DNA from: Pseudoduganella dura | GTDB lineage: Bacteria > Pseudomonadota > Gammaproteobacteria > Burkholderiales > Burkholderiaceae_D | Reading direction: 5' to 3' | Length of the DNA stretch: 64,000 nt | Assembly: GCF_009727155.1 (NCBI RefSeq) | Contig: NZ_WNWM01000002.1 | Span: 6,200,001-6,264,000, forward strand | In this document: in pieces, positions 1 through 64,000 of the stretch | Layout of the letters: each line of letters opens with the position of its first letter | Numbering within the stretch: the stretch's first letter is position 1 | Program-made: the position numbers and the translations under genes | Notes under the pieces: model-generated | Database searches by the model: none | Told to the model about the DNA's origin: nothing | The model's input: only the letters and a program-made list of their open reading frames with translations

Positions 1-1
1 G

Positions 2-187
2 GCCTATCCGAAGGACATGGACGGCAGTGCAGACAAGCTGTCGATCATGACCCCGGTGGGCAACGCGCTGCTGGGATTGAAGGTCGGCGACAGCATCGAG
101 TGGCATCGGCCGGATGGCGCGACGTTCGAAGTGGCGGTGCGCGCCATCGAGTGGCAGCCCGAACGGGCCGGCGAGCTGCATCGCTGA
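2..187 (+). CDS. rnk: C-terminal fragment of an Rnk-like nucleoside diphosphate kinase regulator
   Basis: Only the last 61 codons are in the window; the 5' end lies upstream. The visible peptide reads PKDMDGSADKLSIMTPVG, then ALLGLKVGDSIEW. This is the characteristic C-terminal FKBP-like domain of the GreA/GreB/Rnk group, where the substrate-loop 'D..ADK.SI.TPVG.ALLG' is typical of Rnk. Rnk proteins bind RNA polymerase and affect nucleoside diphosphate kinase levels. The N-terminal coiled coil that separates Rnk from GreA/GreB cannot be seen, so a GreB-like protein is the main alternative. Confidence 0.65.
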   Translation, partial: AYPKDMDGSADKLSIMTPVGNALLGLKVGDSIEWHRPDGATFEVAVRAIEWQPERAGELHR

Positions 188-238
188 CGCGGGCCCGGCA
201 GCCGGCAGCCGGGTTGCGGCCGTTCGCGCCGGGATTCG

Positions 239-1447
239 CTACGCATCGCGCGCCGGCTGCCCTCCCTGCACCAGCCCCGGATCTTCATTGCGCGCGTTCC
301 GGAACGCCTTCGGCGTGCAGCCGTATGTTTCCTTGAACAACCTGTTGAAGTACGACACATTGTTGTAGCCGACCGAATAGGCGATCTGCGCGACCGTGGC
401 CCCGCTTTGTTCCGCCAGCAGCCTGGCCGCCTCGGCCAGCCTGAGCTTGTTCAGGCAAGCCACGAAGGTCTGGCCGAGCTCAGCCTTGAGGATGTCGTTG
501 ATCTTGTTCCGGTTGACGCCGGTTTCGGCAGCCATCGTCTCCAGGTCCAGATCGCTGTCGCTGTACCGCGTGGCGAGAAAGTGCAGCACCGCGGCCTTTT
601 CCCTGTCCTTGTGGGCATCCACCGAAACTTGCCGATACGCGATCGATGGCCGTTCATTCCTGGCCTGTATCCCGATCGCGGCCTGCGCCCCGATGACGGC
701 CACGAGGGCACGTGCATGCGCGCGAAACGCCGCGAAAAGAAATCCGCTCCACACCATCACCAGCAACGCCGCCAGCAGGACCCGGTAACGGTCGTCGCGA
801 CCGGCAACCGTCAGGTCGCTGATTTCCAGCGTCGAATCGGTATCGAAAGGGCTGCGCGAGCTGGTGCCGAAGGCGATCTTGGGAACCTGGTCGAGCGTGT
901 AGGCATGCTCGGCCGGATTCAGCCGGAAAAGATCGAACCACCAGCGGTCCGTTTCAAGGCGGGTCAGATCGATGCTGACCAGCGACTTTTCGATGCCGCA
1001 GGTGAAATGGGTGGACGGCGTGCGATAGCTTATCAGGTCGCCGCGTTTCGATACCTTGGCGTCGAAAGTCGGAATGCTCAGGATCAGCGTGTTCGCCGGA
1101 CTGCATCGCGCGAAAAACGACAACGTCGTGTACCGGGAGATATCCAGATGCGCAGCCTGTCCGTCGCTCCCGGCGAAATGGACTTCCGCCGCTGCGAATG
1201 GGCGCTCGGCAACGGGGGAAAGACGGAATCGGGCCGATATGTCAGTGGTACCCGTAATGGACATCGCGGAACCGCCGCCGGATACGTTGTCCGAATAGGT
1301 ATGCAGGCGGACCCGCAGCGAATCGCCCGCCGGCGGCAGCAACGACATGCGAGTACGGCCGGCACCGAGGCACAGGAAAGACAGGGCGATGCTGGCCGCC
1401 AGGACAGCGACGAAGGCCGCCAATAACTTGCAATGGAATTTATGCAT
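239..1447 (-). CDS. Membrane-anchored AraC-family regulator with a periplasmic sensor region
   Basis: The 402-residue protein has a hydrophobic N-terminal segment (about residues 5-30) and a soluble region to about residue 220 that looks like a beta-rich ligand-binding domain. A second hydrophobic segment (about 225-250) follows, and an AraC/XylS helix-turn-helix domain occupies about 300-390. The HTH is recognisable from VAQIAYSVGYNNVSYFNRLFKETYGCTP. The layout implies a one-component sensor that reads an extracytoplasmic ligand and binds DNA in the cytoplasm. It is divergent from the GH5 gene across a 426-bp gap, so regulation of that enzyme by a cellulose or xylan fragment is a reasonable inference but unproven. 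The start at 1447 has only a weak ribosome binding site. Confidence 0.75.
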   Translation of the reverse strand: MHKFHCKLLAAFVAVLAASIALSFLCLGAGRTRMSLLPPAGDSLRVRLHTYSDNVSGGGSAMSITGTTDISARFRLSPVAERPFAAAEVHFAGSDGQAAHLDISRYTTLSFFARCSPANTLILSIPTFDAKVSKRGDLISYRTPSTHFTCGIEKSLVSIDLTRLETDRWWFDLFRLNPAEHAYTLDQVPKIAFGTSSRSPFDTDSTLEISDLTVAGRDDRYRVLLAALLVMVWSGFLFAAFRAHARALVAVIGAQAAIGIQARNERPSIAYRQVSVDAHKDREKAAVLHFLATRYSDSDLDLETMAAETGVNRNKINDILKAELGQTFVACLNKLRLAEAARLLAEQSGATVAQIAYSVGYNNVSYFNRLFKETYGCTPKAFRNARNEDPGLVQGGQPARDA

Positions 1448-1873
1448 GGGGGTGCCGGAAGACGAGATTCGATCCTGTCGCCGCGCTCGTTCCGTCCGCC
1501 GCCGGCCATTCTGGCCGAGGACGGCCGCGCAGTATCAGCCGCCGCAAGTCTTGCACATGTGCCGCCATTTCCCAAGTGAAAATTGGCAGGAATATATTCA
1601 CGTCGCCGCTTCCCGCGTGAGGCGGCGCCGGCGGCAGGAAATAGTTGCAGAGATGCATTTTCGTGGTCGCCGGACGCATGCGTTTCGATACTCTTGCCGC
1701 AAACAATGCAAATAACTGCACTGTGCAAGGAAAAGTTTTCGCAGTGTCGCCCCGCGTGGCGCGGTCGGACTAGGGTACGGACGGGCACTGCCTGCCAGCG
1801 GCATCTCCGGGGAAAACCGGCGATGTCCGCGATCGCAGGCGTTCATCCCGACCATACCAACAGGAGACAGACA
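1448..1873. promoter_or_regulatory. Divergent promoter region between the AraC regulator and the GH5 gene
   Basis: No gene is seen in this 426-bp gap. It contains a short perfect dyad TGCAC-T-GTGCA at 1717-1727 and a looser GTGAA...TTCAC pair at about 1577-1602, either of which could be an operator. A clear Shine-Dalgarno AGGAG sits at 1862-1866 just before the GH5 start codon. Promoter boxes were not assigned. Confidence 0.4.
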
Positions 1874-3151
1874 ATGAAAAGATTTGCATGCCACGCCCTG
1901 GGAATCATTCTCGCGATGGGAATGGCCGCCTGCGGCGGCGGCCAGCCTTCGGAAACCGGCGCCGCCACGACCGCCTCGTCCGGAGCGGTGACCGCCGCCG
2001 CGCCTGCGGTCACCGCTGCCGCCGCCATCAGGCTCGGTAAATACCCGGACTATAATCCGGATCCGCTTCCTCCCGACACCGCGGGAGTTCAGCGCAATGC
2101 CAGCGAGCTGGCCGCCGGGATCAGGATCGGCTGGAATATCGGCAATACGCTGGAGGCGATCGGCGGCGAAACGAACTGGGGAAATCCGAAAATCAGTCGC
2201 GACCTGATACGCCTGGTGAAGCAAAGCGGATTCAACGCGATCCGCCTGCCCACGTCATGGGATCAGTATGCCGATCCGCAAACGGGGAAAATCAGCGACG
2301 CATGGCTGAACAGGGTAAAGGAAGTGGTGCAATATTGCGTCGACAACGACATGTATGTCATCGTCAATATCCACTGGGACGGCGGATGGCTCGAGAACAA
2401 TGTGGATCTCGCCCGCAAGAGCGCGGTCATTGCAAAGCAGAAAGCCTACTGGCAGCAGATCGCCACCGCATTGCGCGATTTCGACGAGCATCTGCTGTTC
2501 GCCGGCGCCAACGAACCGGACGTGGCCGATGCGAAGGAAATGGAAATCCTGATGGGTTATCACCAGACGTTCGTCGATACGGTGCGCGCCACCGGCGGCA
2601 GGAACGCCTATCGCGTGCTGGTCGTGCAGGGACCGAAAACCGATATCGGCAGGACCAACTCGCTGATGTGGCGGCTCCCTGCCGACACGGTACCCGGCCG
2701 CCTGATGGTCGAAGTGCACTTCTACGACCCCTACAATTTCACGCTGATGCAGCAGGATGAATGGTGGGGCAACCAGTTCTACTACTGGGGCAACGGCTAT
2801 CATTCCACGACCGACACGGCGCACAATGCCACGTGGGGCGAAGAGGCACAGCTCGGCAGTAACTTCGCGCTGATGAAGCAGAAATTCGTCGACAGGGGCG
2901 TGCCGGTGGTGCTGGGAGAATTCGCCGCGATGAAGCGTTCCGGCCTGGCGGGCGACGACCTGTCGCTGCACCTCGCATCGCGCGCCTATTATCACAACTT
3001 CGTGGTCAGGACGGCGATCGCCAACGGCATGCTGCCGTTCTTCTGGGATACCGGGGCGCAGGACGCCAATGCGTCGGGCATCTTCGACCGCAATACCAAC
3101 ACGGTACGCGACCGGCAGCTGCTGGACGCGCTGGTGGGCGGCGCCCGGTGA
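1874..3151 (+). CDS. Glycoside hydrolase family 5 endoglucanase-type lipoprotein
   Basis: I start this gene at ATG 1874, which follows AGGAG and begins a lipoprotein signal peptide ending in the lipobox GMAAC; longer in-frame starts are not credible. The mature 425-residue protein has the GH5 (cellulase) TIM-barrel signatures: GWNIGNTLEAIGGETNWGNP, then IRLPTSW and NIHWDGGW. The acid/base glutamate is E214 in ANEPD, and the nucleophile is E349 in VLGEFAA. It should hydrolyse beta-1,4-linked glucan or a related hemicellulose at the outer membrane or periplasm; the exact GH5 subfamily and substrate cannot be read from motifs alone. The divergent membrane AraC regulator is the likely controller. 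Confidence 0.88.
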   Translation: MKRFACHALGIILAMGMAACGGGQPSETGAATTASSGAVTAAAPAVTAAAAIRLGKYPDYNPDPLPPDTAGVQRNASELAAGIRIGWNIGNTLEAIGGETNWGNPKISRDLIRLVKQSGFNAIRLPTSWDQYADPQTGKISDAWLNRVKEVVQYCVDNDMYVIVNIHWDGGWLENNVDLARKSAVIAKQKAYWQQIATALRDFDEHLLFAGANEPDVADAKEMEILMGYHQTFVDTVRATGGRNAYRVLVVQGPKTDIGRTNSLMWRLPADTVPGRLMVEVHFYDPYNFTLMQQDEWWGNQFYYWGNGYHSTTDTAHNATWGEEAQLGSNFALMKQKFVDRGVPVVLGEFAAMKRSGLAGDDLSLHLASRAYYHNFVVRTAIANGMLPFFWDTGAQDANASGIFDRNTNTVRDRQLLDALVGGAR

Positions 3152-3199
3152 CCTGGACGCCCGGCCGTGCGCGTGGCATGACCGGGCCCGCGGTCTCGC

Positions 3200-3358
3200 C
3201 TATTCGAACTTGAACGCCAGCGTGCCGAGCGTGGCACCGAGGGCCACGATCAGGCTGATCTGTTTTCGCAGGCGCCTGCGCCGCGCGATCAATTCATTGG
3301 TCGAGCGAAAGCTGAGCCGGCGCCGTTCGCGAAGTACTTGCTTGCTTCTGATTTTCAT
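3200..3358 (-). CDS. Small hypothetical membrane-anchored protein (52 aa)
   Basis: The ORF begins at an ATG preceded by GGTGGA six bases upstream. It encodes a very basic N-terminal half (RERRRLSF, ARRRRLRKQ) followed by one hydrophobic stretch (ISLIVALGATLGTLAF), so a small single-pass inner-membrane protein is possible. I do not recognise a family. A longer in-frame start exists, but the ribosome binding site favours this one. It could still be a chance ORF in GC-rich DNA. Confidence 0.35.
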   Translation of the reverse strand: MKIRSKQVLRERRRLSFRSTNELIARRRRLRKQISLIVALGATLGTLAFKFE

Positions 3359-3754
3359 GGGTTCCACCAGATAGTTGTCCCGAAGGCGGGGACGTGTCAT
3401 GCAGGGCCTGCCGGCATGCGCAAGCGCGCGGCGGCAGGCATCGGGCGATCTTCGTGGAGAGCTCGGCAGACGGAAGGAGACCGTTGCCGAGCCTAATGAA
3501 GCCGGGCAAGGCTGCGTGACATGGCAAAGGCCATGCCACCCGTATGAAGAAGCGCGACTGCATGGCGGGCACACGTTTTCCTGCCGGATACGGCAACGTG
3601 GCCAACTCGACGAGCGAAAAGCACATCGTCCATCATGCGATCACCAGGAACAAGAAGGGGCAACAGGCGGAAGCGGGCTGGCTGAACAGCACCGGGTAAG
3701 GCGATTATAGCCCGGTTCCGCGAGCCCGGCGGGGTGCCGAGCCGCGCGCCGTCG
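3359..3754. other. Intergenic stretch without a recognisable gene
   Basis: About 400 bp lie between the small ORF and the next minus-strand gene. Short ORFs exist on both strands, but none has a convincing start, composition or family resemblance. No clear terminator hairpin or repeat was seen. Confidence 0.4.
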
Positions 3755-4114
3755 TCACTCCGTCGCATCCGTGCCAGCCGCTCCGCTGGCGACGAGTGCC
3801 GTGTACCAGTCGGCGTACGGGGTATTGCGCACCATCCGCCGGTTGTAGTCCTGCGCGCCGTCGGTCCACCACACCGGTCCGCGCTCGCCGAGCGCGCGCT
3901 TTGCCGTATCGACCGCCGCGCGGGCGCTGCGTTCCGCCTGGGCGTCGGCGGCCTTTCTGGCGGCGCCCACCTGGCGGCGCGCGTGCATCAGCCGGTCGAC
4001 GAGTTCCTGCCGCACCTCGGGGGGCAGGGCCGGATTGCTCGTGCGCCAGAGCCGGCCGGATACGACGAAGTATCTTCCGTCCGGCGTGCCGGGGTATTTG
4101 TCAGGGGCTGGCAT
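3755..4114 (-). CDS. Conserved hypothetical protein (119 aa)
   Basis: This soluble protein opens with a PDGRYFVVSGRLWRTSNPALP segment, has an Ala/Arg-rich helical middle, and ends in GPVWWTDGAQDYNRRMVRNTPYADWY. I recognise that combination from small conserved hypothetical proteins of proteobacteria. No catalytic motif, signal peptide or membrane segment is visible, and the function is unknown. It starts 30 bp downstream of the GH115 gene on the same strand and may be co-transcribed with it, though no strong ribosome binding site is seen. Confidence 0.7.
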   Translation of the reverse strand: MPAPDKYPGTPDGRYFVVSGRLWRTSNPALPPEVRQELVDRLMHARRQVGAARKAADAQAERSARAAVDTAKRALGERGPVWWTDGAQDYNRRMVRNTPYADWYTALVASGAAGTDATE

Positions 4115-4144
4115 GCGCCGAATATACCCGACAAAGGCGATGTT

Positions 4145-6913
4145 TCAACGCGCGGTTGCCGTCGGCGCCGCGCCGTAGTACACCGGTGCGCCATCGAACA
4201 CCACCTCGATCCGGTCCAGCACGAAGCCCGGGTCCAGCGCATGCACGCGCAGCCGGTGCGCGCCCGGTTGCAGCGCCGCCAGCGGCAGCGTGCGCACGGC
4301 CGTATTGGACAGCACGTTCCGCTTCCACTCGTCGCTGCGGCCGACGGTGGCGAAATCCAGCGTCACGGGCGCCGCGCCATCGAGCGAGACGGCGATGCGC
4401 AGCTTGCTGGCCGGCGTCAGCGCATGCACCGGCACGCCAACGATCTTCAGCCGGGCCTCGGCCTTCGTGTGGCTGTGGAACGCGTATTCCAGCGCGGGCG
4501 CGCCGGCCGGGTCGTCGCGCGAGGGCAACCCCAGGTCGGCGCGCTGCGCGGTGCCCTGGCTGCCCAGTTCCACCTCGGTCCAGCCCGGTGCCGAGGCGGC
4601 GGCCGCCGGCAGCGTGACGATCCTCTCCCGTTCGGTCGTGGTGTCGGCGCCCGGCGCCAACGCCACCGGGGCGGCAAGAGGCCTGTCGCCGCAGCCGATC
4701 TGCAGGCCGCCTGTTTCGCCCTTGCCGTCGTAGGTGACGGCGATGCGCTGCTCGTAGCCGTTGCCGGCATCGAGCGTGCCGTTGGCGTGCGACAGCCGCA
4801 GGCCGGCCGGCACCTTGTCCGCCGACCAGCGCAGCGGCGCGGCCGCGTACTGGATCACCGTCAGCGTCTTCGTTTCCGGCACGCCGCGCGTGAACGACAG
4901 CGCGCCACCCTGCGCCGACAGCGGGGTGGGGAAGGCGAGGCCGCAACCGGTGCGCGGCGACGGGCCGTACGACGGGAACACCGGCTCGGCGAACACGGGC
5001 AGGCGGCGCGGGGCGGCGTCCATCATGCCGCGCCACTTGCCGCCCGCCAGTGCGTTGTACTGCGCGGTATCGGCGGCGATCGCGTCCTGCGCCGTCCGCG
5101 CCGCTTTCGCATAGTGCCCCGCCGATGGCCGGCCCATGCGTGCATACTGCGCGGCCAGGTCCAGCTTCAGGATGCGCGCGTTCAGGCTGGCGCTGGCACG
5201 CACCGGGTACAGCACCAGCTGGAAGAAGGCGTCCTTGCGGTCGGCCGGCAGCGCCGCGCCGATCGCCTGGGCGCGCAGCGCCAGGGCTTCGTAGCGCGCC
5301 AGCCGCAGCTCCGCTTCCTCGCCGCCCGATTGCAGGTAATCGCCCTGGCGCACCGGCGTCGTCGGCTCGGTCTGCGAAAAGCCCATGTATTCGGGTTTGC
5401 GCTCCCACGCCAGCGCGTAATACTCGCGCAGGATGTCGGCGATGGCGCCCGCCTGCGCGGCGCCGAACTGCGCCGCGAACCACGCCTGCATGTGCGCGGC
5501 GGCGGGGCGGTCCAGCTCGCGCTTGTCGAAGGCGGCGTCGAGGAAATACTGGGTCAGGTATTCGCCCGGCTTGATGTCGCCCACGTTCGCCACCCAGACG
5601 CGGTCCGTTCCGGTGGCGACGGCGCGCTGCAGCTGGTCGCGCACCAGCCCGGGCGGCGTGGTGGCCAGCCACAGGTAATCGTGCGGCCGGCCCCAGTAGG
5701 AGATGTGGTAGTACAGGCCGGTGCCGCCGCCGCGCGCCGCTTCCTTCGGATTGCTGAGCTGGTGCAGGTAGCCGTAGTTGTCGTCCGGCCAGATCAGCGT
5801 GATGTCGTCCGGCACCTGCAGGCCGCTGTTGTAGATGTCGAGGACTTCCTTGTACACCGTCAGCGCCTGCGGAATGCGCGGCAGGGGCTTGCGGTGAGCG
5901 GTTGCCAGCAGGCCGCGCTGCAAGGCGATGGCATCGGCGACGCCGCCGCGGGCCTCGTCGATGGTGCTGGCGCCTTCCATCGCCGAATCGTGCACGCCCC
6001 GGATGCCCATCGAGTAGAAGGCCTCGGCGCCCCTGGTTTCGTCGACGCGGGTTTTCCAGTAGCGCGCGATCGCGTCGCGGTTGGTGAAGAAGTTGAAGTC
6101 GCCGTCGCTCTTTTTCCATTCGCGCACGTTATTGCGCATCATCGGCTCCGCGTGCGAGGTGCCAACGACGATCGCGTAGTCCTTCGCCACCTGCGCGTTG
6201 CCGGGAACCTGGTAGAACGGTTTCGTGGAATCGTGCATCGCGGGCCACAGCAGGTTGGCCTTCAGGCGCCACATCAGCTCGAAGATGCGCGCATAGGTGG
6301 CCGGGCCGATATCGCCGGCCGGGTCGAACGTCTTTGCCGCCCATGGCTGCAGGCCCCAGTCCTCGTCGTTCAGGAAGATCCCGCGATAGCGCACGGATGG
6401 GGCATCCGACAGGATTTTTTCGCCGCGCACCGCGACACGCGCGCGCACCGCCGGCGTCACGTCGGCCCACCATTCCCATGCCGAGACGCCCAGTTCCCGC
6501 GTCAGGTCGACCGTGCCGAACACGGCGCCGCGCGTATCGGAGCCGGCGATGACCAGCAGCCGCGTGCCCGGCCTGGCGCGCGAAGCGATGCCCACGCGCT
6601 GGTACCGTTCCCACTGGCCGGCCAGCGCGGAAAAATCGAGGCCCTCGGCTTTGGCGATGTCGCGCAGCAGCGGCGCGTCGTGCCGGCCGATGACGACGCA
6701 GACTTCGCGGCAGTCGGCCAGTTTCGCCGCGCGCCCGGCTTTTTCACCGCTCACGGCGCCAAGGTCGCGCCGCAGCAGGTCGCCGGCGATGCGCATCGTC
6801 GCGCTGTCCTCCACCACCACGGCCGCATGCTTCAGGTCGAAATCGGCGGCATGGACATTGGCCCCTAACAGCAATGAAATGCCCAGCGCAAGGCGGCTTT
6901 GATGGAAGATCAT
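4145..6913 (-). CDS. Glycoside hydrolase family 115 (xylan alpha-1,2-glucuronidase type)
   Basis: The protein has 922 residues with a Sec signal peptide ending at about VHAA. GH115 hallmarks are present: SAWEWWADVTP, RYRGIFLNDEDWGLQPWAAKTF, then ELMWRLKANLLWPAMHDSTKPFY and GTSHAEPMMRNN, followed by IWPDDNYGYLHQL. The length fits the family, including the C-terminal beta-sandwich part that binds or shapes the active site. Known family members remove (4-O-methyl)glucuronic acid from xylan in the periplasm or outside the cell. With the GH5 enzyme nearby this suggests hemicellulose processing. The gene runs opposite to the GH5 gene. Confidence 0.9.
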   Translation of the reverse strand: MIFHQSRLALGISLLLGANVHAADFDLKHAAVVVEDSATMRIAGDLLRRDLGAVSGEKAGRAAKLADCREVCVVIGRHDAPLLRDIAKAEGLDFSALAGQWERYQRVGIASRARPGTRLLVIAGSDTRGAVFGTVDLTRELGVSAWEWWADVTPAVRARVAVRGEKILSDAPSVRYRGIFLNDEDWGLQPWAAKTFDPAGDIGPATYARIFELMWRLKANLLWPAMHDSTKPFYQVPGNAQVAKDYAIVVGTSHAEPMMRNNVREWKKSDGDFNFFTNRDAIARYWKTRVDETRGAEAFYSMGIRGVHDSAMEGASTIDEARGGVADAIALQRGLLATAHRKPLPRIPQALTVYKEVLDIYNSGLQVPDDITLIWPDDNYGYLHQLSNPKEAARGGGTGLYYHISYWGRPHDYLWLATTPPGLVRDQLQRAVATGTDRVWVANVGDIKPGEYLTQYFLDAAFDKRELDRPAAAHMQAWFAAQFGAAQAGAIADILREYYALAWERKPEYMGFSQTEPTTPVRQGDYLQSGGEEAELRLARYEALALRAQAIGAALPADRKDAFFQLVLYPVRASASLNARILKLDLAAQYARMGRPSAGHYAKAARTAQDAIAADTAQYNALAGGKWRGMMDAAPRRLPVFAEPVFPSYGPSPRTGCGLAFPTPLSAQGGALSFTRGVPETKTLTVIQYAAAPLRWSADKVPAGLRLSHANGTLDAGNGYEQRIAVTYDGKGETGGLQIGCGDRPLAAPVALAPGADTTTERERIVTLPAAAASAPGWTEVELGSQGTAQRADLGLPSRDDPAGAPALEYAFHSHTKAEARLKIVGVPVHALTPASKLRIAVSLDGAAPVTLDFATVGRSDEWKRNVLSNTAVRTLPLAALQPGAHRLRVHALDPGFVLDRIEVVFDGAPVYYGAAPTATAR

Positions 6914-6937
6914 GAATGGTCGGCGAAGTTGATCAGT

Positions 6938-6963
6938 GAAGTTGCCCGGAGAAGTTGCCCGGC
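6938..6963. repeat. Two tandem 13-bp repeats upstream of the GH115 gene
   Basis: GAAGTTGCCCGGA is followed directly by GAAGTTGCCCGGC, with a degenerate third piece (GGAGTTGG) after it. The repeats lie 25 bp upstream of the GH115 start codon on its transcribed side, so they fall in its leader or promoter. Whether they bind anything is unknown. Confidence 0.5.
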
Positions 6964-7029
6964 GGAGTTGGCCAGATGTAAAGCACTAATATATTACGCT
7001 GTGCAGGCTATCAAAATCCTTGTCCATCG

Positions 7030-7043
7030 CTCATCATGATGAG
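7030..7043. promoter_or_regulatory. Perfect 14-bp palindrome between GH115 and the phosphatase gene
   Basis: CTCATCATGATGAG is a perfect palindrome in the divergent 227-bp gap between the GH115 gene and the histidine phosphatase gene. Its position suits an operator for either gene. No regulator is assigned. Confidence 0.35.
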
Positions 7044-7140
7044 TGGATCATCCAGCCGAGGAACCCGGGAACGGGGGTCGGTTTTTTCACGGCAATTTTC
7101 TGCCGGCGCCCGGCCGATATCCCGGGTCGAAGGAGCTGTC

Positions 7141-7734
7141 ATGTCACATTCCATCCTGCGCTCGCTCGCCATCGGCCTGCTTGCAACGGCCGCGCTGCAC
7201 GGGCCCGCCGCCGCGGCGGACGAAGCCCGCCTTTGGCAGCGGCTGAAGGCCGGCGGGCATGTCGTGGTGATGCGCCACGCCGCCACCACGCCCGGCGTCG
7301 GCGATCCGCCCGGCTTCAGGCTGGGCGACTGCGCGACACAGCGTAACCTGTCCCCGGGCGGCCGTGACGATGCGAAGGCGGCCGGCGCCGCGTTCACCCG
7401 GAACGGAGTGCTGGTCGGCCGGGTACTGACCAGCCGCTGGTGCCGCTGCGCCGATACCGCCGACCTGGCGTTCGGCCGCGCCGAGCCGGCGGAAATGCTC
7501 GATTCGATGTGGCAGCAGGATGACGCCGAGCGCAACCGCAAAGTGGCCGCCGTTCGCAGGCATACCGCCACGTACAGCGAGCCGGGCAACCTGGTGCTGG
7601 TGACCCATGACGTGAACATCCGCGCGCTGACCGGCAAGAGCGTGGCGCAGGGCGAGATGGTGGTGGCGAAAGCGAGCGCCGACGGCAGCCTGGAGGTGCT
7701 GGGCACGCTGGGCGTGCCGAAGCCGGCGCGGTGA
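7141..7734 (+). CDS. Secreted histidine phosphatase superfamily protein
   Basis: ATG 7141 follows GAAGGAG and starts a signal peptide (to about residue 26), so this start is preferred over longer frames. The 197-residue protein carries the phosphohistidine motif MRHAATTPG (R45, H46), a second arginine in SRWCRC (R99) and the distal catalytic histidine in VTHDVN (H156). This is the full catalytic set of the phosphoglycerate mutase-like histidine phosphatases. The substrate is unknown; periplasmic relatives act on phosphorylated sugars or other small phosphates. It stands alone between two divergently regulated regions. Confidence 0.85.
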   Translation: MSHSILRSLAIGLLATAALHGPAAAADEARLWQRLKAGGHVVVMRHAATTPGVGDPPGFRLGDCATQRNLSPGGRDDAKAAGAAFTRNGVLVGRVLTSRWCRCADTADLAFGRAEPAEMLDSMWQQDDAERNRKVAAVRRHTATYSEPGNLVLVTHDVNIRALTGKSVAQGEMVVAKASADGSLEVLGTLGVPKPAR

Positions 7735-7847
7735 GCGCCCGATGGGGACCGATGCGGGCCGATGCGGACCTCCCCGCAACGGGCACGCCTTTCCGAAAGA
7801 AATTTGCTTTATGCTACGGCTCGTTCTTCACTCACCGATGAGCCGAC

Positions 7848-8615
7848 ATGCGCCTGTTCCTCCGCTGCCTCCTTTGCTGCCTTGCCTTCTGCAACCTGGC
7901 CCGGGCCGATCCCCAGTTCAAGCTGCTGGTCCTGGCCGCGCCGAACAAGTACCACTACGAATACATCCCCGTTGCGCGCGAAGGCTTCGAGCGGCTCGGC
8001 AAGCTGCATGCGTTCGAGATGACCTATGCGACCGGGTTGTGGGCGCTGGACGGCGACCTGAAACAGTATGCCGCCATCGTGCTGCTCAATACTTCCGGCG
8101 AGGAATTCAGCGACGCGCAGCGCAGGAAATTCGAGGATTACGTGAACGGCGGCGGCAATGTCGCCGTGGTGCACCGCGCGATTATCATCCCGCCCGGCAA
8201 ATGGCCGTGGTACGAAAAGCTGGTGGGCCGCTCTTTCACGATCCATCCGATGATGCAGACCGCCGTCGTGCGCACCGTCGATGCGGGATTTCCGGCCACG
8301 TTCGGCGTTCCCGCGCGCTGGATCTGGAGCGACGAGTGGTACGAGCTCGCGAACCCGCACGACGTGGCGATCCGGCCGGTTCTGAACGTGGATGAACGCA
8401 CGTACGACCCGGGCCGGATCTGGCCCGGCCAGGTGGCGAAGGGCATGGGCGCCGACCACCCGGTCAGCTGGTACCACAGCGTGGGCAGGGCGCGCGTGTT
8501 CGTCACGGCGCTGGGGCACGACGTGAACATGTACCGCGACCGCCATTACCTGGACCACCTGTACGGCGGCATCTGGTGGGCGGCGACCGGCAGGGGCGTC
8601 GCCGAATCCCGATAA
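7848..8615 (+). CDS. Secreted ThuA-like domain protein
   Basis: A 255-residue protein with a signal peptide ending at about residue 21. The body fits the ThuA-like (trehalose utilisation, glutamine-amidotransferase-like) fold: FKLLVLAAPNKYHYEY at the start, then YVNGGGNVAVVHRA, DEWYEL, HPVSWYHSVGRARVFVTALGHD and HLYGGIWWA near the end. ThuA-like domains are common in polysaccharide-degrading bacteria, but their chemistry is poorly defined. The gene lies 81 bp upstream of the GH95 fucosidase in the same direction and may belong with it. Confidence 0.85.
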   Translation: MRLFLRCLLCCLAFCNLARADPQFKLLVLAAPNKYHYEYIPVAREGFERLGKLHAFEMTYATGLWALDGDLKQYAAIVLLNTSGEEFSDAQRRKFEDYVNGGGNVAVVHRAIIIPPGKWPWYEKLVGRSFTIHPMMQTAVVRTVDAGFPATFGVPARWIWSDEWYELANPHDVAIRPVLNVDERTYDPGRIWPGQVAKGMGADHPVSWYHSVGRARVFVTALGHDVNMYRDRHYLDHLYGGIWWAATGRGVAESR

Positions 8616-8671
8616 AACGCTATCGGCGTTGGTGAAAAAAGCGCTTGGTCCCGCACTGGCTCCTCCGGTAA

Positions 8672-8687
8672 ATTGGCCTGACCAAAT
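8672..8687. promoter_or_regulatory. Candidate operator upstream of the GH95 gene
   Basis: ATTGGCCTGACCAAAT contains TTGG and CCAA arms spaced by five bases. This is the general style of GntR-family (FadR-type) operators. It overlaps the region just before the ribosome binding site GGAGGGG of the fucosidase gene, so a bound protein would block expression. The GntR assignment is inference from shape only. Confidence 0.35.
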
Positions 8688-8696
8688 GGAGGGGAC

Positions 8697-11153
8697 ATGA
8701 CAACGACAAGACATATCGATGGCCGCCGCCGCGGGTTCCTCGTATCCGCGGGCCTGGCGATGGCCTGGCCGGCGCTGGCCGGCGCCACGGTGGTGGCCGA
8801 GCAACGGGGCAGCCGCGAAGACCTGAGCCTGTGGTACGACAGGGCCGCCGGCCCGTGGGTCGAGGCGCTGCCGGTCGGTAACGGCCGGCTGGGGGCCATG
8901 GTGTTCGGCCGCGTGGCGCAGGAGCGCATACAGCTGAACGAGGACACGCTGTTCGCCGGCGGCCCGTACGACCCGAACAACCCCGGCGCGCTGGAGGCGC
9001 TGCCGCGAGTACGCGCGCTGGTGGCCGCCGGCAAGTTCGAGGAGGCGGCAGCCCTGGCATCGGCCGGCATGATGGCCAGGCCGCTGCGGCAGATGCCGTA
9101 TGGCGCCGCCGGCGACCTGCTGATCGATATCGCCGGCACCGCGGCCGCCACCGACTACCGCCGCACGCTGGACTTGGACACGGCCGTGGTCACGACCCGG
9201 TTCGCGAGCGGGGCCACCCGGCACGTGCGCGAGACGTTCGCCAGCGCGCCGGACGACGTGATCGTCGTGCGCCTGGCCGCCGAAGGGGATGGCCGGCTGG
9301 ACATCGATCTCGGGTACCGGCACCCCGGCAACGTGAAGTACGGCGAACGCAGCCCCGAAGGCGCGGCCTGGGATCGGCGCGAATCGACGGATGCCGGCAG
9401 CCGGCCCGCCACGCTGTCGGTCCGGGCCGACGGCGCGGCCGCGCTGCTGGTCGAGGGCCGCAACGTGGCGGCGCACGGCATCGAGGCAGCGCTGCGCTAC
9501 GCGGTGCGGGTGCAGGCCGCCAGCGACGGCAGCGTGACCGTCGACGGCGACCGGTTGCGGGTGCGCGGCGCGCGCGTAGTGACGCTGGTGATCGCCGTTG
9601 CCACGAGCTACGTGAATTTCCGCGATGTCGGCGGCGATCCCCTGGCCGCCGTGCGCGCCCGCAGCACGGCGGCGGCGGGCAAGCCCTACGCGCGCCTGCG
9701 CGCCGACCACGTGGCCGCGCACCGGGCACTGTTCCGGCGCCTGTCGCTGCGCCTCGGCACCCCGGATGCCGCCGCCACGCCGACCGACCGGCGCATCGCC
9801 GCTGCGGAAACGGCGCCCGAGCCGGGGCTCGCGGCGCTGTACGTGCAGTACGCGCGCTACCTGCTGATCTCGTCGTCGCGGCCGGGCAGCCAGCCGGCCA
9901 ACCTGCAGGGCGTGTGGAACGAGGGGACCAACCCGCCGTGGGGTTCGAAATACACGATCAACATCAACACGCAGATGAACTACTGGCCGGCCGATCCCGC
10001 CAACCTGGGCGAATGCACGGAGCCGGTGCTGCGGATGGTGGAAGACCTGGCGATCACGGGCGCCGTCACGGCGCGGCAGGGCTACGGCGCGCGCGGCTGG
10101 GTGACCCACCACAACACCGACCTGTGGCGCGCCACCGCGCCGATCGACGGCCCGAACTGGGGCCTGTGGCCATGCGGCGGCGCCTGGCTGTGCAAGACGC
10201 TGTGGGATCATTACGAATACCATCCGGGTGGCGAGGAAGGGCAGGCATACCTGCGGCGCATCTGGCCGCTGCTGAAAGGCGCGTCGCTGTTTTTCGCCGA
10301 CACGCTGGTCGAGGACCCGGGCGGACGCGGGCTCGTCACGTCGCCATCGGTCTCGCCGGAAAACAGGCACCCGTTCGGCGCCGCCGTATGCGCCGGGCCG
10401 GCGATGGACCGCCAGATCGTGCGCGACCTGTTCGGCTGGACGCTGGCCGCGCACCGGCTGCTGGGCGAACCCGATGCCGCATTGGCACGCGAACTTGCCG
10501 ACAAGCGTGCGCGCCTCGCGCCGGATCGCGTGGGCGCCCACGGCCAGCTGCAGGAATGGCTGGAAGACTGGGATGCGCAGGCGCCCGAACAGGACCACCG
10601 GCACGTGTCGCACCTGTACGGCATCTATCCCGGCGACCAGATCAACGTACGCGATACGCCGGCCCTGGTGGCGGGCGCGAAGGTCACGCTGAACACCCGT
10701 GGCGACAAGTCCACCGGCTGGGCCACCGCATGGCGCCTGGCCCTGTGGGCCCGGATGGGCGACGGCGACCGAGCGCACGCGATCCTGCTGGGCTTGCTGG
10801 GCCCCGAACGCACTTACCCGAACATGTTCGACGCGCATCCGCCGTTCCAGATCGACGGCAACTTCGGCGGTGCCGCCGGCGTGCTGGAGATGATCGTGCA
10901 GTCGTGGGGCGGCGAAATCCGGTTGTTGCCGGCCCTGCCGAAAGCCTGGCCGGACGGCGCGCTGCACGGCGTGCGGGCGCGGGGCGGCGTGGCGCTGGAT
11001 ATCGCGTGGCAAGGCGGACGGCTGCGCTCGGTCGCGCTGCGCGGGCAACCGGGCGCGAAAGTGGCGCTGCGCCTGGGCGAGCGGCTGGTCGATGCCGCGC
11101 TCGACGGGGCAGGGCGGGCCCGGTTCGATGACGGGCTGCGCAGGCAAGGCTGA
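8697..11153 (+). CDS. Glycoside hydrolase family 95 alpha-L-fucosidase/galactosidase
   Basis: The 818-residue protein starts with a short basic, Tat-like or Sec-like leader (RRRGFLVSAGLAMAW). The body opens with the GH95 signature EALPVGNGRLGAMVFG and IQLNEDTLFAGGPYDP. The catalytic centre matches GH95: N422 and N424 in the ININ(T)QMNYW motif and D720 in QIDGNFGG, equivalent to the Asn/Asn/Asp set known from the Bifidobacterium enzyme. GH95 enzymes cleave terminal alpha-1,2-L-fucose or, in some cases, L-galactose from plant glycans. A FucP-like sugar transporter is encoded in the same window (58.8 kb), though far away. Confidence 0.92.
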   Translation: MTTTRHIDGRRRGFLVSAGLAMAWPALAGATVVAEQRGSREDLSLWYDRAAGPWVEALPVGNGRLGAMVFGRVAQERIQLNEDTLFAGGPYDPNNPGALEALPRVRALVAAGKFEEAAALASAGMMARPLRQMPYGAAGDLLIDIAGTAAATDYRRTLDLDTAVVTTRFASGATRHVRETFASAPDDVIVVRLAAEGDGRLDIDLGYRHPGNVKYGERSPEGAAWDRRESTDAGSRPATLSVRADGAAALLVEGRNVAAHGIEAALRYAVRVQAASDGSVTVDGDRLRVRGARVVTLVIAVATSYVNFRDVGGDPLAAVRARSTAAAGKPYARLRADHVAAHRALFRRLSLRLGTPDAAATPTDRRIAAAETAPEPGLAALYVQYARYLLISSSRPGSQPANLQGVWNEGTNPPWGSKYTININTQMNYWPADPANLGECTEPVLRMVEDLAITGAVTARQGYGARGWVTHHNTDLWRATAPIDGPNWGLWPCGGAWLCKTLWDHYEYHPGGEEGQAYLRRIWPLLKGASLFFADTLVEDPGGRGLVTSPSVSPENRHPFGAAVCAGPAMDRQIVRDLFGWTLAAHRLLGEPDAALARELADKRARLAPDRVGAHGQLQEWLEDWDAQAPEQDHRHVSHLYGIYPGDQINVRDTPALVAGAKVTLNTRGDKSTGWATAWRLALWARMGDGDRAHAILLGLLGPERTYPNMFDAHPPFQIDGNFGGAAGVLEMIVQSWGGEIRLLPALPKAWPDGALHGVRARGGVALDIAWQGGRLRSVALRGQPGAKVALRLGERLVDAALDGAGRARFDDGLRRQG

Positions 11154-11157
11154 CCAC

Positions 11158-11185
11158 GGGCCGGGCGCCGTTGTTCCGGCCCTTT
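11158..11185. terminator. Probable terminator between convergent GH95 and patatin genes
   Basis: A GGGCCGG/CCGGCCC stem with an 11-base loop is followed by TTT, placed between the two convergent stop codons. The U-tract is short, so its strength is uncertain. Confidence 0.45.
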
Positions 11186-11186
11186 C

Positions 11187-13394
11187 CTATGCCTTCCCGC
11201 AGGCCAGCGTCGTGTCGGCCGGCGCGAACGCTTCGCCGCGCGGCGTGACGGTGCGCGCGGACGACCGTTCGATCCAGCCCAGCGCGCGCTGCCACTCCCG
11301 TTCGAGCAGGTCGCGGGGATCCCACCGGCCGTCGCCGCACAGCACGGTGGACATCCGCGTGCGGCTCGCCGCGCTCAGGAACCAGCTCATCGGCGGATCG
11401 TCGTCCAGCAGCCCGGCGGCGAAGCGGCCGGGCCGCTTGTGGTCCGACTCGGGGTAGCGCAATTCGATGACCCGGCCGGCCGGGCAGCCGCCCAGCAGCC
11501 GGATCGCCTCGGCTTCCTGCGCGTGGGCGCGGGCCGTGCGGGTCTGGTACAGCGCGAACGGCGGCGCGCTGGCCTCCATCGCGATCGGCAGCCTGCGCGA
11601 GCGGGGTTGCGGCTTCGGGTCGCAGATCCACTGGGCGCTGCCGGCAGGGTCGTTTTCGATGACGATCACGACGATCTGCCGCGCCAGTGCCTGCTGCGCC
11701 GCGGTACCGCCCTGCAGCGCGCCGATCATCGCGTTGATCGCCGCCACGCCGGAATTCTCGAAATAGCCGCCGTCCACCACGTAGTCCCATACCCGGTCGC
11801 CGCCCGGGTGCCGGATCGCGGCCGCCGGGCTGACGTAGGTGAAGCGGGCGGAATTGTGCACGGCGCCGGCACGCGTGAGCCGCGCGGTGTCGAGCGCATC
11901 GTCGAAGATGTCGTAGGCATCGGTCGGCACGAAGCGCAGGTCCGATTGCACCACCAGGCGGCCGTCGCCCACGGTCGTGGTATTGAACATCATGCGTGGT
12001 ACCGCGGCGGGCGCCTTGCCCGCCGCGCGCAGCGGCTGCGTGAACCATGCCGCCTGCGCCGGGCTGTGGCGCCGCCAGTCGCGTGCCCATGCTTCCTCCA
12101 GGCCGCGCGAGCGGTCGCAGGCGATGCACGGCACCGGCAGGAAGCGCGCGATCGTGTCGCTGTACAGCATCTGGCCGACGGCCGGCGCGAGGAAATCGCG
12201 GGCCAGGAAGTCGGTGGGGCGCGGCGCCAGCGGGCCGCTGCCGTCCCTTGCGGTTTCCTGTTCCGCCGCCAGCGCTGCCACGAACGCGGCCAGCCCCAGG
12301 CTGCCGCCGGAAACGCCGCTGACCGCGTAGACATTGCGGGCGAATTCGCGCCCCCGCAGGCGCGAGCGGTTTTCCAGGTTGGTCAGCACCACGCCGGTCC
12401 AGTAGGCGGCCCGGGAGGCGCCGCCGGCGGCGGCCACCAGGTAGATCGGGTCCGTGCCGCGCGGGCCGCGGGCCGCGTTCCATGCTTCCAGGTCGTCCGG
12501 GAAAGCCGGCCGGTCGCCGCGCGGGGCCGGCGCGCCGCCGCGCGCCACGAAGTGGTTTTCGTTGACGAACGACAGCGCGAACGCCAGCGCGAACGGCACC
12601 AGCGCGAACGACGGCCAGCCGGCGCTGCGCGGCAGGTAAGTCATCGCGAAGCTGCCGAACAGCGTCCACGAACCGAGCGCGATCAGCACCAGGGCCGGAG
12701 AGCCGATGGCGCGGGACGCCGTCTCGCGCCCGACGACGGTTGCGAGCAGCACGCCGAACGAGATCGCGAACATCGCCAGCACGGTGGCGACCGCGCCCCG
12801 GCTGAGCGTATCGAAACGGGGATAGGGATCGTCGTCGCGCCGGTGCCATCCCGCATCGGCGGCGGGAAGGTGGCGCCGGAACACCACGAATGCCAGGAAG
12901 GTGGCGGCGGTCGCGGCCAGCGCTATCCAATAGCGCGGCGACGGCGTGGCAACGATGAAGAACACGGTGATCGGCACGACGCCGAGCAGCCCCAGAAGGC
13001 GCGGCAGCCAGCGCCCTGCCATGTCAGCGAAGCGATCGTCGATGCATGGCCGCAGCCGGTCGTGAGGAAAACGCTTGCCCAGCATGATGCGGGCGCAGTA
13101 CCAGCTGGCGAACGCCCAGTAGGCCAGGGCGGTGACGAACAGCGCATAGCCGGGCGACGCCAGCGGATCGGGTGCGCCGGCGCCATCGGGCGCGCCGAAC
13201 GCCACGAGCGTCTCGCGTGCCTGCTCCAGGCCGAGCAGGATGCCGTTGCCGGCGAGCGTCATCATGACCGGGTACAGGCACAGGTTCAATGCGCCGGCCA
13301 GGAAGGCGGTCCGGGTCAGCCGCGGCGTGTACCGTTCGTTGCCCGGCTCGGCGACCGGCGGGATGATCTGCGAAGTGCTGGGGTGGTGGAGCAT
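11187..13394 (-). CDS. Patatin-like phospholipase with an N-terminal multi-pass membrane domain
   Basis: I choose ATG 13394 (735 aa); the longer frame would need a TTG start. Roughly residues 25-290 contain about seven hydrophobic segments. The second half is a patatin-like hydrolase: the nucleophile is S362 in GVSGGS, the catalytic aspartate is D541 in VVDGGYFENSG, and IYLVAAAGGASRAAYW fits the oxyanion region. It should be an inner-membrane lipid acyl hydrolase, with the active site probably on the cytoplasmic side. Fusion of patatin to a polytopic membrane domain occurs in proteobacteria, but its physiological role is not defined. It is convergent with GH95. Confidence 0.8.
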   Translation of the reverse strand: MLHHPSTSQIIPPVAEPGNERYTPRLTRTAFLAGALNLCLYPVMMTLAGNGILLGLEQARETLVAFGAPDGAGAPDPLASPGYALFVTALAYWAFASWYCARIMLGKRFPHDRLRPCIDDRFADMAGRWLPRLLGLLGVVPITVFFIVATPSPRYWIALAATAATFLAFVVFRRHLPAADAGWHRRDDDPYPRFDTLSRGAVATVLAMFAISFGVLLATVVGRETASRAIGSPALVLIALGSWTLFGSFAMTYLPRSAGWPSFALVPFALAFALSFVNENHFVARGGAPAPRGDRPAFPDDLEAWNAARGPRGTDPIYLVAAAGGASRAAYWTGVVLTNLENRSRLRGREFARNVYAVSGVSGGSLGLAAFVAALAAEQETARDGSGPLAPRPTDFLARDFLAPAVGQMLYSDTIARFLPVPCIACDRSRGLEEAWARDWRRHSPAQAAWFTQPLRAAGKAPAAVPRMMFNTTTVGDGRLVVQSDLRFVPTDAYDIFDDALDTARLTRAGAVHNSARFTYVSPAAAIRHPGGDRVWDYVVDGGYFENSGVAAINAMIGALQGGTAAQQALARQIVVIVIENDPAGSAQWICDPKPQPRSRRLPIAMEASAPPFALYQTRTARAHAQEAEAIRLLGGCPAGRVIELRYPESDHKRPGRFAAGLLDDDPPMSWFLSAASRTRMSTVLCGDGRWDPRDLLEREWQRALGWIERSSARTVTPRGEAFAPADTTLACGKA

Positions 13395-13452
13395 GCGGGT
13401 TCCGGCGGTGTGTTCACGAACACCGTGGGAACAGCATGACAAACCATGGCGG

Positions 13453-13484
13453 AAAAAACAACCGCGCCGACGTGAGAGGCGCGG
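13453..13484 (-). terminator. Rho-independent terminator of the GH2 gene
   Basis: On the minus strand a CCGCGCC/GGCGCGG stem with a nine-base loop is followed by TTGTTTTTT. It lies 34 bp after the GH2 stop codon and before the patatin start, so it separates the two genes. Confidence 0.75.
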
Positions 13485-13517
13485 CTGTTTCGCTGGCTTT
13501 CGGGCCGGTTGCCTGGA

Positions 13518-16262
13518 TCAGCGGCCGGTGCTGCGCAGCTGGACCTTCGTGCCTTGCAGGCCTTCGGCCGAGACGCGCACCGTGATCGGGCCCTTGCCGC
13601 CCGCCTTGGCGCGCACCACGCCCAGCACCAGGCCATTGAACGCGGCGCGCTCCGGCGACTGGAACGACTCGAAGCTTGTCGGGTCGCCATTGTCCGTGGC
13701 CACCAGCTCGCCCGGGCCTTCGACCGTGAAGCGCACGCGGTTGCTGGCGCGCGGCGATGTCAACCCGGCCTTGTCGGTCACGCGCACCGTGATGAACGAC
13801 AGGTCGCGGCCGTCGCCGGCGATGGTGGCGCGGTCGGCGACGGCCTGCAGGGCGGATGGCGCGTCGGCGGTCTTCACCGACGAACGGGCCCATTCCTTGC
13901 CGTCCTTGTAGGCGACCACTTCGATCGTTCCCGGTTCGTACGTCACGAAATCCCAGCGCAGCCGGTAGGCATACGGCGCGACTTTCAGCCTGCCCTGCGA
14001 CTTGCCGTTGACGAACAGCTCGGCCTCGTCGCCGGACGTGAACACGTGCACCGGCGTGACTTCGCCGACGCGGTCCGGCCAGGTCCAGTGCGGCAGGATA
14101 TGCGCCATCTTCAGGTCCGGGCGCCAGCGCGCCTGGTACAGGTAGTAGCGGTCCTTCCTGAAGCCCGCCAGGTCGACGATGCCGGAATACGAGCTGCGCG
14201 CGCCGTAATAGGGGGTAGGCTCGCCCAGGTAATCGAAGCCGGTCCAGACGAATTCGCCGGCCGTGTACGGGTTCTGGTCGAGCGAGGCGAAGGCGCGGTC
14301 GGCCGAGCTGCCGAAGTCCGACGCGAACAGTTCGTAGGCGGAAACCTGCTGTGTCTTCGGATCGCCGCCGGCGCCCGGCCGCACCGAGGCGCTGAGCGCG
14401 CCCGGCACCGGGAACTGGTATTCGCCGCGGCTGGACAGCGCGGAGGCGCTTTCCGTGTGCAGGATGACCTTGTCCGGGAACTTCTCGCGGAAGGCCGGGA
14501 ACTGGCCCGGCAGCGTGCGGATGCCGGTGCCCTGGTAGTTCAGGCTGATCACATCCATCGTGGCCGGCAGCGGCATGTCCGGCTTGGCCCAGTTCATCGC
14601 CGTGGTGGCGGGGCGGCCGGGGTCTTCCTCGTGCACGATGCCCACCAGCTTGCGGCCGATCGCCGCGCCATGCTCGCCGGTGTACTGCTCGCCCACTTCG
14701 TTCCCCACGCTCCACATCACGATCGACGGATGGTTGCGGTCGCGGCGCAGCATCGCGCGCAGGTCCTGCTCGTGCCACTCGGGGAAGATCAGGTGGAAGT
14801 CGAGCGGCGTCTTCTTGCGTTCCCACGAGTCGAACACCTCGTCCTGCACGACGATGCCCATGCGGTCGGTCAGGTCGAGCAGTTGCGGGTCCGGCGGATT
14901 GTGGCTCACGCGCAGCGCGTTGATACCCATCTCCAGCATGATCTCGAGCTGGCGCTCGGCCGCGCGCACGTTGAACGCGGCGCCCAGCGCGCCCAGGTCG
15001 TGGTGGTTGTTCACGCCGCGGATCGGCACGTGCTCGCCGTTGACGAACAGGCCGCGGCTGGCGTCGAAGCGCAGGTCGCGGATGCCGAACGGCGTTTCGT
15101 AGCGGTCGATCACGCGGCCATCCTGGCGCACCGTGGTCACGGCCGCGTAGCGGTTGGGCGTCTGGTTCGGCACCGGGCCCCACAGGCGCGGATTTCTCAG
15201 CGTGGTGTCGCCGGCCACGGTGGCGCTGGCGCCGGGAGCGATGGTTGTCCTTGGCGAAACCGCGGTCGCCACGGCATTCCCCGTCATGCGGCCCTTGCCG
15301 TCGAGCGCGTACAGCTGGGTGGTCACATCCGCCGTGGCCGGCGCGGTGCCGGCGTTGTCCAGCGTGACGTTCCACGCCACCTGGGCCGACTCCTTCGACA
15401 CCTTCGGCGTGCGCACCTGCACGCCCCACTGGCCGACATGGACGGGCGCGGTTTTCGTCAGCCATACATTGCGGTAAAGCCCGGCGCCCGGGTACCAGCG
15501 CGCCGATTCGGCCGTGTTGTCGAGGCGGATCGCCAGCTGGTTGTCGCCCGGCTTCAGGAATTTCGTCAGGTCGATGCGGAACGAGTTGTAGCCGTAAGGC
15601 CAGCCACCGGCCAGCTTGCCGTTGATCCAGACGGACGAATATGCCATCGCGCCATCGATGTCGAGGAAGACCGACTTGCCGGCATCGGCATTCGTGATGG
15701 CGATCTTGTTGCGGTACCAGGCCGGGCCCCAGGTCTTCAGCCGGCCCATGCCGCCGTAGGGGCCGGTCTTCAGGAACGGGCCTTCGATGGCCCAGTCGTG
15801 CGGCAGCGTGACGGCGCGCCATGCGCTGTCGTCGAACTCGGCCCTGGCATACGGCGCATCGATCGCCGGTTCCTGCGCCGGGCGCGTGAAACGTTTGGCC
15901 GGATCCTTGATGAAGGCATTGCCGGTCGGAAGAATCCAGGGTTTCAGCAGCGGCACGTTGCCGCGGGCGATGCGCGCCGCTTCTTCCGGCATCGCATCGG
16001 CCACCTTGCCGTCCGCGGACTCCTTGACTTCGGGGCGGATGTCGTACAGGTATGGCGCCGAGTTGCCGCCCGGGTCCCCCAGGGTGAACTTCCAGCCGTC
16101 GTTGAACGGAACGCGCTGGCGCGGCGACTGCCTGTCCGCCGTTTCCTGCGGGGCCGCCGCCACGGTCACCACCATGGCCGGTGCCGCCGCCATGAATGCC
16201 AGCGCCATCAATGGCGTGGCAAGTCGTGCGGCCACGGGCCGCCCTTGACGCGAATGCTTCAC
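13518..16262 (-). CDS. Glycoside hydrolase family 2 (beta-galactosidase type), secreted
   Basis: The start is placed at GTG 16262, which follows GGAGG and opens a signal peptide (VAARLATPLMALAFMAAAPAM), giving 914 residues. Domain order is the classic GH2 one: sugar-binding domain (LPHDWAIEGPF), immunoglobulin-like domain, then the TIM barrel with GVNNHHDLGALG and LRVSHNPP. The acid/base is E522 in VGNEVGEQY and the nucleophile is E604 in HTESAS. Beta-sandwich domains of the DUF4982 type follow to the C-terminus. It probably removes beta-linked galactose (or another beta-glycoside) from oligosaccharides in the periplasm. A LacI-type operator-like sequence lies upstream. Confidence 0.9.
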   Translation of the reverse strand: MKHSRQGRPVAARLATPLMALAFMAAAPAMVVTVAAAPQETADRQSPRQRVPFNDGWKFTLGDPGGNSAPYLYDIRPEVKESADGKVADAMPEEAARIARGNVPLLKPWILPTGNAFIKDPAKRFTRPAQEPAIDAPYARAEFDDSAWRAVTLPHDWAIEGPFLKTGPYGGMGRLKTWGPAWYRNKIAITNADAGKSVFLDIDGAMAYSSVWINGKLAGGWPYGYNSFRIDLTKFLKPGDNQLAIRLDNTAESARWYPGAGLYRNVWLTKTAPVHVGQWGVQVRTPKVSKESAQVAWNVTLDNAGTAPATADVTTQLYALDGKGRMTGNAVATAVSPRTTIAPGASATVAGDTTLRNPRLWGPVPNQTPNRYAAVTTVRQDGRVIDRYETPFGIRDLRFDASRGLFVNGEHVPIRGVNNHHDLGALGAAFNVRAAERQLEIMLEMGINALRVSHNPPDPQLLDLTDRMGIVVQDEVFDSWERKKTPLDFHLIFPEWHEQDLRAMLRRDRNHPSIVMWSVGNEVGEQYTGEHGAAIGRKLVGIVHEEDPGRPATTAMNWAKPDMPLPATMDVISLNYQGTGIRTLPGQFPAFREKFPDKVILHTESASALSSRGEYQFPVPGALSASVRPGAGGDPKTQQVSAYELFASDFGSSADRAFASLDQNPYTAGEFVWTGFDYLGEPTPYYGARSSYSGIVDLAGFRKDRYYLYQARWRPDLKMAHILPHWTWPDRVGEVTPVHVFTSGDEAELFVNGKSQGRLKVAPYAYRLRWDFVTYEPGTIEVVAYKDGKEWARSSVKTADAPSALQAVADRATIAGDGRDLSFITVRVTDKAGLTSPRASNRVRFTVEGPGELVATDNGDPTSFESFQSPERAAFNGLVLGVVRAKAGGKGPITVRVSAEGLQGTKVQLRSTGR

Positions 16263-16736
16263 GTATCCTCCAAGTCGTCTCGCTGCGCTGTCCGATGCGG
16301 GCTTGGTAGCGTATATCACTCCCCGCTCCGCTCGCTGTTGTGAGGCGCCGGTGCCATTTTTCGCTTCCGCCGGCTTTGAATATTGTTAGCGCAACCAACG
16401 CGCAGTGTAGGATGATCGTCCGGTGCAGTCAATCCATCGCGGAGGTGTTTCAGGGAAAATGGCAGGCCCGCGGGGGAGGGTGCCGGTCGGCAGGCCAGCG
16501 ATCGGCGCCGATCGTCCGGCGCGGTCGAGCCGCCAAGAGGGCTTCCAGGAAAAGGGAGCGCGATTTGCCGCCCGGTGGGCGCAGCGGAGCGGCGATACCG
16601 TCCGCCTGTGGCCCGGTAAAACAAGTTCGCCACAAATTAATAAGGTCTGCCACGACAGCCAGGGAAGACCGGCGCTTTGTGGCCTGTCCTGGCAGCAACA
16701 AGCTCGTACACTGGGCCATCACGACAGTCCGCTTTC
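16263..16736. promoter_or_regulatory. Upstream region of the GH2 gene with a LacI-type operator-like palindrome
   Basis: No convincing gene is present in these 474 bp. TTGTTAGCGCAACCAA at 16383-16398 is an imperfect palindrome close to the TGGTAGCGCTAACA 'xyl box' style of LacI-family operators described in Xanthomonas carbohydrate regulons. It lies about 120 bp upstream of the GH2 start, a suitable position for control. The stretch from 16729 is the left half of a palindromic repeat interrupted by an insertion sequence. Confidence 0.45.
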
Positions 16737-16740
16737 GGCC

Positions 16741-18422
16741 CAGGCTGTGTAAAAACATAGCGTCGTGTAAACGGACGCCGCTAGGTAAACGTTAAGCCAG
16801 TATCTCATCAAGATGGATGCTAAATGAAGCGCTTTATCGAAGGCGAGGATCGTGGCCAAGGCACGCTGTTGCCTGAACTCTTGGACGACTACGTGGCCGA
16901 AGATAATCCAGTGCGAGTGGTCGATGTATTCGTGGACGAATTTGACCTTGCCCCCCTGGGCTTCACGCGGGTGCAACCAGCAAAGACGGGCCGGCCGGCT
17001 TACCATCCCGCCGTTCTTCTCAAGCTTTACATTTATGGCTACCTCAACCGCATCCAATCGAGCCGTCGGCTCGAGCGTGAAGCGCAGCGTAATGTCGAGC
17101 TGATGTGGTTGACGCAACGCTTGGCGCCGGACTTCAAGACGATCGCGAACTTCCGCAAAGATAATGGCAAAGCGATCCGCTATGTGTGCCGGCAGTTTGT
17201 CGTGCTATGCCAGCAACTGGACCTTTTCTCGGATGCGGTTGTGGCGATCGACGGCAGCAAGTTTAAGGCAGTCAACAGCAGCTACCGCAACTTTACCCAA
17301 GCCAAGCTCAAGCGCCGGATGGAAGAAATCGAGGCCAATATCGGCCGCTATTTGGCGGAACTGGACACGGCTGACAGGCAGGAGCCGGCGGTAAAGCAAG
17401 CGCGCAGCGCCCGACTGAATGACAAGATCTCAGCGATGAAATTGCAGATGGCCGCGCTCAAAGAAATTGAAGCGAAGCTGGAGGCGACTGGCGAAACGCA
17501 GATCTCGCTGACCGATCCAGATTCCGTTCCATGATGACGCGAGGCTCAGGCATCGTAGGCTACAACGTGCAAACTGCAATCGACGCCAAGCACCATTTGA
17601 TCGTCGGACACGAGGTAACCAACATCGGCAACGACCGCGATCAGCTGTCGGGAATGGCAAAGAAGGCTCGCACCGCAATCGGGACAGAGTCACTGACCGC
17701 AATCGCTGATCGCGGCTACTTCAAGGGCGAGGAAATTTTGGCGTGCAAGCAAGCCGGTATTGCCGTGCTGGTGCCGGCTACCAGGACATCCAACGCCAAG
17801 GCCGACGGCAGATTCGACAAGGCAGACTTCGTCTATGACCGGGAGAAGAACGAGTACCGTTGCCCGGCGGGTCAAGCACTGATCTGGCGTTTCGCCGGCG
17901 TTGAAAAAGGCATGACGCTCAACCGTTATTGGAGCTCGAATTGCAAGACCTGTCCGCTCAAGGACAGGTGCACGCCTAGCCAGCAGCGCCGGGTGACGCG
18001 CTGGGAGCACCAGGACGTGCTCGACGACATGCAAGAGCAGCTTGAACGGAGCCCGTATGCCATGCGGATCCGGCGTTGCTCGGTCGAGCATCCATTCGGG
18101 ACCATCAAGTCCTGGATGGGGGCAACGCACTTCCTGACAAAAGGACTGGAACGCGTGAAGACCGATATGAGCCTGCACGTGCTCGCCTATAACGTCAAAC
18201 GGTTGATGTCGCTGCTTGGGGTCGCTGGCATGATGGAGGCGATCAGGGCGTATGCCTTTTTATCGGCCCTGCAGCGTGTGTTTGGAGCCATTACCTTGCT
18301 GATCCGGCCAGTATCCCCAAAAATGCCGTACTGCTCCCTGAGTACCTTAAAGCGCCGCACCACGTGCATCGGCGGGTATAGTTCTCCTGCTAAGGCCTAC
18401 TTCTAAGTTTTTACCCAGCCTG
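16741..18422 (+). mobile_element. IS1182-type insertion sequence, 1,682 bp, with 4-bp GGCC target duplication
   Basis: The ends are CAGGCTGTGTAAAAAC and, at the right, the complement of CAGGCTGGGTAAAAAC, matching at 15 of 16 bases. GGCC directly abuts both ends (16737-16740 and 18423-18426), consistent with a 4-bp target duplication. Outside it, GTCCGCTTTC on the left and AAAACCGGAC on the right form two halves of a palindrome, so the element sits in the centre of a palindromic intergenic repeat. The single transposase gene is frameshifted, so this copy cannot move by itself unless frameshifting occurs. Confidence 0.8.
16824..18406 (+). pseudogene. IS1182-family DDE transposase, frameshifted
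   Basis: The first part (16824-17534) begins MKRFIEGEDRGQGTLLPELLDDYV, the usual start of this IS1182 transposase group, and ends prematurely after LTDPDSVP. The rest (17531-18406) continues in another frame from MMTRGSGIVGYNVQTAID, the normal continuation ('LTDPDARSM.T.GSG..GYNVQ'), and includes the DDE region and the C/H cluster CKTCPLKDRC. One missing base in GATTCCGTTCC at about 17520-17530 explains the break. No slippery heptamer is visible there, so I favour inactivation over programmed frameshifting. Confidence 0.8.
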
Positions 18423-18455
18423 GGCCAAAACCGGACCTTTGCAAGGGCATTAAAA

Positions 18456-18755
18456 ATGAAAGTCTATCTCGACGATGAAAGAGCTACACCAGATGGCTGG
18501 GTTCGAGTCTACTGGCCTGATGAGACTGTGACGCTACTATCGACCGAGGATGTCGTGGAGCTAAGTCTTGATCACGATTTGGGCGATGATGAGCGTGGCA
18601 CCGGCTACGATGTAGTGTTCTGGATTGAAGAAGCAGTGGCACTGCGCGGTTTCATTCCACCACTGATTCGAGTGCACTCCGCCAATAGCTCAGCGCGGGA
18701 AAAGATGGAAGCTGGAATAGCTGCAATACGTCGATTTCAAACTACGCGCCGGTAG
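18456..18755 (+). CDS. Cyclic-phosphate processing receiver (cREC)-like domain protein
   Basis: The 99-residue protein begins KVYLDDERATPDGWVRVYWPDE and continues with LSLDHDLGDDERGTGYDVV and IRVHSANSSAREKM. These are the acidic pocket (LDDER), the SLDHDLG aspartates and the HSAN motif of the receiver-like cREC family. The domain was proposed by computational work to bind or process nucleic-acid or nucleotide 2',3'-cyclic phosphates, often as a solo protein in mobile or conflict-related regions. Here it is a free-standing gene 30 bp from the end of an insertion sequence. Its partner, if any, is not evident. The biochemical role is family-level inference. Confidence 0.75.
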   Translation: MKVYLDDERATPDGWVRVYWPDETVTLLSTEDVVELSLDHDLGDDERGTGYDVVFWIEEAVALRGFIPPLIRVHSANSSAREKMEAGIAAIRRFQTTRR

Positions 18756-19008
18756 CGCCTTTTTCAGTGAAGATGATTGTTATTACCTCGATTGCGAACG
18801 GCAGCTTCAGGGCGATTGCACCAGTTTGTGCAGCTTGCTACAGGGTGTGACGCTGTCGATCTCAATAAGGAAATGTTCGGACCGCGTGAGCATTATCTTG
18901 GCGGCGCATTCGGCGTCGGAAGCTCTTCTGAATGATCGATGGCAAACAGGAATGTAGCCTAATCAACTCAGGTCGGGGCACCGACGGGAACGGGTTCTGT
19001 CGAATAAC

Positions 19009-19983
19009 TCAGCGCTTCCCTAACGCTTTCGAGAAGAAGGCGACCACCTTCCGATTGAAACTGTGATGGAACGCGACACGGTCGAACCCCGCCTGGCTGA
19101 CGCAAATGGGCGGCGCAATACGGGCTAGCTGTTCGCTGCACGGTGCCAGGAAATCGAAGTGACCTGCGCCCTGTACGACGTGATACTCCGGCGCCATCGG
19201 CAGCGCATGGCGCACGGCTTCGGCATACCAGGGATGCGGAAGAATGTCATCGTCCTGTGCGCGCCAGAGTTGCAGTGGGATATTCACATTGCGTAATCCA
19301 GCCGCGTCGAAGGTGAATCCCAGAGCCGGTGCCGCAATCACGGCGGCCTTGATTCTCGCATCGTGCAAGTTCTTCGATGAACTGACAGGGATTGGTCGCT
19401 GCACATGCTCGGCCAATAACCGGCAGGCGAAGTCGCCAGGATGGGCCGTGCAATGCACTGGGACCCGCGCCAAGTCCGGTATGCCGCCTGCATTGACCAG
19501 CGCCGTAAATCCACCGGACGAGAAACCGAAGATGCCGATCCCGTCTGACGCCAGTGCAGCGCGCCCGCGCCACTCGCGCAGCATATAGTCGATCGCCGCT
19601 GTAACGTGCCTGGGGCGCGCCAGGATATCGACAGCGCGGCTTTGGTCTTTGTAGTTGTCGCCCGGGTGGGTGAGCGCGGCGACGATGAATCCCGCGTCTG
19701 CCAGCGCCAGGGCCGTGTCGTAATGACTGAAGGCGTAGCCTCCCGTACCGTGTGAGACGATAATCAGGGGCAGACTTGTTCCCATGACTTCACCGCCTAT
19801 TGCGACTTGCTGGGTGGTCACCCCGATGTCGTGCATCGCTGTGCCGGATGCGCTGGGATACCAGATCGCCAGCTCGATGGCGACGCCCCCTTCGCCCGGT
19901 AACCGGGCAGACTGGAACCCGGCCGCGTGGCACTGAGCTGCCCACATCAGGGACACAGCCAGGAAAGTAATCAATTTCAGCAT
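19009..19983 (-). CDS. Secreted alpha/beta hydrolase (dienelactone/PAF-acetylhydrolase-like)
   Basis: A 324-residue protein with a signal peptide cleaved near residue 20. It has the oxyanion segment IIVSHGTGGYAF, the nucleophile S155 in GFSSGGF, an acidic residue in LWRAQDDDILP and a terminal histidine in VQGAGHFDF, which together form a full alpha/beta hydrolase triad. The ester or lipid substrate is not predictable. Base composition is lower in GC than the glycosidase genes, but the gene is intact. It lies within the accessory island. Confidence 0.8.
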   Translation of the reverse strand: MLKLITFLAVSLMWAAQCHAAGFQSARLPGEGGVAIELAIWYPSASGTAMHDIGVTTQQVAIGGEVMGTSLPLIIVSHGTGGYAFSHYDTALALADAGFIVAALTHPGDNYKDQSRAVDILARPRHVTAAIDYMLREWRGRAALASDGIGIFGFSSGGFTALVNAGGIPDLARVPVHCTAHPGDFACRLLAEHVQRPIPVSSSKNLHDARIKAAVIAAPALGFTFDAAGLRNVNIPLQLWRAQDDDILPHPWYAEAVRHALPMAPEYHVVQGAGHFDFLAPCSEQLARIAPPICVSQAGFDRVAFHHSFNRKVVAFFSKALGKR

Positions 19984-20083
19984 AATGGCTCCTGTTTGGA
20001 AATGAAGCCAAGTATATTTACGTCGATGGCTTCGAATGAAGGCTTGCGACGAAACGACGTAGCGGCGCCGCGAAACGATTGAA

Positions 20084-20325
20084 TTAGGCCGCGAATTTTT
20101 CGATCCCCTGCACGACCATGCCCTCGCTCGCCAGATGATGGCTCGACTCGGCAGGCAGCATGTGTTCGGCTAGCATCTTCTTGAGCCGGCCGGCCAAGCC
20201 GCTTTCGCTAAGGGTCGACTCCGCGTCCTTGTTCTCAACCCGGGCAAGCAATCGGTCGATCAGCTCGACGGGGGAACGGATACGCTGCTTTCTGGGTTTC
20301 TTGGTGGTGCGGCAGTTTCAACACA
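20084..20325 (-). pseudogene. Remnant of an IS256-like transposase N-terminus
   Basis: Reading the minus strand without a proper start gives TKKPRKQRIRSPVELIDRLL, then ESGLAGRLKKMLAEHMLPAE and SSHHLASEG before a stop codon at 20084-20086. The 'LI..LLA......L.E.GL...LKK.LAE..L.AE..HHL' pattern is the N-terminus of IS256-family transposases. The DDE part is missing entirely, so this is a decayed fragment. Confidence 0.45.
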
Positions 20326-20556
20326 CCAGTCCGGAGACTACCTTGAGAAGAGCCGGCTCGAACGGCTCGCAGCACGTCTGGAACCCGTAGGTAGTCTTAG
20401 CGAGGCGGCAGCAGCGGAACGGGAAATACTAACGATTGCAAGAAGCGACATTGACTCCGGACCATCGAACCAGACCGCAATGCCAGCGTATTATATGGCA
20501 CTGGATTCCGTTCAAAGGATGCGCAGCGCCGGTCGGTTTAAACGTCCGCTTTGGGG
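20318..20556 (+). pseudogene. Start-less coding remnant truncated by an insertion sequence
   Basis: An open frame on the plus strand reads HQSGDYLEKSRLERLAARLE, later EAAAAEREILTIARSDIDSG and PAYYMALDSVQRMRSAG. It then runs straight into the insertion sequence at 20557. The amphipathic composition looks like real protein, but there is no start codon in frame and no family I recognise. It is probably the interrupted piece of a lost accessory gene. Confidence 0.3.
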
Positions 20557-22082
20557 CTATTGTGTTGAAAAACCCGTAGGCAAGAGAAGTGCTGGTGGAG
20601 TAACTGTACAGTAAAAATTGGCGATACAGTTACTGCTGGGTTCTTACCGATCACTGCTTTCATATTTGATATTTATAAAAACAGCTTTTTGCCATTCGCC
20701 GAAGATTTTGGGCGGTTGCCGCCAAAAGAAACTCGTCATGGGCACCGCTGGGACCACGCAGACGTAACTGGCCGAGTTTCAGGATGCGTTTGAGGTGGGC
20801 AAACAGCATTTCCACTTTCTTTCGTTCCCGCCGTGACTGGCGATATGCGTCGGTCTTGCCGATAGCACGAGCAACATCGCGTGCAGGTTCTTGAGGGCTT
20901 CGGTCGATCTTGCGGATAACCATGTTGGGGCAGCACTTCGGTTTTAACTCACAAAGCTGACAGTCGTACTGGCTGGCTCGATAACGAAACGGATTTTTCT
21001 GCTGACTACGTTGAGCCGGTTTCAGGTGTTTCCCGGCAGGGCAAACGTAGCGGTTGTTTTCAGCATCGAAGATGAAGTCGGCACGACTGAAAGTGCCGTC
21101 GTGATGCTCGGATTTATCCCATACCGGGACGTGAGGAGCAATGCTTTTTTCGTTGACCAGCCATCCCAGCATTGCAGCAACACCGTAGTTCGTGTCACCC
21201 ACCAGACGACGCGGTTTGATGGCGAACTTTTCCTCGACACGATCAATCATGGTTTTGGTCGCTTCGACCTCTGCTGTTTTGTTCACCGCTGAAGCCTCGA
21301 CATCGACAATCATTCCAGCCTTCAAATCGATGAGGTAATTGGTGCAATAGGCAAAAATCGCCGGTCCTGCAGCAGCAGTCCAGGTTGCGGCCGGGTCGGT
21401 TAGAGAAATTCTTTTCGGTGTTGGCGGCACCGGATTGGCCTGTTCCAAGGCTGTCAAATACTCGCGCACTGGCCGACTTGCCTGTGCTGGGTCCCCCCAA
21501 TCGATTCCGGCATCGCCTGGACGAGATCGTTGACGCTGGGCGTCAGCCTTGATCATGCTGGCATCAGTCGCAAATCCCTCACCCTGCACTAAACCTTCAG
21601 CCATACAACGCCGAAGAACGGAATCGAACAGCTGGCGGAAAGCGTCGTGATCACGGAAACGGCCATGCCGGTTCTTGGAAAAACTCGAGTGATCCGGGAC
21701 CTTGTCTTTCAGACCGAGCCGACAGAACCAGCGGTACGCCAGGTTCATGCTGACTTCTTCGCATAGCCGTCGTTCTGAACGGATACCGTAGGAGTAGCCA
21801 ATAATCAGCATCCGTGCCATCAACTCAGGATCAATCGATGGCCGTCCGGTATGGCTGTACGAATCAGCCAGGCACAGCCGAAATTCGCTCAGGTCGAGAT
21901 ATCGGTCCACTGCTCTCAACAGATGGTCTTCAGGAACATATTCCTCTAGACTGATCGATACGAACAGTTCCCTCTTGGTTGCTTGACGTCCCATCATCGC
22001 AGCCTCCCGCTTTGAACCGTCTTCATAGACAACGGTAGGCCGCAACATGGCTGCAATCAAGGGGCGTTTTTCAACACAATAG
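20557..22082 (-). mobile_element. Insertion sequence copy A (1,526 bp), inverted partner of copy B
   Basis: Both ends carry the 17-bp inverted repeat CTATTGTGTTGAAAAAC. The element has exactly the same length as the copy at 24793-26318 and encodes an identical protein, in opposite orientation. The left flank is CCGCTTTGGGG and the right flank begins GGCG, compatible at most with a 2-bp GG duplication. The transposase is intact, so the element is probably recent and active. Confidence 0.85.
20660..21997 (-). CDS. IS1182/IS5-superfamily DDE transposase (copy A)
   Basis: I place the start at the ATG-ATG pair at 21997, preceded by GGGAGG, giving MMGRQATKRELFVSISLEEY and 445 residues. Longer frames run outside the inverted repeat. 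The N-terminal DUF772-type domain (DHLLRAVDRYLD, ELMARMLIIGYSYGIRSERRLCEEV) is followed by DDE regions (FATDASMIKAD; LVGDTNYGVAAML) and a C-terminal zinc-like cluster (YDCQLCELKPKCC). The protein is identical to the copy B transposase. Both genes face away from the enclosed 2.7 kb. Confidence 0.9.
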   Translation of the reverse strand: MMGRQATKRELFVSISLEEYVPEDHLLRAVDRYLDLSEFRLCLADSYSHTGRPSIDPELMARMLIIGYSYGIRSERRLCEEVSMNLAYRWFCRLGLKDKVPDHSSFSKNRHGRFRDHDAFRQLFDSVLRRCMAEGLVQGEGFATDASMIKADAQRQRSRPGDAGIDWGDPAQASRPVREYLTALEQANPVPPTPKRISLTDPAATWTAAAGPAIFAYCTNYLIDLKAGMIVDVEASAVNKTAEVEATKTMIDRVEEKFAIKPRRLVGDTNYGVAAMLGWLVNEKSIAPHVPVWDKSEHHDGTFSRADFIFDAENNRYVCPAGKHLKPAQRSQQKNPFRYRASQYDCQLCELKPKCCPNMVIRKIDRSPQEPARDVARAIGKTDAYRQSRRERKKVEMLFAHLKRILKLGQLRLRGPSGAHDEFLLAATAQNLRRMAKSCFYKYQI

Positions 22083-22150
22083 GGCGATTCCTGCCAGTCG
22101 TGATCGATCATGAGTTTTCACGCGGGCAACATGCTATCCTGAGGTGAATT

Positions 22151-22173
22151 GCCGGGTTCGGCCAGAAGCGGTC
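22151..22173. repeat. Intergenic repeat unit R1
   Basis: The core TTCGGCCAGAAGCGG, here preceded by GCCGGG, lies between insertion sequence copy A and the alpha/beta hydrolase gene. It is the first of four related units in the enclosed segment. Confidence 0.6.
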
Positions 22174-22302
22174 AGTCAGGGTGCATCCAGATATCGAAGT
22201 CGCGAACGCTTCTTCACCGAGGGGACGTGCCAGCGACTAGATGTCTGGAGGGGTGGCGCTCTGCAGGACCCTAGGTGAAAATAACTTGGAAGCAAACTCT
22301 CG

Positions 22303-23277
22303 ATGAAAAAATGCATTTTGGTAGTTCTGTTTGCAGCCGTCATCCCGTTTCAAGTCTGTAGCGGTCAGAGTGCACATGAGCTGAAGTCCACAACTGTTCC
22401 AGCAAAGATCGACATGCTTTACACACCTGAAATCGGTGGAATCAAGCAGGCTGTAGAAATCAAGACGGATGATATGAGCAGACCAGTGCTGTTGTTCCTG
22501 TCCGGAGGTCCGGGCAGCTCAATGATGAACAATGCGGGTTCTTTCACTACCATGCTGAAAACTCGATTCACGATTGTTCAGTGGGATCAACGGGACGCTG
22601 GCAAAACCCTGAAATTGAATCCATCTCCAACGCGTCCTTCAGTTGAACAAATGGAGCAGGATACACTGCAAGTCATAGACTTTGTCAGGAAAGAACTAAA
22701 GCAGGAAAAGATCTTCTTACTAGGCAGCTCCTGGGGGAACGTCCTTGGCTTTCATGTCGTTAAAACCCACCCAGAAGTCCTACATGCCTATTTCGCTGTC
22801 AACCCTGTGGTAAGCCAACTAGCAAGTGAAAAAGAGCTGCTTCAGACCTTGAGGAGCCACTTCTACGGAAATCCGTTGGCGGTGAGCGAATTGGCTAACG
22901 TGAATATCCCGTTCAAGACCGATGAAGACCTGCTGTACTTGAGGAAGTGGCTCTTCTACAAGGATGGCAAGACCAATGTGCTGAGTGAGGAATTCAAGAG
23001 CGGCTTTCTTCATTGGTCGGCTAAGTGGTCCTCAGTGTGGAACGAGGTCATGACGGTTGATTTGCCGAAGTCTCTAACGCAAGTTGAATGCCCAGTTTAT
23101 TTTCTTGTAGGCGCCATGGATATTCAGACTTCCACACGGATCACGCAAGCATACTTTGAGAAGTTGAAAGCGCCGAAGAAGGAGCTATTCATGTTTGAAC
23201 GTTCTGGGCATCAAATCCATCAGGATGAACCGGAAAAGCTTCAGAGTACAATCCTCAAGACACTCAGCGCGATTTGA
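22303..23277 (+). CDS. Alpha/beta hydrolase, proline iminopeptidase-like (S33)
   Basis: A 324-residue protein with a signal peptide (to about residue 20). The HGGPG-like oxyanion motif appears as LSGGPGSSMM, followed by VQWDQRDAGKT, typical of the S33/epoxide hydrolase-like group. The nucleophile is S143 in GSSWGN, an acid is in VGAMDIQT, and the histidine is in FERSGHQIHQDEP. The triad is complete. Codon use is clearly AT-richer than the surrounding chromosome, which supports transfer with the enclosing insertion sequences. The substrate is unknown; relatives include peptidases and lactonases, some of which inactivate antibiotics or signals. Confidence 0.8.
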   Translation: MKKCILVVLFAAVIPFQVCSGQSAHELKSTTVPAKIDMLYTPEIGGIKQAVEIKTDDMSRPVLLFLSGGPGSSMMNNAGSFTTMLKTRFTIVQWDQRDAGKTLKLNPSPTRPSVEQMEQDTLQVIDFVRKELKQEKIFLLGSSWGNVLGFHVVKTHPEVLHAYFAVNPVVSQLASEKELLQTLRSHFYGNPLAVSELANVNIPFKTDEDLLYLRKWLFYKDGKTNVLSEEFKSGFLHWSAKWSSVWNEVMTVDLPKSLTQVECPVYFLVGAMDIQTSTRITQAYFEKLKAPKKELFMFERSGHQIHQDEPEKLQSTILKTLSAI

Positions 23278-23301
23278 CAGAGGTACGGCAAATGCAGCAA
23301 A

Positions 23302-23314
23302 CGGCCAGAAGCGG
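23302..23314. repeat. Intergenic repeat unit R2
   Basis: CGGCCAGAAGCGG, 25 bp after the hydrolase stop codon, matches the core of the other units in this segment. It separates the hydrolase from the next small gene. Confidence 0.55.
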
Positions 23315-23364
23315 ACCTCGCCCTCGATCCTAACGGAAGCTTAAATTTAAAAGGATGATCGGCA

Positions 23365-23556
23365 ATGACGAAGGATGCCTCAATGGCGAAAACCAACAGC
23401 GCAGCGCGAGCGGAGAGGTTCATTGATTTAGGGTGGACGTTGGAGCATGAGATTAAAGCGGCAAACGGAGAGACCTACGAGTGGCTGCTTCGTTGGACAC
23501 ACGGTTTTACGCCGGTTAGGCCTACTCCACCACTACACAAGGCAGCGACTGTTTAA
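23365..23556 (+). CDS. Small conserved-type hypothetical protein (63 aa)
   Basis: ATG 23365 follows AAGGAT with good spacing. The product has the segment RAERFIDLGWTLEHEIKAANG followed by YEWLLRWTHG. I have seen this in short hypothetical proteins from accessory regions ('FIDLGWTL.HEF...EPYEYLF.W'). No functional motif is visible. It lies between repeat units R2 and R3. Confidence 0.5.
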   Translation: MTKDASMAKTNSAARAERFIDLGWTLEHEIKAANGETYEWLLRWTHGFTPVRPTPPLHKAATV

Positions 23557-23613
23557 AACTCGACAACGAGTTTCCGCAATGGGGCGGGAGCGGCCTATCG
23601 TGAAAGTCAGTGA

Positions 23614-23672
23614 TTTTTCCGGTTCGGCAACCTGCTATGTTGCGGCGAACGGCCGAGTTCGGCCAGGAGCGG
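23614..23672. repeat. Intergenic repeat unit R3 (about 58 bp)
   Basis: This unit aligns with the one at 24122-24180 over about 58 bp with nine differences. Both contain CCTGCTATG, then GCGAACGGCC, and end in the TTCGGCCAG(G/A)AGCGG core. It ends about 14 bp before the start codon of the 125-aa gene and partly overlaps longer in-frame readings of that gene, which argues for the shorter start. Confidence 0.7.
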
Positions 23673-23686
23673 AAATTGGAGAAACG

Positions 23687-24064
23687 ATGGGCTGGGCACC
23701 AATTTCAGAAGCGGAATTATGGGACAAGATCATCGGCGCCGAAGGCCGGATGAGTCCACACATTTTCCGTCTTTGGGAAGTAATTAAGATTACTCCAGAA
23801 AAATGGAGCGAAAAATCGTACGGCATGGACGGCGGAGGATTTTGGGTCGTGGCCGTTATCGGCAACCGAGCAATCTGGTTTAATGATATCGAAGACGGAT
23901 TCAATTGCTCTTCTTACATAGTCACGGGGAAGCTCACTGAATACTTCTGTAATCAGGATGAACTTGAGATGGCAGTTCAAAATATATTGACAATTATTGA
24001 GGTGGGCCACGACTTCTCAGTGCGATGTTCTGCTCCCATCCCGGGAGAGTGGATGCCTGGATAG
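23687..24064 (+). CDS. Hypothetical protein (125 aa)
   Basis: The start at ATG 23687 follows TTGGAGAAACG; the longer frame would translate through repeat R3. The product begins MGWAPISEAELWDKIIGAE and contains MDGGGFWVVAVIGNRAIWFN and DGFNCSSYIVTGKL, an alternating pattern suggesting a small alpha/beta protein. I do not recognise the family. It is AT-rich, lies between repeat units R3 and R4, and is consistent with a cassette-like accessory gene. Confidence 0.6.
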   Translation: MGWAPISEAELWDKIIGAEGRMSPHIFRLWEVIKITPEKWSEKSYGMDGGGFWVVAVIGNRAIWFNDIEDGFNCSSYIVTGKLTEYFCNQDELEMAVQNILTIIEVGHDFSVRCSAPIPGEWMPG

Positions 24065-24121
24065 TGCAGATCGCTAAGGGTCCGCTTCGGGCCGGCAGCT
24101 GCCCGTCGCGACAGTCTGTGA

Positions 24122-24180
24122 CTTTTACGGTTCAGTGACCTGCTATGCTGGAGCGAACGGCCTAGTTCGGCCAGAAGCGG
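24122..24180. repeat. Intergenic repeat unit R4 (about 58 bp)
   Basis: The second long copy, about 84% identical to R3 by eye, with the core TTCGGCCAGAAGCGG at its right end. It is followed by GCCGTTG and then by a gene interrupted by an in-frame stop. Confidence 0.7.
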
Positions 24181-24230
24181 CCGTTGTCAGTGATGGCTTT
24201 CCGCAGTTCTCTTCCGCATGAATCGTGACC

Positions 24231-24734
24231 ATGAAGAATCAATACCGTGTCACAAAATATGCCCCGTCGCAGAGAGATGCGACGGGCGCATACACAAACT
24301 GCGATTGGACTTCCCGATCTGATATTAGACAGGTCTTTAACGGTGTGATGCTGTCTGAGGCGGCGTATCTGAAGATTGAAAACAGCTATCTGTCTGTTAT
24401 AAAAAATTTCGTACGCGAGGCAGGCATCGAGTCATTACTGTTAAAGTAATTGGAACGTCGCGACGCCTCCACAGACGGCTTTTTGCACGGCGGGAACCTA
24501 TCTATTGCTCAAAGCCTTGATTTTGCGCGTCTTGTTGTCCGCGAAGAGGCATGGGGAAAACTCGTAGTGCCAGGTAAGGCCTATGTCCATTTTAACTATG
24601 ACTACTATATGTACATCGGAGTACCCTCGAAATGCGAGCGATCGATTACCATCGAACGCGATCTAGGTCTATTTGTCGAACGAATTCGCTCGCCTCTTCT
24701 GCGTCAACAGCGATTCAGCGAAGTTACCCGCTGA
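24231..24734 (+). pseudogene. Hypothetical protein gene split by an in-frame TAA stop
   Basis: The first half (ATG 24231 to stop 24447-24449) reads MKNQYRVTKYAPSQRD ... SLLLK. The second half continues in the same frame directly after the stop with LERRDASTDGFLHGG, then FARLVVREEAWGKLVVPG and the segment YDYYMYIGVPSKC. I recognise the combined order (YRVTKY.P at the start, 'REE.W.KL...FVHF.YDYYMYIGVP' near the end) as one family of uncharacterised proteins of about 160 residues. A single base change most likely created the stop. Function unknown; the family is common in mixed bacterial accessory DNA. Confidence 0.65.
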
Positions 24735-24792
24735 CTCCCTAGAGGTCCGCATTTTGACGACGAATTGGACGGAACCAAGGGCTGCTTAGGGG

Positions 24793-26318
24793 CTATTGTG
24801 TTGAAAAACGCCCCTTGATTGCAGCCATGTTGCGGCCTACCGTTGTCTATGAAGACGGTTCAAAGCGGGAGGCTGCGATGATGGGACGTCAAGCAACCAA
24901 GAGGGAACTGTTCGTATCGATCAGTCTAGAGGAATATGTTCCTGAAGACCATCTGTTGAGAGCAGTGGACCGATATCTCGACCTGAGCGAATTTCGGCTG
25001 TGCCTGGCTGATTCGTACAGCCATACCGGACGGCCATCGATTGATCCTGAGTTGATGGCACGGATGCTGATTATTGGCTACTCCTACGGTATCCGTTCAG
25101 AACGACGGCTATGCGAAGAAGTCAGCATGAACCTGGCGTACCGCTGGTTCTGTCGGCTCGGTCTGAAAGACAAGGTCCCGGATCACTCGAGTTTTTCCAA
25201 GAACCGGCATGGCCGTTTCCGTGATCACGACGCTTTCCGCCAGCTGTTCGATTCCGTTCTTCGGCGTTGTATGGCTGAAGGTTTAGTGCAGGGTGAGGGA
25301 TTTGCGACTGATGCCAGCATGATCAAGGCTGACGCCCAGCGTCAACGATCTCGTCCAGGCGATGCCGGAATCGATTGGGGGGACCCAGCACAGGCAAGTC
25401 GGCCAGTGCGCGAGTATTTGACAGCCTTGGAACAGGCCAATCCGGTGCCGCCAACACCGAAAAGAATTTCTCTAACCGACCCGGCCGCAACCTGGACTGC
25501 TGCTGCAGGACCGGCGATTTTTGCCTATTGCACCAATTACCTCATCGATTTGAAGGCTGGAATGATTGTCGATGTCGAGGCTTCAGCGGTGAACAAAACA
25601 GCAGAGGTCGAAGCGACCAAAACCATGATTGATCGTGTCGAGGAAAAGTTCGCCATCAAACCGCGTCGTCTGGTGGGTGACACGAACTACGGTGTTGCTG
25701 CAATGCTGGGATGGCTGGTCAACGAAAAAAGCATTGCTCCTCACGTCCCGGTATGGGATAAATCCGAGCATCACGACGGCACTTTCAGTCGTGCCGACTT
25801 CATCTTCGATGCTGAAAACAACCGCTACGTTTGCCCTGCCGGGAAACACCTGAAACCGGCTCAACGTAGTCAGCAGAAAAATCCGTTTCGTTATCGAGCC
25901 AGCCAGTACGACTGTCAGCTTTGTGAGTTAAAACCGAAGTGCTGCCCCAACATGGTTATCCGCAAGATCGACCGAAGCCCTCAAGAACCTGCACGCGATG
26001 TTGCTCGTGCTATCGGCAAGACCGACGCATATCGCCAGTCACGGCGGGAACGAAAGAAAGTGGAAATGCTGTTTGCCCACCTCAAACGCATCCTGAAACT
26101 CGGCCAGTTACGTCTGCGTGGTCCCAGCGGTGCCCATGACGAGTTTCTTTTGGCGGCAACCGCCCAAAATCTTCGGCGAATGGCAAAAAGCTGTTTTTAT
26201 AAATATCAAATATGAAAGCAGTGATCGGTAAGAACCCAGCAGTAACTGTATCGCCAATTTTTACTGTACAGTTACTCCACCAGCACTTCTCTTGCCTACG
26301 GGTTTTTCAACACAATAG
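24793..26318 (+). mobile_element. Insertion sequence copy B (1,526 bp)
   Basis: Same 17-bp inverted ends and length as copy A, opposite orientation. The left flank is CTGCTTAGGGG and the right flank begins GGCGG. These resemble the copy A flanks, so both insertions appear to have hit related sequences. Together with copy A it brackets 22083-24792. Confidence 0.85.
24878..26215 (+). CDS. IS1182/IS5-superfamily DDE transposase (copy B)
   Basis: Translation is identical to copy A. The start is ATG 24878 (or 24881), preceded by GGGAGG at 24867-24872. The longer in-frame reading begins with a TTG lying in the terminal repeat region and is not needed. The frame is uninterrupted over 445 residues. 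Confidence 0.9.
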   Translation: MMGRQATKRELFVSISLEEYVPEDHLLRAVDRYLDLSEFRLCLADSYSHTGRPSIDPELMARMLIIGYSYGIRSERRLCEEVSMNLAYRWFCRLGLKDKVPDHSSFSKNRHGRFRDHDAFRQLFDSVLRRCMAEGLVQGEGFATDASMIKADAQRQRSRPGDAGIDWGDPAQASRPVREYLTALEQANPVPPTPKRISLTDPAATWTAAAGPAIFAYCTNYLIDLKAGMIVDVEASAVNKTAEVEATKTMIDRVEEKFAIKPRRLVGDTNYGVAAMLGWLVNEKSIAPHVPVWDKSEHHDGTFSRADFIFDAENNRYVCPAGKHLKPAQRSQQKNPFRYRASQYDCQLCELKPKCCPNMVIRKIDRSPQEPARDVARAIGKTDAYRQSRRERKKVEMLFAHLKRILKLGQLRLRGPSGAHDEFLLAATAQNLRRMAKSCFYKYQI

Positions 26319-26548
26319 GGCGGATGCAGCCTGTCGCACAACGCACGTTCCCCGCAGGCTGTGGCAGACTCTATTGTTGCAGGCTCTCGATTTCAGAGGA
26401 TCATCCGTACGTTCGTGGCCAACATGTTTTTCCGAACAATCCGACAAAATCGGTCTGTCTGATAGGGAACTTGCGGCAAACATTATTGTTTGCCCACAGC
26501 AACCGCCCGTGGCAGGCCGAACCCGCGGCGCGCCGCGCGGGTGCTCAG

Positions 26549-27220
26549 TCAGGTCCGCACCGGGCCGCGCGACGTTCCATGGAGCCAGATGAAGATGGCC
26601 GTCGCCGCGCCGGCGCCGGCCAGTTGCGCCAGCACGAAAGCAGGCGCGTCGGCCAGGCGCAGCGCGCCGGCTTCGCCGATTGCCCTGGCCAGCGTCATCG
26701 CCGGGTTCATGAAGGCCGGCGAAGAGCTGTACCAGCAGGCCGCCATCACATAGGCGGACACGGCGAACGGCGCCGCCGCAGGGCGGGCCCGGCCACAGCC
26801 GATAAAGACGCACAGCAGGCCGAACGTGGCGACAGACTCGCCCAGCCACTGGCTCGTGCCGGTGCGTCCCCCGTGCGGAGCCGTCATCAGGTCCAGCCCG
26901 TACATGCCATGCACGGCTGCCATGCCGGCCACGGCACCCGCCACCTGCGCGACGATGTAGGGCGCTACGTAATCGATACGCAGGTTGCCACGCCACGCTT
27001 CCGACAGTGTCAGCACGGGATTGAACAGGCCGCCGGAAATATTGCCGAACGTGAGGACCAGCACGGCCAGCCCGGTGGCGCCGACCAGTGCGCTGACCAG
27101 CAGCGCCATCGCGGCATCGCCACCCGCCAGGCGCTGCGCGGCAATGCCGGCGCCGCCGCCGATCGACAGCAGCAGTGCGGTGCCGATGAATTCGGCCGCC
27201 AGGCGCTTTGCTATGGCCAT
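26549..27220 (-). CDS. Aquaporin / MIP-family channel
   Basis: Start ATG 27220 follows CCAGGAAAATG; the longer reading upstream is not supported. The 223-residue protein has six hydrophobic segments and the two half-helix signatures, FNPVLTLSEA (NPV in place of the usual NPA) and MNPAMTLARA (NPA intact). The first AEFIGTALLL matches the MIP N-terminus. It should conduct water or small uncharged solutes such as glycerol or arsenite across the inner membrane. No arsenic genes are adjacent, so the substrate stays open. It lies just past the right boundary of the insertion-sequence island. Confidence 0.85.
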   Translation of the reverse strand: MAIAKRLAAEFIGTALLLSIGGGAGIAAQRLAGGDAAMALLVSALVGATGLAVLVLTFGNISGGLFNPVLTLSEAWRGNLRIDYVAPYIVAQVAGAVAGMAAVHGMYGLDLMTAPHGGRTGTSQWLGESVATFGLLCVFIGCGRARPAAAPFAVSAYVMAACWYSSSPAFMNPAMTLARAIGEAGALRLADAPAFVLAQLAGAGAATAIFIWLHGTSRGPVRT

Positions 27221-27398
27221 CACACATTTTCCTGGAATAAACGTTGAGACGTATACTCTAGGGCAATACAAGCCGCTGGCTATCAGGGCTGGCTTATAGC
27301 AGATATGAGGCGGGCATGTGTCAGACAGCAAGGGTAGATGGGCTGGCGGCCTTGTTGCCGGTTCAGCGCGGTAATCGTTCCCATGCCGTCATCCGGCC

Positions 27399-28028
27399 TT
27401 ATTTTCGGCGGCGAATGGCCGCCGAAATCAGACCGAGGCCGGCGAGCAGCATGCTGACCGTTTCCGGTTCCGGAACAGGCGCGATACTCCCGGGCAGCAC
27501 CTGCACATTCACCACGTCGAAACCAGGGGAAGCACCGCGATTGTCCAGGCCCACGATCTTGACTGCCCGCACAGCATCCGTAAAGCCGATCGAAGCGAGA
27601 TCGAACGCCGTCGTCCCGTCATCCGCTGCAACGCCCAGCAGGACGAAATTGATCGTATCCGAGCTGACATACACATTCGCGCGCTCGCCGCTTGCGCCCG
27701 TTTCCTGAATGAAAATGTCGTTGCCAACGCCGTCGATGGCTGTTTCGTCGGTGAAACCGACGGTGATATACGAACCCGTCGGCAGGGACAGGAAATCGTT
27801 GAGGCCGACCGGTCCGGGCTCGCTGCCCAATACGACGTCCGTCGAAACAGGCTGGTACCCGGTGAAGTTACCGATGCCGCCGTATGGACCGGCGATCGGG
27901 CCCGCACCGCTATCGAAGTAATCCAGGACCACGTCTGCATAGCCGAGCGTGCCGGCATTGGCTTGCACGCTGAAAGCTGCGGAGGCCATCGCCAGGGCTG
28001 TAATGACAAACTTGCGCATTGCTGACAT
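27399..28028 (-). CDS. PEP-CTERM sorting-domain protein
   Basis: Start ATG 28028 follows AGGAAAT. The 209-residue protein has a Sec signal peptide (to about residue 27), a beta-rich extracellular body, and the C-terminal sorting signal VPEPETVSMLLAGLGL followed by the basic RRRK tail. PEP-CTERM proteins are processed by exosortase and usually linked to exopolysaccharide or biofilm; the exosortase is not in this window. A perfect 10-bp hairpin (27403-27412 with 27418-27427) overlaps the last codons. Confidence 0.85.
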   Translation of the reverse strand: MSAMRKFVITALAMASAAFSVQANAGTLGYADVVLDYFDSGAGPIAGPYGGIGNFTGYQPVSTDVVLGSEPGPVGLNDFLSLPTGSYITVGFTDETAIDGVGNDIFIQETGASGERANVYVSSDTINFVLLGVAADDGTTAFDLASIGFTDAVRAVKIVGLDNRGASPGFDVVNVQVLPGSIAPVPEPETVSMLLAGLGLISAAIRRRK

Positions 28029-28359
28029 TCGATTTCCTATAAATTGAATTGTTGGAAAAACAATTGCAAGCAGAGATCGTGCCAAGCTATTAAATGCTTG
28101 TTTTAATTAGCTATGGATAAATAGCATGATAAAAGTTGTAAGAAAAACCGACGGTAATGGTGGCGTCACAAATTTTAATAAGCCAAACAGCAACGATCCC
28201 CGCGCCAGTTTTCGGCAGTCCTTAGCGCGATTACTGCTTAGCTTATGACAAAAAGATGAATTACCAACTGCGAAATGGTTCGTTTCTGTTCGCAAGGGGG
28301 CCTGCTACGCTGTTTTGTGGCTGAGCGCTGTGCCCGGCCGCAGACAGCCGGAGCAAGAA
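28029..28359. promoter_or_regulatory. AT-rich divergent region before the putative sulfur operon
   Basis: No gene is seen. The stretch is markedly AT-rich compared with both sides. It separates the PEP-CTERM gene from the first monooxygenase gene, so the main promoter of the downstream operon should lie here. I could not place boxes or a CysB-type site with confidence; a GGAG at 28350-28353 precedes the TTG start. Confidence 0.4.
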
Positions 28360-29760
28360 TTGACGAAGCATGCATCGACCAAGCAGATTCGCCTGAACGC
28401 GTTCAACATGAATTGCGTGGGGCACATCCACCACGGCCTGTGGAAACACCCGCGCGACAATTCCGTCGATTACCGCAAGCCCGAATACTGGATCGAGCTG
28501 GGCAAGCTGCTTGAAAAAGGGCTGTTCGATGCCGTGTTCCTGGCCGATATCGTCGGCGTCTACGACGTGCTGGGCGACGGCATCGACGTGACGGCGCGCG
28601 AGGCGGTGCAGTTGCCCGTCAACGATCCCGGCTATGTCGTACCGCTGATGGCGCAGGCCACGAAACATATCGGCTTCGGCGTCACGGCGAACCTCACCTA
28701 CGAACATCCGTACCTGTTCGCACGCCGCTTCGCCACGCTGGACCACCTGACGAACGGCCGCATCGGCTGGAACATCGTCACCGGCTACCTCGACAGCGCG
28801 GCGCGCGGCGTGGGCCTGAAGCAGCAGATCGACCACGACGACCGCTACGACCGCGGCGACGACTTCATGGACGCGTTCTACAAGCTTCTCGAAGGCAGCT
28901 GGGAAGACGATGCCGTCGTCAACGACCGCGAGCGAGGTATCTATGCCGATCCGGCGAAGATCCATCGCGTCAGCCACGACGGTCCGTTCTACAGGATCGA
29001 CAACGTCTACAACCTCACCGAGCCGTCGCCGCAGCGCACGCCGGTGCTGTACCAGGCCGGCGCCTCGAAGCGCGGCAACCAGTTCGCGGGCCGTCACGCC
29101 GAGTGCGTGTTCACCGGCGGCCCGGACCGGCCGACGCTGGCCAGGATCGTGTCCACGATCCGCGGCCAGGCCGTGGAAGCGGGCCGCGGGCGCGACGATG
29201 TCAAGATCCTGTCGGGCCTCACCGTGGTCGTCGACACCAACGAAAAGGCGGCCCGCGAGAAATTCGAGGAATACCGTGCCTATTCCAGTCCCGAAGGCGC
29301 GCTGGCGCACATGGTCAGCGGTACCGGCGTGGACCTGGACCGGTTCGGGCTGGACGAGGAAATCACCGACGAAACACTCGAAGCGCTGTATCCCGGCCGC
29401 CTGAAACGGGTAGGCGAAGCGCGCGCGGGCAGCTTCGCCGCAGGCACCACGCGCCGCAAACTGCTCGAAGCGCGCCGCTTCGGCTCGCAGCAGGCCCCGC
29501 TGGTCGGCACGCCGTCGCAGGTGGCCGATGAAATCGAAAGGATCGTCGCCGAGACGGATCTCGACGGCTTCAACCTGACCCGCACCGTGGCGCCGGAAAG
29601 CTACCGCGATTTCATCGAACTGGTGATCCCCGAACTGCAGGAGCGCGGCCTGTACAAGACGGCCTACGAGGAAGGCACATTGCGCGAAAAGCTGTTCGGC
29701 GCCGGCCGCGCGCGACTGCCCGACAACCACCACGCCGCGAGCTTCCGCACATGGAAATGA
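28360..29760 (+). CDS. FMN-dependent monooxygenase of the NtaA/SnaA/DszA family
   Basis: The best start is TTG 28360, seven bases after GGAG; no ATG fits the N-terminus. The 466-residue protein has the family signatures HHGLWKHPRDNS, GLFDAVFLADIVGVYD, YEHPYLFARRFATLDHLTNGRIGWNIVTGYL and PVLYQAGASKRGNQFAG. These are bacterial-luciferase-like TIM-barrel monooxygenases that use reduced FMN from a partner reductase to oxidise N- or S-containing compounds (nitrilotriacetate, dibenzothiophene sulfone, sulfonates). The neighbouring SfnB-like enzyme and CysB-like regulator point to organosulfur oxidation. It overlaps the ATPase gene by an ATGA. Confidence 0.88.
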   Translation: MTKHASTKQIRLNAFNMNCVGHIHHGLWKHPRDNSVDYRKPEYWIELGKLLEKGLFDAVFLADIVGVYDVLGDGIDVTAREAVQLPVNDPGYVVPLMAQATKHIGFGVTANLTYEHPYLFARRFATLDHLTNGRIGWNIVTGYLDSAARGVGLKQQIDHDDRYDRGDDFMDAFYKLLEGSWEDDAVVNDRERGIYADPAKIHRVSHDGPFYRIDNVYNLTEPSPQRTPVLYQAGASKRGNQFAGRHAECVFTGGPDRPTLARIVSTIRGQAVEAGRGRDDVKILSGLTVVVDTNEKAAREKFEEYRAYSSPEGALAHMVSGTGVDLDRFGLDEEITDETLEALYPGRLKRVGEARAGSFAAGTTRRKLLEARRFGSQQAPLVGTPSQVADEIERIVAETDLDGFNLTRTVAPESYRDFIELVIPELQERGLYKTAYEEGTLREKLFGAGRARLPDNHHAASFRTWK

Positions 29761-31520
29761 ACGCACCCTGGCGCGGCGCCGGCGAATCCGACGCCGGCGC
29801 GCCGCTGCTGCAGGTGCGGCAGCTCGATGTCTGGTACCCGAACGGTCCGGCCGTGCAGGGCTTCGACCTCGACGTGCGCCGCAACGAGGTGGTGGCGCTG
29901 GTCGGCGAATCCGGCTGCGGCAAGTCGACGGCGGCCGGCGCGATCGCCGGCCTGCTGCCGCCGAAGGCCGGCGTCAGGGGTTCGATCCTGTTCGAGGGCC
30001 GGGATCTGCTCGCCGCTTCCGAAAGCACCTTGCGCGACCTGCGCGGCAATGCGATCGGCATGATCTTCCAGGAGCCGATGACGTCGCTGAACCCGGTGCT
30101 GACGATCGGCACGCAGATCGAGGAAGTGCTGCGCCGCCATTGCAAGCTGAGCGCGGCGGCGGCGCGGGCACGCGCGATCGAGCTGCTCGACCTGGTGCGC
30201 ATTCCCGAACCGAAGCGCCGCGTCGACGACTATCCGCACAATCTTTCGGGCGGCCAGCGGCAGCGCGTGATGATCGCCATCGCAGTCGCCTGCGAGCCGC
30301 GCCTCTTGGTCGCCGACGAGCCCACCACGGCGCTGGACGTGACAATCCAGGCACAGGTGCTGGAACTGCTGGCCAGCCTGCGCCGCGACCTGTCGATGTC
30401 GCTGCTGCTGATCACGCACGACCTGGCCGTGGTCGGGCAATGGGCCGACCGCGTGGCCGTCATGCAGCATGGCCGCAAGGTGGAGGAGGGCACGCGCGAC
30501 GAAGTGTTCTTCGCGCCGCGCCACCGTTACAGCCGGGGCTTGCTGGAGTCTTCGCTGCACGTGCATCCCGGCTGCCACTACAGCCGCGTCAAGCTGGCCG
30601 AGATCCGCCACGCCGTCGACGATGCCGGCGAACGCTCGTTCAGCTACACGGCGCAGGAGCAGCGCCAGCCCTTGCCGCGTGAAGCGGCCATCCACCAGCC
30701 GCCCGTGCTGGACGTGCGCAACCTGGTGGCGCAATACTCGTCCCGCTACGGCACGATTTCCGCCGTAAAAGACGTATCGTTCCAGATCGGCCGCGGCGAG
30801 ACCCTGGGCCTGGTGGGCGAATCCGGTTGCGGCAAGTCCACGCTGTCGAAGACCATCGTCGGCCTGAACCGCGCCGTGCGGGGCCAGGTGATCCTGGACG
30901 GCACGGATATCGCGCCACTTTCGGGCCGCGCGCTGCGCCCGCACCGTGCCAACGTGCAGATGGTATTCCAGGACCCGTACGCCTCGCTGAACCCGCGCAT
31001 GCGCGTCGGCGACGCGCTGGACGAGGTGCTCGTCGTGCAGGGCGTGCGCGACCGCAACCAACGGCAGCGACGCGTGCTGGCGATGCTCGACGCGGTGGGC
31101 CTGCCCGCCGTGGCGGCGCGCCGCTACCCGCACGAATTCTCCGGCGGCCAGCGGCAGCGCATAGGCATTGCCCGCGCGCTGATCCTGCGCCCGAAACTGC
31201 TGATCTGCGACGAACCCGTGTCGGCACTGGACGTGTCGGTGCGCGCGCAGATCCTGAACCTGTTCGTCGATCTCAAGCAGGAGTTCGGCCTGTCGTACCT
31301 GTTCATTTCGCACGACCTCTCCGTGATCAACTATATCGCCGACCGCGTGATGGTGATGCAGAAGGGCGAGGCGGTGGAAACCATCGGTCGCGACGACCTG
31401 TTTATCAATGCGCGGCACCCCTATACGCGCACGCTGATCGCGGCGACTCCGGGCTGGCCCGAGCCGCCCGCGCTTGCGTCGGACCAGGGCGTCCACGAGC
31501 GCCGGCAGGTGGCCCGATGA
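29757..31520 (+). CDS. Dipeptide-type ABC transporter ATPase, DppD-DppF fusion
   Basis: ATG 29757 overlaps the upstream stop (ATGA); ATG 29751 is an alternative. The 587-residue protein has two complete nucleotide-binding domains. The first has Walker A GESGCGKST, then NLSGGQRQR and LLVADEPTTALD. The second, from about residue 320, has another GESGCGKST, then EFSGGQRQR and LLICDEPVSALD. Each is followed by the peptide/nickel-type oligopeptide C-terminal segment. One polypeptide thus replaces the usual pair and energises import through the two permeases encoded downstream. Confidence 0.92.
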   Translation: MNAPWRGAGESDAGAPLLQVRQLDVWYPNGPAVQGFDLDVRRNEVVALVGESGCGKSTAAGAIAGLLPPKAGVRGSILFEGRDLLAASESTLRDLRGNAIGMIFQEPMTSLNPVLTIGTQIEEVLRRHCKLSAAAARARAIELLDLVRIPEPKRRVDDYPHNLSGGQRQRVMIAIAVACEPRLLVADEPTTALDVTIQAQVLELLASLRRDLSMSLLLITHDLAVVGQWADRVAVMQHGRKVEEGTRDEVFFAPRHRYSRGLLESSLHVHPGCHYSRVKLAEIRHAVDDAGERSFSYTAQEQRQPLPREAAIHQPPVLDVRNLVAQYSSRYGTISAVKDVSFQIGRGETLGLVGESGCGKSTLSKTIVGLNRAVRGQVILDGTDIAPLSGRALRPHRANVQMVFQDPYASLNPRMRVGDALDEVLVVQGVRDRNQRQRRVLAMLDAVGLPAVAARRYPHEFSGGQRQRIGIARALILRPKLLICDEPVSALDVSVRAQILNLFVDLKQEFGLSYLFISHDLSVINYIADRVMVMQKGEAVETIGRDDLFINARHPYTRTLIAATPGWPEPPALASDQGVHERRQVAR

Positions 31521-32503
31521 AAAATTACGTGAAACGCCGGCTGCTGCAGTTCGTGCCCATCATCCTGGGCATCTGCGTGCTGAACTTCGCGCTGCTGCAA
31601 CTGGTGCCGGGCGACCTGGCCGAAGTGATGGCCAGCGAATCGGCACAGGATACCGTCGACGGGGCGGAGGAAAAGCTGGCCCACCTGCGGCAGGCATTCG
31701 GCCTGGACGCGCCGATGCACGTGCAACTGTTCACCTACGTCAAACGGCTGCTGACGTTCGACCTGGGCTACTCGTACCGCTACAGCGCCAGCGTGTCCGA
31801 CCTGATCGCCGAGCGCATTGGCGCCACCGCGCTGCTCGGCCTGTCGAGCCTCGTGCTGTCGGTCGTCGTCGGCGTGCTGCTCGGCGTACTGTGCGCGCGC
31901 CGGCGCAACGGCCGGCTGGACCGCGCCGTGTCCGCGCTGATGGCGCTGTGCTACTCGGTGCCGGTGTTCTGGCTGGCGCTGATGATGGTGGTGCTGTTCG
32001 GCGTCACGCTGCAATGGTTCCCGATCGGCGGCATGAGCGAAGTCGGCGCGGCCGAGCAGGGCGGCTGGGCCGGGGTGCGCGACGTGCTGTGGCATCTGGT
32101 ACTGCCGGTGACCACGCTGTCCGTGTACTCGATCGCCGTGTACGCGCGGTTCACCCGCGCGTCGATGGTCGATGCGCTGCAGGAGGATTACATCCGCACG
32201 GCGCGCTCGAAGGGCCTGTCCGACCGCGTGGTGGTCTTTCGCCATGCGCTGCGCAACGCGATCCTGCCGGTACTGACGCTGATCGCGGCGAATTTCGGCG
32301 AACTGCTGGCCGGCAGCATCGTCATCGAGACCGTGTTCTCGTGGCCGGGCATCGGCCGGCTGATCTTCAACTCGGTCATTGCCCGCGACACGAACCTGCT
32401 GCTGTCGATTTTGTTCCTCAGTTCGCTGCTGGTGATGGCCACCAGCCTGCTGCTCGACATCGTGTATGCGCGGCTCGATCCGCGCATCGAACTCAATACG
32501 TGA
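31517..32503 (+). CDS. Peptide/nickel-type ABC permease (DppB-like)
   Basis: Starts at ATG 31517, overlapping the ATPase stop. The 328-residue protein has six predicted membrane segments, the N-terminal RRLLQFVPIILGICVLNFAL, the G-D-P-type loop (GLDAPMHVQL), and the EAA loop YIRTARSKGLSDRVVVFRHALRNA that contacts the ATPase. It forms the inner-membrane channel together with the DppC-like protein. Confidence 0.9.
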   Translation: MKNYVKRRLLQFVPIILGICVLNFALLQLVPGDLAEVMASESAQDTVDGAEEKLAHLRQAFGLDAPMHVQLFTYVKRLLTFDLGYSYRYSASVSDLIAERIGATALLGLSSLVLSVVVGVLLGVLCARRRNGRLDRAVSALMALCYSVPVFWLALMMVVLFGVTLQWFPIGGMSEVGAAEQGGWAGVRDVLWHLVLPVTTLSVYSIAVYARFTRASMVDALQEDYIRTARSKGLSDRVVVFRHALRNAILPVLTLIAANFGELLAGSIVIETVFSWPGIGRLIFNSVIARDTNLLLSILFLSSLLVMATSLLLDIVYARLDPRIELNT

Positions 32504-32521
32504 AAACCGCGTGAAAGCTGC

Positions 32522-33340
32522 ATGAAAACCTTGAAGACTTCGCTCCCGATCCGCGCCAGCGTGGCGATCCTCGCCCTCGTGAGCCTGGCCGCGCTCCTTG
32601 CGCCCGTCCTCTATGCCGGCGACCCGTTCGACATGACGGCGCAGCCGTACCTGTGGCCCGGCCAGGACTGGGCCCATCCGCTCGGCTCCGACCTGATGGG
32701 CCGCGACATCGCCGCCGGTGTGTTCCACGGCGCCCGCGTGTCGCTGCTCGTCGGCATCAGCGCGGCATGCCTGACCCTGCTGATCGGCGTGTCGCTGGGC
32801 ACGGTGGCCGGCTATTTCGGCGGCTGGATCGACAACGTGCTGATGCGCGTGACCGATTTCTTCCAGATCGTGCCGCGCGTGCTGCTGGTGATGGTGCTGG
32901 TCGCCATCCTGCAACCCACGCTGTGGGTGGTGGTGCTGGCGCTCGGCGCCACGTCGTGGACGCATCCGGCCCGCGTGGTCCGCTCCCAGGTGCTGGGCCT
33001 GCGCAACCGCGAATACGTACAGGCCGGGCTGGCGGCCGGCATGAGCCACACCCGCATCATCCTGCGCCACATCCTGCCCAATGCGCTGACGCCGATCCTG
33101 GTCAGCGTCTCGGTCGTGGTGGCCGGCTGCATCCTGGCCGAATCCTGGCTCGCGTTCCTCGGGCTGGGCGACCCGAACGCGATCAGCTGGGGCGCCATGA
33201 TCGGCACCGGGCGCGAGGCGATGCGCACCGGCTGGTACATGATCGCGATTCCCGGCGTGGCCGTGATGGTCACCGTGTGGTCGCTCAACGTGCTGGGCGA
33301 TTCGCTGAACCAGTATTTCAACCCGAAGCTTCGAGACTGA
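32522..33340 (+). CDS. Peptide/nickel-type ABC permease (DppC-like)
   Basis: A 272-residue protein with an N-terminal membrane segment, LGSDLMGRDIAAGVFHGARVSLLVG, which is the DppC/OppC hallmark, and the EAA-like loop YVQAGLAAGMSHTRIILRHILPNA. It is 18 bp downstream of the DppB-like gene and pairs with it. Confidence 0.9.
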   Translation: MKTLKTSLPIRASVAILALVSLAALLAPVLYAGDPFDMTAQPYLWPGQDWAHPLGSDLMGRDIAAGVFHGARVSLLVGISAACLTLLIGVSLGTVAGYFGGWIDNVLMRVTDFFQIVPRVLLVMVLVAILQPTLWVVVLALGATSWTHPARVVRSQVLGLRNREYVQAGLAAGMSHTRIILRHILPNALTPILVSVSVVVAGCILAESWLAFLGLGDPNAISWGAMIGTGREAMRTGWYMIAIPGVAVMVTVWSLNVLGDSLNQYFNPKLRD

Positions 33341-33352
33341 GTGAGACCCAAC

Positions 33353-34723
33353 ATGAGTACAGCTAGTGGCAAACCTGCCGGCAAGCCCGATGGCCGATCC
33401 GCGGCGCAATCCGCCGTGCAATCCGCGGTACCTTCGCCCGTCACCCCGATCGGCCAGGGCCGCGTGCACGTGATCGGCGACGATGCCGAGGCGCTGGCGG
33501 TGGCCGCCGCGCTGGCGGCCGAATTCGCGCCCGGCGCCGCGCTGCGCGACCGCGAACGGCGCCTGCCCGTCGCCGAGCTGCGGCAATTGCGCCAGAGCGG
33601 GTTGTGGGGCATCACGGTGCCGCGCGAATACGGCGGCGCCGGCGTGTCCTACGCCACGCTGGCGAAAGTGTTCGCGCTGCTGTCGGCGGCGGACGGGTCG
33701 ATCGGCCAGATCCCCCAGAACCATTATTTCATCCTCGAGATCATCCGCCACGAGGGCAGCGAAGCGCAGAAACGCTTCTTCTTCGAGCGCGTGCTGGCCG
33801 GCGACCATTTCGGCAACGCGCTGGTGGAACCGGAAGTGCGCAAGCCGGAAGACCGCAAGGTGAGCCTGTCGCGCGATGGCGAAGGCTACCGGGTCGACGT
33901 GCGCAAGTACTATTCGACCGGCGCGCTGTTCGCCGACTGGGTGCCGGTGGCCGTGGCCGACGCGGAAAAACATCATTTCCTGGCGATCTACCCGCGCAAC
34001 GCCGAAGGCCTGCGCATCGTCGACGACTGGGCCTCGTTCGGCCAGCGCACCACGGCCAGCGGCACGGTGATCGTCGACAACGCGTATTTGAAACCGGAGT
34101 GGCTGGTGCCGCACACGATCAACGCCGACCACGTCAAGCCCGTCGGCCCCGCCGGGCAGATCATGCACGCGGCGATCGATACCGGCATCGCCCGCGCCGC
34201 GTTCGAGGCGACCATCGCGTTCATCCGCAGGCGCAATCCGAAACAGGACGACGACGCGGTGTGGGAAGAAGACCAGCTGAGCATCCGCGATATCGGCGAC
34301 CTGGCCGTGGCGCTGCACGGCACCGAAGCGTTGCTGGAGCGTGCCGGCCATGCGATCGACAGGGCCTATGCGACAAATCTGGCCGATGACTGGACCCGCG
34401 CCGCGGTCGCCGTCTCCGAGGCGCGCGCCGCCAGCACGCACAGCTCGCTATTGATCACGAATAAACTGTTCGAGCTGGCCGGCACCCGCTCCACCGCGCC
34501 CGAACATGGACTGGACCGCCTGTGGCGCGATGCGCGCACGCACACGCTCCACGACCCGGTGCGCTGGCGGCTGTTCGACGTGGGCAATTACTACGTCAAC
34601 GACAAGGTACCGCTGCGGCGGCCGAAATGGGCCGAGCAGCAGCAGAAGGCCAAGGCAATGCCGGAAGGACCCGAACCCGTGACCGGCGACCTGCCGGAAC
34701 CGCGCCTGGCGGCCGGACTGTGA
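33353..34723 (+). CDS. SfnB-like sulfur-acquisition flavoprotein (acyl-CoA dehydrogenase fold)
   Basis: I use ATG 33353, 12 bp after the permease stop. The 456-residue protein has an extra Gly/Ala/Pro-rich leader, then the acyl-CoA dehydrogenase-like fold typical of SfnB/DszC: GLWGITVPREYGGAGVSYATLAKVF, GQIPQNHYF, the FMN-contact region YYSTGALFADWVPV, and DWASFGQRTTASGT. DszC and SfnB-type enzymes oxygenate sulfides, sulfoxides or sulfones using FMNH2. Lack of the acyl-CoA dehydrogenase catalytic base and the sulfur context support a monooxygenase over a true dehydrogenase. Confidence 0.82.
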   Translation: MSTASGKPAGKPDGRSAAQSAVQSAVPSPVTPIGQGRVHVIGDDAEALAVAAALAAEFAPGAALRDRERRLPVAELRQLRQSGLWGITVPREYGGAGVSYATLAKVFALLSAADGSIGQIPQNHYFILEIIRHEGSEAQKRFFFERVLAGDHFGNALVEPEVRKPEDRKVSLSRDGEGYRVDVRKYYSTGALFADWVPVAVADAEKHHFLAIYPRNAEGLRIVDDWASFGQRTTASGTVIVDNAYLKPEWLVPHTINADHVKPVGPAGQIMHAAIDTGIARAAFEATIAFIRRRNPKQDDDAVWEEDQLSIRDIGDLAVALHGTEALLERAGHAIDRAYATNLADDWTRAAVAVSEARAASTHSSLLITNKLFELAGTRSTAPEHGLDRLWRDARTHTLHDPVRWRLFDVGNYYVNDKVPLRRPKWAEQQQKAKAMPEGPEPVTGDLPEPRLAAGL

Positions 34724-34731
34724 GGCCACGC

Positions 34732-36354
34732 ATGGCATTCTCCAATCCCGTGTTCACCGCATTGCCCGATCCCGGCCGCCGGCAGATGCTGCGCCTCGGC
34801 GGCGCCGCGCTGGCCGGCGGCATGTTGCCGGGCCTGGCCGCCGGCGAGGCGGAAACTCCGGTACGCGGCGGCACGCTCGTCGCGATCGCGCACCCGGAAC
34901 CGTCCACGCTGGCCACGCACATCAACGGCGCCAACCCGATTTCGCTGGTCACGTCGAAGATCTACGACCGGCTGTTCACCGAAGGGAACGACTACGAACT
35001 GCTGCCGCGCCTGGCGCTGAGCGTGGACACGTCGAAGGATGGCCTGGACTGGACGATCAGGTTGCGCAAGGGCGTGCGCTGGCACGACGGCCACCCGTTC
35101 GATTCCGGCGACGTGAAGTTCTCGATCGACAAGATCTGGCCCATCTACCACAGCAATGTGACCAATGTGATCGAAAAGGTCACCGCGCCGGACGCGCACA
35201 CGATCGTGCTGCGCCTCAAGCAGAAATGGCCGATCCTGATCCGCCACCTGGGCGTGAGCGCCGGCCAGATCCTGCCGCAGCACCTGTACGAAGGCACGGA
35301 TATCATCACGAACCCGTACAACAACAAGCCGGTGGGCACCGGGCCGTTCCGTTTCAAGGAATGGCAGCGCGGCAGTCACATCGTGCTGGAGCGCAATCCG
35401 GACTATTACATGCCCGGCCTGCCGCACCTGGACCGCATCGTGTGGAAAGTCATCAACGATTCGGCCAGCCGCGCCGCCGCGCTGGAAACGGGCGCCGCCC
35501 ACTACGCCGCGCGCAACCCGGTCACGTTCAGCGACGCGGCCCGGCTGCGCCAGCGCCCCGACCTGGTGATCGACACGAAGCAGTACGAACCGAATTCGTA
35601 CTGGCTCGAATTCAACCTGCGCGATCCGGTGATCGGCAAGCTGGCGGTGCGCCAGGCGATCGCCCATGCGATCGACCGCGCCGCGCTCGTGAAGACGGTG
35701 TGGGGCGGCTACGGCGCGCCGCTCGATGCGCCGGTGCCGTCCGGCGTGGCCGAGTATTTCACGAAGGATGTGCCGAAATACCCGTTCGATCCGAAACGCG
35801 CCGAGCAATTGCTGGACCAGGCGGGCTTTCCCCGCAAGGCCGGCGGCTGGCGTTTCAAGCTGACGCACGACTTCATCCCCTTCGGCGACGATTACCGCCG
35901 CACCGGCGAATACGTGCGGCAGGCCCTGCGGCGCGTGGGCATCGACGCGTCGCTGGGCGGAAAAGACCTGTCGACTTGGACGCGCGACGTGTTCACGAAC
36001 CGCAATTTCCAGGTGATCAGTACCTGGGGTGGCTGGACGCGCGATCCGCAGAACAGCCTGGATATCCGCTTCGGCGCGCGCGGCGACAAGCGCGGCGTGC
36101 CGTGGTACAAGGTTTCCGGTTACACCAACAAGGAAATCGACGCGCTGCTGGAACCCACGCGCTCCGGCGCCGACCCGGCGCTGCGCAAGACCAACTACAA
36201 GCGTATCCAGCAGATCGTGCAGGCCGAATTGCCGGTGCTGCCGCTGCTCGAAGTGTATTTTTTCTCGGTATTGGGCAAGCGCGTACGCAATGTCGACGAG
36301 CTGCCGTACCAGACCCGCAACAATTTCGCCAACGTGTGGCTGGCAAAAGCATAG
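34732..36354 (+). CDS. Peptide/nickel-type ABC solute-binding protein, Tat-exported
   Basis: The 540-residue protein begins with a twin-arginine leader (PGRRQMLRLGGAALAGG), so it probably folds in the cytoplasm before export. The body matches family 5 extracellular solute-binding proteins: LDWTIRLRKGVRWHDGHPFDSGDV, NKPVGTGPFRFKEW, VRQAIAHAIDRAALV. It should deliver the imported compound to the Dpp-like permeases upstream. The substrate is inferred, from the operon, to be a sulfur-containing organic compound rather than a peptide. Confidence 0.9.
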   Translation: MAFSNPVFTALPDPGRRQMLRLGGAALAGGMLPGLAAGEAETPVRGGTLVAIAHPEPSTLATHINGANPISLVTSKIYDRLFTEGNDYELLPRLALSVDTSKDGLDWTIRLRKGVRWHDGHPFDSGDVKFSIDKIWPIYHSNVTNVIEKVTAPDAHTIVLRLKQKWPILIRHLGVSAGQILPQHLYEGTDIITNPYNNKPVGTGPFRFKEWQRGSHIVLERNPDYYMPGLPHLDRIVWKVINDSASRAAALETGAAHYAARNPVTFSDAARLRQRPDLVIDTKQYEPNSYWLEFNLRDPVIGKLAVRQAIAHAIDRAALVKTVWGGYGAPLDAPVPSGVAEYFTKDVPKYPFDPKRAEQLLDQAGFPRKAGGWRFKLTHDFIPFGDDYRRTGEYVRQALRRVGIDASLGGKDLSTWTRDVFTNRNFQVISTWGGWTRDPQNSLDIRFGARGDKRGVPWYKVSGYTNKEIDALLEPTRSGADPALRKTNYKRIQQIVQAELPVLPLLEVYFFSVLGKRVRNVDELPYQTRNNFANVWLAKA

Positions 36355-36375
36355 AAAACCGGCATAAGGACCATC

Positions 36376-37386
36376 ATGAGCGACTACAACATTCTCGGGC
36401 GCAGCGGGCTGCGCGTTTCCCCACTGTGCCTCGGCACGATGATGTTCGGCGGCGTGACGAATGAAGCCGACGCGCGCGCCATCATCGACGACGCGCATGA
36501 ACACGGCATCAATTTCATCGACACGGCGGACGTGTACAACGGCGGCGAGTCGGAGCGCGTGGTGGGCCGCGCGATCGCCGCCCGGCGCGACAAGTGGGTG
36601 CTGGCGACCAAGGTCGGCAACAAGACCGGCGACTGGCCGAACGAAGCGGGCCTGTCGCGCCGCCGCGTGTTCCACGCCGCGGAGCAGAGCCTGGCCCGCC
36701 TGGGCACCGACTACATCGATATCTATTACCTGCACCGGCCGGACCCGCTGACGCCGCTCGAAGAAACGCTGCGCGCGCTGGGCGACCTGCTCGCCCAGGG
36801 CAAGATCCGCTACTACGGGCTGTCGAACTTCCAGGCCTGGCAGATTTCGGATGCCGTGCACCTGGCCCGCCAGCTCGGCATCCCGGCGCCGGTCGTCACC
36901 CAGCCTTACTACAACGCGGCGAACCGCATGCCCGAAGTGGAGCACCTGCCGGCCGCGGCGCACCACGGCCTGGGCGTGGTGCCCTACAGCCCGCTCGCGC
37001 GTGGCGTGCTGACCGGCAAATACCGCCCCGGCGCGGCGCCGGAGGAGGGCAGCCGGATCGCCCGCAACGATCCGCGCGCATTGCAGACGGAATGGCGGCC
37101 GGAATCGCTGGCGCTGGCCCAGGCCATCGGCGAGGAAGCGCGGGCGCGCGGCATCTCCACCGCGGAGTTCGCGTTTGCGTGGGTGCTGAACAACCGGCAC
37201 GTCACCTCGGTGATCGGCGGCCCGCGCACGCTGGCGCAGTGGCAGAACTACCGCGCCGCGCTGGACTACCGCTTCACCGCCGACGACGAGGCGCTGTTCG
37301 ACCGGCTGGTGCCTCCCGGCCACCCCAGCACGCCCGGCTACACCGACCCCGCCTACCCGGTGACGGGCCGGGTGCCGGGGGCATGA
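36376..37386 (+). CDS. Aldo/keto reductase
   Basis: Start ATG 36376 follows AAGGA. The 336-residue protein has the aldo/keto reductase TIM-barrel signatures: the catalytic Asp/Tyr in FIDTADVYNGGESE, LATKVGNKTGDWPNE (Lys), YIDIYYLHRPD (His) and YYGLSNFQAWQ, plus the NADPH site near the C-terminus. It probably reduces an aldehyde or ketone released by the monooxygenases. It overlaps the next gene by an ATGA. Confidence 0.88.
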   Translation: MSDYNILGRSGLRVSPLCLGTMMFGGVTNEADARAIIDDAHEHGINFIDTADVYNGGESERVVGRAIAARRDKWVLATKVGNKTGDWPNEAGLSRRRVFHAAEQSLARLGTDYIDIYYLHRPDPLTPLEETLRALGDLLAQGKIRYYGLSNFQAWQISDAVHLARQLGIPAPVVTQPYYNAANRMPEVEHLPAAAHHGLGVVPYSPLARGVLTGKYRPGAAPEEGSRIARNDPRALQTEWRPESLALAQAIGEEARARGISTAEFAFAWVLNNRHVTSVIGGPRTLAQWQNYRAALDYRFTADDEALFDRLVPPGHPSTPGYTDPAYPVTGRVPGA

Positions 37387-39254
37387 CCGGCGCCGCATCC
37401 AGCGCTTCGGCACCACCCCAGTTCACGGAAACGGTCGACCTGCATGCGATGCCTCGCGTGCTGGGCCGGCTAACCGGGCTGGCCCTGCGGCACCCGTGGC
37501 GCTGTGCGGCCGCGGTATCGTGCGCGCTGGGCGCGGCCATCTTCAACCTGGTCATGCCCCGGCTGCTGGGCCGGGCCGTCGACCAGGCCGGTCACCTGGT
37601 CGACGAGGCCGGCGCCGCGCTGGCCGGCGCCGACCACGCGCTGGCGGTCACCGCGCTGCTGATCGTGGCCGCGTGCGCGATCCGCGGCACGCTGACCGGG
37701 CTGCAGGGCTATTGCGGCGAGACGCTGGCGCAGCGCGTGGCATACGACCTGCGGCTGGCATTCCACGACAAGCTGCAGCAGCTGTCGTTCGGGTATCACG
37801 ACCGCATGCACACGGGCGAACTGATCGCGCGCGGCATGCTGGACCTGGAAGGCGTGCGCGCATTCCTCGAATTCGGCGTGCTGCGCGCCATCACGCTGGC
37901 GCTGCTGCTCGGCGTCGGTTCATGGCGGCTGCTGAGCGTCGACGCGAGCCTGGGCCTGCTGGCCCTGTCCTTCGTGCCGTTCGTGCTGCTGGTCGCCGTC
38001 GGCGCCGCGGTGCGGCTGCGGGCCAGCTGGCAGCGCCTGCAGAAGATGATGGCCGAGCTGACCCTGCGGATGGAAGAAAACCTGCAGGGCGTGCGCGTGG
38101 TGCGCGCGTTCCACGCGAAAGCGGCGGAACTGGCGCGCTTCGACGGCATCTCGCAACGCGCGCTGCGCCTGTCGAATGCCCGCATCACCGAGCGGATGGG
38201 CTCCATCAGCCTGATGACGTTCGCCTATTACGTGTCGATGGCGCTGGTGCTGTGGGTCGGCGGCAGGCGCGTGGCGGCGGGCGGGCTCACGGTGGGCGCG
38301 CTGACCGAATTCCTCGCCTTCATCACGATCCTGCAGCAGCCGCTGCGGCAGATCGGCATGGTGGTCAATTCGAGCGCCCGCGCCACCGGTTCCGGCGCCC
38401 GGCTGTTCGAGGTGCTCGACGCGACGCCGGAGATCGCCGACCGGGCCGGCGCCATCGAGCTGCCGCCGGGGCCGAAGACGCTGCGGTTCGAAAACGTCGG
38501 TTTCGGTTACGCGGCAGGCGGGCGCAAGGTGCTGCGCGACGTCAGCTTCGAGGTCAAACCCGGGCAGGTGCTGGGCATCGTCGGCGCGCCGGGCAGCGGG
38601 AAATCGACGATCGCGCACCTGATCCCGCGGTTCTACGACGCCGGCGGCGGCCGGGTCACGCTTGGCGGCCACGACCTGCGCGATGTCACGCTGGCATCGC
38701 TGCGCCGCGACGTGGCGCTGGTGCAGCAGGAGAATTTTTTGTTCGACACATCGGTCCACGACAACGTCGCCTATGCGGCGCCGGATGCGGCGCACGCGGA
38801 AGTCGCGGCGGCGGCCGGCATTGCGCAGATCCACGATCACGTGGCGCGGCTGCCCGATGGCTACCGCACGCGCGTCGGCGAGCGGGGCGCCGCGCTGTCC
38901 GGCGGGCAGCGGCAGCGTGTGACGATCGCCCGCGCGCTGGTGGGCGACCCGGCCGTGATCGTGCTGGACGATTCCACCGCCGCGATCGACCCGGTCACCG
39001 AGGGGCGCGTGCGCGAGGCGCTGCAGGTGGCATGCCGCGATGCGGCCACCGTGGTCATCGCGCACCGCGTCGGCACGCTGCGGCATGCGGATCACATCGT
39101 CGTGCTCGACGGCGGCGTGATCGCCGAGCGGGGCGATCACGCATCGCTGCTCGCGGCGGGCGGGCGGTATGCCGAGCTGTGGTCGTTGCAGCACCGTTCT
39201 TCGCTCGACGAGGCGCCGGAAGCGGCGGAGCCGCTGGCACAGGTGGGCACATGA
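37383..39254 (+). CDS. ABC exporter half-transporter, subunit 1
   Basis: A 623-residue protein with about six membrane helices in the first 340 residues and one ATPase domain: Walker A VGAPGSGKST, signature LSGGQRQRV and Walker B VIVLDDSTAAID. A serine replaces the Walker B-adjacent catalytic glutamate (DDSTAAID, not DEATS), so this site is probably degenerate, as in heterodimeric exporters. The partner is encoded immediately downstream with an ATGA overlap. Confidence 0.88.
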   Translation: MTGAASSASAPPQFTETVDLHAMPRVLGRLTGLALRHPWRCAAAVSCALGAAIFNLVMPRLLGRAVDQAGHLVDEAGAALAGADHALAVTALLIVAACAIRGTLTGLQGYCGETLAQRVAYDLRLAFHDKLQQLSFGYHDRMHTGELIARGMLDLEGVRAFLEFGVLRAITLALLLGVGSWRLLSVDASLGLLALSFVPFVLLVAVGAAVRLRASWQRLQKMMAELTLRMEENLQGVRVVRAFHAKAAELARFDGISQRALRLSNARITERMGSISLMTFAYYVSMALVLWVGGRRVAAGGLTVGALTEFLAFITILQQPLRQIGMVVNSSARATGSGARLFEVLDATPEIADRAGAIELPPGPKTLRFENVGFGYAAGGRKVLRDVSFEVKPGQVLGIVGAPGSGKSTIAHLIPRFYDAGGGRVTLGGHDLRDVTLASLRRDVALVQQENFLFDTSVHDNVAYAAPDAAHAEVAAAAGIAQIHDHVARLPDGYRTRVGERGAALSGGQRQRVTIARALVGDPAVIVLDDSTAAIDPVTEGRVREALQVACRDAATVVIAHRVGTLRHADHIVVLDGGVIAERGDHASLLAAGGRYAELWSLQHRSSLDEAPEAAEPLAQVGT

Positions 39255-41347
39255 GCGTCCTTTCACCAGCCGATGACGCGCGGGAGCGGGGCGACGAGGT
39301 CTTTGCCCGCTTCGACCGCGGCGTGGCGGCGCGGCTTTGGGAATTCATGCGCGGCTACCGCGCGCCGCTGGCCGCCGTCGTCCTGCTGGTGGTGCTGTAT
39401 ACGGTGGTGCAGGTGATGATCCCGGTCGCCGTGCGGCATGCGGTCGACAGCGCGCTGGGGCGCTCGCCGTTCGCGTTCGATACCGTGCTCGCGGCGTTCG
39501 CGCTGCTGGTCGTGCTGAACGCTGCGCTGACGTTCTTCCAGGAATGGCTGGCGGCGCGGCTGGCGCAGACGGTGATCTTCGATCTGCGCCGCGCCATGTT
39601 CGCGCACCTGCAGCGCGTGTCGCTGTCGGTCCTGGACCGGACGCACGTGGGCCGGCTGATGGCGCGGCTGCAGGGCGATGTCAATGCGCTGCAGGAGTTC
39701 ATGGAAACATCCGTCACCGCGCTGGGCGACCTGTTCCTGCTGGCCGGGCTGGTGATCCTGCTGCTGACGATGGACCTGCGGCTGGGGCTGCTGACGCTGG
39801 CCGTGGTGCCGGCGCTGCTGATCCTGCGCCACGCGTGGCTGCCGTGGGCCAGGCGCGTGTTCGCGCGGGCGCGCGAGGCGTCGTCCTCCGTCAACGCGGC
39901 GCTGGCCGAGAACATCAACGGCATCCGCACGGTGCAGGAGAACCGCCGGGAAGGCGTCAATTTTCGGCGCTATGAAGTGCGGGCGCGCGAAAACCTGGCG
40001 GCGCAGACCGAATCGTCGCTGGTGTCGCAGGTGATGATGCCGGCGGTGGACCTGCTGACCGGGTTGGCGATGGCCGTGGTGGTGGTGGCCGGCGGCCGCG
40101 CCGTCCTGGCGGGGGAGCTGGACGTGGGCGTCATCGTGGCGTTCATCTTCTGCGTGCAGCGCTGCTTCGACCCGATCCGCACGCTGGCCATGCAGTACAC
40201 GGTGATGCAGCGCGCGATGGCATCCGGCCAGCGCATCATCGAGGTACTGGAGGTGCCCGTCACGCTGGACGACCGCGCGGACGCGGCGGCATGGACCGAT
40301 GCGCCGCCGTCGGTGTCGTTCGAACGCGTGACGTTCGGCTACCGCCCCGGGCAGCCGGTGCTGCACGACCTGAACCTGCGCATCGCGCCCTGCCAGACCG
40401 TGGCGCTGGTCGGCCCGACCGGCTCCGGCAAGACCAGCATTGCCGCACTGGTCCACCGCTTCTACGACACATGGCAAGGCAGCGTGAAGGTGGGCGGGCG
40501 CGATGTGCGCGACCTGACGCTCGATTCGCTCGGCCGGCACGTCGGCATGGTGCTGCAGGAGCCGTTCCTGTTCAGCGGCAGCGTGGCCGACAACGTCGCC
40601 TACGGGCTGGCCGGCGCCACGCGCGCCCAGGTGATCGACGCATGCAAGGCCGTGCACGCGCACGGCTTCATCGCGGCGCTGCCGGACGGCTACGATACGC
40701 AGCTGGGGCAGCGCGGGCGCAACCTGTCGGTCGGGCAGCGGCAATTGCTGAGCTTTGCCCGGGCCCTGCTGGCCTCGCCGAAGATCCTGATCCTCGACGA
40801 GGCCACCGCCAACATCGACAGTTTTACCGAGCTGGAGATCGGGCGCGCACTGGACGTGCTGCGCAGGGGCCGCACGACGATCATCATCGCCCACCGGCTT
40901 GCCACGATCCGCGATGCCGACGTGATCGTGGTGCTCGACGGCGGGCGGATCGTCGAGCAGGGCGACCACCGGCAGTTGCTCGCGCGGGGCGGCATGTATG
41001 CGGCGCTGCACCGCAGCAGCAGCGCGTCGTTCGACGATCTGGTGCCGGGGACAGGTGACTGGCTCCTGGCGTTCTATGTTGCCGAAAGCCTCGACCTGCT
41101 GGTGTCTGACACCAGGCTCTGCACCAGTGTCGCATGCGCCTACTGCGGCGCCACCGCCACCCCCGGCGCGAACATCTCGATGAAGCGGTACGCGAAGCTG
41201 GGCAGGAACACGCCGTTGCGCACGCCCAGCATCGTGGTGCAGGTGCCGAACAGGTCGCCGTCCGTGGCCAGCACTTCCAGGCCCGGGTCGAGGTCTTCGA
41301 GCGCCATCTCGGCCACGATGCCCACGCCCAGCCCGCGCCGCACGTAG
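39251..41347 (+). CDS. ABC exporter half-transporter, subunit 2, with an extended C-terminus
   Basis: The 698-residue reading has six membrane helices and a complete ATPase domain: Walker A VGPTGSGKTS, signature LSVGQRQLLS and Walker B ILILDEATANID with the glutamate intact. It should be the catalytically competent half of the heterodimer with subunit 1. Family members normally end shortly after 'GGMYAALHR.SS'. Here the frame continues for about 100 residues of low-quality sequence and runs 208 bp antisense into the CysB-like gene, so the original stop codon seems lost. The extension overlaps a CTGGTGTC-T-GACACCAG palindrome. Confidence 0.8.
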   Translation: MSVLSPADDARERGDEVFARFDRGVAARLWEFMRGYRAPLAAVVLLVVLYTVVQVMIPVAVRHAVDSALGRSPFAFDTVLAAFALLVVLNAALTFFQEWLAARLAQTVIFDLRRAMFAHLQRVSLSVLDRTHVGRLMARLQGDVNALQEFMETSVTALGDLFLLAGLVILLLTMDLRLGLLTLAVVPALLILRHAWLPWARRVFARAREASSSVNAALAENINGIRTVQENRREGVNFRRYEVRARENLAAQTESSLVSQVMMPAVDLLTGLAMAVVVVAGGRAVLAGELDVGVIVAFIFCVQRCFDPIRTLAMQYTVMQRAMASGQRIIEVLEVPVTLDDRADAAAWTDAPPSVSFERVTFGYRPGQPVLHDLNLRIAPCQTVALVGPTGSGKTSIAALVHRFYDTWQGSVKVGGRDVRDLTLDSLGRHVGMVLQEPFLFSGSVADNVAYGLAGATRAQVIDACKAVHAHGFIAALPDGYDTQLGQRGRNLSVGQRQLLSFARALLASPKILILDEATANIDSFTELEIGRALDVLRRGRTTIIIAHRLATIRDADVIVVLDGGRIVEQGDHRQLLARGGMYAALHRSSSASFDDLVPGTGDWLLAFYVAESLDLLVSDTRLCTSVACAYCGATATPGANISMKRYAKLGRNTPLRTPSIVVQVPNRSPSVASTSRPGSRSSSAISATMPTPSPRRT
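41099..41115. repeat. Palindromic repeat between convergent ABC exporter and LysR genes
   Basis: CTGGTGTC, a single T, then GACACCAG form a perfect dyad. It lies in what should be the intergenic gap of two convergent genes, but is now read inside the extended ABC frame. Similar palindromes occur widely between genes in related genomes, by memory. Confidence 0.5.
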
Positions 41348-42042
41348 GTCTTGATCACGTCCGCATCCATCGCCGTCAGCCGCAGGTCGGGCACCAGGCC
41401 GGCGTGGCTGAACGCGGCGTCCACGCACTTGCGGCCGGTAAACTGTTCGTTATAGGTGACGAGCGGGAACGCCGCGATGTCGGCTAGCGTGACCGGCGCG
41501 CGCGCGAGCAGCGGGTGGCCGGCCGGCACCACCACGCGGTGGCTCCACGTGAAGCATGCGTGGGCCTGCACGCCGGATGCCCCGTCCAGCGCCTCGCTGG
41601 CGATGCCGATGTCGGCGTCGCCCTCGCTGATCATCGCGGCGATCTGGCGCGGCGTACCCTGGTGCAGTTCCAGCGTGACCTTCGGGTACGCGCGGTTGAA
41701 TTCCTCGACGACTTTCGGCAGCGTGTAGCGCGCCTGCGTGTGGGTGGCGGCAATCACCAGGCGGCCGCTGTCCACGCCGGCATACTGGCTGGCGTAGCGC
41801 CGCAGGTTTTCCGTTTCCTGCAGGATGCGGCCGACGATCTGCACCGCGCCGTCGCCGGCGCGTGTCAAGGCGGTGAGGCGCTTGCCGGAACGGACGAACA
41901 GTTCGATACCCAGTTCATCCTCGAGGTCCTTGATCTGCTTGCTCACGCCGGATTGCGACGTGTACAGCACGGCGGCCACCTCGGTCAGGTTCAGGTTGTT
42001 GCGCACGGCTTCGCGCACGAAGCGCAGCTGCTGGAAATTCAT
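41140..42042 (-). CDS. CysB-like LysR-family transcriptional regulator
   Basis: A 300-residue LysR protein with the CysB-type N-terminal helix-turn-helix NLTEVAAVLYTSQSGVSKQIKDLEDELG. Its inducer domain carries the CysB/Cbl sulfate- or thiosulfate-binding segment AATHTQARYTLP plus VTLELHQGTP and YNEQFTGR. CysB-type proteins activate sulfur-assimilation genes when sulfate is scarce. It is divergent from the TonB receptor gene and convergent with the upstream operon, which makes it the likely local regulator of both. It is shorter than enterobacterial CysB (about 324 residues) but all core parts are present. Confidence 0.88.
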   Translation of the reverse strand: MNFQQLRFVREAVRNNLNLTEVAAVLYTSQSGVSKQIKDLEDELGIELFVRSGKRLTALTRAGDGAVQIVGRILQETENLRRYASQYAGVDSGRLVIAATHTQARYTLPKVVEEFNRAYPKVTLELHQGTPRQIAAMISEGDADIGIASEALDGASGVQAHACFTWSHRVVVPAGHPLLARAPVTLADIAAFPLVTYNEQFTGRKCVDAAFSHAGLVPDLRLTAMDADVIKTYVRRGLGVGIVAEMALEDLDPGLEVLATDGDLFGTCTTMLGVRNGVFLPSFAYRFIEMFAPGVAVAPQ

Positions 42043-42371
42043 GGATCGCTCCGCTCGACTGTCAGGCTCCCATCATAGTTATCCATGAGCGTTTGACAAC
42101 GAACCGTTCCGTATATGGATATCGAAAACGTGTGCGAACGCTTTGCAAAGCGGCGTTCCGGGCACTTGCTCTCCACCTCGCTGTGCAAAAACATATATCG
42201 CCCTTCGTCATATCGATTCCACTTTTGATTGTTTGTGCAATGCGGCACGGTTCGGTAACTTCCACCTCACTATTCCTGTCGCAAACGCGACCGGGGACGT
42301 CACGCAATGAAGCCCCCGGAGTGAAGCACCCGCAGTGAAGCACCACTAACAACGAAAGTGAGAACGGCATC
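42043..42371. promoter_or_regulatory. Divergent promoter region between the CysB-like regulator and the TonB receptor
   Basis: A 329-bp AT-richer gap with no gene. CysB-dependent promoters usually lie in this kind of gap, but the CysB site is degenerate and I could not assign one. The right part carries three tandem 14-bp repeats (separate entry). Confidence 0.5.
42303..42344. repeat. Three tandem 14-bp repeats upstream of the TonB receptor
   Basis: CGCAATGAAGCCCC, CGGAGTGAAGCACC and CGCAGTGAAGCACC follow one another without a gap, ending 27 bp before the GTG start of the receptor gene. They fall in its 5' leader or promoter. Confidence 0.65.
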
Positions 42372-44699
42372 GTGTATCAAGCAGCGTACCAGGCACAGTT
42401 TCAGGCAGAGTCAAAGCACCACCGGGCAGTCCATGACAACCGCGGCGGCACCCGCCGCCCCACCGCGCTGACGGCGATCGCGGCCGCCGCGGCCATGCTG
42501 TGCGCAGTCACGGGCCCGGCGCACGCCGCGCCGTTCGCCGCCGCCGTCGCCGCCATCGAGGCGGCGCCCGCGCTGGCCGTCGCCGCAGCGGACCAGGCGG
42601 ACATCGCCGGTTCGGCCGCCGCGGTCGCCACCGCGGCCGATGCCGACACCGCCGTCACGCTGGCCGGCACGGTGCACGTGGCGGGCAAGGCGCTGAACGG
42701 CGTCGATCGCGCGAAGCTGCGGCTCGACGAGGTGCCGGGCGGCGTCAGCGTCGTCAGCCAGGAGCAGGTGGAGAAGGGCCGCGTGTTCACCAACGAAGAT
42801 GTGCTGGCGTTCCAGCCCGGCGTGTATGCGCAGGCGGCTGGCGGTACCGACGGCATCAAGATCTCGATCCGCGGCTCGGCCATCAACCGCGGCACCAACT
42901 TCTTCCGCTCCGGCACGCTGTTCCTGTTCGACGGCCTGCCCGTCACCGGTCCCGGCGGCACGCCGTACGAACTGTTCGAACCGCTGGGACTGTCGCGCAC
43001 CGAGATCCTGCGCGGTGCCAACGCGTTCGACTCGGGCGCGCTGATGCTGGGCGGCGCGATCAACTACGTCACCCGCACCGGCCGCGACGCCAATCCCTTC
43101 GAGGTGCGCGTCGAGGGCGGCAGCTATGGATACAGGAAGGTCGCCGTCAGCTCCGGCCAGGTGATTGGCAACCTGGATTACTACGTGGCCGGCATCGCCT
43201 CCGAACGGGACGGCTACCAGCAACTGTCGCAGGGCGAATCGCGCGGCTTCATCGGCAACCTGGGTTATAAAATCGCCCCGAACCTGGAAACGCGCTTCTA
43301 TTTCCGCTACCGCAAGACCGACAATTACCAGCCCGGCGCACTGACCGTGGCGCAGGTCGAGCAGGACCCCCGCCAGGCCAACCCGGTGGCGGTGGCGCAG
43401 AACGCGCACCGCAACCAGCCCGGTTCGCGCTGGCTCGCCAACAAGACCACGTGGGCCATCGACGACAGTTCGTCGCTGGAAGTCGGCCTTGTCGTGCACG
43501 ACTACCCGATCGACCAGCAGCTGGCCGTCAACGTCGGCAGCTGGGGTTTTGCCGATGCCTCGTACTCGCTGCAGTATGCGCGCCGCGATACCCTGTTCGG
43601 CAAGCGCAGCGAAACGAAGGTGGGCGCGCTGTCCACCAACCACCTGAACCACGGCTGGCTCGATACGCGCGTGCGCATCCCCGCCGCCGCCACCGCGTCG
43701 CTGCCGGTCGGCACGCTGATCCGGCGCGCGGAATACGACGGCGAAGACCATATCCTGCATGCCGGGAACGATCTCGAAGTGGCGCAGAACCTGTGGCTGA
43801 CCACCGGCGTTTCCGCCGTCAAGACCAAGCGCTACACGGAGGTGGTGTACCCGGTCACCAACGAACCGTACAACCGCAGCACCACCGCGCTGGCACCCCG
43901 CGCGGGCCTGCGCTACACGTTCGACAACGACGTGCAGGTGTTCGGCAACGTCAGCCGCTCGGTCGAACCGCCGAACACGTGGGCATTCCTGACGATCCCG
44001 CCGACGTTCACGTCGGGACCCGCCACCGGACTGTCGCGGCGCGGGCTCGACCTGAAGGACCAGAAGGCCAATACCGTCGAAATCGGCACGCGGGGCAGGG
44101 CGTTCGATTCGAACTGGAGCCTGTCGGTCTACCGCGCGCTGGTGAAGAACGAGCTGTTGTCGGTCGAGGTGATCCCCGCATCGGCAACATCGGCGGCGAT
44201 CACGGCCGAGTCGAACGCCACGCCAACGGTCCACCAGGGCATCGAGGCGGGCCTGGAATCGCAGCTGTGGCAGGGCGGCGCCAGCGGCAAGCTGTCGGCG
44301 CGGCAGTCGTTCACGCTGAACGATTTCTACTTCCGCGGCGACGCGAAATTCGGCCGCAACACGCTGCCGGGCATTCCGAAGCGCTTCTACCAGGGCGAAC
44401 TGCAGTACGAACATCCGGGCGGATTCTACGCCAGCCTGAGCCTGCAGGCGGCGTCGCCGATCGATGTCGACTACGCCAATTCGTTCCGCACGCACGGTTA
44501 CGGCATCGTCAACGCCAGTTTCGGCTACGACCACCCGAGCGCAGGCTGGAAGCTGTTCGCCGACCTGCGCAACCTGGCCAACAAGCACTACGTTTCCAGC
44601 GTGGCACCGGCGTACAACGACGCCGGCACCGACCAGCGCCGCTCCGCGCCCGGCGAAGGCTTCGGCGTGTATGCCGGCATCCAGTACGCGTTCAGGTAA
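42372..44699 (+). CDS. TonB-dependent outer-membrane receptor
   Basis: A 775-residue protein starting at GTG 42372. The signal peptide is preceded by a long basic N-region (hydrophobic core LTAIAAAAAMLCAV), followed by an Ala-rich stretch. The plug domain is seen in RLDEVPGGVSVVSQEQVEKG, ISIRGSAINRGT and RTEILRGANAFDSGALMLGGAINYVTRTG, and the barrel ends in GIQYAFR. Placement beside a CysB-like regulator and two SfnB-like enzymes suggests uptake of an organosulfur compound (for example a sulfonate or sulfate ester) rather than a siderophore. That substrate is inference. Confidence 0.88.
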   Translation: MYQAAYQAQFQAESKHHRAVHDNRGGTRRPTALTAIAAAAAMLCAVTGPAHAAPFAAAVAAIEAAPALAVAAADQADIAGSAAAVATAADADTAVTLAGTVHVAGKALNGVDRAKLRLDEVPGGVSVVSQEQVEKGRVFTNEDVLAFQPGVYAQAAGGTDGIKISIRGSAINRGTNFFRSGTLFLFDGLPVTGPGGTPYELFEPLGLSRTEILRGANAFDSGALMLGGAINYVTRTGRDANPFEVRVEGGSYGYRKVAVSSGQVIGNLDYYVAGIASERDGYQQLSQGESRGFIGNLGYKIAPNLETRFYFRYRKTDNYQPGALTVAQVEQDPRQANPVAVAQNAHRNQPGSRWLANKTTWAIDDSSSLEVGLVVHDYPIDQQLAVNVGSWGFADASYSLQYARRDTLFGKRSETKVGALSTNHLNHGWLDTRVRIPAAATASLPVGTLIRRAEYDGEDHILHAGNDLEVAQNLWLTTGVSAVKTKRYTEVVYPVTNEPYNRSTTALAPRAGLRYTFDNDVQVFGNVSRSVEPPNTWAFLTIPPTFTSGPATGLSRRGLDLKDQKANTVEIGTRGRAFDSNWSLSVYRALVKNELLSVEVIPASATSAAITAESNATPTVHQGIEAGLESQLWQGGASGKLSARQSFTLNDFYFRGDAKFGRNTLPGIPKRFYQGELQYEHPGGFYASLSLQAASPIDVDYANSFRTHGYGIVNASFGYDHPSAGWKLFADLRNLANKHYVSSVAPAYNDAGTDQRRSAPGEGFGVYAGIQYAFR

Positions 44700-44710
44700 A
44701 GGGAGGACCG

Positions 44711-45970
44711 ATGAGCGAACTCCATGCACCCGTGCGCGCCGCGCAGCGTCCCGCCGATACGCACGACGCGGGCCTGCGAGCCCTGACGGACGATGCGCTG
44801 CGCGCCCGCTTCCAGCCCATCTTCGACCGCATCGCGCTCGGCGCCGTGGAGCGCGAGCAGGAGCGCCGGCTGCCGTTCGAGGAAGTCCGCTGGCTGCGCG
44901 AGGCCGGCTTCGGCGCGCTGCGCATTCCGCGCCGCTACGGCGGCCTGGGCGCCACGCTGCCGCAGTTCTTCACGCTGCTGCTGGAACTGGCGACCGCCGA
45001 TTCCAACGTGTCGCACCTGCTGCGCGGCCATTTCTCGTTTCTCGAGAGCCGCCTGAACCACGAGGACGAAGCCACGCGCGCATTCTGGTTCCCGAAGGTG
45101 GTCGACGGCGCGCTGATCGGCTATGCGATGGCCGAGCAGTCGGCCACCAGCGCCGTCGGCACGACGATCGTCCGCGATGAAGAAAGCGGTTGGCTGTTGA
45201 CCGGCAAGAAGTTCTACAGCACCGGCACCATCTATGCCGACTGGATCGTGGCCACGGCGATGGATGGCGGGCAGCTTGCCAGCCTGGCGTTCCCGGCCAC
45301 GCTGCCCGGGGTGACCCGGCTCGACGACTGGGACGGCTTCGGCCAGCGGATGACGGGCAGCGGCACCACCGTGTTCGACAACGTGCGGCTGCGCGAAGAG
45401 CATGTGGTGCGGCGTTTCGACAGCACGCTGCCGGCGTCGTATAACAAGGGCTTCCTGCAGCTGGTGCTGCTGACCAGCATGGCCGGCGCGGCCCGGGCCG
45501 GGCTGCGCGAGGCGGTCGGCTTTGTCCAGCACAAGACCCGCGCGTTCGACGTGCCGCGCGAATCGAGCCCGCGGCACGACCCGCTGGTGCAGCGCGTGGT
45601 GGGGCGGCTGGCCAGCCTGTCCTACGCGGCGGACAGCCTGGTCGACGGCGTGGCGCGCGCGCTGGAAGAAACCTGGCAGCGCGCGCAGGCGGGAACGGCG
45701 GACGATGCGCTGTATGCCGCCACGGAAATCAAGGCGTTCCAGGCGCAGCAGGTGGTCATCGACCTGGTGATGCAGGCCACCACGCTGCTGTTCGAAGTGG
45801 GCGGCGCGTCGGCGACGGGCGAGGCGCGCCGGCTCGACCGCCACTGGCGCAACGCGCGCACGGCGGCATCGCACAACCCTGCCATCTTCCGCGAGCGGAT
45901 GATCGGCGATTACTGGCTGAACGGAACGGTGCCGCCGAGAATGCCGGCGGTGGCGCCCGCAAGCGGCTGA
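44711..45970 (+). CDS. Second SfnB/DszC-like flavin monooxygenase
   Basis: ATG 44711 follows GGGAGG. The 419-residue protein has the same fold as the upstream SfnB-like enzyme: LREAGFGALRIPRRYGGLGAT, LLRGHFSFLE, GKKFYSTGTIYADWIV and LDDWDGFGQRMTGSGT. C-terminal LFEVGGASATGEARRLDRHWRNARTAASHNP is the usual end of this subgroup. The two are clearly different proteins, so they may act on different intermediates of one pathway. It is 11 bp after the TonB receptor and almost certainly co-transcribed with it. Confidence 0.85.
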   Translation: MSELHAPVRAAQRPADTHDAGLRALTDDALRARFQPIFDRIALGAVEREQERRLPFEEVRWLREAGFGALRIPRRYGGLGATLPQFFTLLLELATADSNVSHLLRGHFSFLESRLNHEDEATRAFWFPKVVDGALIGYAMAEQSATSAVGTTIVRDEESGWLLTGKKFYSTGTIYADWIVATAMDGGQLASLAFPATLPGVTRLDDWDGFGQRMTGSGTTVFDNVRLREEHVVRRFDSTLPASYNKGFLQLVLLTSMAGAARAGLREAVGFVQHKTRAFDVPRESSPRHDPLVQRVVGRLASLSYAADSLVDGVARALEETWQRAQAGTADDALYAATEIKAFQAQQVVIDLVMQATTLLFEVGGASATGEARRLDRHWRNARTAASHNPAIFRERMIGDYWLNGTVPPRMPAVAPASG

Positions 45971-46138
45971 AGCGCGCCGGCGGGTGCCGTGCCGGCCGTG
46001 GTTACAATCGATGACAGTTTTTTATCTGCCAGCCGCTACCATGATGGATACCGCGGCCGCCACAGGCGCCCGCCGCATGCGGCGCTTATCGCCGTTATTG
46101 CCATTTCTCGCCGGTACAACAACCTGAAAGGCTCGCAG

Positions 46139-46585
46139 ATGATTCCCTTCCCCTTCGTGGTCCTCGCCCCGCAGTTCCATTTTCCGTTCAGCGGCGCGGT
46201 GTCGCAGGCCATCGACCCGGACGTGACGTGGTTCCAGAACACGATCCGGCCGGGCGCCGGCAACGCCCGGATCGAACGGCGCGCGTTCGAAGAAGTGGCG
46301 TCGTACGGCAAGCAGCTGGGCCTGATCACCGACGTGCTGCTGGAACAGGCTGCCCGCATGCCCGGCGCGGAGTCGGAGCCTGTGCGCAAGCTGCGTGCCA
46401 TGCGCGAGCAGGTCGAGGACATCAAGGCACAGGAGTACGGAATGGAGACTCGCGAACTGGTGGGGCGGGTGCTGCGCATGTTGCAGCACGGCGGCCCCGA
46501 GCTCGCCCTGCTGGCACGCCAGATGGACACGGCGCCCGAAGCGGCGTCGCGACGGATCGAATCGCAACAGGTGGAGCCCCAATGA
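46139..46585 (+). CDS. Hypothetical protein (148 aa), first of a gene pair
   Basis: Start ATG 46139 follows AAAGG. The protein starts with FPFVVLAPQFHFPFSG, contains EVASYGKQLGLITDVLLEQA, and then long Arg/Glu-rich helices. No signal peptide or catalytic motif is visible. Its stop overlaps the start of the next gene (ATGATGA), which implies translational coupling. The family is uncharacterised. Confidence 0.6.
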   Translation: MIPFPFVVLAPQFHFPFSGAVSQAIDPDVTWFQNTIRPGAGNARIERRAFEEVASYGKQLGLITDVLLEQAARMPGAESEPVRKLRAMREQVEDIKAQEYGMETRELVGRVLRMLQHGGPELALLARQMDTAPEAASRRIESQQVEPQ

Positions 46586-46833
46586 TGAGCAAACGTCAGT
46601 TGAGAAGAAACAGCGACATGGAAGCCCTGGTGCGCCAGGGCCTGGTGGTTGACGCCCAGCGCGGCGCTGCCAATGCGTGGGTGTACATGGCCGCGCAGGG
46701 CGTGCCGCGCAACGTGATCGTGCGCGTGCTGTCCGCGCCGGACAACCGGCGCGACGGCGACCGGTTCGCGGTGGAATCGACACGGCAGCCACCGCCGCCG
46801 GTGCGGGTGAGGGCGCCGCGGCACGCTCATTGA
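46582..46833 (+). CDS. Small conserved hypothetical protein (83 aa), second of a gene pair
   Basis: It starts MMSKRQLRRNSDMEALVRQG and contains WVYMAAQGVPRNVIVRVLS, ending in a Pro/Arg tail. The WVYMA..GVP..VI.RVL segment looks like a short helical motif I associate with Oxalobacteraceae hypothetical proteins. Function unknown; it is coupled to the upstream gene by overlapping start and stop codons and followed by a strong terminator. Confidence 0.6.
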   Translation: MMSKRQLRRNSDMEALVRQGLVVDAQRGAANAWVYMAAQGVPRNVIVRVLSAPDNRRDGDRFAVESTRQPPPPVRVRAPRHAH

Positions 46834-46892
46834 GGGGCAGCGTGCCGGTCCGCCCCGGGCCTCGCGCTAGTCGACGGCGTCCACAGAAGTAC

Positions 46893-46918
46893 AAAAGCCT
46901 CCGCAAGCGGAGGCTTTT
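46893..46918. terminator. Bidirectional rho-independent terminator
   Basis: AAAAGCCTCCGC, a short AA loop, then GCGGAGGCTTTT form a perfect 12-bp stem with A and T tracts on both sides. It serves the gene pair on the plus strand and the first small peptide on the minus strand. Confidence 0.85.
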
Positions 46919-46940
46919 GCATGACTGCGGCAGTTGAAGC

Positions 46941-47087
46941 TTACAGCGGAGGCAGCGGGCCGTTCACGTACGGGGCGCCAGCCAGTTCGATGGCGCGGCG
47001 GACTTCGGCGAGGAACGACGAAACCAGGCGGGCGAAAGTCGAGGTTTCGGTAGCGGCTTCGAAGCGGTGTGCGGTCGTGGTGTTCAT
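46941..47087 (-). CDS. Small peptide 1 (48 aa) with C-terminal GAPYVNGPLPPL
   Basis: The start codon follows AGGAG with seven-base spacing. The product is MNTTTAHRFEAATETSTFARL..., an amphipathic helix (LVSSFLAEVRRAIELA), then GAPYVNGPLPPL at the very end. It is a paralogue of the peptide encoded at 47541-47699; the last 12 residues differ at only one position. An upstream pair TTGGCC (47162-47167) and TAAGAT (47138-47143), spaced 18 bp, is conserved with the paralogue. No family is recognised. The strong ribosome binding site and conserved promoter make it a real gene. Confidence 0.7.
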   Translation of the reverse strand: MNTTTAHRFEAATETSTFARLVSSFLAEVRRAIELAGAPYVNGPLPPL

Positions 47088-47137
47088 GGTAAGGCTCCTG
47101 TATTCGTTTGCGGTGTTTGCGTCTTCGCGATGATTGA

Positions 47138-47167
47138 ATCTTACGCGCACCCAAGATATATGGCCAA
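47138..47167 (-). promoter_or_regulatory. Promoter of small peptide gene 1
   Basis: Minus strand: TTGGCC (-35-like), an 18-bp spacer, TAAGAT (-10-like). The element AAAATTGGCC(A/G)TATA is shared with the second peptide gene at the same distance from the start codon (about 50 bp), so it is probably functional. Confidence 0.6.
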
Positions 47168-47540
47168 TTTTGATTTCCCATGCCTGCGATAATCAATTCA
47201 TATAACACTGGCGGCCGTTATCACTGTTTCTTTTGGTAAATTATACGTTCCCGTTATGTCTGGCAATTGCCATGACGTCGTTCGGTAATGATCGTGAATG
47301 TTTGATCCCTTCATGCACCGTGGCCGCTGCAGGCGCGTGACGACCGACGTTCCGGCGACGTGCCGATCAGGGAATGTGGAAGGAAACGGAAACGGAAACG
47401 GGAACGGCGACAGGCCGGGTTGCAGGCCGGTGCGGCCGGCAGGGAGGGCGCCGGCGCTCGGGGAAGACGGTTTGGCGGGAGGTGGAGCGGAAAGTACGGG
47501 ACCGAAGGGCCATGCGTGGCAGCTTGCGGTCCCCGCAGGC
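47168..47540. other. Gap between the two small peptide genes
   Basis: About 370 bp contain no convincing gene. There is a run of GGAAAC/GGGAAC hexamers at about 47382-47410 (low complexity) but no recognised element. The left edge holds the promoter of peptide 1. Confidence 0.4.
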
Positions 47541-47699
47541 TTACAGCGGCGGCAGCGGGCCGTTCAGGTATGGCGCGCCATACTGCTTGATGGCGTTGCG
47601 GATGAAGGCCGAGACAGCGCTGGCGGCGCGGACAAGGGCGGAGCCGGCTTTCGGCGCGGCGGTATTGGCGGCGGGGTTGGCAGTAATGGTGGCGTTCAT
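47541..47699 (-). CDS. Small peptide 2 (52 aa) with C-terminal GAPYLNGPLPPL
   Basis: The start codon follows CCAGGA with suitable spacing. It encodes an Ala-rich N-terminal half (MNATITANPAANTAAPKAG), a helix SALVRAASAVSAFIRNAI, and the shared terminus GAPYLNGPLPPL. The 3' ends of the two peptide genes are nearly identical over about 30 bp, while the N-termini diverge. That is the pattern of a conserved terminus with a variable leader or body. Function unknown: a secreted or modified peptide, a signal, or a membrane-active peptide are possibilities I cannot separate. Confidence 0.7.
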   Translation of the reverse strand: MNATITANPAANTAAPKAGSALVRAASAVSAFIRNAIKQYGAPYLNGPLPPL

Positions 47700-47751
47700 G
47701 GCGGTTCCTGGAGTCGTTGGCGTGATGCAATTGGCGTGATGCAGTGAACGA

Positions 47752-47781
47752 ATCGTACGCAAAGCCCAGTTATACGGCCAA
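47752..47781 (-). promoter_or_regulatory. Promoter of small peptide gene 2
   Basis: Minus strand: TTGGCC, an 18-bp spacer and TACGAT, aligned with the promoter of the first peptide gene. The upstream AAAATTGGCCGTATA segment is conserved. Confidence 0.6.
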
Positions 47782-47929
47782 TTTTAAGTTCAGATGTTGG
47801 CTATAATTTTTTTGGATAACTCTTCGGCATGCATGCGCGCGGCGCCTCTGCTGTTACCGCGATTCCGGTTGGCAGGCGCCGGCTTGCCTGGATCGATGCA
47901 AATCGATCGGCGCCCGCCACCGGTTCCCG

Positions 47930-49537
47930 TTACTTCATCCGCTCCGGCTTGCGCAGCAGTTCGGCCAGGCCATCCCCCAGGCTGCCGCGCCAGTGGTAGA
48001 AGTCGTGCCCGGCGGCGAATTCGCGGTGCGCGACATCGTAACCTTTTGCCCGCAGTACGTCGCGCAGGTGCCGGGTGGTGTCGAGGATGCCGGGCGAGCC
48101 GGCGCGGCCCGTTTCGAACAGGCCCGCTTCGAGCAGGAAGCTCACCGGCGCCTTCGGCGCGACGGCGAACTCGCGCGTCAGCCATGCCGGTTCCGCGCCG
48201 GCGGGCGACCACCAGAACGAGCCGGACTGGCTGTACACGTTGCCGAACAGCTCCGGGTGCCGGAAGCCCGCCCAGGCGGCGGCCAGGCCGCCGTAGCTGG
48301 CACCGGCGATCACGGTCTTCGCGGCCTCGGCATGCACGCCGCGGGCGCGGGCCCAGGGCATCAGTTCCGCGGAGAGGAACCGCGCGAACGAGGCATTGGG
48401 CGGCAACTCGGCACCCCGGGCCTCGCCGCTCGGGTTGGCGATCAGGATCGCCGCGGTCGGCGGCAGCGTGCCGCTGGCCACCAGGTTGTCGAGGATCACC
48501 GGTGTCGGCACCTCCTCGGTGAAGTTCTCGGCATCGAACAGAACCACCAGCGCGTTGCCGGCCGCGCCGGTCTGCCAGCCATGCGAACGGTACAGCACGA
48601 TGTCGCGCTCGTTGCCGAGCGCCGTGCTGGCCAGCCGCAGCGTTTCCACCGTGCCGGCCGCGATTCCGGCACGCGGCTCGACCCACTTCTGCGGCGGTGC
48701 GGCCGGCAGTTCCAGCACCGAGTAGCCGTCGAACCGATCGAGCGGTTTCGCGGGGAAGCTGCGCGGGTTCAGCGGATCGCGCTGCGCCGTCGACAGGATC
48801 GCGCGGCGGCGCTGCGTGGGCGTGCCGTCGAACTCGGGCACGTCCGGCGCCAGCCGGTACGACAGGCGGGTGCTGGCCGGCACCCGGTAGCTGCGGTACC
48901 AGACATCGCTGCCGTCCAGCCGCGCCAACGCATCGTGGTCCGCCGACGGCGCGCCGATCACCCGCACGTTGCCGGCGGCGCCGCGCCACAGGAACGTGAC
49001 CAGCAGCTCGTCCCCGCCCGGTGCCGGGGCGATATCCGCCGGCTCGACCAGCGGTCCGCCCGCCGCCGCCGCTTCGGCCCAGAACGCATCCGTGCCGTTG
49101 CCGGCTGCCAGCGATCGCTGCAGCGCGCGCAGCCGCGGGCTGTCGGGGACCGTCGCGGGCGCGACCTGCGCGGCGAGCGGCACCTGCCGCGTCAAGGCCA
49201 GTTCATAGGCGCCCGCTACCGGCGCGCGCACATCGAGCGTGTAGGGCCCGCGCTCGCCGGCGATGAACATGAAGTCCTGGTGGTCGCGCCGGCCCTTGGC
49301 GAGGATGCGGGCACGCTTGCCGTCGCGGTCGAGCAGCACCAGGCGCATCGCCTTGCCGGCGAGCCGGCCCTGCACGAAGTCGCCCGGCGCCAGCGGCACC
49401 GGGTGTTCCCGGTGCGTCTGCGCGGCCAGTTCGCCGGTAAAACGGGGCAGGGGATCGGGGGCGGGGGCTGCCGCGGCGAATCCGGCGGCGCCCCACAGCA
49501 GCGGCCACGCCGCGATCGATGCCAGCAGCCGGCGCAT
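47930..49537 (-). CDS. fes: Fes/IroD-like enterochelin (catechol siderophore) esterase
   Basis: A 535-residue secreted protein (signal peptide to about residue 24) with an N-terminal beta-sandwich (TFLWRGAAGNVRVIGAP) typical of the enterochelin esterase N-domain. A D-type esterase domain follows: VVLFDAENF, nucleophile S414 in GASYGGLAA, and a C-terminal histidine in GHDFYHWRG. Such enzymes hydrolyse ferric catecholate trilactones to release iron, here in the periplasm. Its ATGA overlap with the FepA-like receptor gene supports a common operon. The signal peptide makes it closer to periplasmic IroE/PfeE types than to cytoplasmic Fes, so the symbol is approximate. Confidence 0.85.
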   Translation of the reverse strand: MRRLLASIAAWPLLWGAAGFAAAAPAPDPLPRFTGELAAQTHREHPVPLAPGDFVQGRLAGKAMRLVLLDRDGKRARILAKGRRDHQDFMFIAGERGPYTLDVRAPVAGAYELALTRQVPLAAQVAPATVPDSPRLRALQRSLAAGNGTDAFWAEAAAAGGPLVEPADIAPAPGGDELLVTFLWRGAAGNVRVIGAPSADHDALARLDGSDVWYRSYRVPASTRLSYRLAPDVPEFDGTPTQRRRAILSTAQRDPLNPRSFPAKPLDRFDGYSVLELPAAPPQKWVEPRAGIAAGTVETLRLASTALGNERDIVLYRSHGWQTGAAGNALVVLFDAENFTEEVPTPVILDNLVASGTLPPTAAILIANPSGEARGAELPPNASFARFLSAELMPWARARGVHAEAAKTVIAGASYGGLAAAWAGFRHPELFGNVYSQSGSFWWSPAGAEPAWLTREFAVAPKAPVSFLLEAGLFETGRAGSPGILDTTRHLRDVLRAKGYDVAHREFAAGHDFYHWRGSLGDGLAELLRKPERMK

Positions 49538-51558
49538 CAGAATTTCGCCAGCAGCGACACGAACAGCCGCCGGCCCTGTTCGTTGAAATCGGCCGACACG
49601 TCGCGTTGCGTGCCCCGGTCGTCAACGTTCAGCACGCCGCCGCTGACGGTGTACCGGCCCGCGCGGTATGCCGCCGACAGGTCGGCCACCGTGTAGCCGC
49701 CCTTGCGCAGCAGGTTCACGCCGCTGGAGGGCACGTTCAGGTACTGTTCGCCGATGTAGCGCAAGGTGGCCGACGTGTTCCATGCCTGCGCCGGCTGCCA
49801 GTCGAGCGACGCGTTGGCATTCATGCGCGGCCGATAGACGAGCGGCAGGGGCGTGGCGCCGCTCGTGTTTTTCGTGTCCGTGTACGTGTAGTTGAGGCGG
49901 CCGACCAGCGTGTCCGTCAAGGTCGCCCGCAGGCTCGCCTCGACCCCGCGGGTGCGCACGCTGGCGATGTTCTGGTAGGCGAACACGGGCCGGCCGTCGG
50001 GCAGGAAGCCCTTGAAATTGTCATACGACGGGGCCAGCGCGCGGTCGGACGTGCGGCTGGTGATGTCGATCATGTCCCTTAGCTTGTTGTGGAACGCCGT
50101 CACGCCGCCGGCCAGCCTGCCCCGTTCGTACAGGATGCCCAGCTCCTTGCTGGTGCTCGTTTCCGGCTTCAGGTCCGGGCTGCCGATGATGTAGCAGCCC
50201 ACGGTGGCGCTGCCGCACGATACCGAGCCCCAGCTGGCGGAGCCCTGCAGCAGCGTCGGGGCGCGGAAGGCCCGTGCCCAGCCGCCCTTGACCGTCCACG
50301 CCGGTGCCGCGTGCCACACGGCATAGGCGCGCGGGCTGTGGTGGCCGCCGAAGTTCTCGTGGTGGTCGTAGCGGTCGCCCAGCGTCAGGCGCACGTCGCC
50401 CGGCAGCGCGATTTCATCCTCGACGAACAGGGCTTCCTGTTTCACCGCGATATTCGGGTTGCTCCGGAAGCCCGGCGTGCCGGGCAGGCCGGTGACGTTG
50501 GCGGGATCGTGCAGCTTTTCGCGCCGCGCCTCGCCGCCCACGGTCAGCGTGTGGCCGGCCGCGTCCCATGGCAGCACCAGCTTGCCGTTGATCGTGTCGT
50601 TGCGCGCCTCGTTCGGGTTGGTCTGCCCGGTGACGGTGCCGACCAGGTTCCGCGTCTTGTCCAGGTTGATCGAGATGTCGGAGCGGCCAAAGGCGTAACG
50701 GCCCGTGTGGCTCAGCGAGCCGGCATCGCGTTCCAGGATGAAGCCGCCGTGGTCGCGCCGGCTGGTGTCGTAACCCAGCTTGACCTCGTGGCCGGTGGCA
50801 GGCAGCCAGGACAGCAGCGCGCCGTACTGCCGGTTGGCGATCAGCGGCATGCCCGCCTGCGCCACGCCATTGACGGGCGCGTTGACCCGGCCATCGCCGT
50901 CGCGCTTGTCGTAGCCTGCGGAAACGCGCAGGCCCAGCACGTCCGGGATCAGCGGACCGCTGGCGCTGACGCTGGCCGAGCGGGTATCGCCGGCCTCGTC
51001 GTCGCGCGGCGCCACGGCATCGAGCTTGACGCTGCCGCGCCATGTCTTGCCGACCTTGCGCGTGATGATGTTGACCACGCCGCCGATCGCATCCGAACCA
51101 TACAGCGACGACATCGGCCCGCGCACCACCTCGATCCGTTCGATCTCGGTCGTGGGCACCCAGCCGGTGTCGTAGTCGTTGCCGCGGAAGCTGGCGCTGG
51201 TGGAATTGACGCGCTTGCCGTCGACAAGGAACAGCGTGTATGCCGCGCCCAGCCCGCGCAGCTGCACGCCGGGCACCTGGTTGCCGCTGCGCGACAAGGA
51301 TACCCCTTCGATCGTGCCGAGCAATTCAGCCACTTCGAGCACGGGTCGCTTCTCGATGTCGGCGCGGGTCAGCACCGAGATGCTGGCCGGCGCATCGCGC
51401 ACGGTCTGCTCCTGCGTGGAAGCCGTCACCACCACGGTCTGGAGCGGTTCGGCTTCCTGGGCGAAGGCGGGCGATGCCGCCCCGGCATACAGGCCCGAGT
51501 ACAGGGTTGAAAACAGGGCGCTGGCCAGCGGCAGGCGGCGAAGGACTGCGGATTTCAT
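49537..51558 (-). CDS. FepA/PirA-type TonB-dependent ferric siderophore receptor
   Basis: Start ATG 51558 follows GGAGAGCCG, giving 673 residues with a signal peptide ending near AFAQ. The TonB box region is QTVVVTAS. The plug contains VPGVQLRGLGAAYTLFLVDGKRVN and ERIEVVRGPMSSLYGSDAIGGVVNIITRK. The barrel includes FGGHHSPRAYAVWHAAP and ends in LLAKF, with the terminal phenylalanine needed for barrel assembly. Coupling to an enterochelin-esterase-like gene points to a catecholate ligand. A Fur-box-like site overlaps its promoter. Confidence 0.9.
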   Translation of the reverse strand: MKSAVLRRLPLASALFSTLYSGLYAGAASPAFAQEAEPLQTVVVTASTQEQTVRDAPASISVLTRADIEKRPVLEVAELLGTIEGVSLSRSGNQVPGVQLRGLGAAYTLFLVDGKRVNSTSASFRGNDYDTGWVPTTEIERIEVVRGPMSSLYGSDAIGGVVNIITRKVGKTWRGSVKLDAVAPRDDEAGDTRSASVSASGPLIPDVLGLRVSAGYDKRDGDGRVNAPVNGVAQAGMPLIANRQYGALLSWLPATGHEVKLGYDTSRRDHGGFILERDAGSLSHTGRYAFGRSDISINLDKTRNLVGTVTGQTNPNEARNDTINGKLVLPWDAAGHTLTVGGEARREKLHDPANVTGLPGTPGFRSNPNIAVKQEALFVEDEIALPGDVRLTLGDRYDHHENFGGHHSPRAYAVWHAAPAWTVKGGWARAFRAPTLLQGSASWGSVSCGSATVGCYIIGSPDLKPETSTSKELGILYERGRLAGGVTAFHNKLRDMIDITSRTSDRALAPSYDNFKGFLPDGRPVFAYQNIASVRTRGVEASLRATLTDTLVGRLNYTYTDTKNTSGATPLPLVYRPRMNANASLDWQPAQAWNTSATLRYIGEQYLNVPSSGVNLLRKGGYTVADLSAAYRAGRYTVSGGVLNVDDRGTQRDVSADFNEQGRRLFVSLLAKF

Positions 51559-51570
51559 CGGCTCTCCATG

Positions 51571-51589
51571 AATGCGAATGATTCTTATT
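51571..51589. promoter_or_regulatory. Fur-box-like operator
   Basis: The minus strand reads AATAAGAATCATTCGCATT, which fits the Fur pattern (GATAATGATAATCATTATC) at the core positions AAT.A.AATCATT. It lies 12-31 bp upstream of the receptor start codon and within the divergent gap to the AraC regulator gene, so iron could control both. Confidence 0.7.
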
Positions 51590-51649
51590 TGCTGAAGGGC
51601 GGAATTGTGGCAGACTGTTGCCGAAGTAATGTTTGCGAAAAAAAATAAA

Positions 51650-52693
51650 ATGATTGAGACCGGAAAAACCGCCGCGCACGCGTGCGGCAGCACACGGTAT
51701 GTCACCAGGGCCGACCTGGTGCGCAGCGCGGCGATGCTGGGCGCCGCCTACACGTTCAACGACAGCGCGCCGGCCGACGAACGGGTCCTGCACGGGCAGT
51801 TCGACACGCTCAGGCTGCGCCCCGGCCTGATCCTGCATGCCGCCTGCGTGCAGGACCTGCGGACGATGGCCACCAGCAACCAGCTCGATCCCGGCGTGAA
51901 GATCGTGCTGCTGGTCGATGGCGCCACCGACCTGTCGTTCGGCCATCACCGCTTCCAGCTGGGGCCTTGCGGCGCCGATCCGGCCCAGCGGGGCGGCGGC
52001 GCGCTGGTCAACCTGGCCGAGGAAGACCTGTTCTCCCGACGCTGGCAGGCCGGCCGCGCGGAACGCAAGGTCAGCCTGACGCTGACGCCGGAGTGGATGG
52101 AAGAAGGCGGACTGGCCACCCACGGCGACCATGGGGCGCTGCGCGCATTCTGCCGCGAACATCTGTCGCGCCGGCCGTGGACACTGTCGGCGCGGGCACG
52201 CGGGCTGGCGCGACAGATCCTCGAGCCGGCATCGTTCCTGCCGGGACTGGAGCGCCTGCGACTGGAAGCGCGCTGCATCGAACTGGCCGCCGAAGCACTG
52301 GGCGCGATCGGCGATGCGGGGCCTGCCAGGGGCGGGCTGCGCGCTGTCGACCGGCGGCGCCTGTGCCGGCTGGAAGAGCTGCTGCGTGCCGCCGGCAATG
52401 CGGAAATGTCGATGGCCGGCATCGCGCGCGAGCTGGGCACCAATCCTGTTTCGCTGCAGGCCCTGACGCGCCAGGCGTGGGGCTGCTCCGTGTTCGGGCG
52501 GCTGCGAACGCTGCGGCTGGAACGGGCCCGCGACGCCTTGCTCGATGGCGCCAGTGTCGGAGAAGCCGCCGCCGTCGCCGGCTACGCGGCCGCCACCAAT
52601 TTCGCCACCGCCTATCGAAAACATTTCGGTACCACGCCACGGCAGGCGGCCCGAACGCGCACCGATTGTGAATTCGTTGCCATGGCCAGGTGA
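51650..52693 (+). CDS. AraC-family regulator of siderophore uptake (PchR-like)
   Basis: The ATG at 51650 gives 347 residues; ATG 51629 is also possible and neither has a clear ribosome binding site. The N-terminal half has PchR-like features (LHAACVQDLRT, KIVLLVDGATDLSFGHHRFQLG). The C-terminal domain is an AraC helix-turn-helix: MSMAGIARELGTNPVSLQALTR, then GASVGEAAAVAGYAAATNFATAYRKHFGTTP. PchR-type proteins activate receptor genes when the ferric siderophore is present. The gene is divergent from the receptor, the classic arrangement. Confidence 0.82.
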   Translation: MIETGKTAAHACGSTRYVTRADLVRSAAMLGAAYTFNDSAPADERVLHGQFDTLRLRPGLILHAACVQDLRTMATSNQLDPGVKIVLLVDGATDLSFGHHRFQLGPCGADPAQRGGGALVNLAEEDLFSRRWQAGRAERKVSLTLTPEWMEEGGLATHGDHGALRAFCREHLSRRPWTLSARARGLARQILEPASFLPGLERLRLEARCIELAAEALGAIGDAGPARGGLRAVDRRRLCRLEELLRAAGNAEMSMAGIARELGTNPVSLQALTRQAWGCSVFGRLRTLRLERARDALLDGASVGEAAAVAGYAAATNFATAYRKHFGTTPRQAARTRTDCEFVAMAR

Positions 52694-52868
52694 ACTTTCC
52701 CACTCGGCCATGGGGCACTGTCCTACGTTCCGGTAGGGACACGGCTTATAAAAAAACCGCCGGGCCCGGCCTACCATGCACACTCCTTCTCGCGACCTGG
52801 CAAATCCGGGTCGCATAAAGGATGTGCAGTTTCCATCCCAATATTTACCAATATCCAAGGAGATCGTC

Positions 52869-53309
52869 ATGGCAGCCAACCGTTCGAGCAACAACAACCC
52901 GCAGGGCAACAATCAGTCCACGCAAGCGAAGGGCAACAGCCAGTCGGGCAACCGCGGCAACGGCCAGGGCGGTGGTGTCGCCAATCGCGGCTTCGCATCG
53001 ATGGACCCGCAGCGCCAGCGCGAAATCGCCGCCGAAGGGGGCCGCGCCGCCCATGCCTCGGGCAATGCGCATGAATTCACTTCCGAAGAGGCGCGCCGCG
53101 CCGGCGCGCTGAGCCACAAGAACGACGGCAACCGCCAGAGCGCATCGGCTGGCAACGGCCAGTCGGGCAATCGCGGCAACAGCCAGGCGGACAACAGCCA
53201 GTCCGCCGGCAACCAGTCCGGCAACCGGCAGGGTAGCAAGGGTGTGCAGGGCGGCACGCCTGAACAGCACGCCGCCGCCGGGCGCCAGAGCCACAAGCAC
53301 TCCCGCTGA
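52869..53309 (+). CDS. KGG-motif stress-induced protein
   Basis: Start ATG 52869 follows AAGGAG. The 146-residue hydrophilic protein is built from Asn/Gln/Ser/Gly-rich linkers (repeated GNxQSGNRGN) around three short conserved blocks: FASMDPQRQREIAAEGGRAAH, EFTSEEARRAGALSHKN and GGTPEQHAAAGRQSHKH. The first resembles the KGG/con-10 motif of general stress proteins. It is likely disordered and may protect the cell during stationary phase or drying. Upstream, GTCCTAC...GTAGGGAC at about 52721-52741 forms a hairpin in the gap. Confidence 0.8.
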   Translation: MAANRSSNNNPQGNNQSTQAKGNSQSGNRGNGQGGGVANRGFASMDPQRQREIAAEGGRAAHASGNAHEFTSEEARRAGALSHKNDGNRQSASAGNGQSGNRGNSQADNSQSAGNQSGNRQGSKGVQGGTPEQHAAAGRQSHKHSR

Positions 53310-53331
53310 CCTTTCGGCCCGCGGTGACCGG

Positions 53332-53355
53332 AAGCCGCCTTCGGGCGGCTTTTTT
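53332..53355 (+). terminator. Rho-independent terminator after the KGG gene
   Basis: AAGCCGCC, a loop TTC, then GGGCGGCTTTTTT form a stem followed by a T-tract, 22 bp after the stop codon. Confidence 0.85.
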
Positions 53356-53480
53356 GCGTGGTCGAGACAGAGGCGTCCCCCTCGCAAGCAAGAGCGGAGC
53401 ACGCTTGTCGGCCTGCCGATAGTGGCGCATGATTTTCAGGCATCACTTCCAAGCCGCATCCACCAACGACGGAGACCGCC

Positions 53481-54932
53481 ATGACCCGCACCTCGATTCG
53501 TTTGATGCCTCCTGCTATCTGCTCGCCGCTTCGCCGACCGCGCCCCGCCGCCGTACCCGGCGCCACCACTGGCACGGTCGTGAAACCCATTGCCGCGGTT
53601 GCCCTGTCGCTTCTCGCCGTTGCGGCGCCGGCGCAGAACGTACCGATCCCGGATCCGATTCCCGGCACGCTGCCGGCCAGCGCGGTCAATGTCACGCTGC
53701 GGCCGCTGCTGTCCAACCTGGCCGCGCCGGTCGCGGGAGCGGTGGCACCGGGCGAGCCCGACAGCCTGTACATCGTCGACCAGGTCGGCAAGATCTGGAA
53801 GGCGCCGGTCGGCGGGTTGGGGCCGAAGAAGTCGTCGGCGCCGTTCCTCGACGTGGGCAGCCGCCTCGTGCCGCTTAACAATCGCGACGAACGGGGCCTG
53901 CTGGGTCTGGCGTTCCATCCCGATTACACGAGCAACGGCCGCTTCTACCTGTTCACATCCGAACCGGCGCAGGGGCTGGCCGACTTTTCCACGCAGCCGG
54001 CCGGTGTCGCCCCGGTAAACCACAGCGTGGTGTCGGAATGGCGCGTGTCGAACCCGGGCAGCGCGAACCCGGTGGTGGATCCCGCCAGCGTGCGCGTGCT
54101 GATGCGCATCGACAAGCCGCAGGGCAACCACAACGGCGGCGCGCTGGCGTTCGGGCCGGACCGGCTGCTGTACATTTCGCTGGGCGACGGCGGCGCCGGC
54201 GACGACCAGGGTCCCGGCCATGCGCCCGAGGGCAACGCGCAGAGCCTGGCGCCGGGCAATGTGCTGGGCAAGATCCTGCGGATCGATCCGCTGGGCAGCA
54301 ATTCCGCCAATGGCGCCTATGGCATCCCGGCCGACAATCCGTTCGTGGGCAGGGATGGCGCGGACGAGATCTTCGCCTATGGCCTGCGCAACCCGTTCCG
54401 CATGGCGTTCGACAGCGAGGGCACGCTGTGGGCCGGCGACGTGGGGCAGGGGGCGATCGAGGAAGTCAATCACATCGTTTCCGGCGGCAACTACGGCTGG
54501 CGCATCAAGGAGGGCAGCTTCCTGTTCGATGCCAACGGCACGGCGGGCGGCTTCGTCCACGCGGCGAGCCCCGGCGCTCCGGCCGGGCTGATCGACCCGG
54601 TGGCCGAGTACGATCACCGCGACGGCGCAGGCCAGATCGTGCTCCGGCAGGCGGTGATCGGCGGCTTCGTCTATGCCGGCAACTCGATCCCGCAATTGCA
54701 CGGCCAATACGTGTTTGCCGACTATATCGGCAACGACGGCACCGGCAAGCTGCTGACGCTGGGCGTGCGCAACCGGGTCGAGCGGCTGATCGCGCCGAAG
54801 CGCAACCCGCTCGGCATTCCGGTGCTGGGCCTGGCGCAGGATGCCGCTGGAGAAATCTATGTGCTGGGCAACGCCGACGGCACCACTGGCGGCAATACCG
54901 GCGTGGTATTGCGGCTGGGCGGGTTGCGCTGA
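53481..54932 (+). CDS. PQQ-dependent sugar dehydrogenase-like protein (soluble GDH/sorbosone type)
   Basis: ATG 53481 follows GGAGA; the 483-residue protein has a rather long N-region before a signal segment (PIAAVALSLLAVAAPAQ). The six-bladed propeller signatures are LGLAFHPDYTSNGRFYL, the catalytic histidine H217 in QGNHNGGAL, LGDGGAGDDQGPGHAPEGNAQ, AYGLRNPFRMAF (PQQ-contacting Arg), and VGQGAIEEVNHI. It should oxidise an aldose or a related alcohol in the periplasm, passing electrons to an acceptor. The PQQ synthesis genes are not in the window. Confidence 0.87.
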   Translation: MTRTSIRLMPPAICSPLRRPRPAAVPGATTGTVVKPIAAVALSLLAVAAPAQNVPIPDPIPGTLPASAVNVTLRPLLSNLAAPVAGAVAPGEPDSLYIVDQVGKIWKAPVGGLGPKKSSAPFLDVGSRLVPLNNRDERGLLGLAFHPDYTSNGRFYLFTSEPAQGLADFSTQPAGVAPVNHSVVSEWRVSNPGSANPVVDPASVRVLMRIDKPQGNHNGGALAFGPDRLLYISLGDGGAGDDQGPGHAPEGNAQSLAPGNVLGKILRIDPLGSNSANGAYGIPADNPFVGRDGADEIFAYGLRNPFRMAFDSEGTLWAGDVGQGAIEEVNHIVSGGNYGWRIKEGSFLFDANGTAGGFVHAASPGAPAGLIDPVAEYDHRDGAGQIVLRQAVIGGFVYAGNSIPQLHGQYVFADYIGNDGTGKLLTLGVRNRVERLIAPKRNPLGIPVLGLAQDAAGEIYVLGNADGTTGGNTGVVLRLGGLR

Positions 54933-55002
54933 CGGCGATGCGGGCCGCGGCCGGGCCGGCCGTTTGCTACACTGCGGCATTTTGCATTGCAAGAGGTCGC
55001 CG

Positions 55003-55803
55003 ATGGCTCCCATTCCCGAACTGCGCGCCTGGGCGCGCCACTGCCTGCTGGAAGCCGATCCGGTCGTGAAAACCGACGAAGTGGCGCGCATGGCCGCCGC
55101 ACGGGCTGCCGGCGCCTGCGCGCTGGATACTGCCGCCATGCTGGCCGATTCGCCGGCGATCCCCGGGCGCCCGGCGCGCCCCGAACTGGTGGCGCCGAAG
55201 GATGTCGGCCGCCGCTCGATGGCCACGCCCGAAGGGCGCGCCATGCTGGTCCATGCGCTGGCGCACATCGAATTCAATGCCGTCAACCTGGCGCTCGACG
55301 CGCTGTGGCGTTTCACGGACATGCCGGCGCCGTACTATGCCGACTGGCTGCGCGTGGCGAGCGAGGAAGCCACGCATTTCCGGCTGCTTGCCGCGCACCT
55401 GGCCACGCTCGGCCATGGCTATGGCGATTTTCCCGGCCACAACAGCCTGTGGGAGATGGTGGCGAAAACGCGTGGCGACGTGACGGCGCGGATGGCGCTG
55501 GTGCCGCGCACGCTGGAGGCGCGCGGCCTCGATGCGATTCCGCCGCTGCGCGCGAAGCTGGCACAGGCCGGCGATCTCGCCGCCGCGCGAATCCTCGACA
55601 TCATCCTGCGCGACGAAGTGGGCCACGTGGAAATCGGCAATCGCTGGTACGGCTGGCTGTGCGAGCGGCAGGGGCTGGAACCGTATGCGACGTACGACGA
55701 ACTGGTGGAGCGCTACAAGGCGCCGGTGCCGAAGGGCCCGTTCAACCTGGAGGCGCGGCGCCGGGCCGGGTTCAGCGACAGGGAGCTGGAACGGTTCGCC
55801 TGA
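55003..55803 (+). CDS. DUF455 ferritin-like domain protein
   Basis: A 266-residue helical protein with three metal-ligand motifs: LAHIEFNAVNLALDALWR, ASEEATHFRLLAAHL and LRDEVGHVEIGNRWYGW. These E..H and E..H/E pairs are the di-iron carboxylate pattern of the DUF455 (MiaE-related, ferritin-like) family. The substrate is unknown. I start at ATG 55003; earlier frames lie inside the sugar dehydrogenase gene. It follows that gene by 70 bp, with no functional link apparent. Confidence 0.85.
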   Translation: MAPIPELRAWARHCLLEADPVVKTDEVARMAAARAAGACALDTAAMLADSPAIPGRPARPELVAPKDVGRRSMATPEGRAMLVHALAHIEFNAVNLALDALWRFTDMPAPYYADWLRVASEEATHFRLLAAHLATLGHGYGDFPGHNSLWEMVAKTRGDVTARMALVPRTLEARGLDAIPPLRAKLAQAGDLAAARILDIILRDEVGHVEIGNRWYGWLCERQGLEPYATYDELVERYKAPVPKGPFNLEARRRAGFSDRELERFA

Positions 55804-55828
55804 GGGGCGTCGCCGCCGACTCCGCCTC

Positions 55829-58515
55829 TCAAGCGCTGCGCTTTTCCCGCTGGCGCCGCCGGATTTCCACCTGCACGCCCGACGCGTCGAGCGGCGTGGC
55901 GATGTAGTAGCCCTGCAGTTCGTCGCATTGCAGCCGCGACAGTACCTCCGCCTGCTCGGGCCGCTCGACACCCTCGGCCACCACCTTCATGCCCAGCGCA
56001 TGGGCCATCGTGATGATCGCCTTGAACAGGATCTCGCCCTGGCCGTCGTGTCCCAGGCGGCGCGTGAACGATTTGTCGACCTTCAGCAGGTCGAAGTCGA
56101 GCTGCTGCAGCATCGACAGCGACGAGTAGCCCGTGCCGAAATCGTCGACCAGCAGCCGTATGCCCAATGCGTGCATTGCCTGCAGGTGTTCCGCCGTGCG
56201 TTCCGGATCGCGGATCATCGTCGATTCGGTCAGCTCGATCTCGACCCGCGCGGGGGAATGCCATGCCGTTCCAGCGCCTCCAGGAACAGCGCGTGCATGT
56301 CGCGCTCGTTGAACTGGCGGCTCGAGACATTGATCGAGACCGGCAGCGGCGGGCAGCCGTCGCGCGTCCAGGCGGCGATCTGGGCGCACACGCTTTCCAC
56401 CACCACTTCGCCCAGCGGCACGATCATGCCGGTCTCCTCGGCCAGCGGAATGAACTCGTCCGGGTACAGCAGCCCGGCCGCGGGATGGTTCCAGCGCACC
56501 AGCGCCTCGAGGCTCACGGCATGTTGCGTGGCCGCGTCGACCCGCACCTGGTAATGCATGACGAACTGGTTATCGGCGATCGCCGCCTGCAGTTCGTTTT
56601 CGCGCTGCTTGCGCTGCCGCATCGCGCCGTAGAAGGCCGGGTCGAAGAACCGGCAGCCGTTCTTGCCACTGGTCTTGACTTCGTACATGGCGATATCCGC
56701 GTGGCGCAGCAACATGTCGACATCCTGCGCGTCGCCCGGGCACATGCTTATACCCACCGAGGCGCCGACGGACGCGGTGCCGGCGCCGATCGCCACGCCC
56801 GCATGGAAGGCCTGCAGCACGCGCGCGGCCACCTGCGCCGCCTCGGCGGTGCCGTGCAGGTTCTCAAGGATGACGATGAACTCGTCGCCGCCGAGCCGGG
56901 CCACGTGGTCGCCCGGCCGCACCGCCACTTTCAGGCGGCGCGCCACGATCTGCAGCAGTTCGTCGCCGGCGGCGTGGCCGAACGTGTCGTTGACGGCCTT
57001 GAAACCGTCCAGGTCGACGAACAGCACCGCCAGCGACTTGCCGCCAGCCTTGGCGCGGGCCACCGCGTCCGGCAGGCACTTGCCGACCCAGGCGCGGTTC
57101 GGCAGCCCGGTCAGCGTATCCTCGAAGTTCTTGCGCTCGAGGTTCGACACGTGGGCGCGTTCCAGCGTCACGTCGCGCAGCGTCACCGCCAGCACGTCGC
57201 CGGAGCGCCGCACCTTGATGCGCACATGCGTGGTCTTGCCGTCGCGCTGCGATTCCAGGTCGCCCTCGGCGCTGCCATGTGCCATCGCCTGGGCCAGCAG
57301 CGTCACGGCCGGCTCGACCGGGATATCGCGCGACAGCGCGGAAACCCGCTTGCCGATCAGTTCCTCGCGCGTACTGTTCGATAGCGCCGCGCCCTGTTCG
57401 TTGCAGTCGACCGTCACGTAATCGATTACATTGCCGCTGCCGTCACGCACCGGCGCGGTGATGAAGAATCCCTCGGTGCTGGCCTCGGTGGCCTTGCGGT
57501 AGGCATCCTGCGCCACCGTGAGCCGGTAGCGCTGCAGGGCCAGTCGCCCGGACATCGTCATGCCCGCCAGCACGAAGATCAGCAGTGCGACCGAGGCGCC
57601 GGTGGCTGTCTGGCGCGAAGCGCGCTCCCGTTCGCGCACCAGCGCCATCGCATGGGGCTGGTCGGCACCGGCCAGCACCATCAGCGGAAAGCCGTCCACC
57701 GCCTGCCAGCCGACGTAGCGGCTGATCCCGTCGCCGAATTCGTTGCCCCGGACGAGGGCACTGCCGCCGGCGCTGGCCAGGGCCTGCCGCAGCGACATCG
57801 GCAGCAGCTCGATGCGCCGGAACGATTCGCCCAGCTTGAAGGCGCGCAGCATGCCGTCGCTGCCGACGGCGGCCAGGAAACCGTGCGTGCCAAGCCGCGA
57901 TGGGTCGAAATCGGCGATCAGGTTGTCGGGGTCGACCGATACCACGGCCACGCCGGCGAATTCGCCGTCCCTGTCGAGCAGCTTGCGGGAGAACCGCACG
58001 ATATAGTGCAGGCGCGCCTCGTCGGGGATGGGCATGCCGATGAACATGTCGTCGGCCGCGCGCAACTGCTGGTTGGCGAAGAAGGGCAGCTGGTCCACCC
58101 TGCGCAGTTCTGCTGCCGACCACAGGCCGGGCGCGTTCGTCATGCGTAGCCGCGCATCGGCGCCGAACACGCTGATCTTGAGTGGCACGCCCGCCGGGTC
58201 GGCCACCTTGCCGAACTGGTCGAGCTTCATCGTGCCGTCGAGCGCCTGCCACTGCAGGCGGATCATCAGCAGCACCTGGTCGATCATCGCCAGGTTGCCG
58301 CGGGTTTGCGTGGCCCGCTCGGTGGCGATCTTCAGCGTCGACTCGAGCGCCTGGCGCTCGGCGGCATCGCGCTCCCGGCTGAAATTTCCCAAAAGCAGCA
58401 GCCACGACGCGCCGGCGATCAGCAGCCCGGCAATCGGCCACAACAGAATGAACACGAGGTAAGGGCGCAATGCCGCCATCGGTGGCGGACGCAGGCTGGC
58501 GAACCCGAATGGCAT
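55829..58515 (-). pseudogene. Membrane GGDEF/EAL cyclic-di-GMP enzyme split by a frameshift
   Basis: Reading from ATG 58515, the protein has an N-terminal membrane segment (VFILLWPIAGLLIAGASWLLLL), a periplasmic sensor of about 240 residues, and a second membrane segment (VALLIFVLAGMTMSG). A PAS-like region, GGDEF with the intact motif RLGGDEF, and EAL with SLEALVRWNHP follow. The frame ends early after GIPPRGSRSS at 56230. Continuing one frame over gives RVEIELTESTMIRDP and DDFGTGYSSLSML, the rest of the EAL domain, to 55829. A missing base in the G5 run at about 56254-56258 explains it. Restored, it would have about 895 residues. Confidence 0.85.
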
Positions 58516-58657
58516 GTCGATCCCAGTTATCCGGCGCCGGCGGCACGGGCTAGCACCATGCCAGCAAGCATACTCCTGATGACGGCGGTGCACAGGCTGG
58601 AGGTATAACGAAACGCAACAATCCGGCAGCGGCCATACCGCCAGCATCGCTATAATC

Positions 58658-58688
58658 GGCCGAGATATCATCTTTTGATATACCGGCC
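58658..58688. promoter_or_regulatory. Dyad upstream of the FucP-like transporter
   Basis: ATATCA, five bases, TGATAT (58665-58681), flanked by CGGCCG on the left and CGGCC on the right, form a nested inverted repeat 76-106 bp before the transporter start. It looks like the operator of a sugar-responsive LacI- or GntR-type regulator. The regulator is not in the window. Confidence 0.45.
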
Positions 58689-58763
58689 ATCATTTATGGA
58701 ATTGGTAATCCGGCAAGCCCGCCCCTAGGATGAAGCCTTTTCACTTCCGACAAAGGATTCTTC

Positions 58764-60062
58764 GTGGCCGGCCCAAACATTTCCGCAGGCGCGACGCTGG
58801 ACGGACAGGCATCATCGCCTGCCAGCTATAAGTCGGCGCTCTCGCTGCTCGCGAGCCTGTTCTTCATCTGGGGTTTCATTACCGTCATTAACAACACGCT
58901 GCTGCCGCACCTGCGCAGCGTTTTCGAGCTCAGCTATACGCAGACGACGCTGATCGAATCCGTGTGGTTCATCGCGTATTTCGTCGCGTCGATCCCGTCG
59001 GCGCGCCTGATCGAACGCGTCGGCTACAAGAAAGCCATGGTGGTCGGCCTGTGCATCATGGCCGTCGGCGCGCTGGGCATGATCCCCGCGGCGCGCCTGC
59101 CATCCTACGTGGTGACGCTGGTGGCGCTGTTCGTCATCGCCTGCGGCATCACGCTGCTGCAGGTGGCGGCCAATCCGTACGTGGCCGTGGTGGGCCCGCC
59201 GGCAACGGCGTCGTCGCGCCTGAACCTGGTGCAGGCGTTCAATTCCCTGGGCACGATGTTCGCGCCGCTGTTCGGCGGCTACCTGATCCTGGGCCGGTCC
59301 ACCAGCGGCACCGCCGAGGCGGGCCAGGTGCTGACCCAGGCCGAGCGCCTGGCCGATGCGCAGGCGGTGCAGCTGCCATACCTGATCGTGGCGGCCGTGC
59401 TGGTGTTGCTGGCCGTTATCATCGCGCGCTACCCGCTGCCGGCCATGACGTCGCGCCGCGTCTCCAAGGACGAGCGCGGCTCGCATTCGCTGTGGCGCCA
59501 TCGTAACCTCGTCTTCGGCATCCCGGCGATCTTCATCTACCTGATCGCGGAAATCGGCGTCGCCAACCTGTTCATCAACTTCGTGTCGCAGCCCCACATC
59601 GGCAATCTCACGCACGAGAGCGCGTCGCACTACCTGTTCCTGCTGTGGGGCGGCATGATGGTGGGCCGCTTCGTCGGCAGCGTGCTGATGCGTTCGGTGT
59701 CGGCCGAGCGCGTGCTGGGCGGCGCCGCCATCGGCGCCTTCGTCGTGATGTTGCTGGCCACGTTCACCACCGGCCCGACCGCAATGTGGGCACTGATCGC
59801 CGTGGGCCTGTTCCACTCGGTGATGTTCCCGACCATCTTCACGCTGGGCATCCGCGGCCTGGGCCCGCTGACCGAGGAAGGCGCCGGCCTGCTGATCATG
59901 GCGATCGCCGGCGGCGCGCTGGTCGTCGTGCAGGGCTGGCTGGCCGATATCTACGGCCTGCAGATGTCGTTCCTGCTGACCGTGGCGTGCGAGCTGTACA
60001 TCCTGTTCTATGCCGCATGGGGCGCGAAGGCGACCAACGCGTTCCCGGACCAGCAGCCGTAA
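58764..60062 (+). CDS. FucP-like sugar MFS transporter (fucose/glucose/galactose:H+ symporter family)
   Basis: GTG 58764 follows AAAGGA. The 432-residue protein has twelve hydrophobic segments and FucP-family marks: LASLFFIWGFITVINNTLLPHLRSVF in helix 1, ERVGYKKAMVVGL after helix 2, LQVAANPYVAVVGPP, and LNLVQAFNSLGTMFAPLFGGYLI. It imports a hexose or deoxyhexose with protons across the inner membrane. L-fucose released by the GH95 enzyme is a plausible but unproven substrate, since this family also carries glucose, galactose, fructose and GlcNAc. Confidence 0.88.
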   Translation: MAGPNISAGATLDGQASSPASYKSALSLLASLFFIWGFITVINNTLLPHLRSVFELSYTQTTLIESVWFIAYFVASIPSARLIERVGYKKAMVVGLCIMAVGALGMIPAARLPSYVVTLVALFVIACGITLLQVAANPYVAVVGPPATASSRLNLVQAFNSLGTMFAPLFGGYLILGRSTSGTAEAGQVLTQAERLADAQAVQLPYLIVAAVLVLLAVIIARYPLPAMTSRRVSKDERGSHSLWRHRNLVFGIPAIFIYLIAEIGVANLFINFVSQPHIGNLTHESASHYLFLLWGGMMVGRFVGSVLMRSVSAERVLGGAAIGAFVVMLLATFTTGPTAMWALIAVGLFHSVMFPTIFTLGIRGLGPLTEEGAGLLIMAIAGGALVVVQGWLADIYGLQMSFLLTVACELYILFYAAWGAKATNAFPDQQP

Positions 60063-60065
60063 CAA

Positions 60066-60098
60066 GAAAAAAGGCGCCGCAATCGGCGCCTTTTTTTG
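60066..60098. terminator. Bidirectional rho-independent terminator
   Basis: AAAAAAGGCGCCG, loop, CGGCGCCTTTTTTT forms a stem with A and T tracts. It lies between the convergent transporter and PEP-CTERM genes and serves both. Confidence 0.85.
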
Positions 60099-60143
60099 TC
60101 TGCCGCCGCAACGGCGGCAGCATCAGTTGCTTGCTGTCCCGGC

Positions 60144-60953
60144 TTACCGCCCCGCGCGCCGGCGCCATGCGGCCAGCAGCCCCAGGCCGCCCAGCATCAT
60201 GCCATACGTGGCCGGCTCCGGCACGGCCGGCAGTGGCACGCCGTCTAGCGTGACGCCGTCGAACGCCAGGCCGGACTGGTACTCCTCGTCGTCCCAGTTC
60301 GTCACGCCGAATTCCAGGTAGTAATTGCCCGCGTCGGCGATCCGGTACGACGACTGCACCCAGCCGGTGTAGCCGCAACCGGCGTCATAGCAATCGCCCG
60401 AATCGGCGCCGAGCGGGCTCCAGGTGGGGCCGCCGGCGACGATGCCGACCTGGCCCGGCGTCAGCGTGGCCGCGGCGGCGGGCATGTCGAAGCCGGGCAC
60501 CGCGCTGCCGGATGGCGAAGTGCGGGCCGTGAACAGCAGCGCGACCTGTGCGCCGCTGGCGTCCAGCAGCCGCGCCCAGCCGTAATCGCTGTAATCGGCG
60601 CCATCCGAAGTCACATAGTTGAACTTGAAGTCCAGCGCCTGGCCGGCCTCGGCCGTGAACAGATTCGACAGCAGGCGGCTGCCGGTGGTCGCTTCGCCCA
60701 CGCCGCCCACGCCGGGCAGCGAGACGCCGGCGACGCCCGATTCGCTCGTGACATAGCCGTAGCTCGTGCCGCCGCCGGGCGCCAGTGTTACGTCGCCGTC
60801 CGCGCCGGCGGCGCCGCAGTTGCCCTGGCACTGCCAGTCCGCCGGGATGCCGTTGTCGAATCCTCCCGCGGCGGCGCTACCGGGTCCGGCAAGGCCCGCG
60901 ATGCAGGCGGCGATTCCCAGCAGGCGTGTGGCTTTCAACTGTCCAGCTTTCAT
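60144..60953 (-). CDS. PEP-CTERM protein of the NF038132 type
   Basis: ATG 60953 follows GGAGAACAA. The 269-residue protein has a signal peptide (to about residue 29), then FDNGIPADWQCQGNCGAAGADGDVTLAP, which is the opening I associate with NF038132-family PEP-CTERM proteins. The C-terminus is VPEPATYGMMLGGLGLL followed by RRRAGR, the exosortase sorting signal. It should be exported and possibly linked to the extracellular matrix. Function otherwise unknown. Confidence 0.85.
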   Translation of the reverse strand: MKAGQLKATRLLGIAACIAGLAGPGSAAAGGFDNGIPADWQCQGNCGAAGADGDVTLAPGGGTSYGYVTSESGVAGVSLPGVGGVGEATTGSRLLSNLFTAEAGQALDFKFNYVTSDGADYSDYGWARLLDASGAQVALLFTARTSPSGSAVPGFDMPAAAATLTPGQVGIVAGGPTWSPLGADSGDCYDAGCGYTGWVQSSYRIADAGNYYLEFGVTNWDDEEYQSGLAFDGVTLDGVPLPAVPEPATYGMMLGGLGLLAAWRRRAGR

Positions 60954-61066
60954 TTGTTCTCCATGGTTTATATAAAGGCGTGACGGGGCCGTCCTGCCCA
61001 TGGAGTTGATTTTATCTTAATAGTATTGACATAAATCTATCAAAAAACCACGTTGCATCAATATCA

Positions 61067-62188
61067 TCAAAAATATTTGACCCACGCCTTGCCGCTGCTG
61101 CGCTTGTACCGCGCGAACCGGCGGGTCGGCCAGTACAGCACGGCCGCCAGCAGCGCCGCGATGAGCCACACCTGCCAAACGTGGCCGGCATCGGCGCGCG
61201 GCACATCCAGCACGAAGGCGGCGAGCCGCTGCAGCACCAGCAGTGCATACAGGTGCAGCAGGTAGTAGAACAGCGGGGCGCCGCCGAACACGGCGGCGAT
61301 GCCGGTCCAGCGCAGCGGCCGCTCCACGAACGCCAGCACGATGGTGCCGGCGCCCAGCGTCAGCAGCACGAAGTCCAGCGATGGGGGGTACTTGGTGAAG
61401 TTGACGAACGACATTGCCGTCAGCAGCGGCTGCGCATGCATTGTCCACTGCGCCGGTTCTCCGTAGACGTCGACGCCGCGCAGCACGGCCAGCAGCGCCA
61501 GGCAGCCGGCGCCGATCGCCAGCAGCCGGCGGCGGCGTAGTGCCGGCGGCGTGCCGCGGGCGTACAGCGGGCCGGCGGCATAGCCGAGCAGGATCACGCC
61601 GATCCAGGCAAGCAGCGGATAGCTGACCTTCACACGCACGGGCTCTTCCAGCAGGAAGCCGCGCTGTTCGAGAACGGTCCATGCGGCGGCCGCCAGGCTG
61701 CCCGGCTCGGGCATGAAGTGCAGCGCATCGTGGCCGGCGACGATCGCCGCGCCCAGCACGCCGATCACGGCCAGCGGCAGCCTGTGCAGCAGCGCGAGCG
61801 CCAGCATCGACAGGCCGATCGCCCACATCACCTGCAGGTACACGGTCGATGGCGCCAGGGTGCCGGTCCATGCGAAGTTGACGACGGTGATCTCCAGCCC
61901 GATCAGCAGCAGGCCGCGCTTGACGAGGAAGCCGGTGGCGTCGCGCGGGCCGGCCGGCGGGTGCGCGTACAGCCACGCCGACAGGCCGGTGAGAAACACG
62001 AACATCGGCGCGCAGAAGTGCGCGGCCAGCCGCGAAAAGAACAGCGCCGGGTCGGTGGCGGCAACGTCCATCGGGTCGCCGACCTGGTGCTGGAGGAAAA
62101 AGGTTTCGCGCACGTGATCGACCGTCATCAGCAGCATGACGATGCCGCGCGCGATGTCGATCGAGGCGATCCGGTTCGGGTGGTTCAT
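61067..62188 (-). CDS. Multi-pass membrane protein, DUF1624 / heparan-alpha-glucosaminide N-acetyltransferase-like
   Basis: The 373-residue protein begins NRIASIDIARGIVMLLMTVDHVRETFF, the start typical of the DUF1624/acyltransferase-like membrane family. It has about ten hydrophobic segments and PMFVFLTGLSAWLYAH, with FTKYPPSLDFVLLTLGAG in the second half. Related proteins transfer acyl groups across the membrane; the substrate here is unknown. It lies 9 bp downstream of the TonB receptor gene on the same strand, so they may form an operon. Confidence 0.82.
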   Translation of the reverse strand: MNHPNRIASIDIARGIVMLLMTVDHVRETFFLQHQVGDPMDVAATDPALFFSRLAAHFCAPMFVFLTGLSAWLYAHPPAGPRDATGFLVKRGLLLIGLEITVVNFAWTGTLAPSTVYLQVMWAIGLSMLALALLHRLPLAVIGVLGAAIVAGHDALHFMPEPGSLAAAAWTVLEQRGFLLEEPVRVKVSYPLLAWIGVILLGYAAGPLYARGTPPALRRRRLLAIGAGCLALLAVLRGVDVYGEPAQWTMHAQPLLTAMSFVNFTKYPPSLDFVLLTLGAGTIVLAFVERPLRWTGIAAVFGGAPLFYYLLHLYALLVLQRLAAFVLDVPRADAGHVWQVWLIAALLAAVLYWPTRRFARYKRSSGKAWVKYF

Positions 62189-62197
62189 TGCGGATCC

Positions 62198-64000
62198 TCA
62201 GAAGACATGGGTCGCGCTCAGCGACGCGGTGCGCGTGCTGCCCGGCGCCACCCACAGGCGGCTGTACGAGCTGGCGTAGTAACGGCGGTCGAACAGGTTG
62301 TCCACGTTCATGGCCAGGCGCCAGCGCCTCGAAGGCATCCAGGCCGCCAGTACGCGCGCGGTGGTGTAGCCGGGCAGGCGGAAATCGCCCGACGCGGCAA
62401 CCTCGCCGCGGCGCTCGCCAACATAGGCGACGCCGCCGCCGATGGAGGCGACGGCATTGCCCGCCACCAGCAGCACGTTGGCGCCGTGGCGCGGCACGTT
62501 CGGCATGCGGCTGCCGGTCCTGATGGCATTGTCTCCCCGCGTCACGCGCGCATCGGTGAACGCATAGGCGCCGGACAGCCGCACGCCGCGCGCCACTTCG
62601 CCCGAGACGTCGAGCTCCACGCCCTTGCTGGCCACCTCGCCGGCGGCAATCGCGAAATCGGTGTTGACGGGGTTCGTCGTCAGCACGTTTTCCTTGTCGA
62701 TCCGGTACAGCGCCAGCGTGCCCGACAGCCCGGCGCGCGTTTCCGCCTTGGCGCCCAGCTCATAGGAAATACTGCGCTCGGCGGGAAACGCCGCGTTGTC
62801 GATGCTGATGCCGCTGTTCGGACGGAATCCCCGGGCCACGCTGGCATAGAGGGAAACGGCATCCGACGGTTGCCAGACGACGCCGGCGCGCGGACTCGTC
62901 GCCGACAGGGCCTGCCCGTTGACGGACGCCGTGCGGCGATTGGCCACGCTCTGCCGGTAGCGGTCGTGCCGCACGCCGGCCAGCATCTTCCATCGTTCGC
63001 CGATCGTGACCTGGTCCTGCGCATAGACGGCGTGGGCGCGCTGGTGTTCCAGCGTATCGACCGACACGGCCAGCGGCGCCGCGACGGCCCCATAGGCCGG
63101 CGCGTAAAGGTCGATCGCATAGGCATTCGCGGCCGAGGGATTGCGGCGCAGCTGCAGGCGCGTGTCGTCGAACCTGTAGCCATCGGCACCGAACAGCAGC
63201 GCGTGCTTCATGCCGAGCGCGGTGGCGCTGCCCAGCAGCTCCGCGCGCGCCGAACGGTCGGTCGCCGACCAGTCGCGCGAGCGCCGCTGGCGGCGCAGCG
63301 TGCGCCCGTCAGGCAGCAGGTCGCTGGCTTCGCTGGAATGGCCTTTCAGCGAACTGTCGCGATAGGCCGCGCCACCCTGCAGCGACCAGCCGTTGCCGAG
63401 GCCATGCTGGACGAACAGCTGGTGCCCCAGCGATTTCACCGTGATGCGGCCATCGGCCGGCTCGCCGAGGAAGCGCTCCACCGGTACACCGGGCCCCGCG
63501 GCCGGCACGGGAATGCCCCGGTCGAACGGCGAACGCTGGCGCGAAGCCTCCATTTCATACGATACCGTGGTCTCCGGTCCCGCCAGCCACAGCAGCGACG
63601 GCGACAGGTAGTCGCGGTCGGTGCGTACCGTGTCGCGGAAGCTGCCGCCACCCTGGTGCGCCCCGTTCATCCGGTACGCGACGGTGTCCGACAGCGGGCC
63701 GGTCAGGTCGACGGCCACGCGCCGCGTCGCATGGCTCGCGAGGCCGGCTTCGATGGCGTAGCGGGGCGCGAAGCGCGGCTTCTTCGTGAGGATGTTGACG
63801 GTGCCGCCCGGCTCGCCGCGCCCGTACAGCGCCGATGCCGGCCCCTTCAGGATTTCCACCGCCTGCGTGCCGGCGATGTCGCGCAGGCCGTTATAGCCCC
63901 GGCTTGCCGCGAAGCCGTTGACCATGTAGTCGGAACCGAAGTTCGGGTCGCCGGTGAAACCGCGCATCGCGTAGCTGTCCCACAGGCCGCCCAGGTCGCT
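62198..64000 (-). CDS. TonB-dependent siderophore receptor (FhuA/FoxA-like), 5' end outside the window
   Basis: The frame is open to the window edge; the signal peptide and first plug residues are missing. Visible plug motifs are MRGFTGDPNFGSDYMVNGF, RGYNGLRDIAGTQAVEILKGPASALYGRGEPGGTVNILTKKP and MNGAHQGGGSFRDTV. The barrel repeats and terminal SLSATHVF (final Phe) are present. The 'VE.LKGPASALYGR.EPGG' segment is typical of hydroxamate-type ferric siderophore receptors. No Fur site or siderophore genes can be seen, as the promoter is outside. Confidence 0.88.
   Translation of the reverse strand, partial: SDLGGLWDSYAMRGFTGDPNFGSDYMVNGFAASRGYNGLRDIAGTQAVEILKGPASALYGRGEPGGTVNILTKKPRFAPRYAIEAGLASHATRRVAVDLTGPLSDTVAYRMNGAHQGGGSFRDTVRTDRDYLSPSLLWLAGPETTVSYEMEASRQRSPFDRGIPVPAAGPGVPVERFLGEPADGRITVKSLGHQLFVQHGLGNGWSLQGGAAYRDSSLKGHSSEASDLLPDGRTLRRQRRSRDWSATDRSARAELLGSATALGMKHALLFGADGYRFDDTRLQLRRNPSAANAYAIDLYAPAYGAVAAPLAVSVDTLEHQRAHAVYAQDQVTIGERWKMLAGVRHDRYRQSVANRRTASVNGQALSATSPRAGVVWQPSDAVSLYASVARGFRPNSGISIDNAAFPAERSISYELGAKAETRAGLSGTLALYRIDKENVLTTNPVNTDFAIAAGEVASKGVELDVSGEVARGVRLSGAYAFTDARVTRGDNAIRTGSRMPNVPRHGANVLLVAGNAVASIGGGVAYVGERRGEVAASGDFRLPGYTTARVLAAWMPSRRWRLAMNVDNLFDRRYYASSYSRLWVAPGSTRTASLSATHVF

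Follow-up and report, generated by a model that had tools for sequence, protein, structure and literature searches.

Two small-protein genes lie in tandem on the minus strand of a 64,000-nucleotide stretch of the Pseudoduganella dura genome (contig NZ_WNWM01000002.1, positions 6,200,001 to 6,264,000), referred to here as the window. The pair probably (at roughly 0.7) belongs to an Oxalobacteraceae regulon with a LysR-type operator, the most likely reader of which is a LysR protein encoded divergently from another target gene. The operator is a regulon-wide mark and was missing from the earlier note on this DNA, which had been made from the sequence alone. In the open-licence literature searched, no relevant description of a regulon of this kind was found.

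The tandem genes and their local setting

Gene 1 (46941..47087, stop included, minus strand) encodes a 48-amino acid protein, MNTTTAHRFEAATETSTFARLVSSFLAEVRRAIELAGAPYVNGPLPPL, and gene 2 (47541..47699, stop included, minus strand) a 52-amino acid protein, MNATITANPAANTAAPKAGSALVRAASAVSAFIRNAIKQYGAPYLNGPLPPL. Both were recognized as open reading frames (ORFs) with relatives elsewhere and with a ribosome binding site before the start, AGGAG at 47095-47099 for gene 1 and AGGA at 47706-47709 for gene 2. The earlier note had claimed two peptides of these lengths, each with a ribosome binding site, and both features were found as described. The near-identity that it had reported for the last 12 residues also stands, as GAPYVNGPLPPL and GAPYLNGPLPPL share 11 of 12 and differ at a single position. 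The N-termini had been called unrelated, and this did not hold: the two proteins share the start MN(T/A)T, and each has an amphipathic helix that can be aligned with those of the other family members.

The sequence AATTGG starts 82 bp before the ATG of gene 1 and 84 bp before that of gene 2. At both genes it leads into TTGGCC, an 18-bp spacer and a -10-like hexamer, TAAGAT (47138..47143, minus strand) for gene 1 and TACGAT (47752..47757, minus strand) for gene 2, so that the matching promoter block and spacer noted before are indeed present. The hexamers were read from the sequence; TAnnnT occurs at exactly this position in 75 of 103 promoters. The pattern AAAATTGGCC(A/G)TATA is found at two places in the whole genome, namely the gene 1 and gene 2 sites, with a count of 0 for the reversed-pattern control. 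Scanning the region for a plain sigma-70 consensus gave no promoter, and the term “promoter” therefore rests on conservation for both genes. A plain sigma-70 promoter arising by chance was rejected, since the scan finds none and the upstream AT steps described below are invariant.

Located 3′ of gene 1 is a perfect hairpin, AAAAGCCTCCGC-AA-GCGGAGGCTTTT (46893..46918, read from the sequence), which is a probable terminator that possibly serves both directions. It is not in the list produced by the terminator scan, which requires five T. Upstream of the hairpin are two overlapping plus-strand ORFs (45989-46585 and 46582-46833), both without a Pfam match. The neighbours of the gene pair in the window include TonB receptors, an enterochelin-esterase-like protein and an AraC-type regulator. 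In the segment 47930-52693, the enterochelin-esterase-like gene, a TonB receptor and the AraC-type regulator adjoin one another and resemble an iron-siderophore uptake locus beside the pair.

The operator and the genes behind it

The promoter block is part of an operator of the form AT-N11-AT-N7-AT-N11-AT. The operator of gene 1 (47158..47203, minus strand) has AT steps with their first bases at 47203, 47190, 47181, 47168 and 47159, and its core is AATTGGCCATATATCT (47169-47154). That of gene 2 (47772..47817, minus strand) has them at 47817, 47804, 47795, 47782 and 47773, with the core AATTGGCCGTATAACT (47783-47768). The full frame occurs at just these two sites in the window.

The nearly fixed block, AATTGGATTTATATCT, is also found upstream of distant relatives. 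As an exact 16-mer it occurs at 35 places in 32 of 392 genomes of the bacterial family, while the reversed control gives none. When one mismatch is allowed there are 132 places in 103 genomes (control 2), and 124 of the 132 were examined. The block joined to the -10 pattern is absent from 386 genomes of other families of the order and from 13 own-family genomes in the draw (control 2). As those 13 lack the pattern too, its absence elsewhere is weak evidence of restriction to the family.

A variety of genes follows the block. Apart from the family of the window, one group consists of small membrane proteins of about 100 residues, whose C-terminal motif, judged by eye, recurs in a set of shorter proteins. 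A second group, of ~80 residues, has a motif resembling it, and a third, of 70 residues, starts with what looks like a signal peptide; a mixed set of proteins has 30-48 residues. There is also one DUF3563 protein (locus L110, near base 1003), through which this orphan family may belong to the regulon of the operator. DUF3563 (PF12086) proteins are short orphans like the window peptides, and L110 stands behind the same operator, but the window peptides do not match PF12086. The last class is an RNA, the RF02278 “toxic” sRNA of Betaproteobacteria, whose covariance model scores over its gathering cut-off in 9 of the 9 loci given.

The frame emerged from the alignment and was not sought: AT stands at -34, -21 and -12 before the block in every aligned promoter. 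In the non-redundant set, the five steps at -34, -21, -12, +1 and +10 are present in 80 of 80 promoters, whereas the other 71 upstream offsets have AT in at most 37 of 80, with a median of 5. This set was drawn from 104 distinct promoters by removing similar upstream regions, and the promoters had been sorted by downstream gene before the frame was noticed. By class, 30 of the 80 belong to the window's family, 18 to the membrane-protein group, 4 to the short forms of that group and 10 to sRNAs, with 9, 7 and 2 in the remaining classes. Among the 37 unclassed core matches, 13 repeat promoters already counted, 8 are framed and lie outside the 104 (L114, L146, L147, L163, L164, L170, L172 and L181), and 16 have no frame; none of these 16 precedes a gene assigned to a class. 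At L114, near base 1280, the full frame stands 140 bp before a protein of normal size (172 aa or more), a possible larger member of the regulon.

The operator can be read as two T-N11-A dyads 22 bp apart, with AT-N11-AT occurring twice in all 80 promoters, both window sites included. Typical LysR sites have a recognition element near -65 and an activation element near -43. The dyad centres would fall near -65 and -43 if the -10 hexamer lies at +26, where TAnnnT is present in 75 of the 103 promoters and missing in 28; both positions are relative to presumed start sites. T-N11-A is the LysR site class according to passages of two papers (PMC3382589, PMC11739112). By its spacing, and with these presumed start sites, the anatomy of the operator would be LysR-type.

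The genes that share the operator would form a single regulon, as the same operator stands before small-protein genes and before the multi-copy RF02278 sRNA; their co-expression is presumed from this. A further test used sites picked by RNA family RF02278 rather than by the promoter block. Within the bacterial family, at least four of the five AT steps were present at 38-39 bp in 26 of 26 distinct scored sites (24 distinct sites together with L249 and L250, both of which have all five), and all five in 13. At the five sites from genomes of other Burkholderiales families, each of which has only 1-2 of the five steps, the RNA stands without the operator. The -35-proximal block varies at the sites chosen by RNA, so its constancy elsewhere is partly due to the block-based search.

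The genome of the window has 14 RF02278 matches (L252-L265) at E up to 0.001, 2 of which score over the Rfam cut-off. Of the 14, 10 carry three or four of the first four AT steps at 37-38 bp, compared with 1.3% of random windows. The four frameless matches score 41 bits or less, though two of the ten framed ones also fall below 41.

Relatives of RF02278 include bdhR1 of Burkholderia cenocepacia and S17 of Bordetella pertussis. Sections of the S17 study describe a sigma-A promoter and processing, and report that this sRNA represses a regulator gene (PMC11722255). For the Burkholderia sRNAs, the relevant passages report that overexpression inhibits growth, predict a role in regulating carbohydrate uptake and metabolism, and state for B. 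cenocepacia that the regulation of their accumulation is unknown (PMC5688073). Four RF02278 sRNAs are listed for Herbaspirillum seropedicae in part of another study (PMC7011215).

The candidate regulator

The membrane-protein group, with its short forms, accounts for 29 loci, and at 28 of them a LysR gene runs divergently with the operator between the two genes. These 28 loci are largely one inherited gene pair, and the pair is not beside the genes of the window. In the genome of the window, the LysR gene is located at 3055471-3056403 of contig C2, beside a weak core match at 3056447 (L079). At this locus, a TGC-N3-GCA motif was seen between the -35 and -10 of the divergent membrane-protein gene (85-95 residues).

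The protein has the Pfam domains HTH_1 and LysR_substrate, with a mean column identity of 78% over 16 members, and its best PDB match (E 2.5e-47) is to the 1uth / 5ae5 (DntR) group. Among the NCBIfam equivalog matches listed it lies below every cut-off, the best being BsrA with 226.5 bits against 480. The 1uth / 5ae5-group regulators share these domains, the T-N11-A dyads and the divergent placement of regulator and target. The present case differs in the targets found: instead of forming a single catabolic operon, they encode small proteins and an sRNA from scattered places in the genome.

The regulator is found in 355 of the 392 family genomes, usually as a single copy. It is present in 102 of the 103 genomes that contain a core match, and in the exception (G213) the match lies 132 bases from a contig end. 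The comparison was made from listings, with 17 regulator-negative genomes identified by elimination. The hypergeometric probability of at most one core-match genome without the regulator is 1e-4, uncorrected for kinship; the co-occurrence is partly shared ancestry, because nearly every genome of the family has the regulator and those without it belong to certain genera. From the regulator's side, 30 loci were centred on the LysR gene. The full frame occurs in 19 with three or fewer core mismatches and in 5 more with four, a further five have a diverged form by eye, and one (L199) has none.

Nine regulator-negative genomes were searched for the sRNA, which scored over the cut-off in six and below it in G013, and was not found in two. 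Five of the six have no operator at the proper distance, one of these being counted so with three AT steps that align at 35 bp (L268). The sixth, G037, keeps the operator at 3 of 4 scored sRNA sites (L271, L273 and L275), although a search at E up to 1e-110 detected no regulator in it. Its genus-mates G065 and G087 have the regulator, so the assembly may have a gap. G037 could thus represent a gap, a diverged regulator or a counter-example, and it is counted against the model.

It is unlikely, if a real competitor, that the regulon and operator are as described while another DNA-binding protein reads the operator, the divergent LysR gene being just one more target. G037 fits such an arrangement, and the spacing of AT steps by itself names no protein; an alternating array with steps of ~11 bp would suit other dimeric regulators too. 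Set against this are the divergent placement at 28 of 29 loci, the missing operator in five of the six regulator-negative genomes with the sRNA, and the agreement of the dyads with the LysR site class cited above. The divergent LysR protein is hence a well-supported candidate and the most likely reader of the operator.

Each ORF stands as a unit of one gene, with a stereotyped promoter whose two T-N11-A dyads run into the presumed -35 region. The LysR protein would hold the upstream dyad and, upon the presence of a co-inducer, would contact the dyad adjoining the -35 region and recruit RNA polymerase.

A metabolic lead comes from the motif noted at L079. TGC-N3-GCA is the core of the PhbF site of Herbaspirillum in an excerpt of the work on that regulator (PMC3206438). 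In the membrane-protein group, 21 of 24 promoters contain it, against an expectation of 0.12, and the group has this motif in common with the PhbF/PhaR regulon of storage-polymer genes in Herbaspirillum. In contrast to that regulon, 1 of 35 window-family promoters and 0 of 12 sRNA promoters have the motif. Control of the window genes by PhaR/PhbF was rejected on the first count, and control of the sRNA was dropped on the second. Together with the RF02278 literature, the PhbF-like motif suggests, by analogy and as a lead, a carbon or storage response for the regulon.

The small-protein family and the possible meaning of the regulon

Searches of about 5.8 billion proteins were run with single-sequence queries and then with a 28-row profile. 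The single sequences returned 7 relatives for gene 1 and 12 for gene 2, and the profile returned 123. Among the 120 of these that were listed, the organisms are Massilia, Pseudoduganella, Duganella, a Janthinobacterium MAG and [Empedobacter] haloabium. The names among those listed are hypothetical or uncharacterized, save one MarR-regulator label: P0021, a 47-amino acid member named MarR family transcriptional regulator by one source, is very likely misnamed. At the level of whole genomes, the first profile has matches in 38 of the 392 of the family, spread over 4 of 44 genera. This count includes two false matches, L033 and L034 (in G339 and G291), and probably false ones in G013 and G319.

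Pseudoduganella umbonata and P. flava have this tandem pair as well, and the operator is present at each copy. Between the window and P. umbonata, pS is 0.27 and pN 0.06 for gene 1, and 0.34 and 0.13 for gene 2; the change is mostly synonymous in both. The resemblance of the two genes exceeds chance, given the tandem pair and promoters in these two species, the synonymous change and the 123 relatives. By homology and conservation, the two ORFs, which are presumably translated, are tandem paralogues; the family to which they belong is found in Oxalobacteraceae and has proteins of about 45-50 residues.

The window peptides have nothing over cut-off in Pfam, NCBIfam, PHROGs or PADLOC, in line with the earlier note, which named no described family with this terminus. 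Its idea of a functional-looking, conserved peptide family under duplicated regulation is supported. Rows below the cut-offs are weak and at chance level, such as HapK with 13.1 bits against 25, and a profile search of the PDB gave a best E of 0.028. A phage or anti-phage origin was rejected, with no PHROG or PADLOC match (one PHROG row, E 0.27).

The exact 12-mer is confined to a subgroup. In that subgroup the terminus is nearly invariant, and family-wide there is mainly G-x-P-Y with a loose PPL end. The constants of the family are an MN-x-T-like start, an amphipathic helix, (R)-R-A-x-E-L-x-G-x-P-Y and a tail that often ends in PPL. The core is therefore looser than the 12-mer, namely the helix followed by RRAxELxGxPYxxGxxPPL. 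The amphipathic helix has a z above 1 in 30 of 33 members (mean 2.6). AlphaFold2 predicts a single helix, residues 7-36, along with a loose tail (mean pLDDT 69.3, pTM 0.38), a weak model that is consistent with the helix of the family. No signal peptide or transmembrane stretch is evident, and the 18-residue windows of highest moment have a mean hydrophobicity of -0.40 to 0.26.

The earlier note had proposed a signal, an export or processing mark, a modified peptide or a membrane-active peptide, and had advised looking for a linked protease, exporter or modifying enzyme. In the surroundings of 40 family loci, examined with crude gene calling, close neighbours were shared only within sets of orthologous positions. 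Across unlike positions, large superfamilies alone recur (TonB receptors at ~30% identity and another large protein at 34-41%), and no modifying, protease or export gene is among the recurring neighbours. The signal and modified-peptide readings are unsupported for want of such a gene. No fixed core or cleavage motif was found across the family, as the C-terminus varies among members. It is thus quite improbable that the peptides are secreted or modified, be it as signals or as RiPP-like or bacteriocin-like products with the C-terminus as the active part. This would suit a C-terminus that is the most conserved part and a subgroup 12-mer that hardly varies, but it sits badly with the absence of linked genes among the recurring neighbours, the lack of an evident export signal and the variable terminus; signal, RiPP and bacteriocin were each rejected on the linked genes and the terminus.

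It is scarcely credible that the ORFs are by-products of a transcript that functions as a regulatory RNA, as the sRNA sharing their operator does, for although the common operator and the terminator-like hairpin 3′ of gene 1 would agree with this, the ribosome binding sites, a pN well below pS and protein-level conservation in 123 relatives speak against it.

A membrane-active helix is possible for the window peptides. From the predicted amphipathic helix and the conserved flexible tail, a peripheral membrane- or surface-binding small protein inside the cell seems somewhat likelier than a secreted signal. Each peptide would be one amphipathic helix with this tail, binding the membrane periphery or another surface within the cell.

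A broader reading is offered tentatively and as the less probable side of the question. One widespread Oxalobacteraceae LysR regulator might command a set of CU-rich sRNAs present in many copies, along with orphan small proteins of several kinds, rather than a metabolic operon, with gene and operator forming a portable cassette at many unlinked places. The family of the window peptides, characterized by an amphipathic helix and a tail with G-x-P-Y, might then be a new surface-binding class that acts with the sRNAs in a carbon or storage-polymer response.

Two odd peptides have in this way become an entry point to a whole regulon. A candidate regulator and an operator can be offered for the RF02278 “toxic” sRNAs in this bacterial family, and several orphan small-protein families are grouped by shared control. 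Taken together, these genes appear to be regulated as a single set, for which there is one candidate master regulator.
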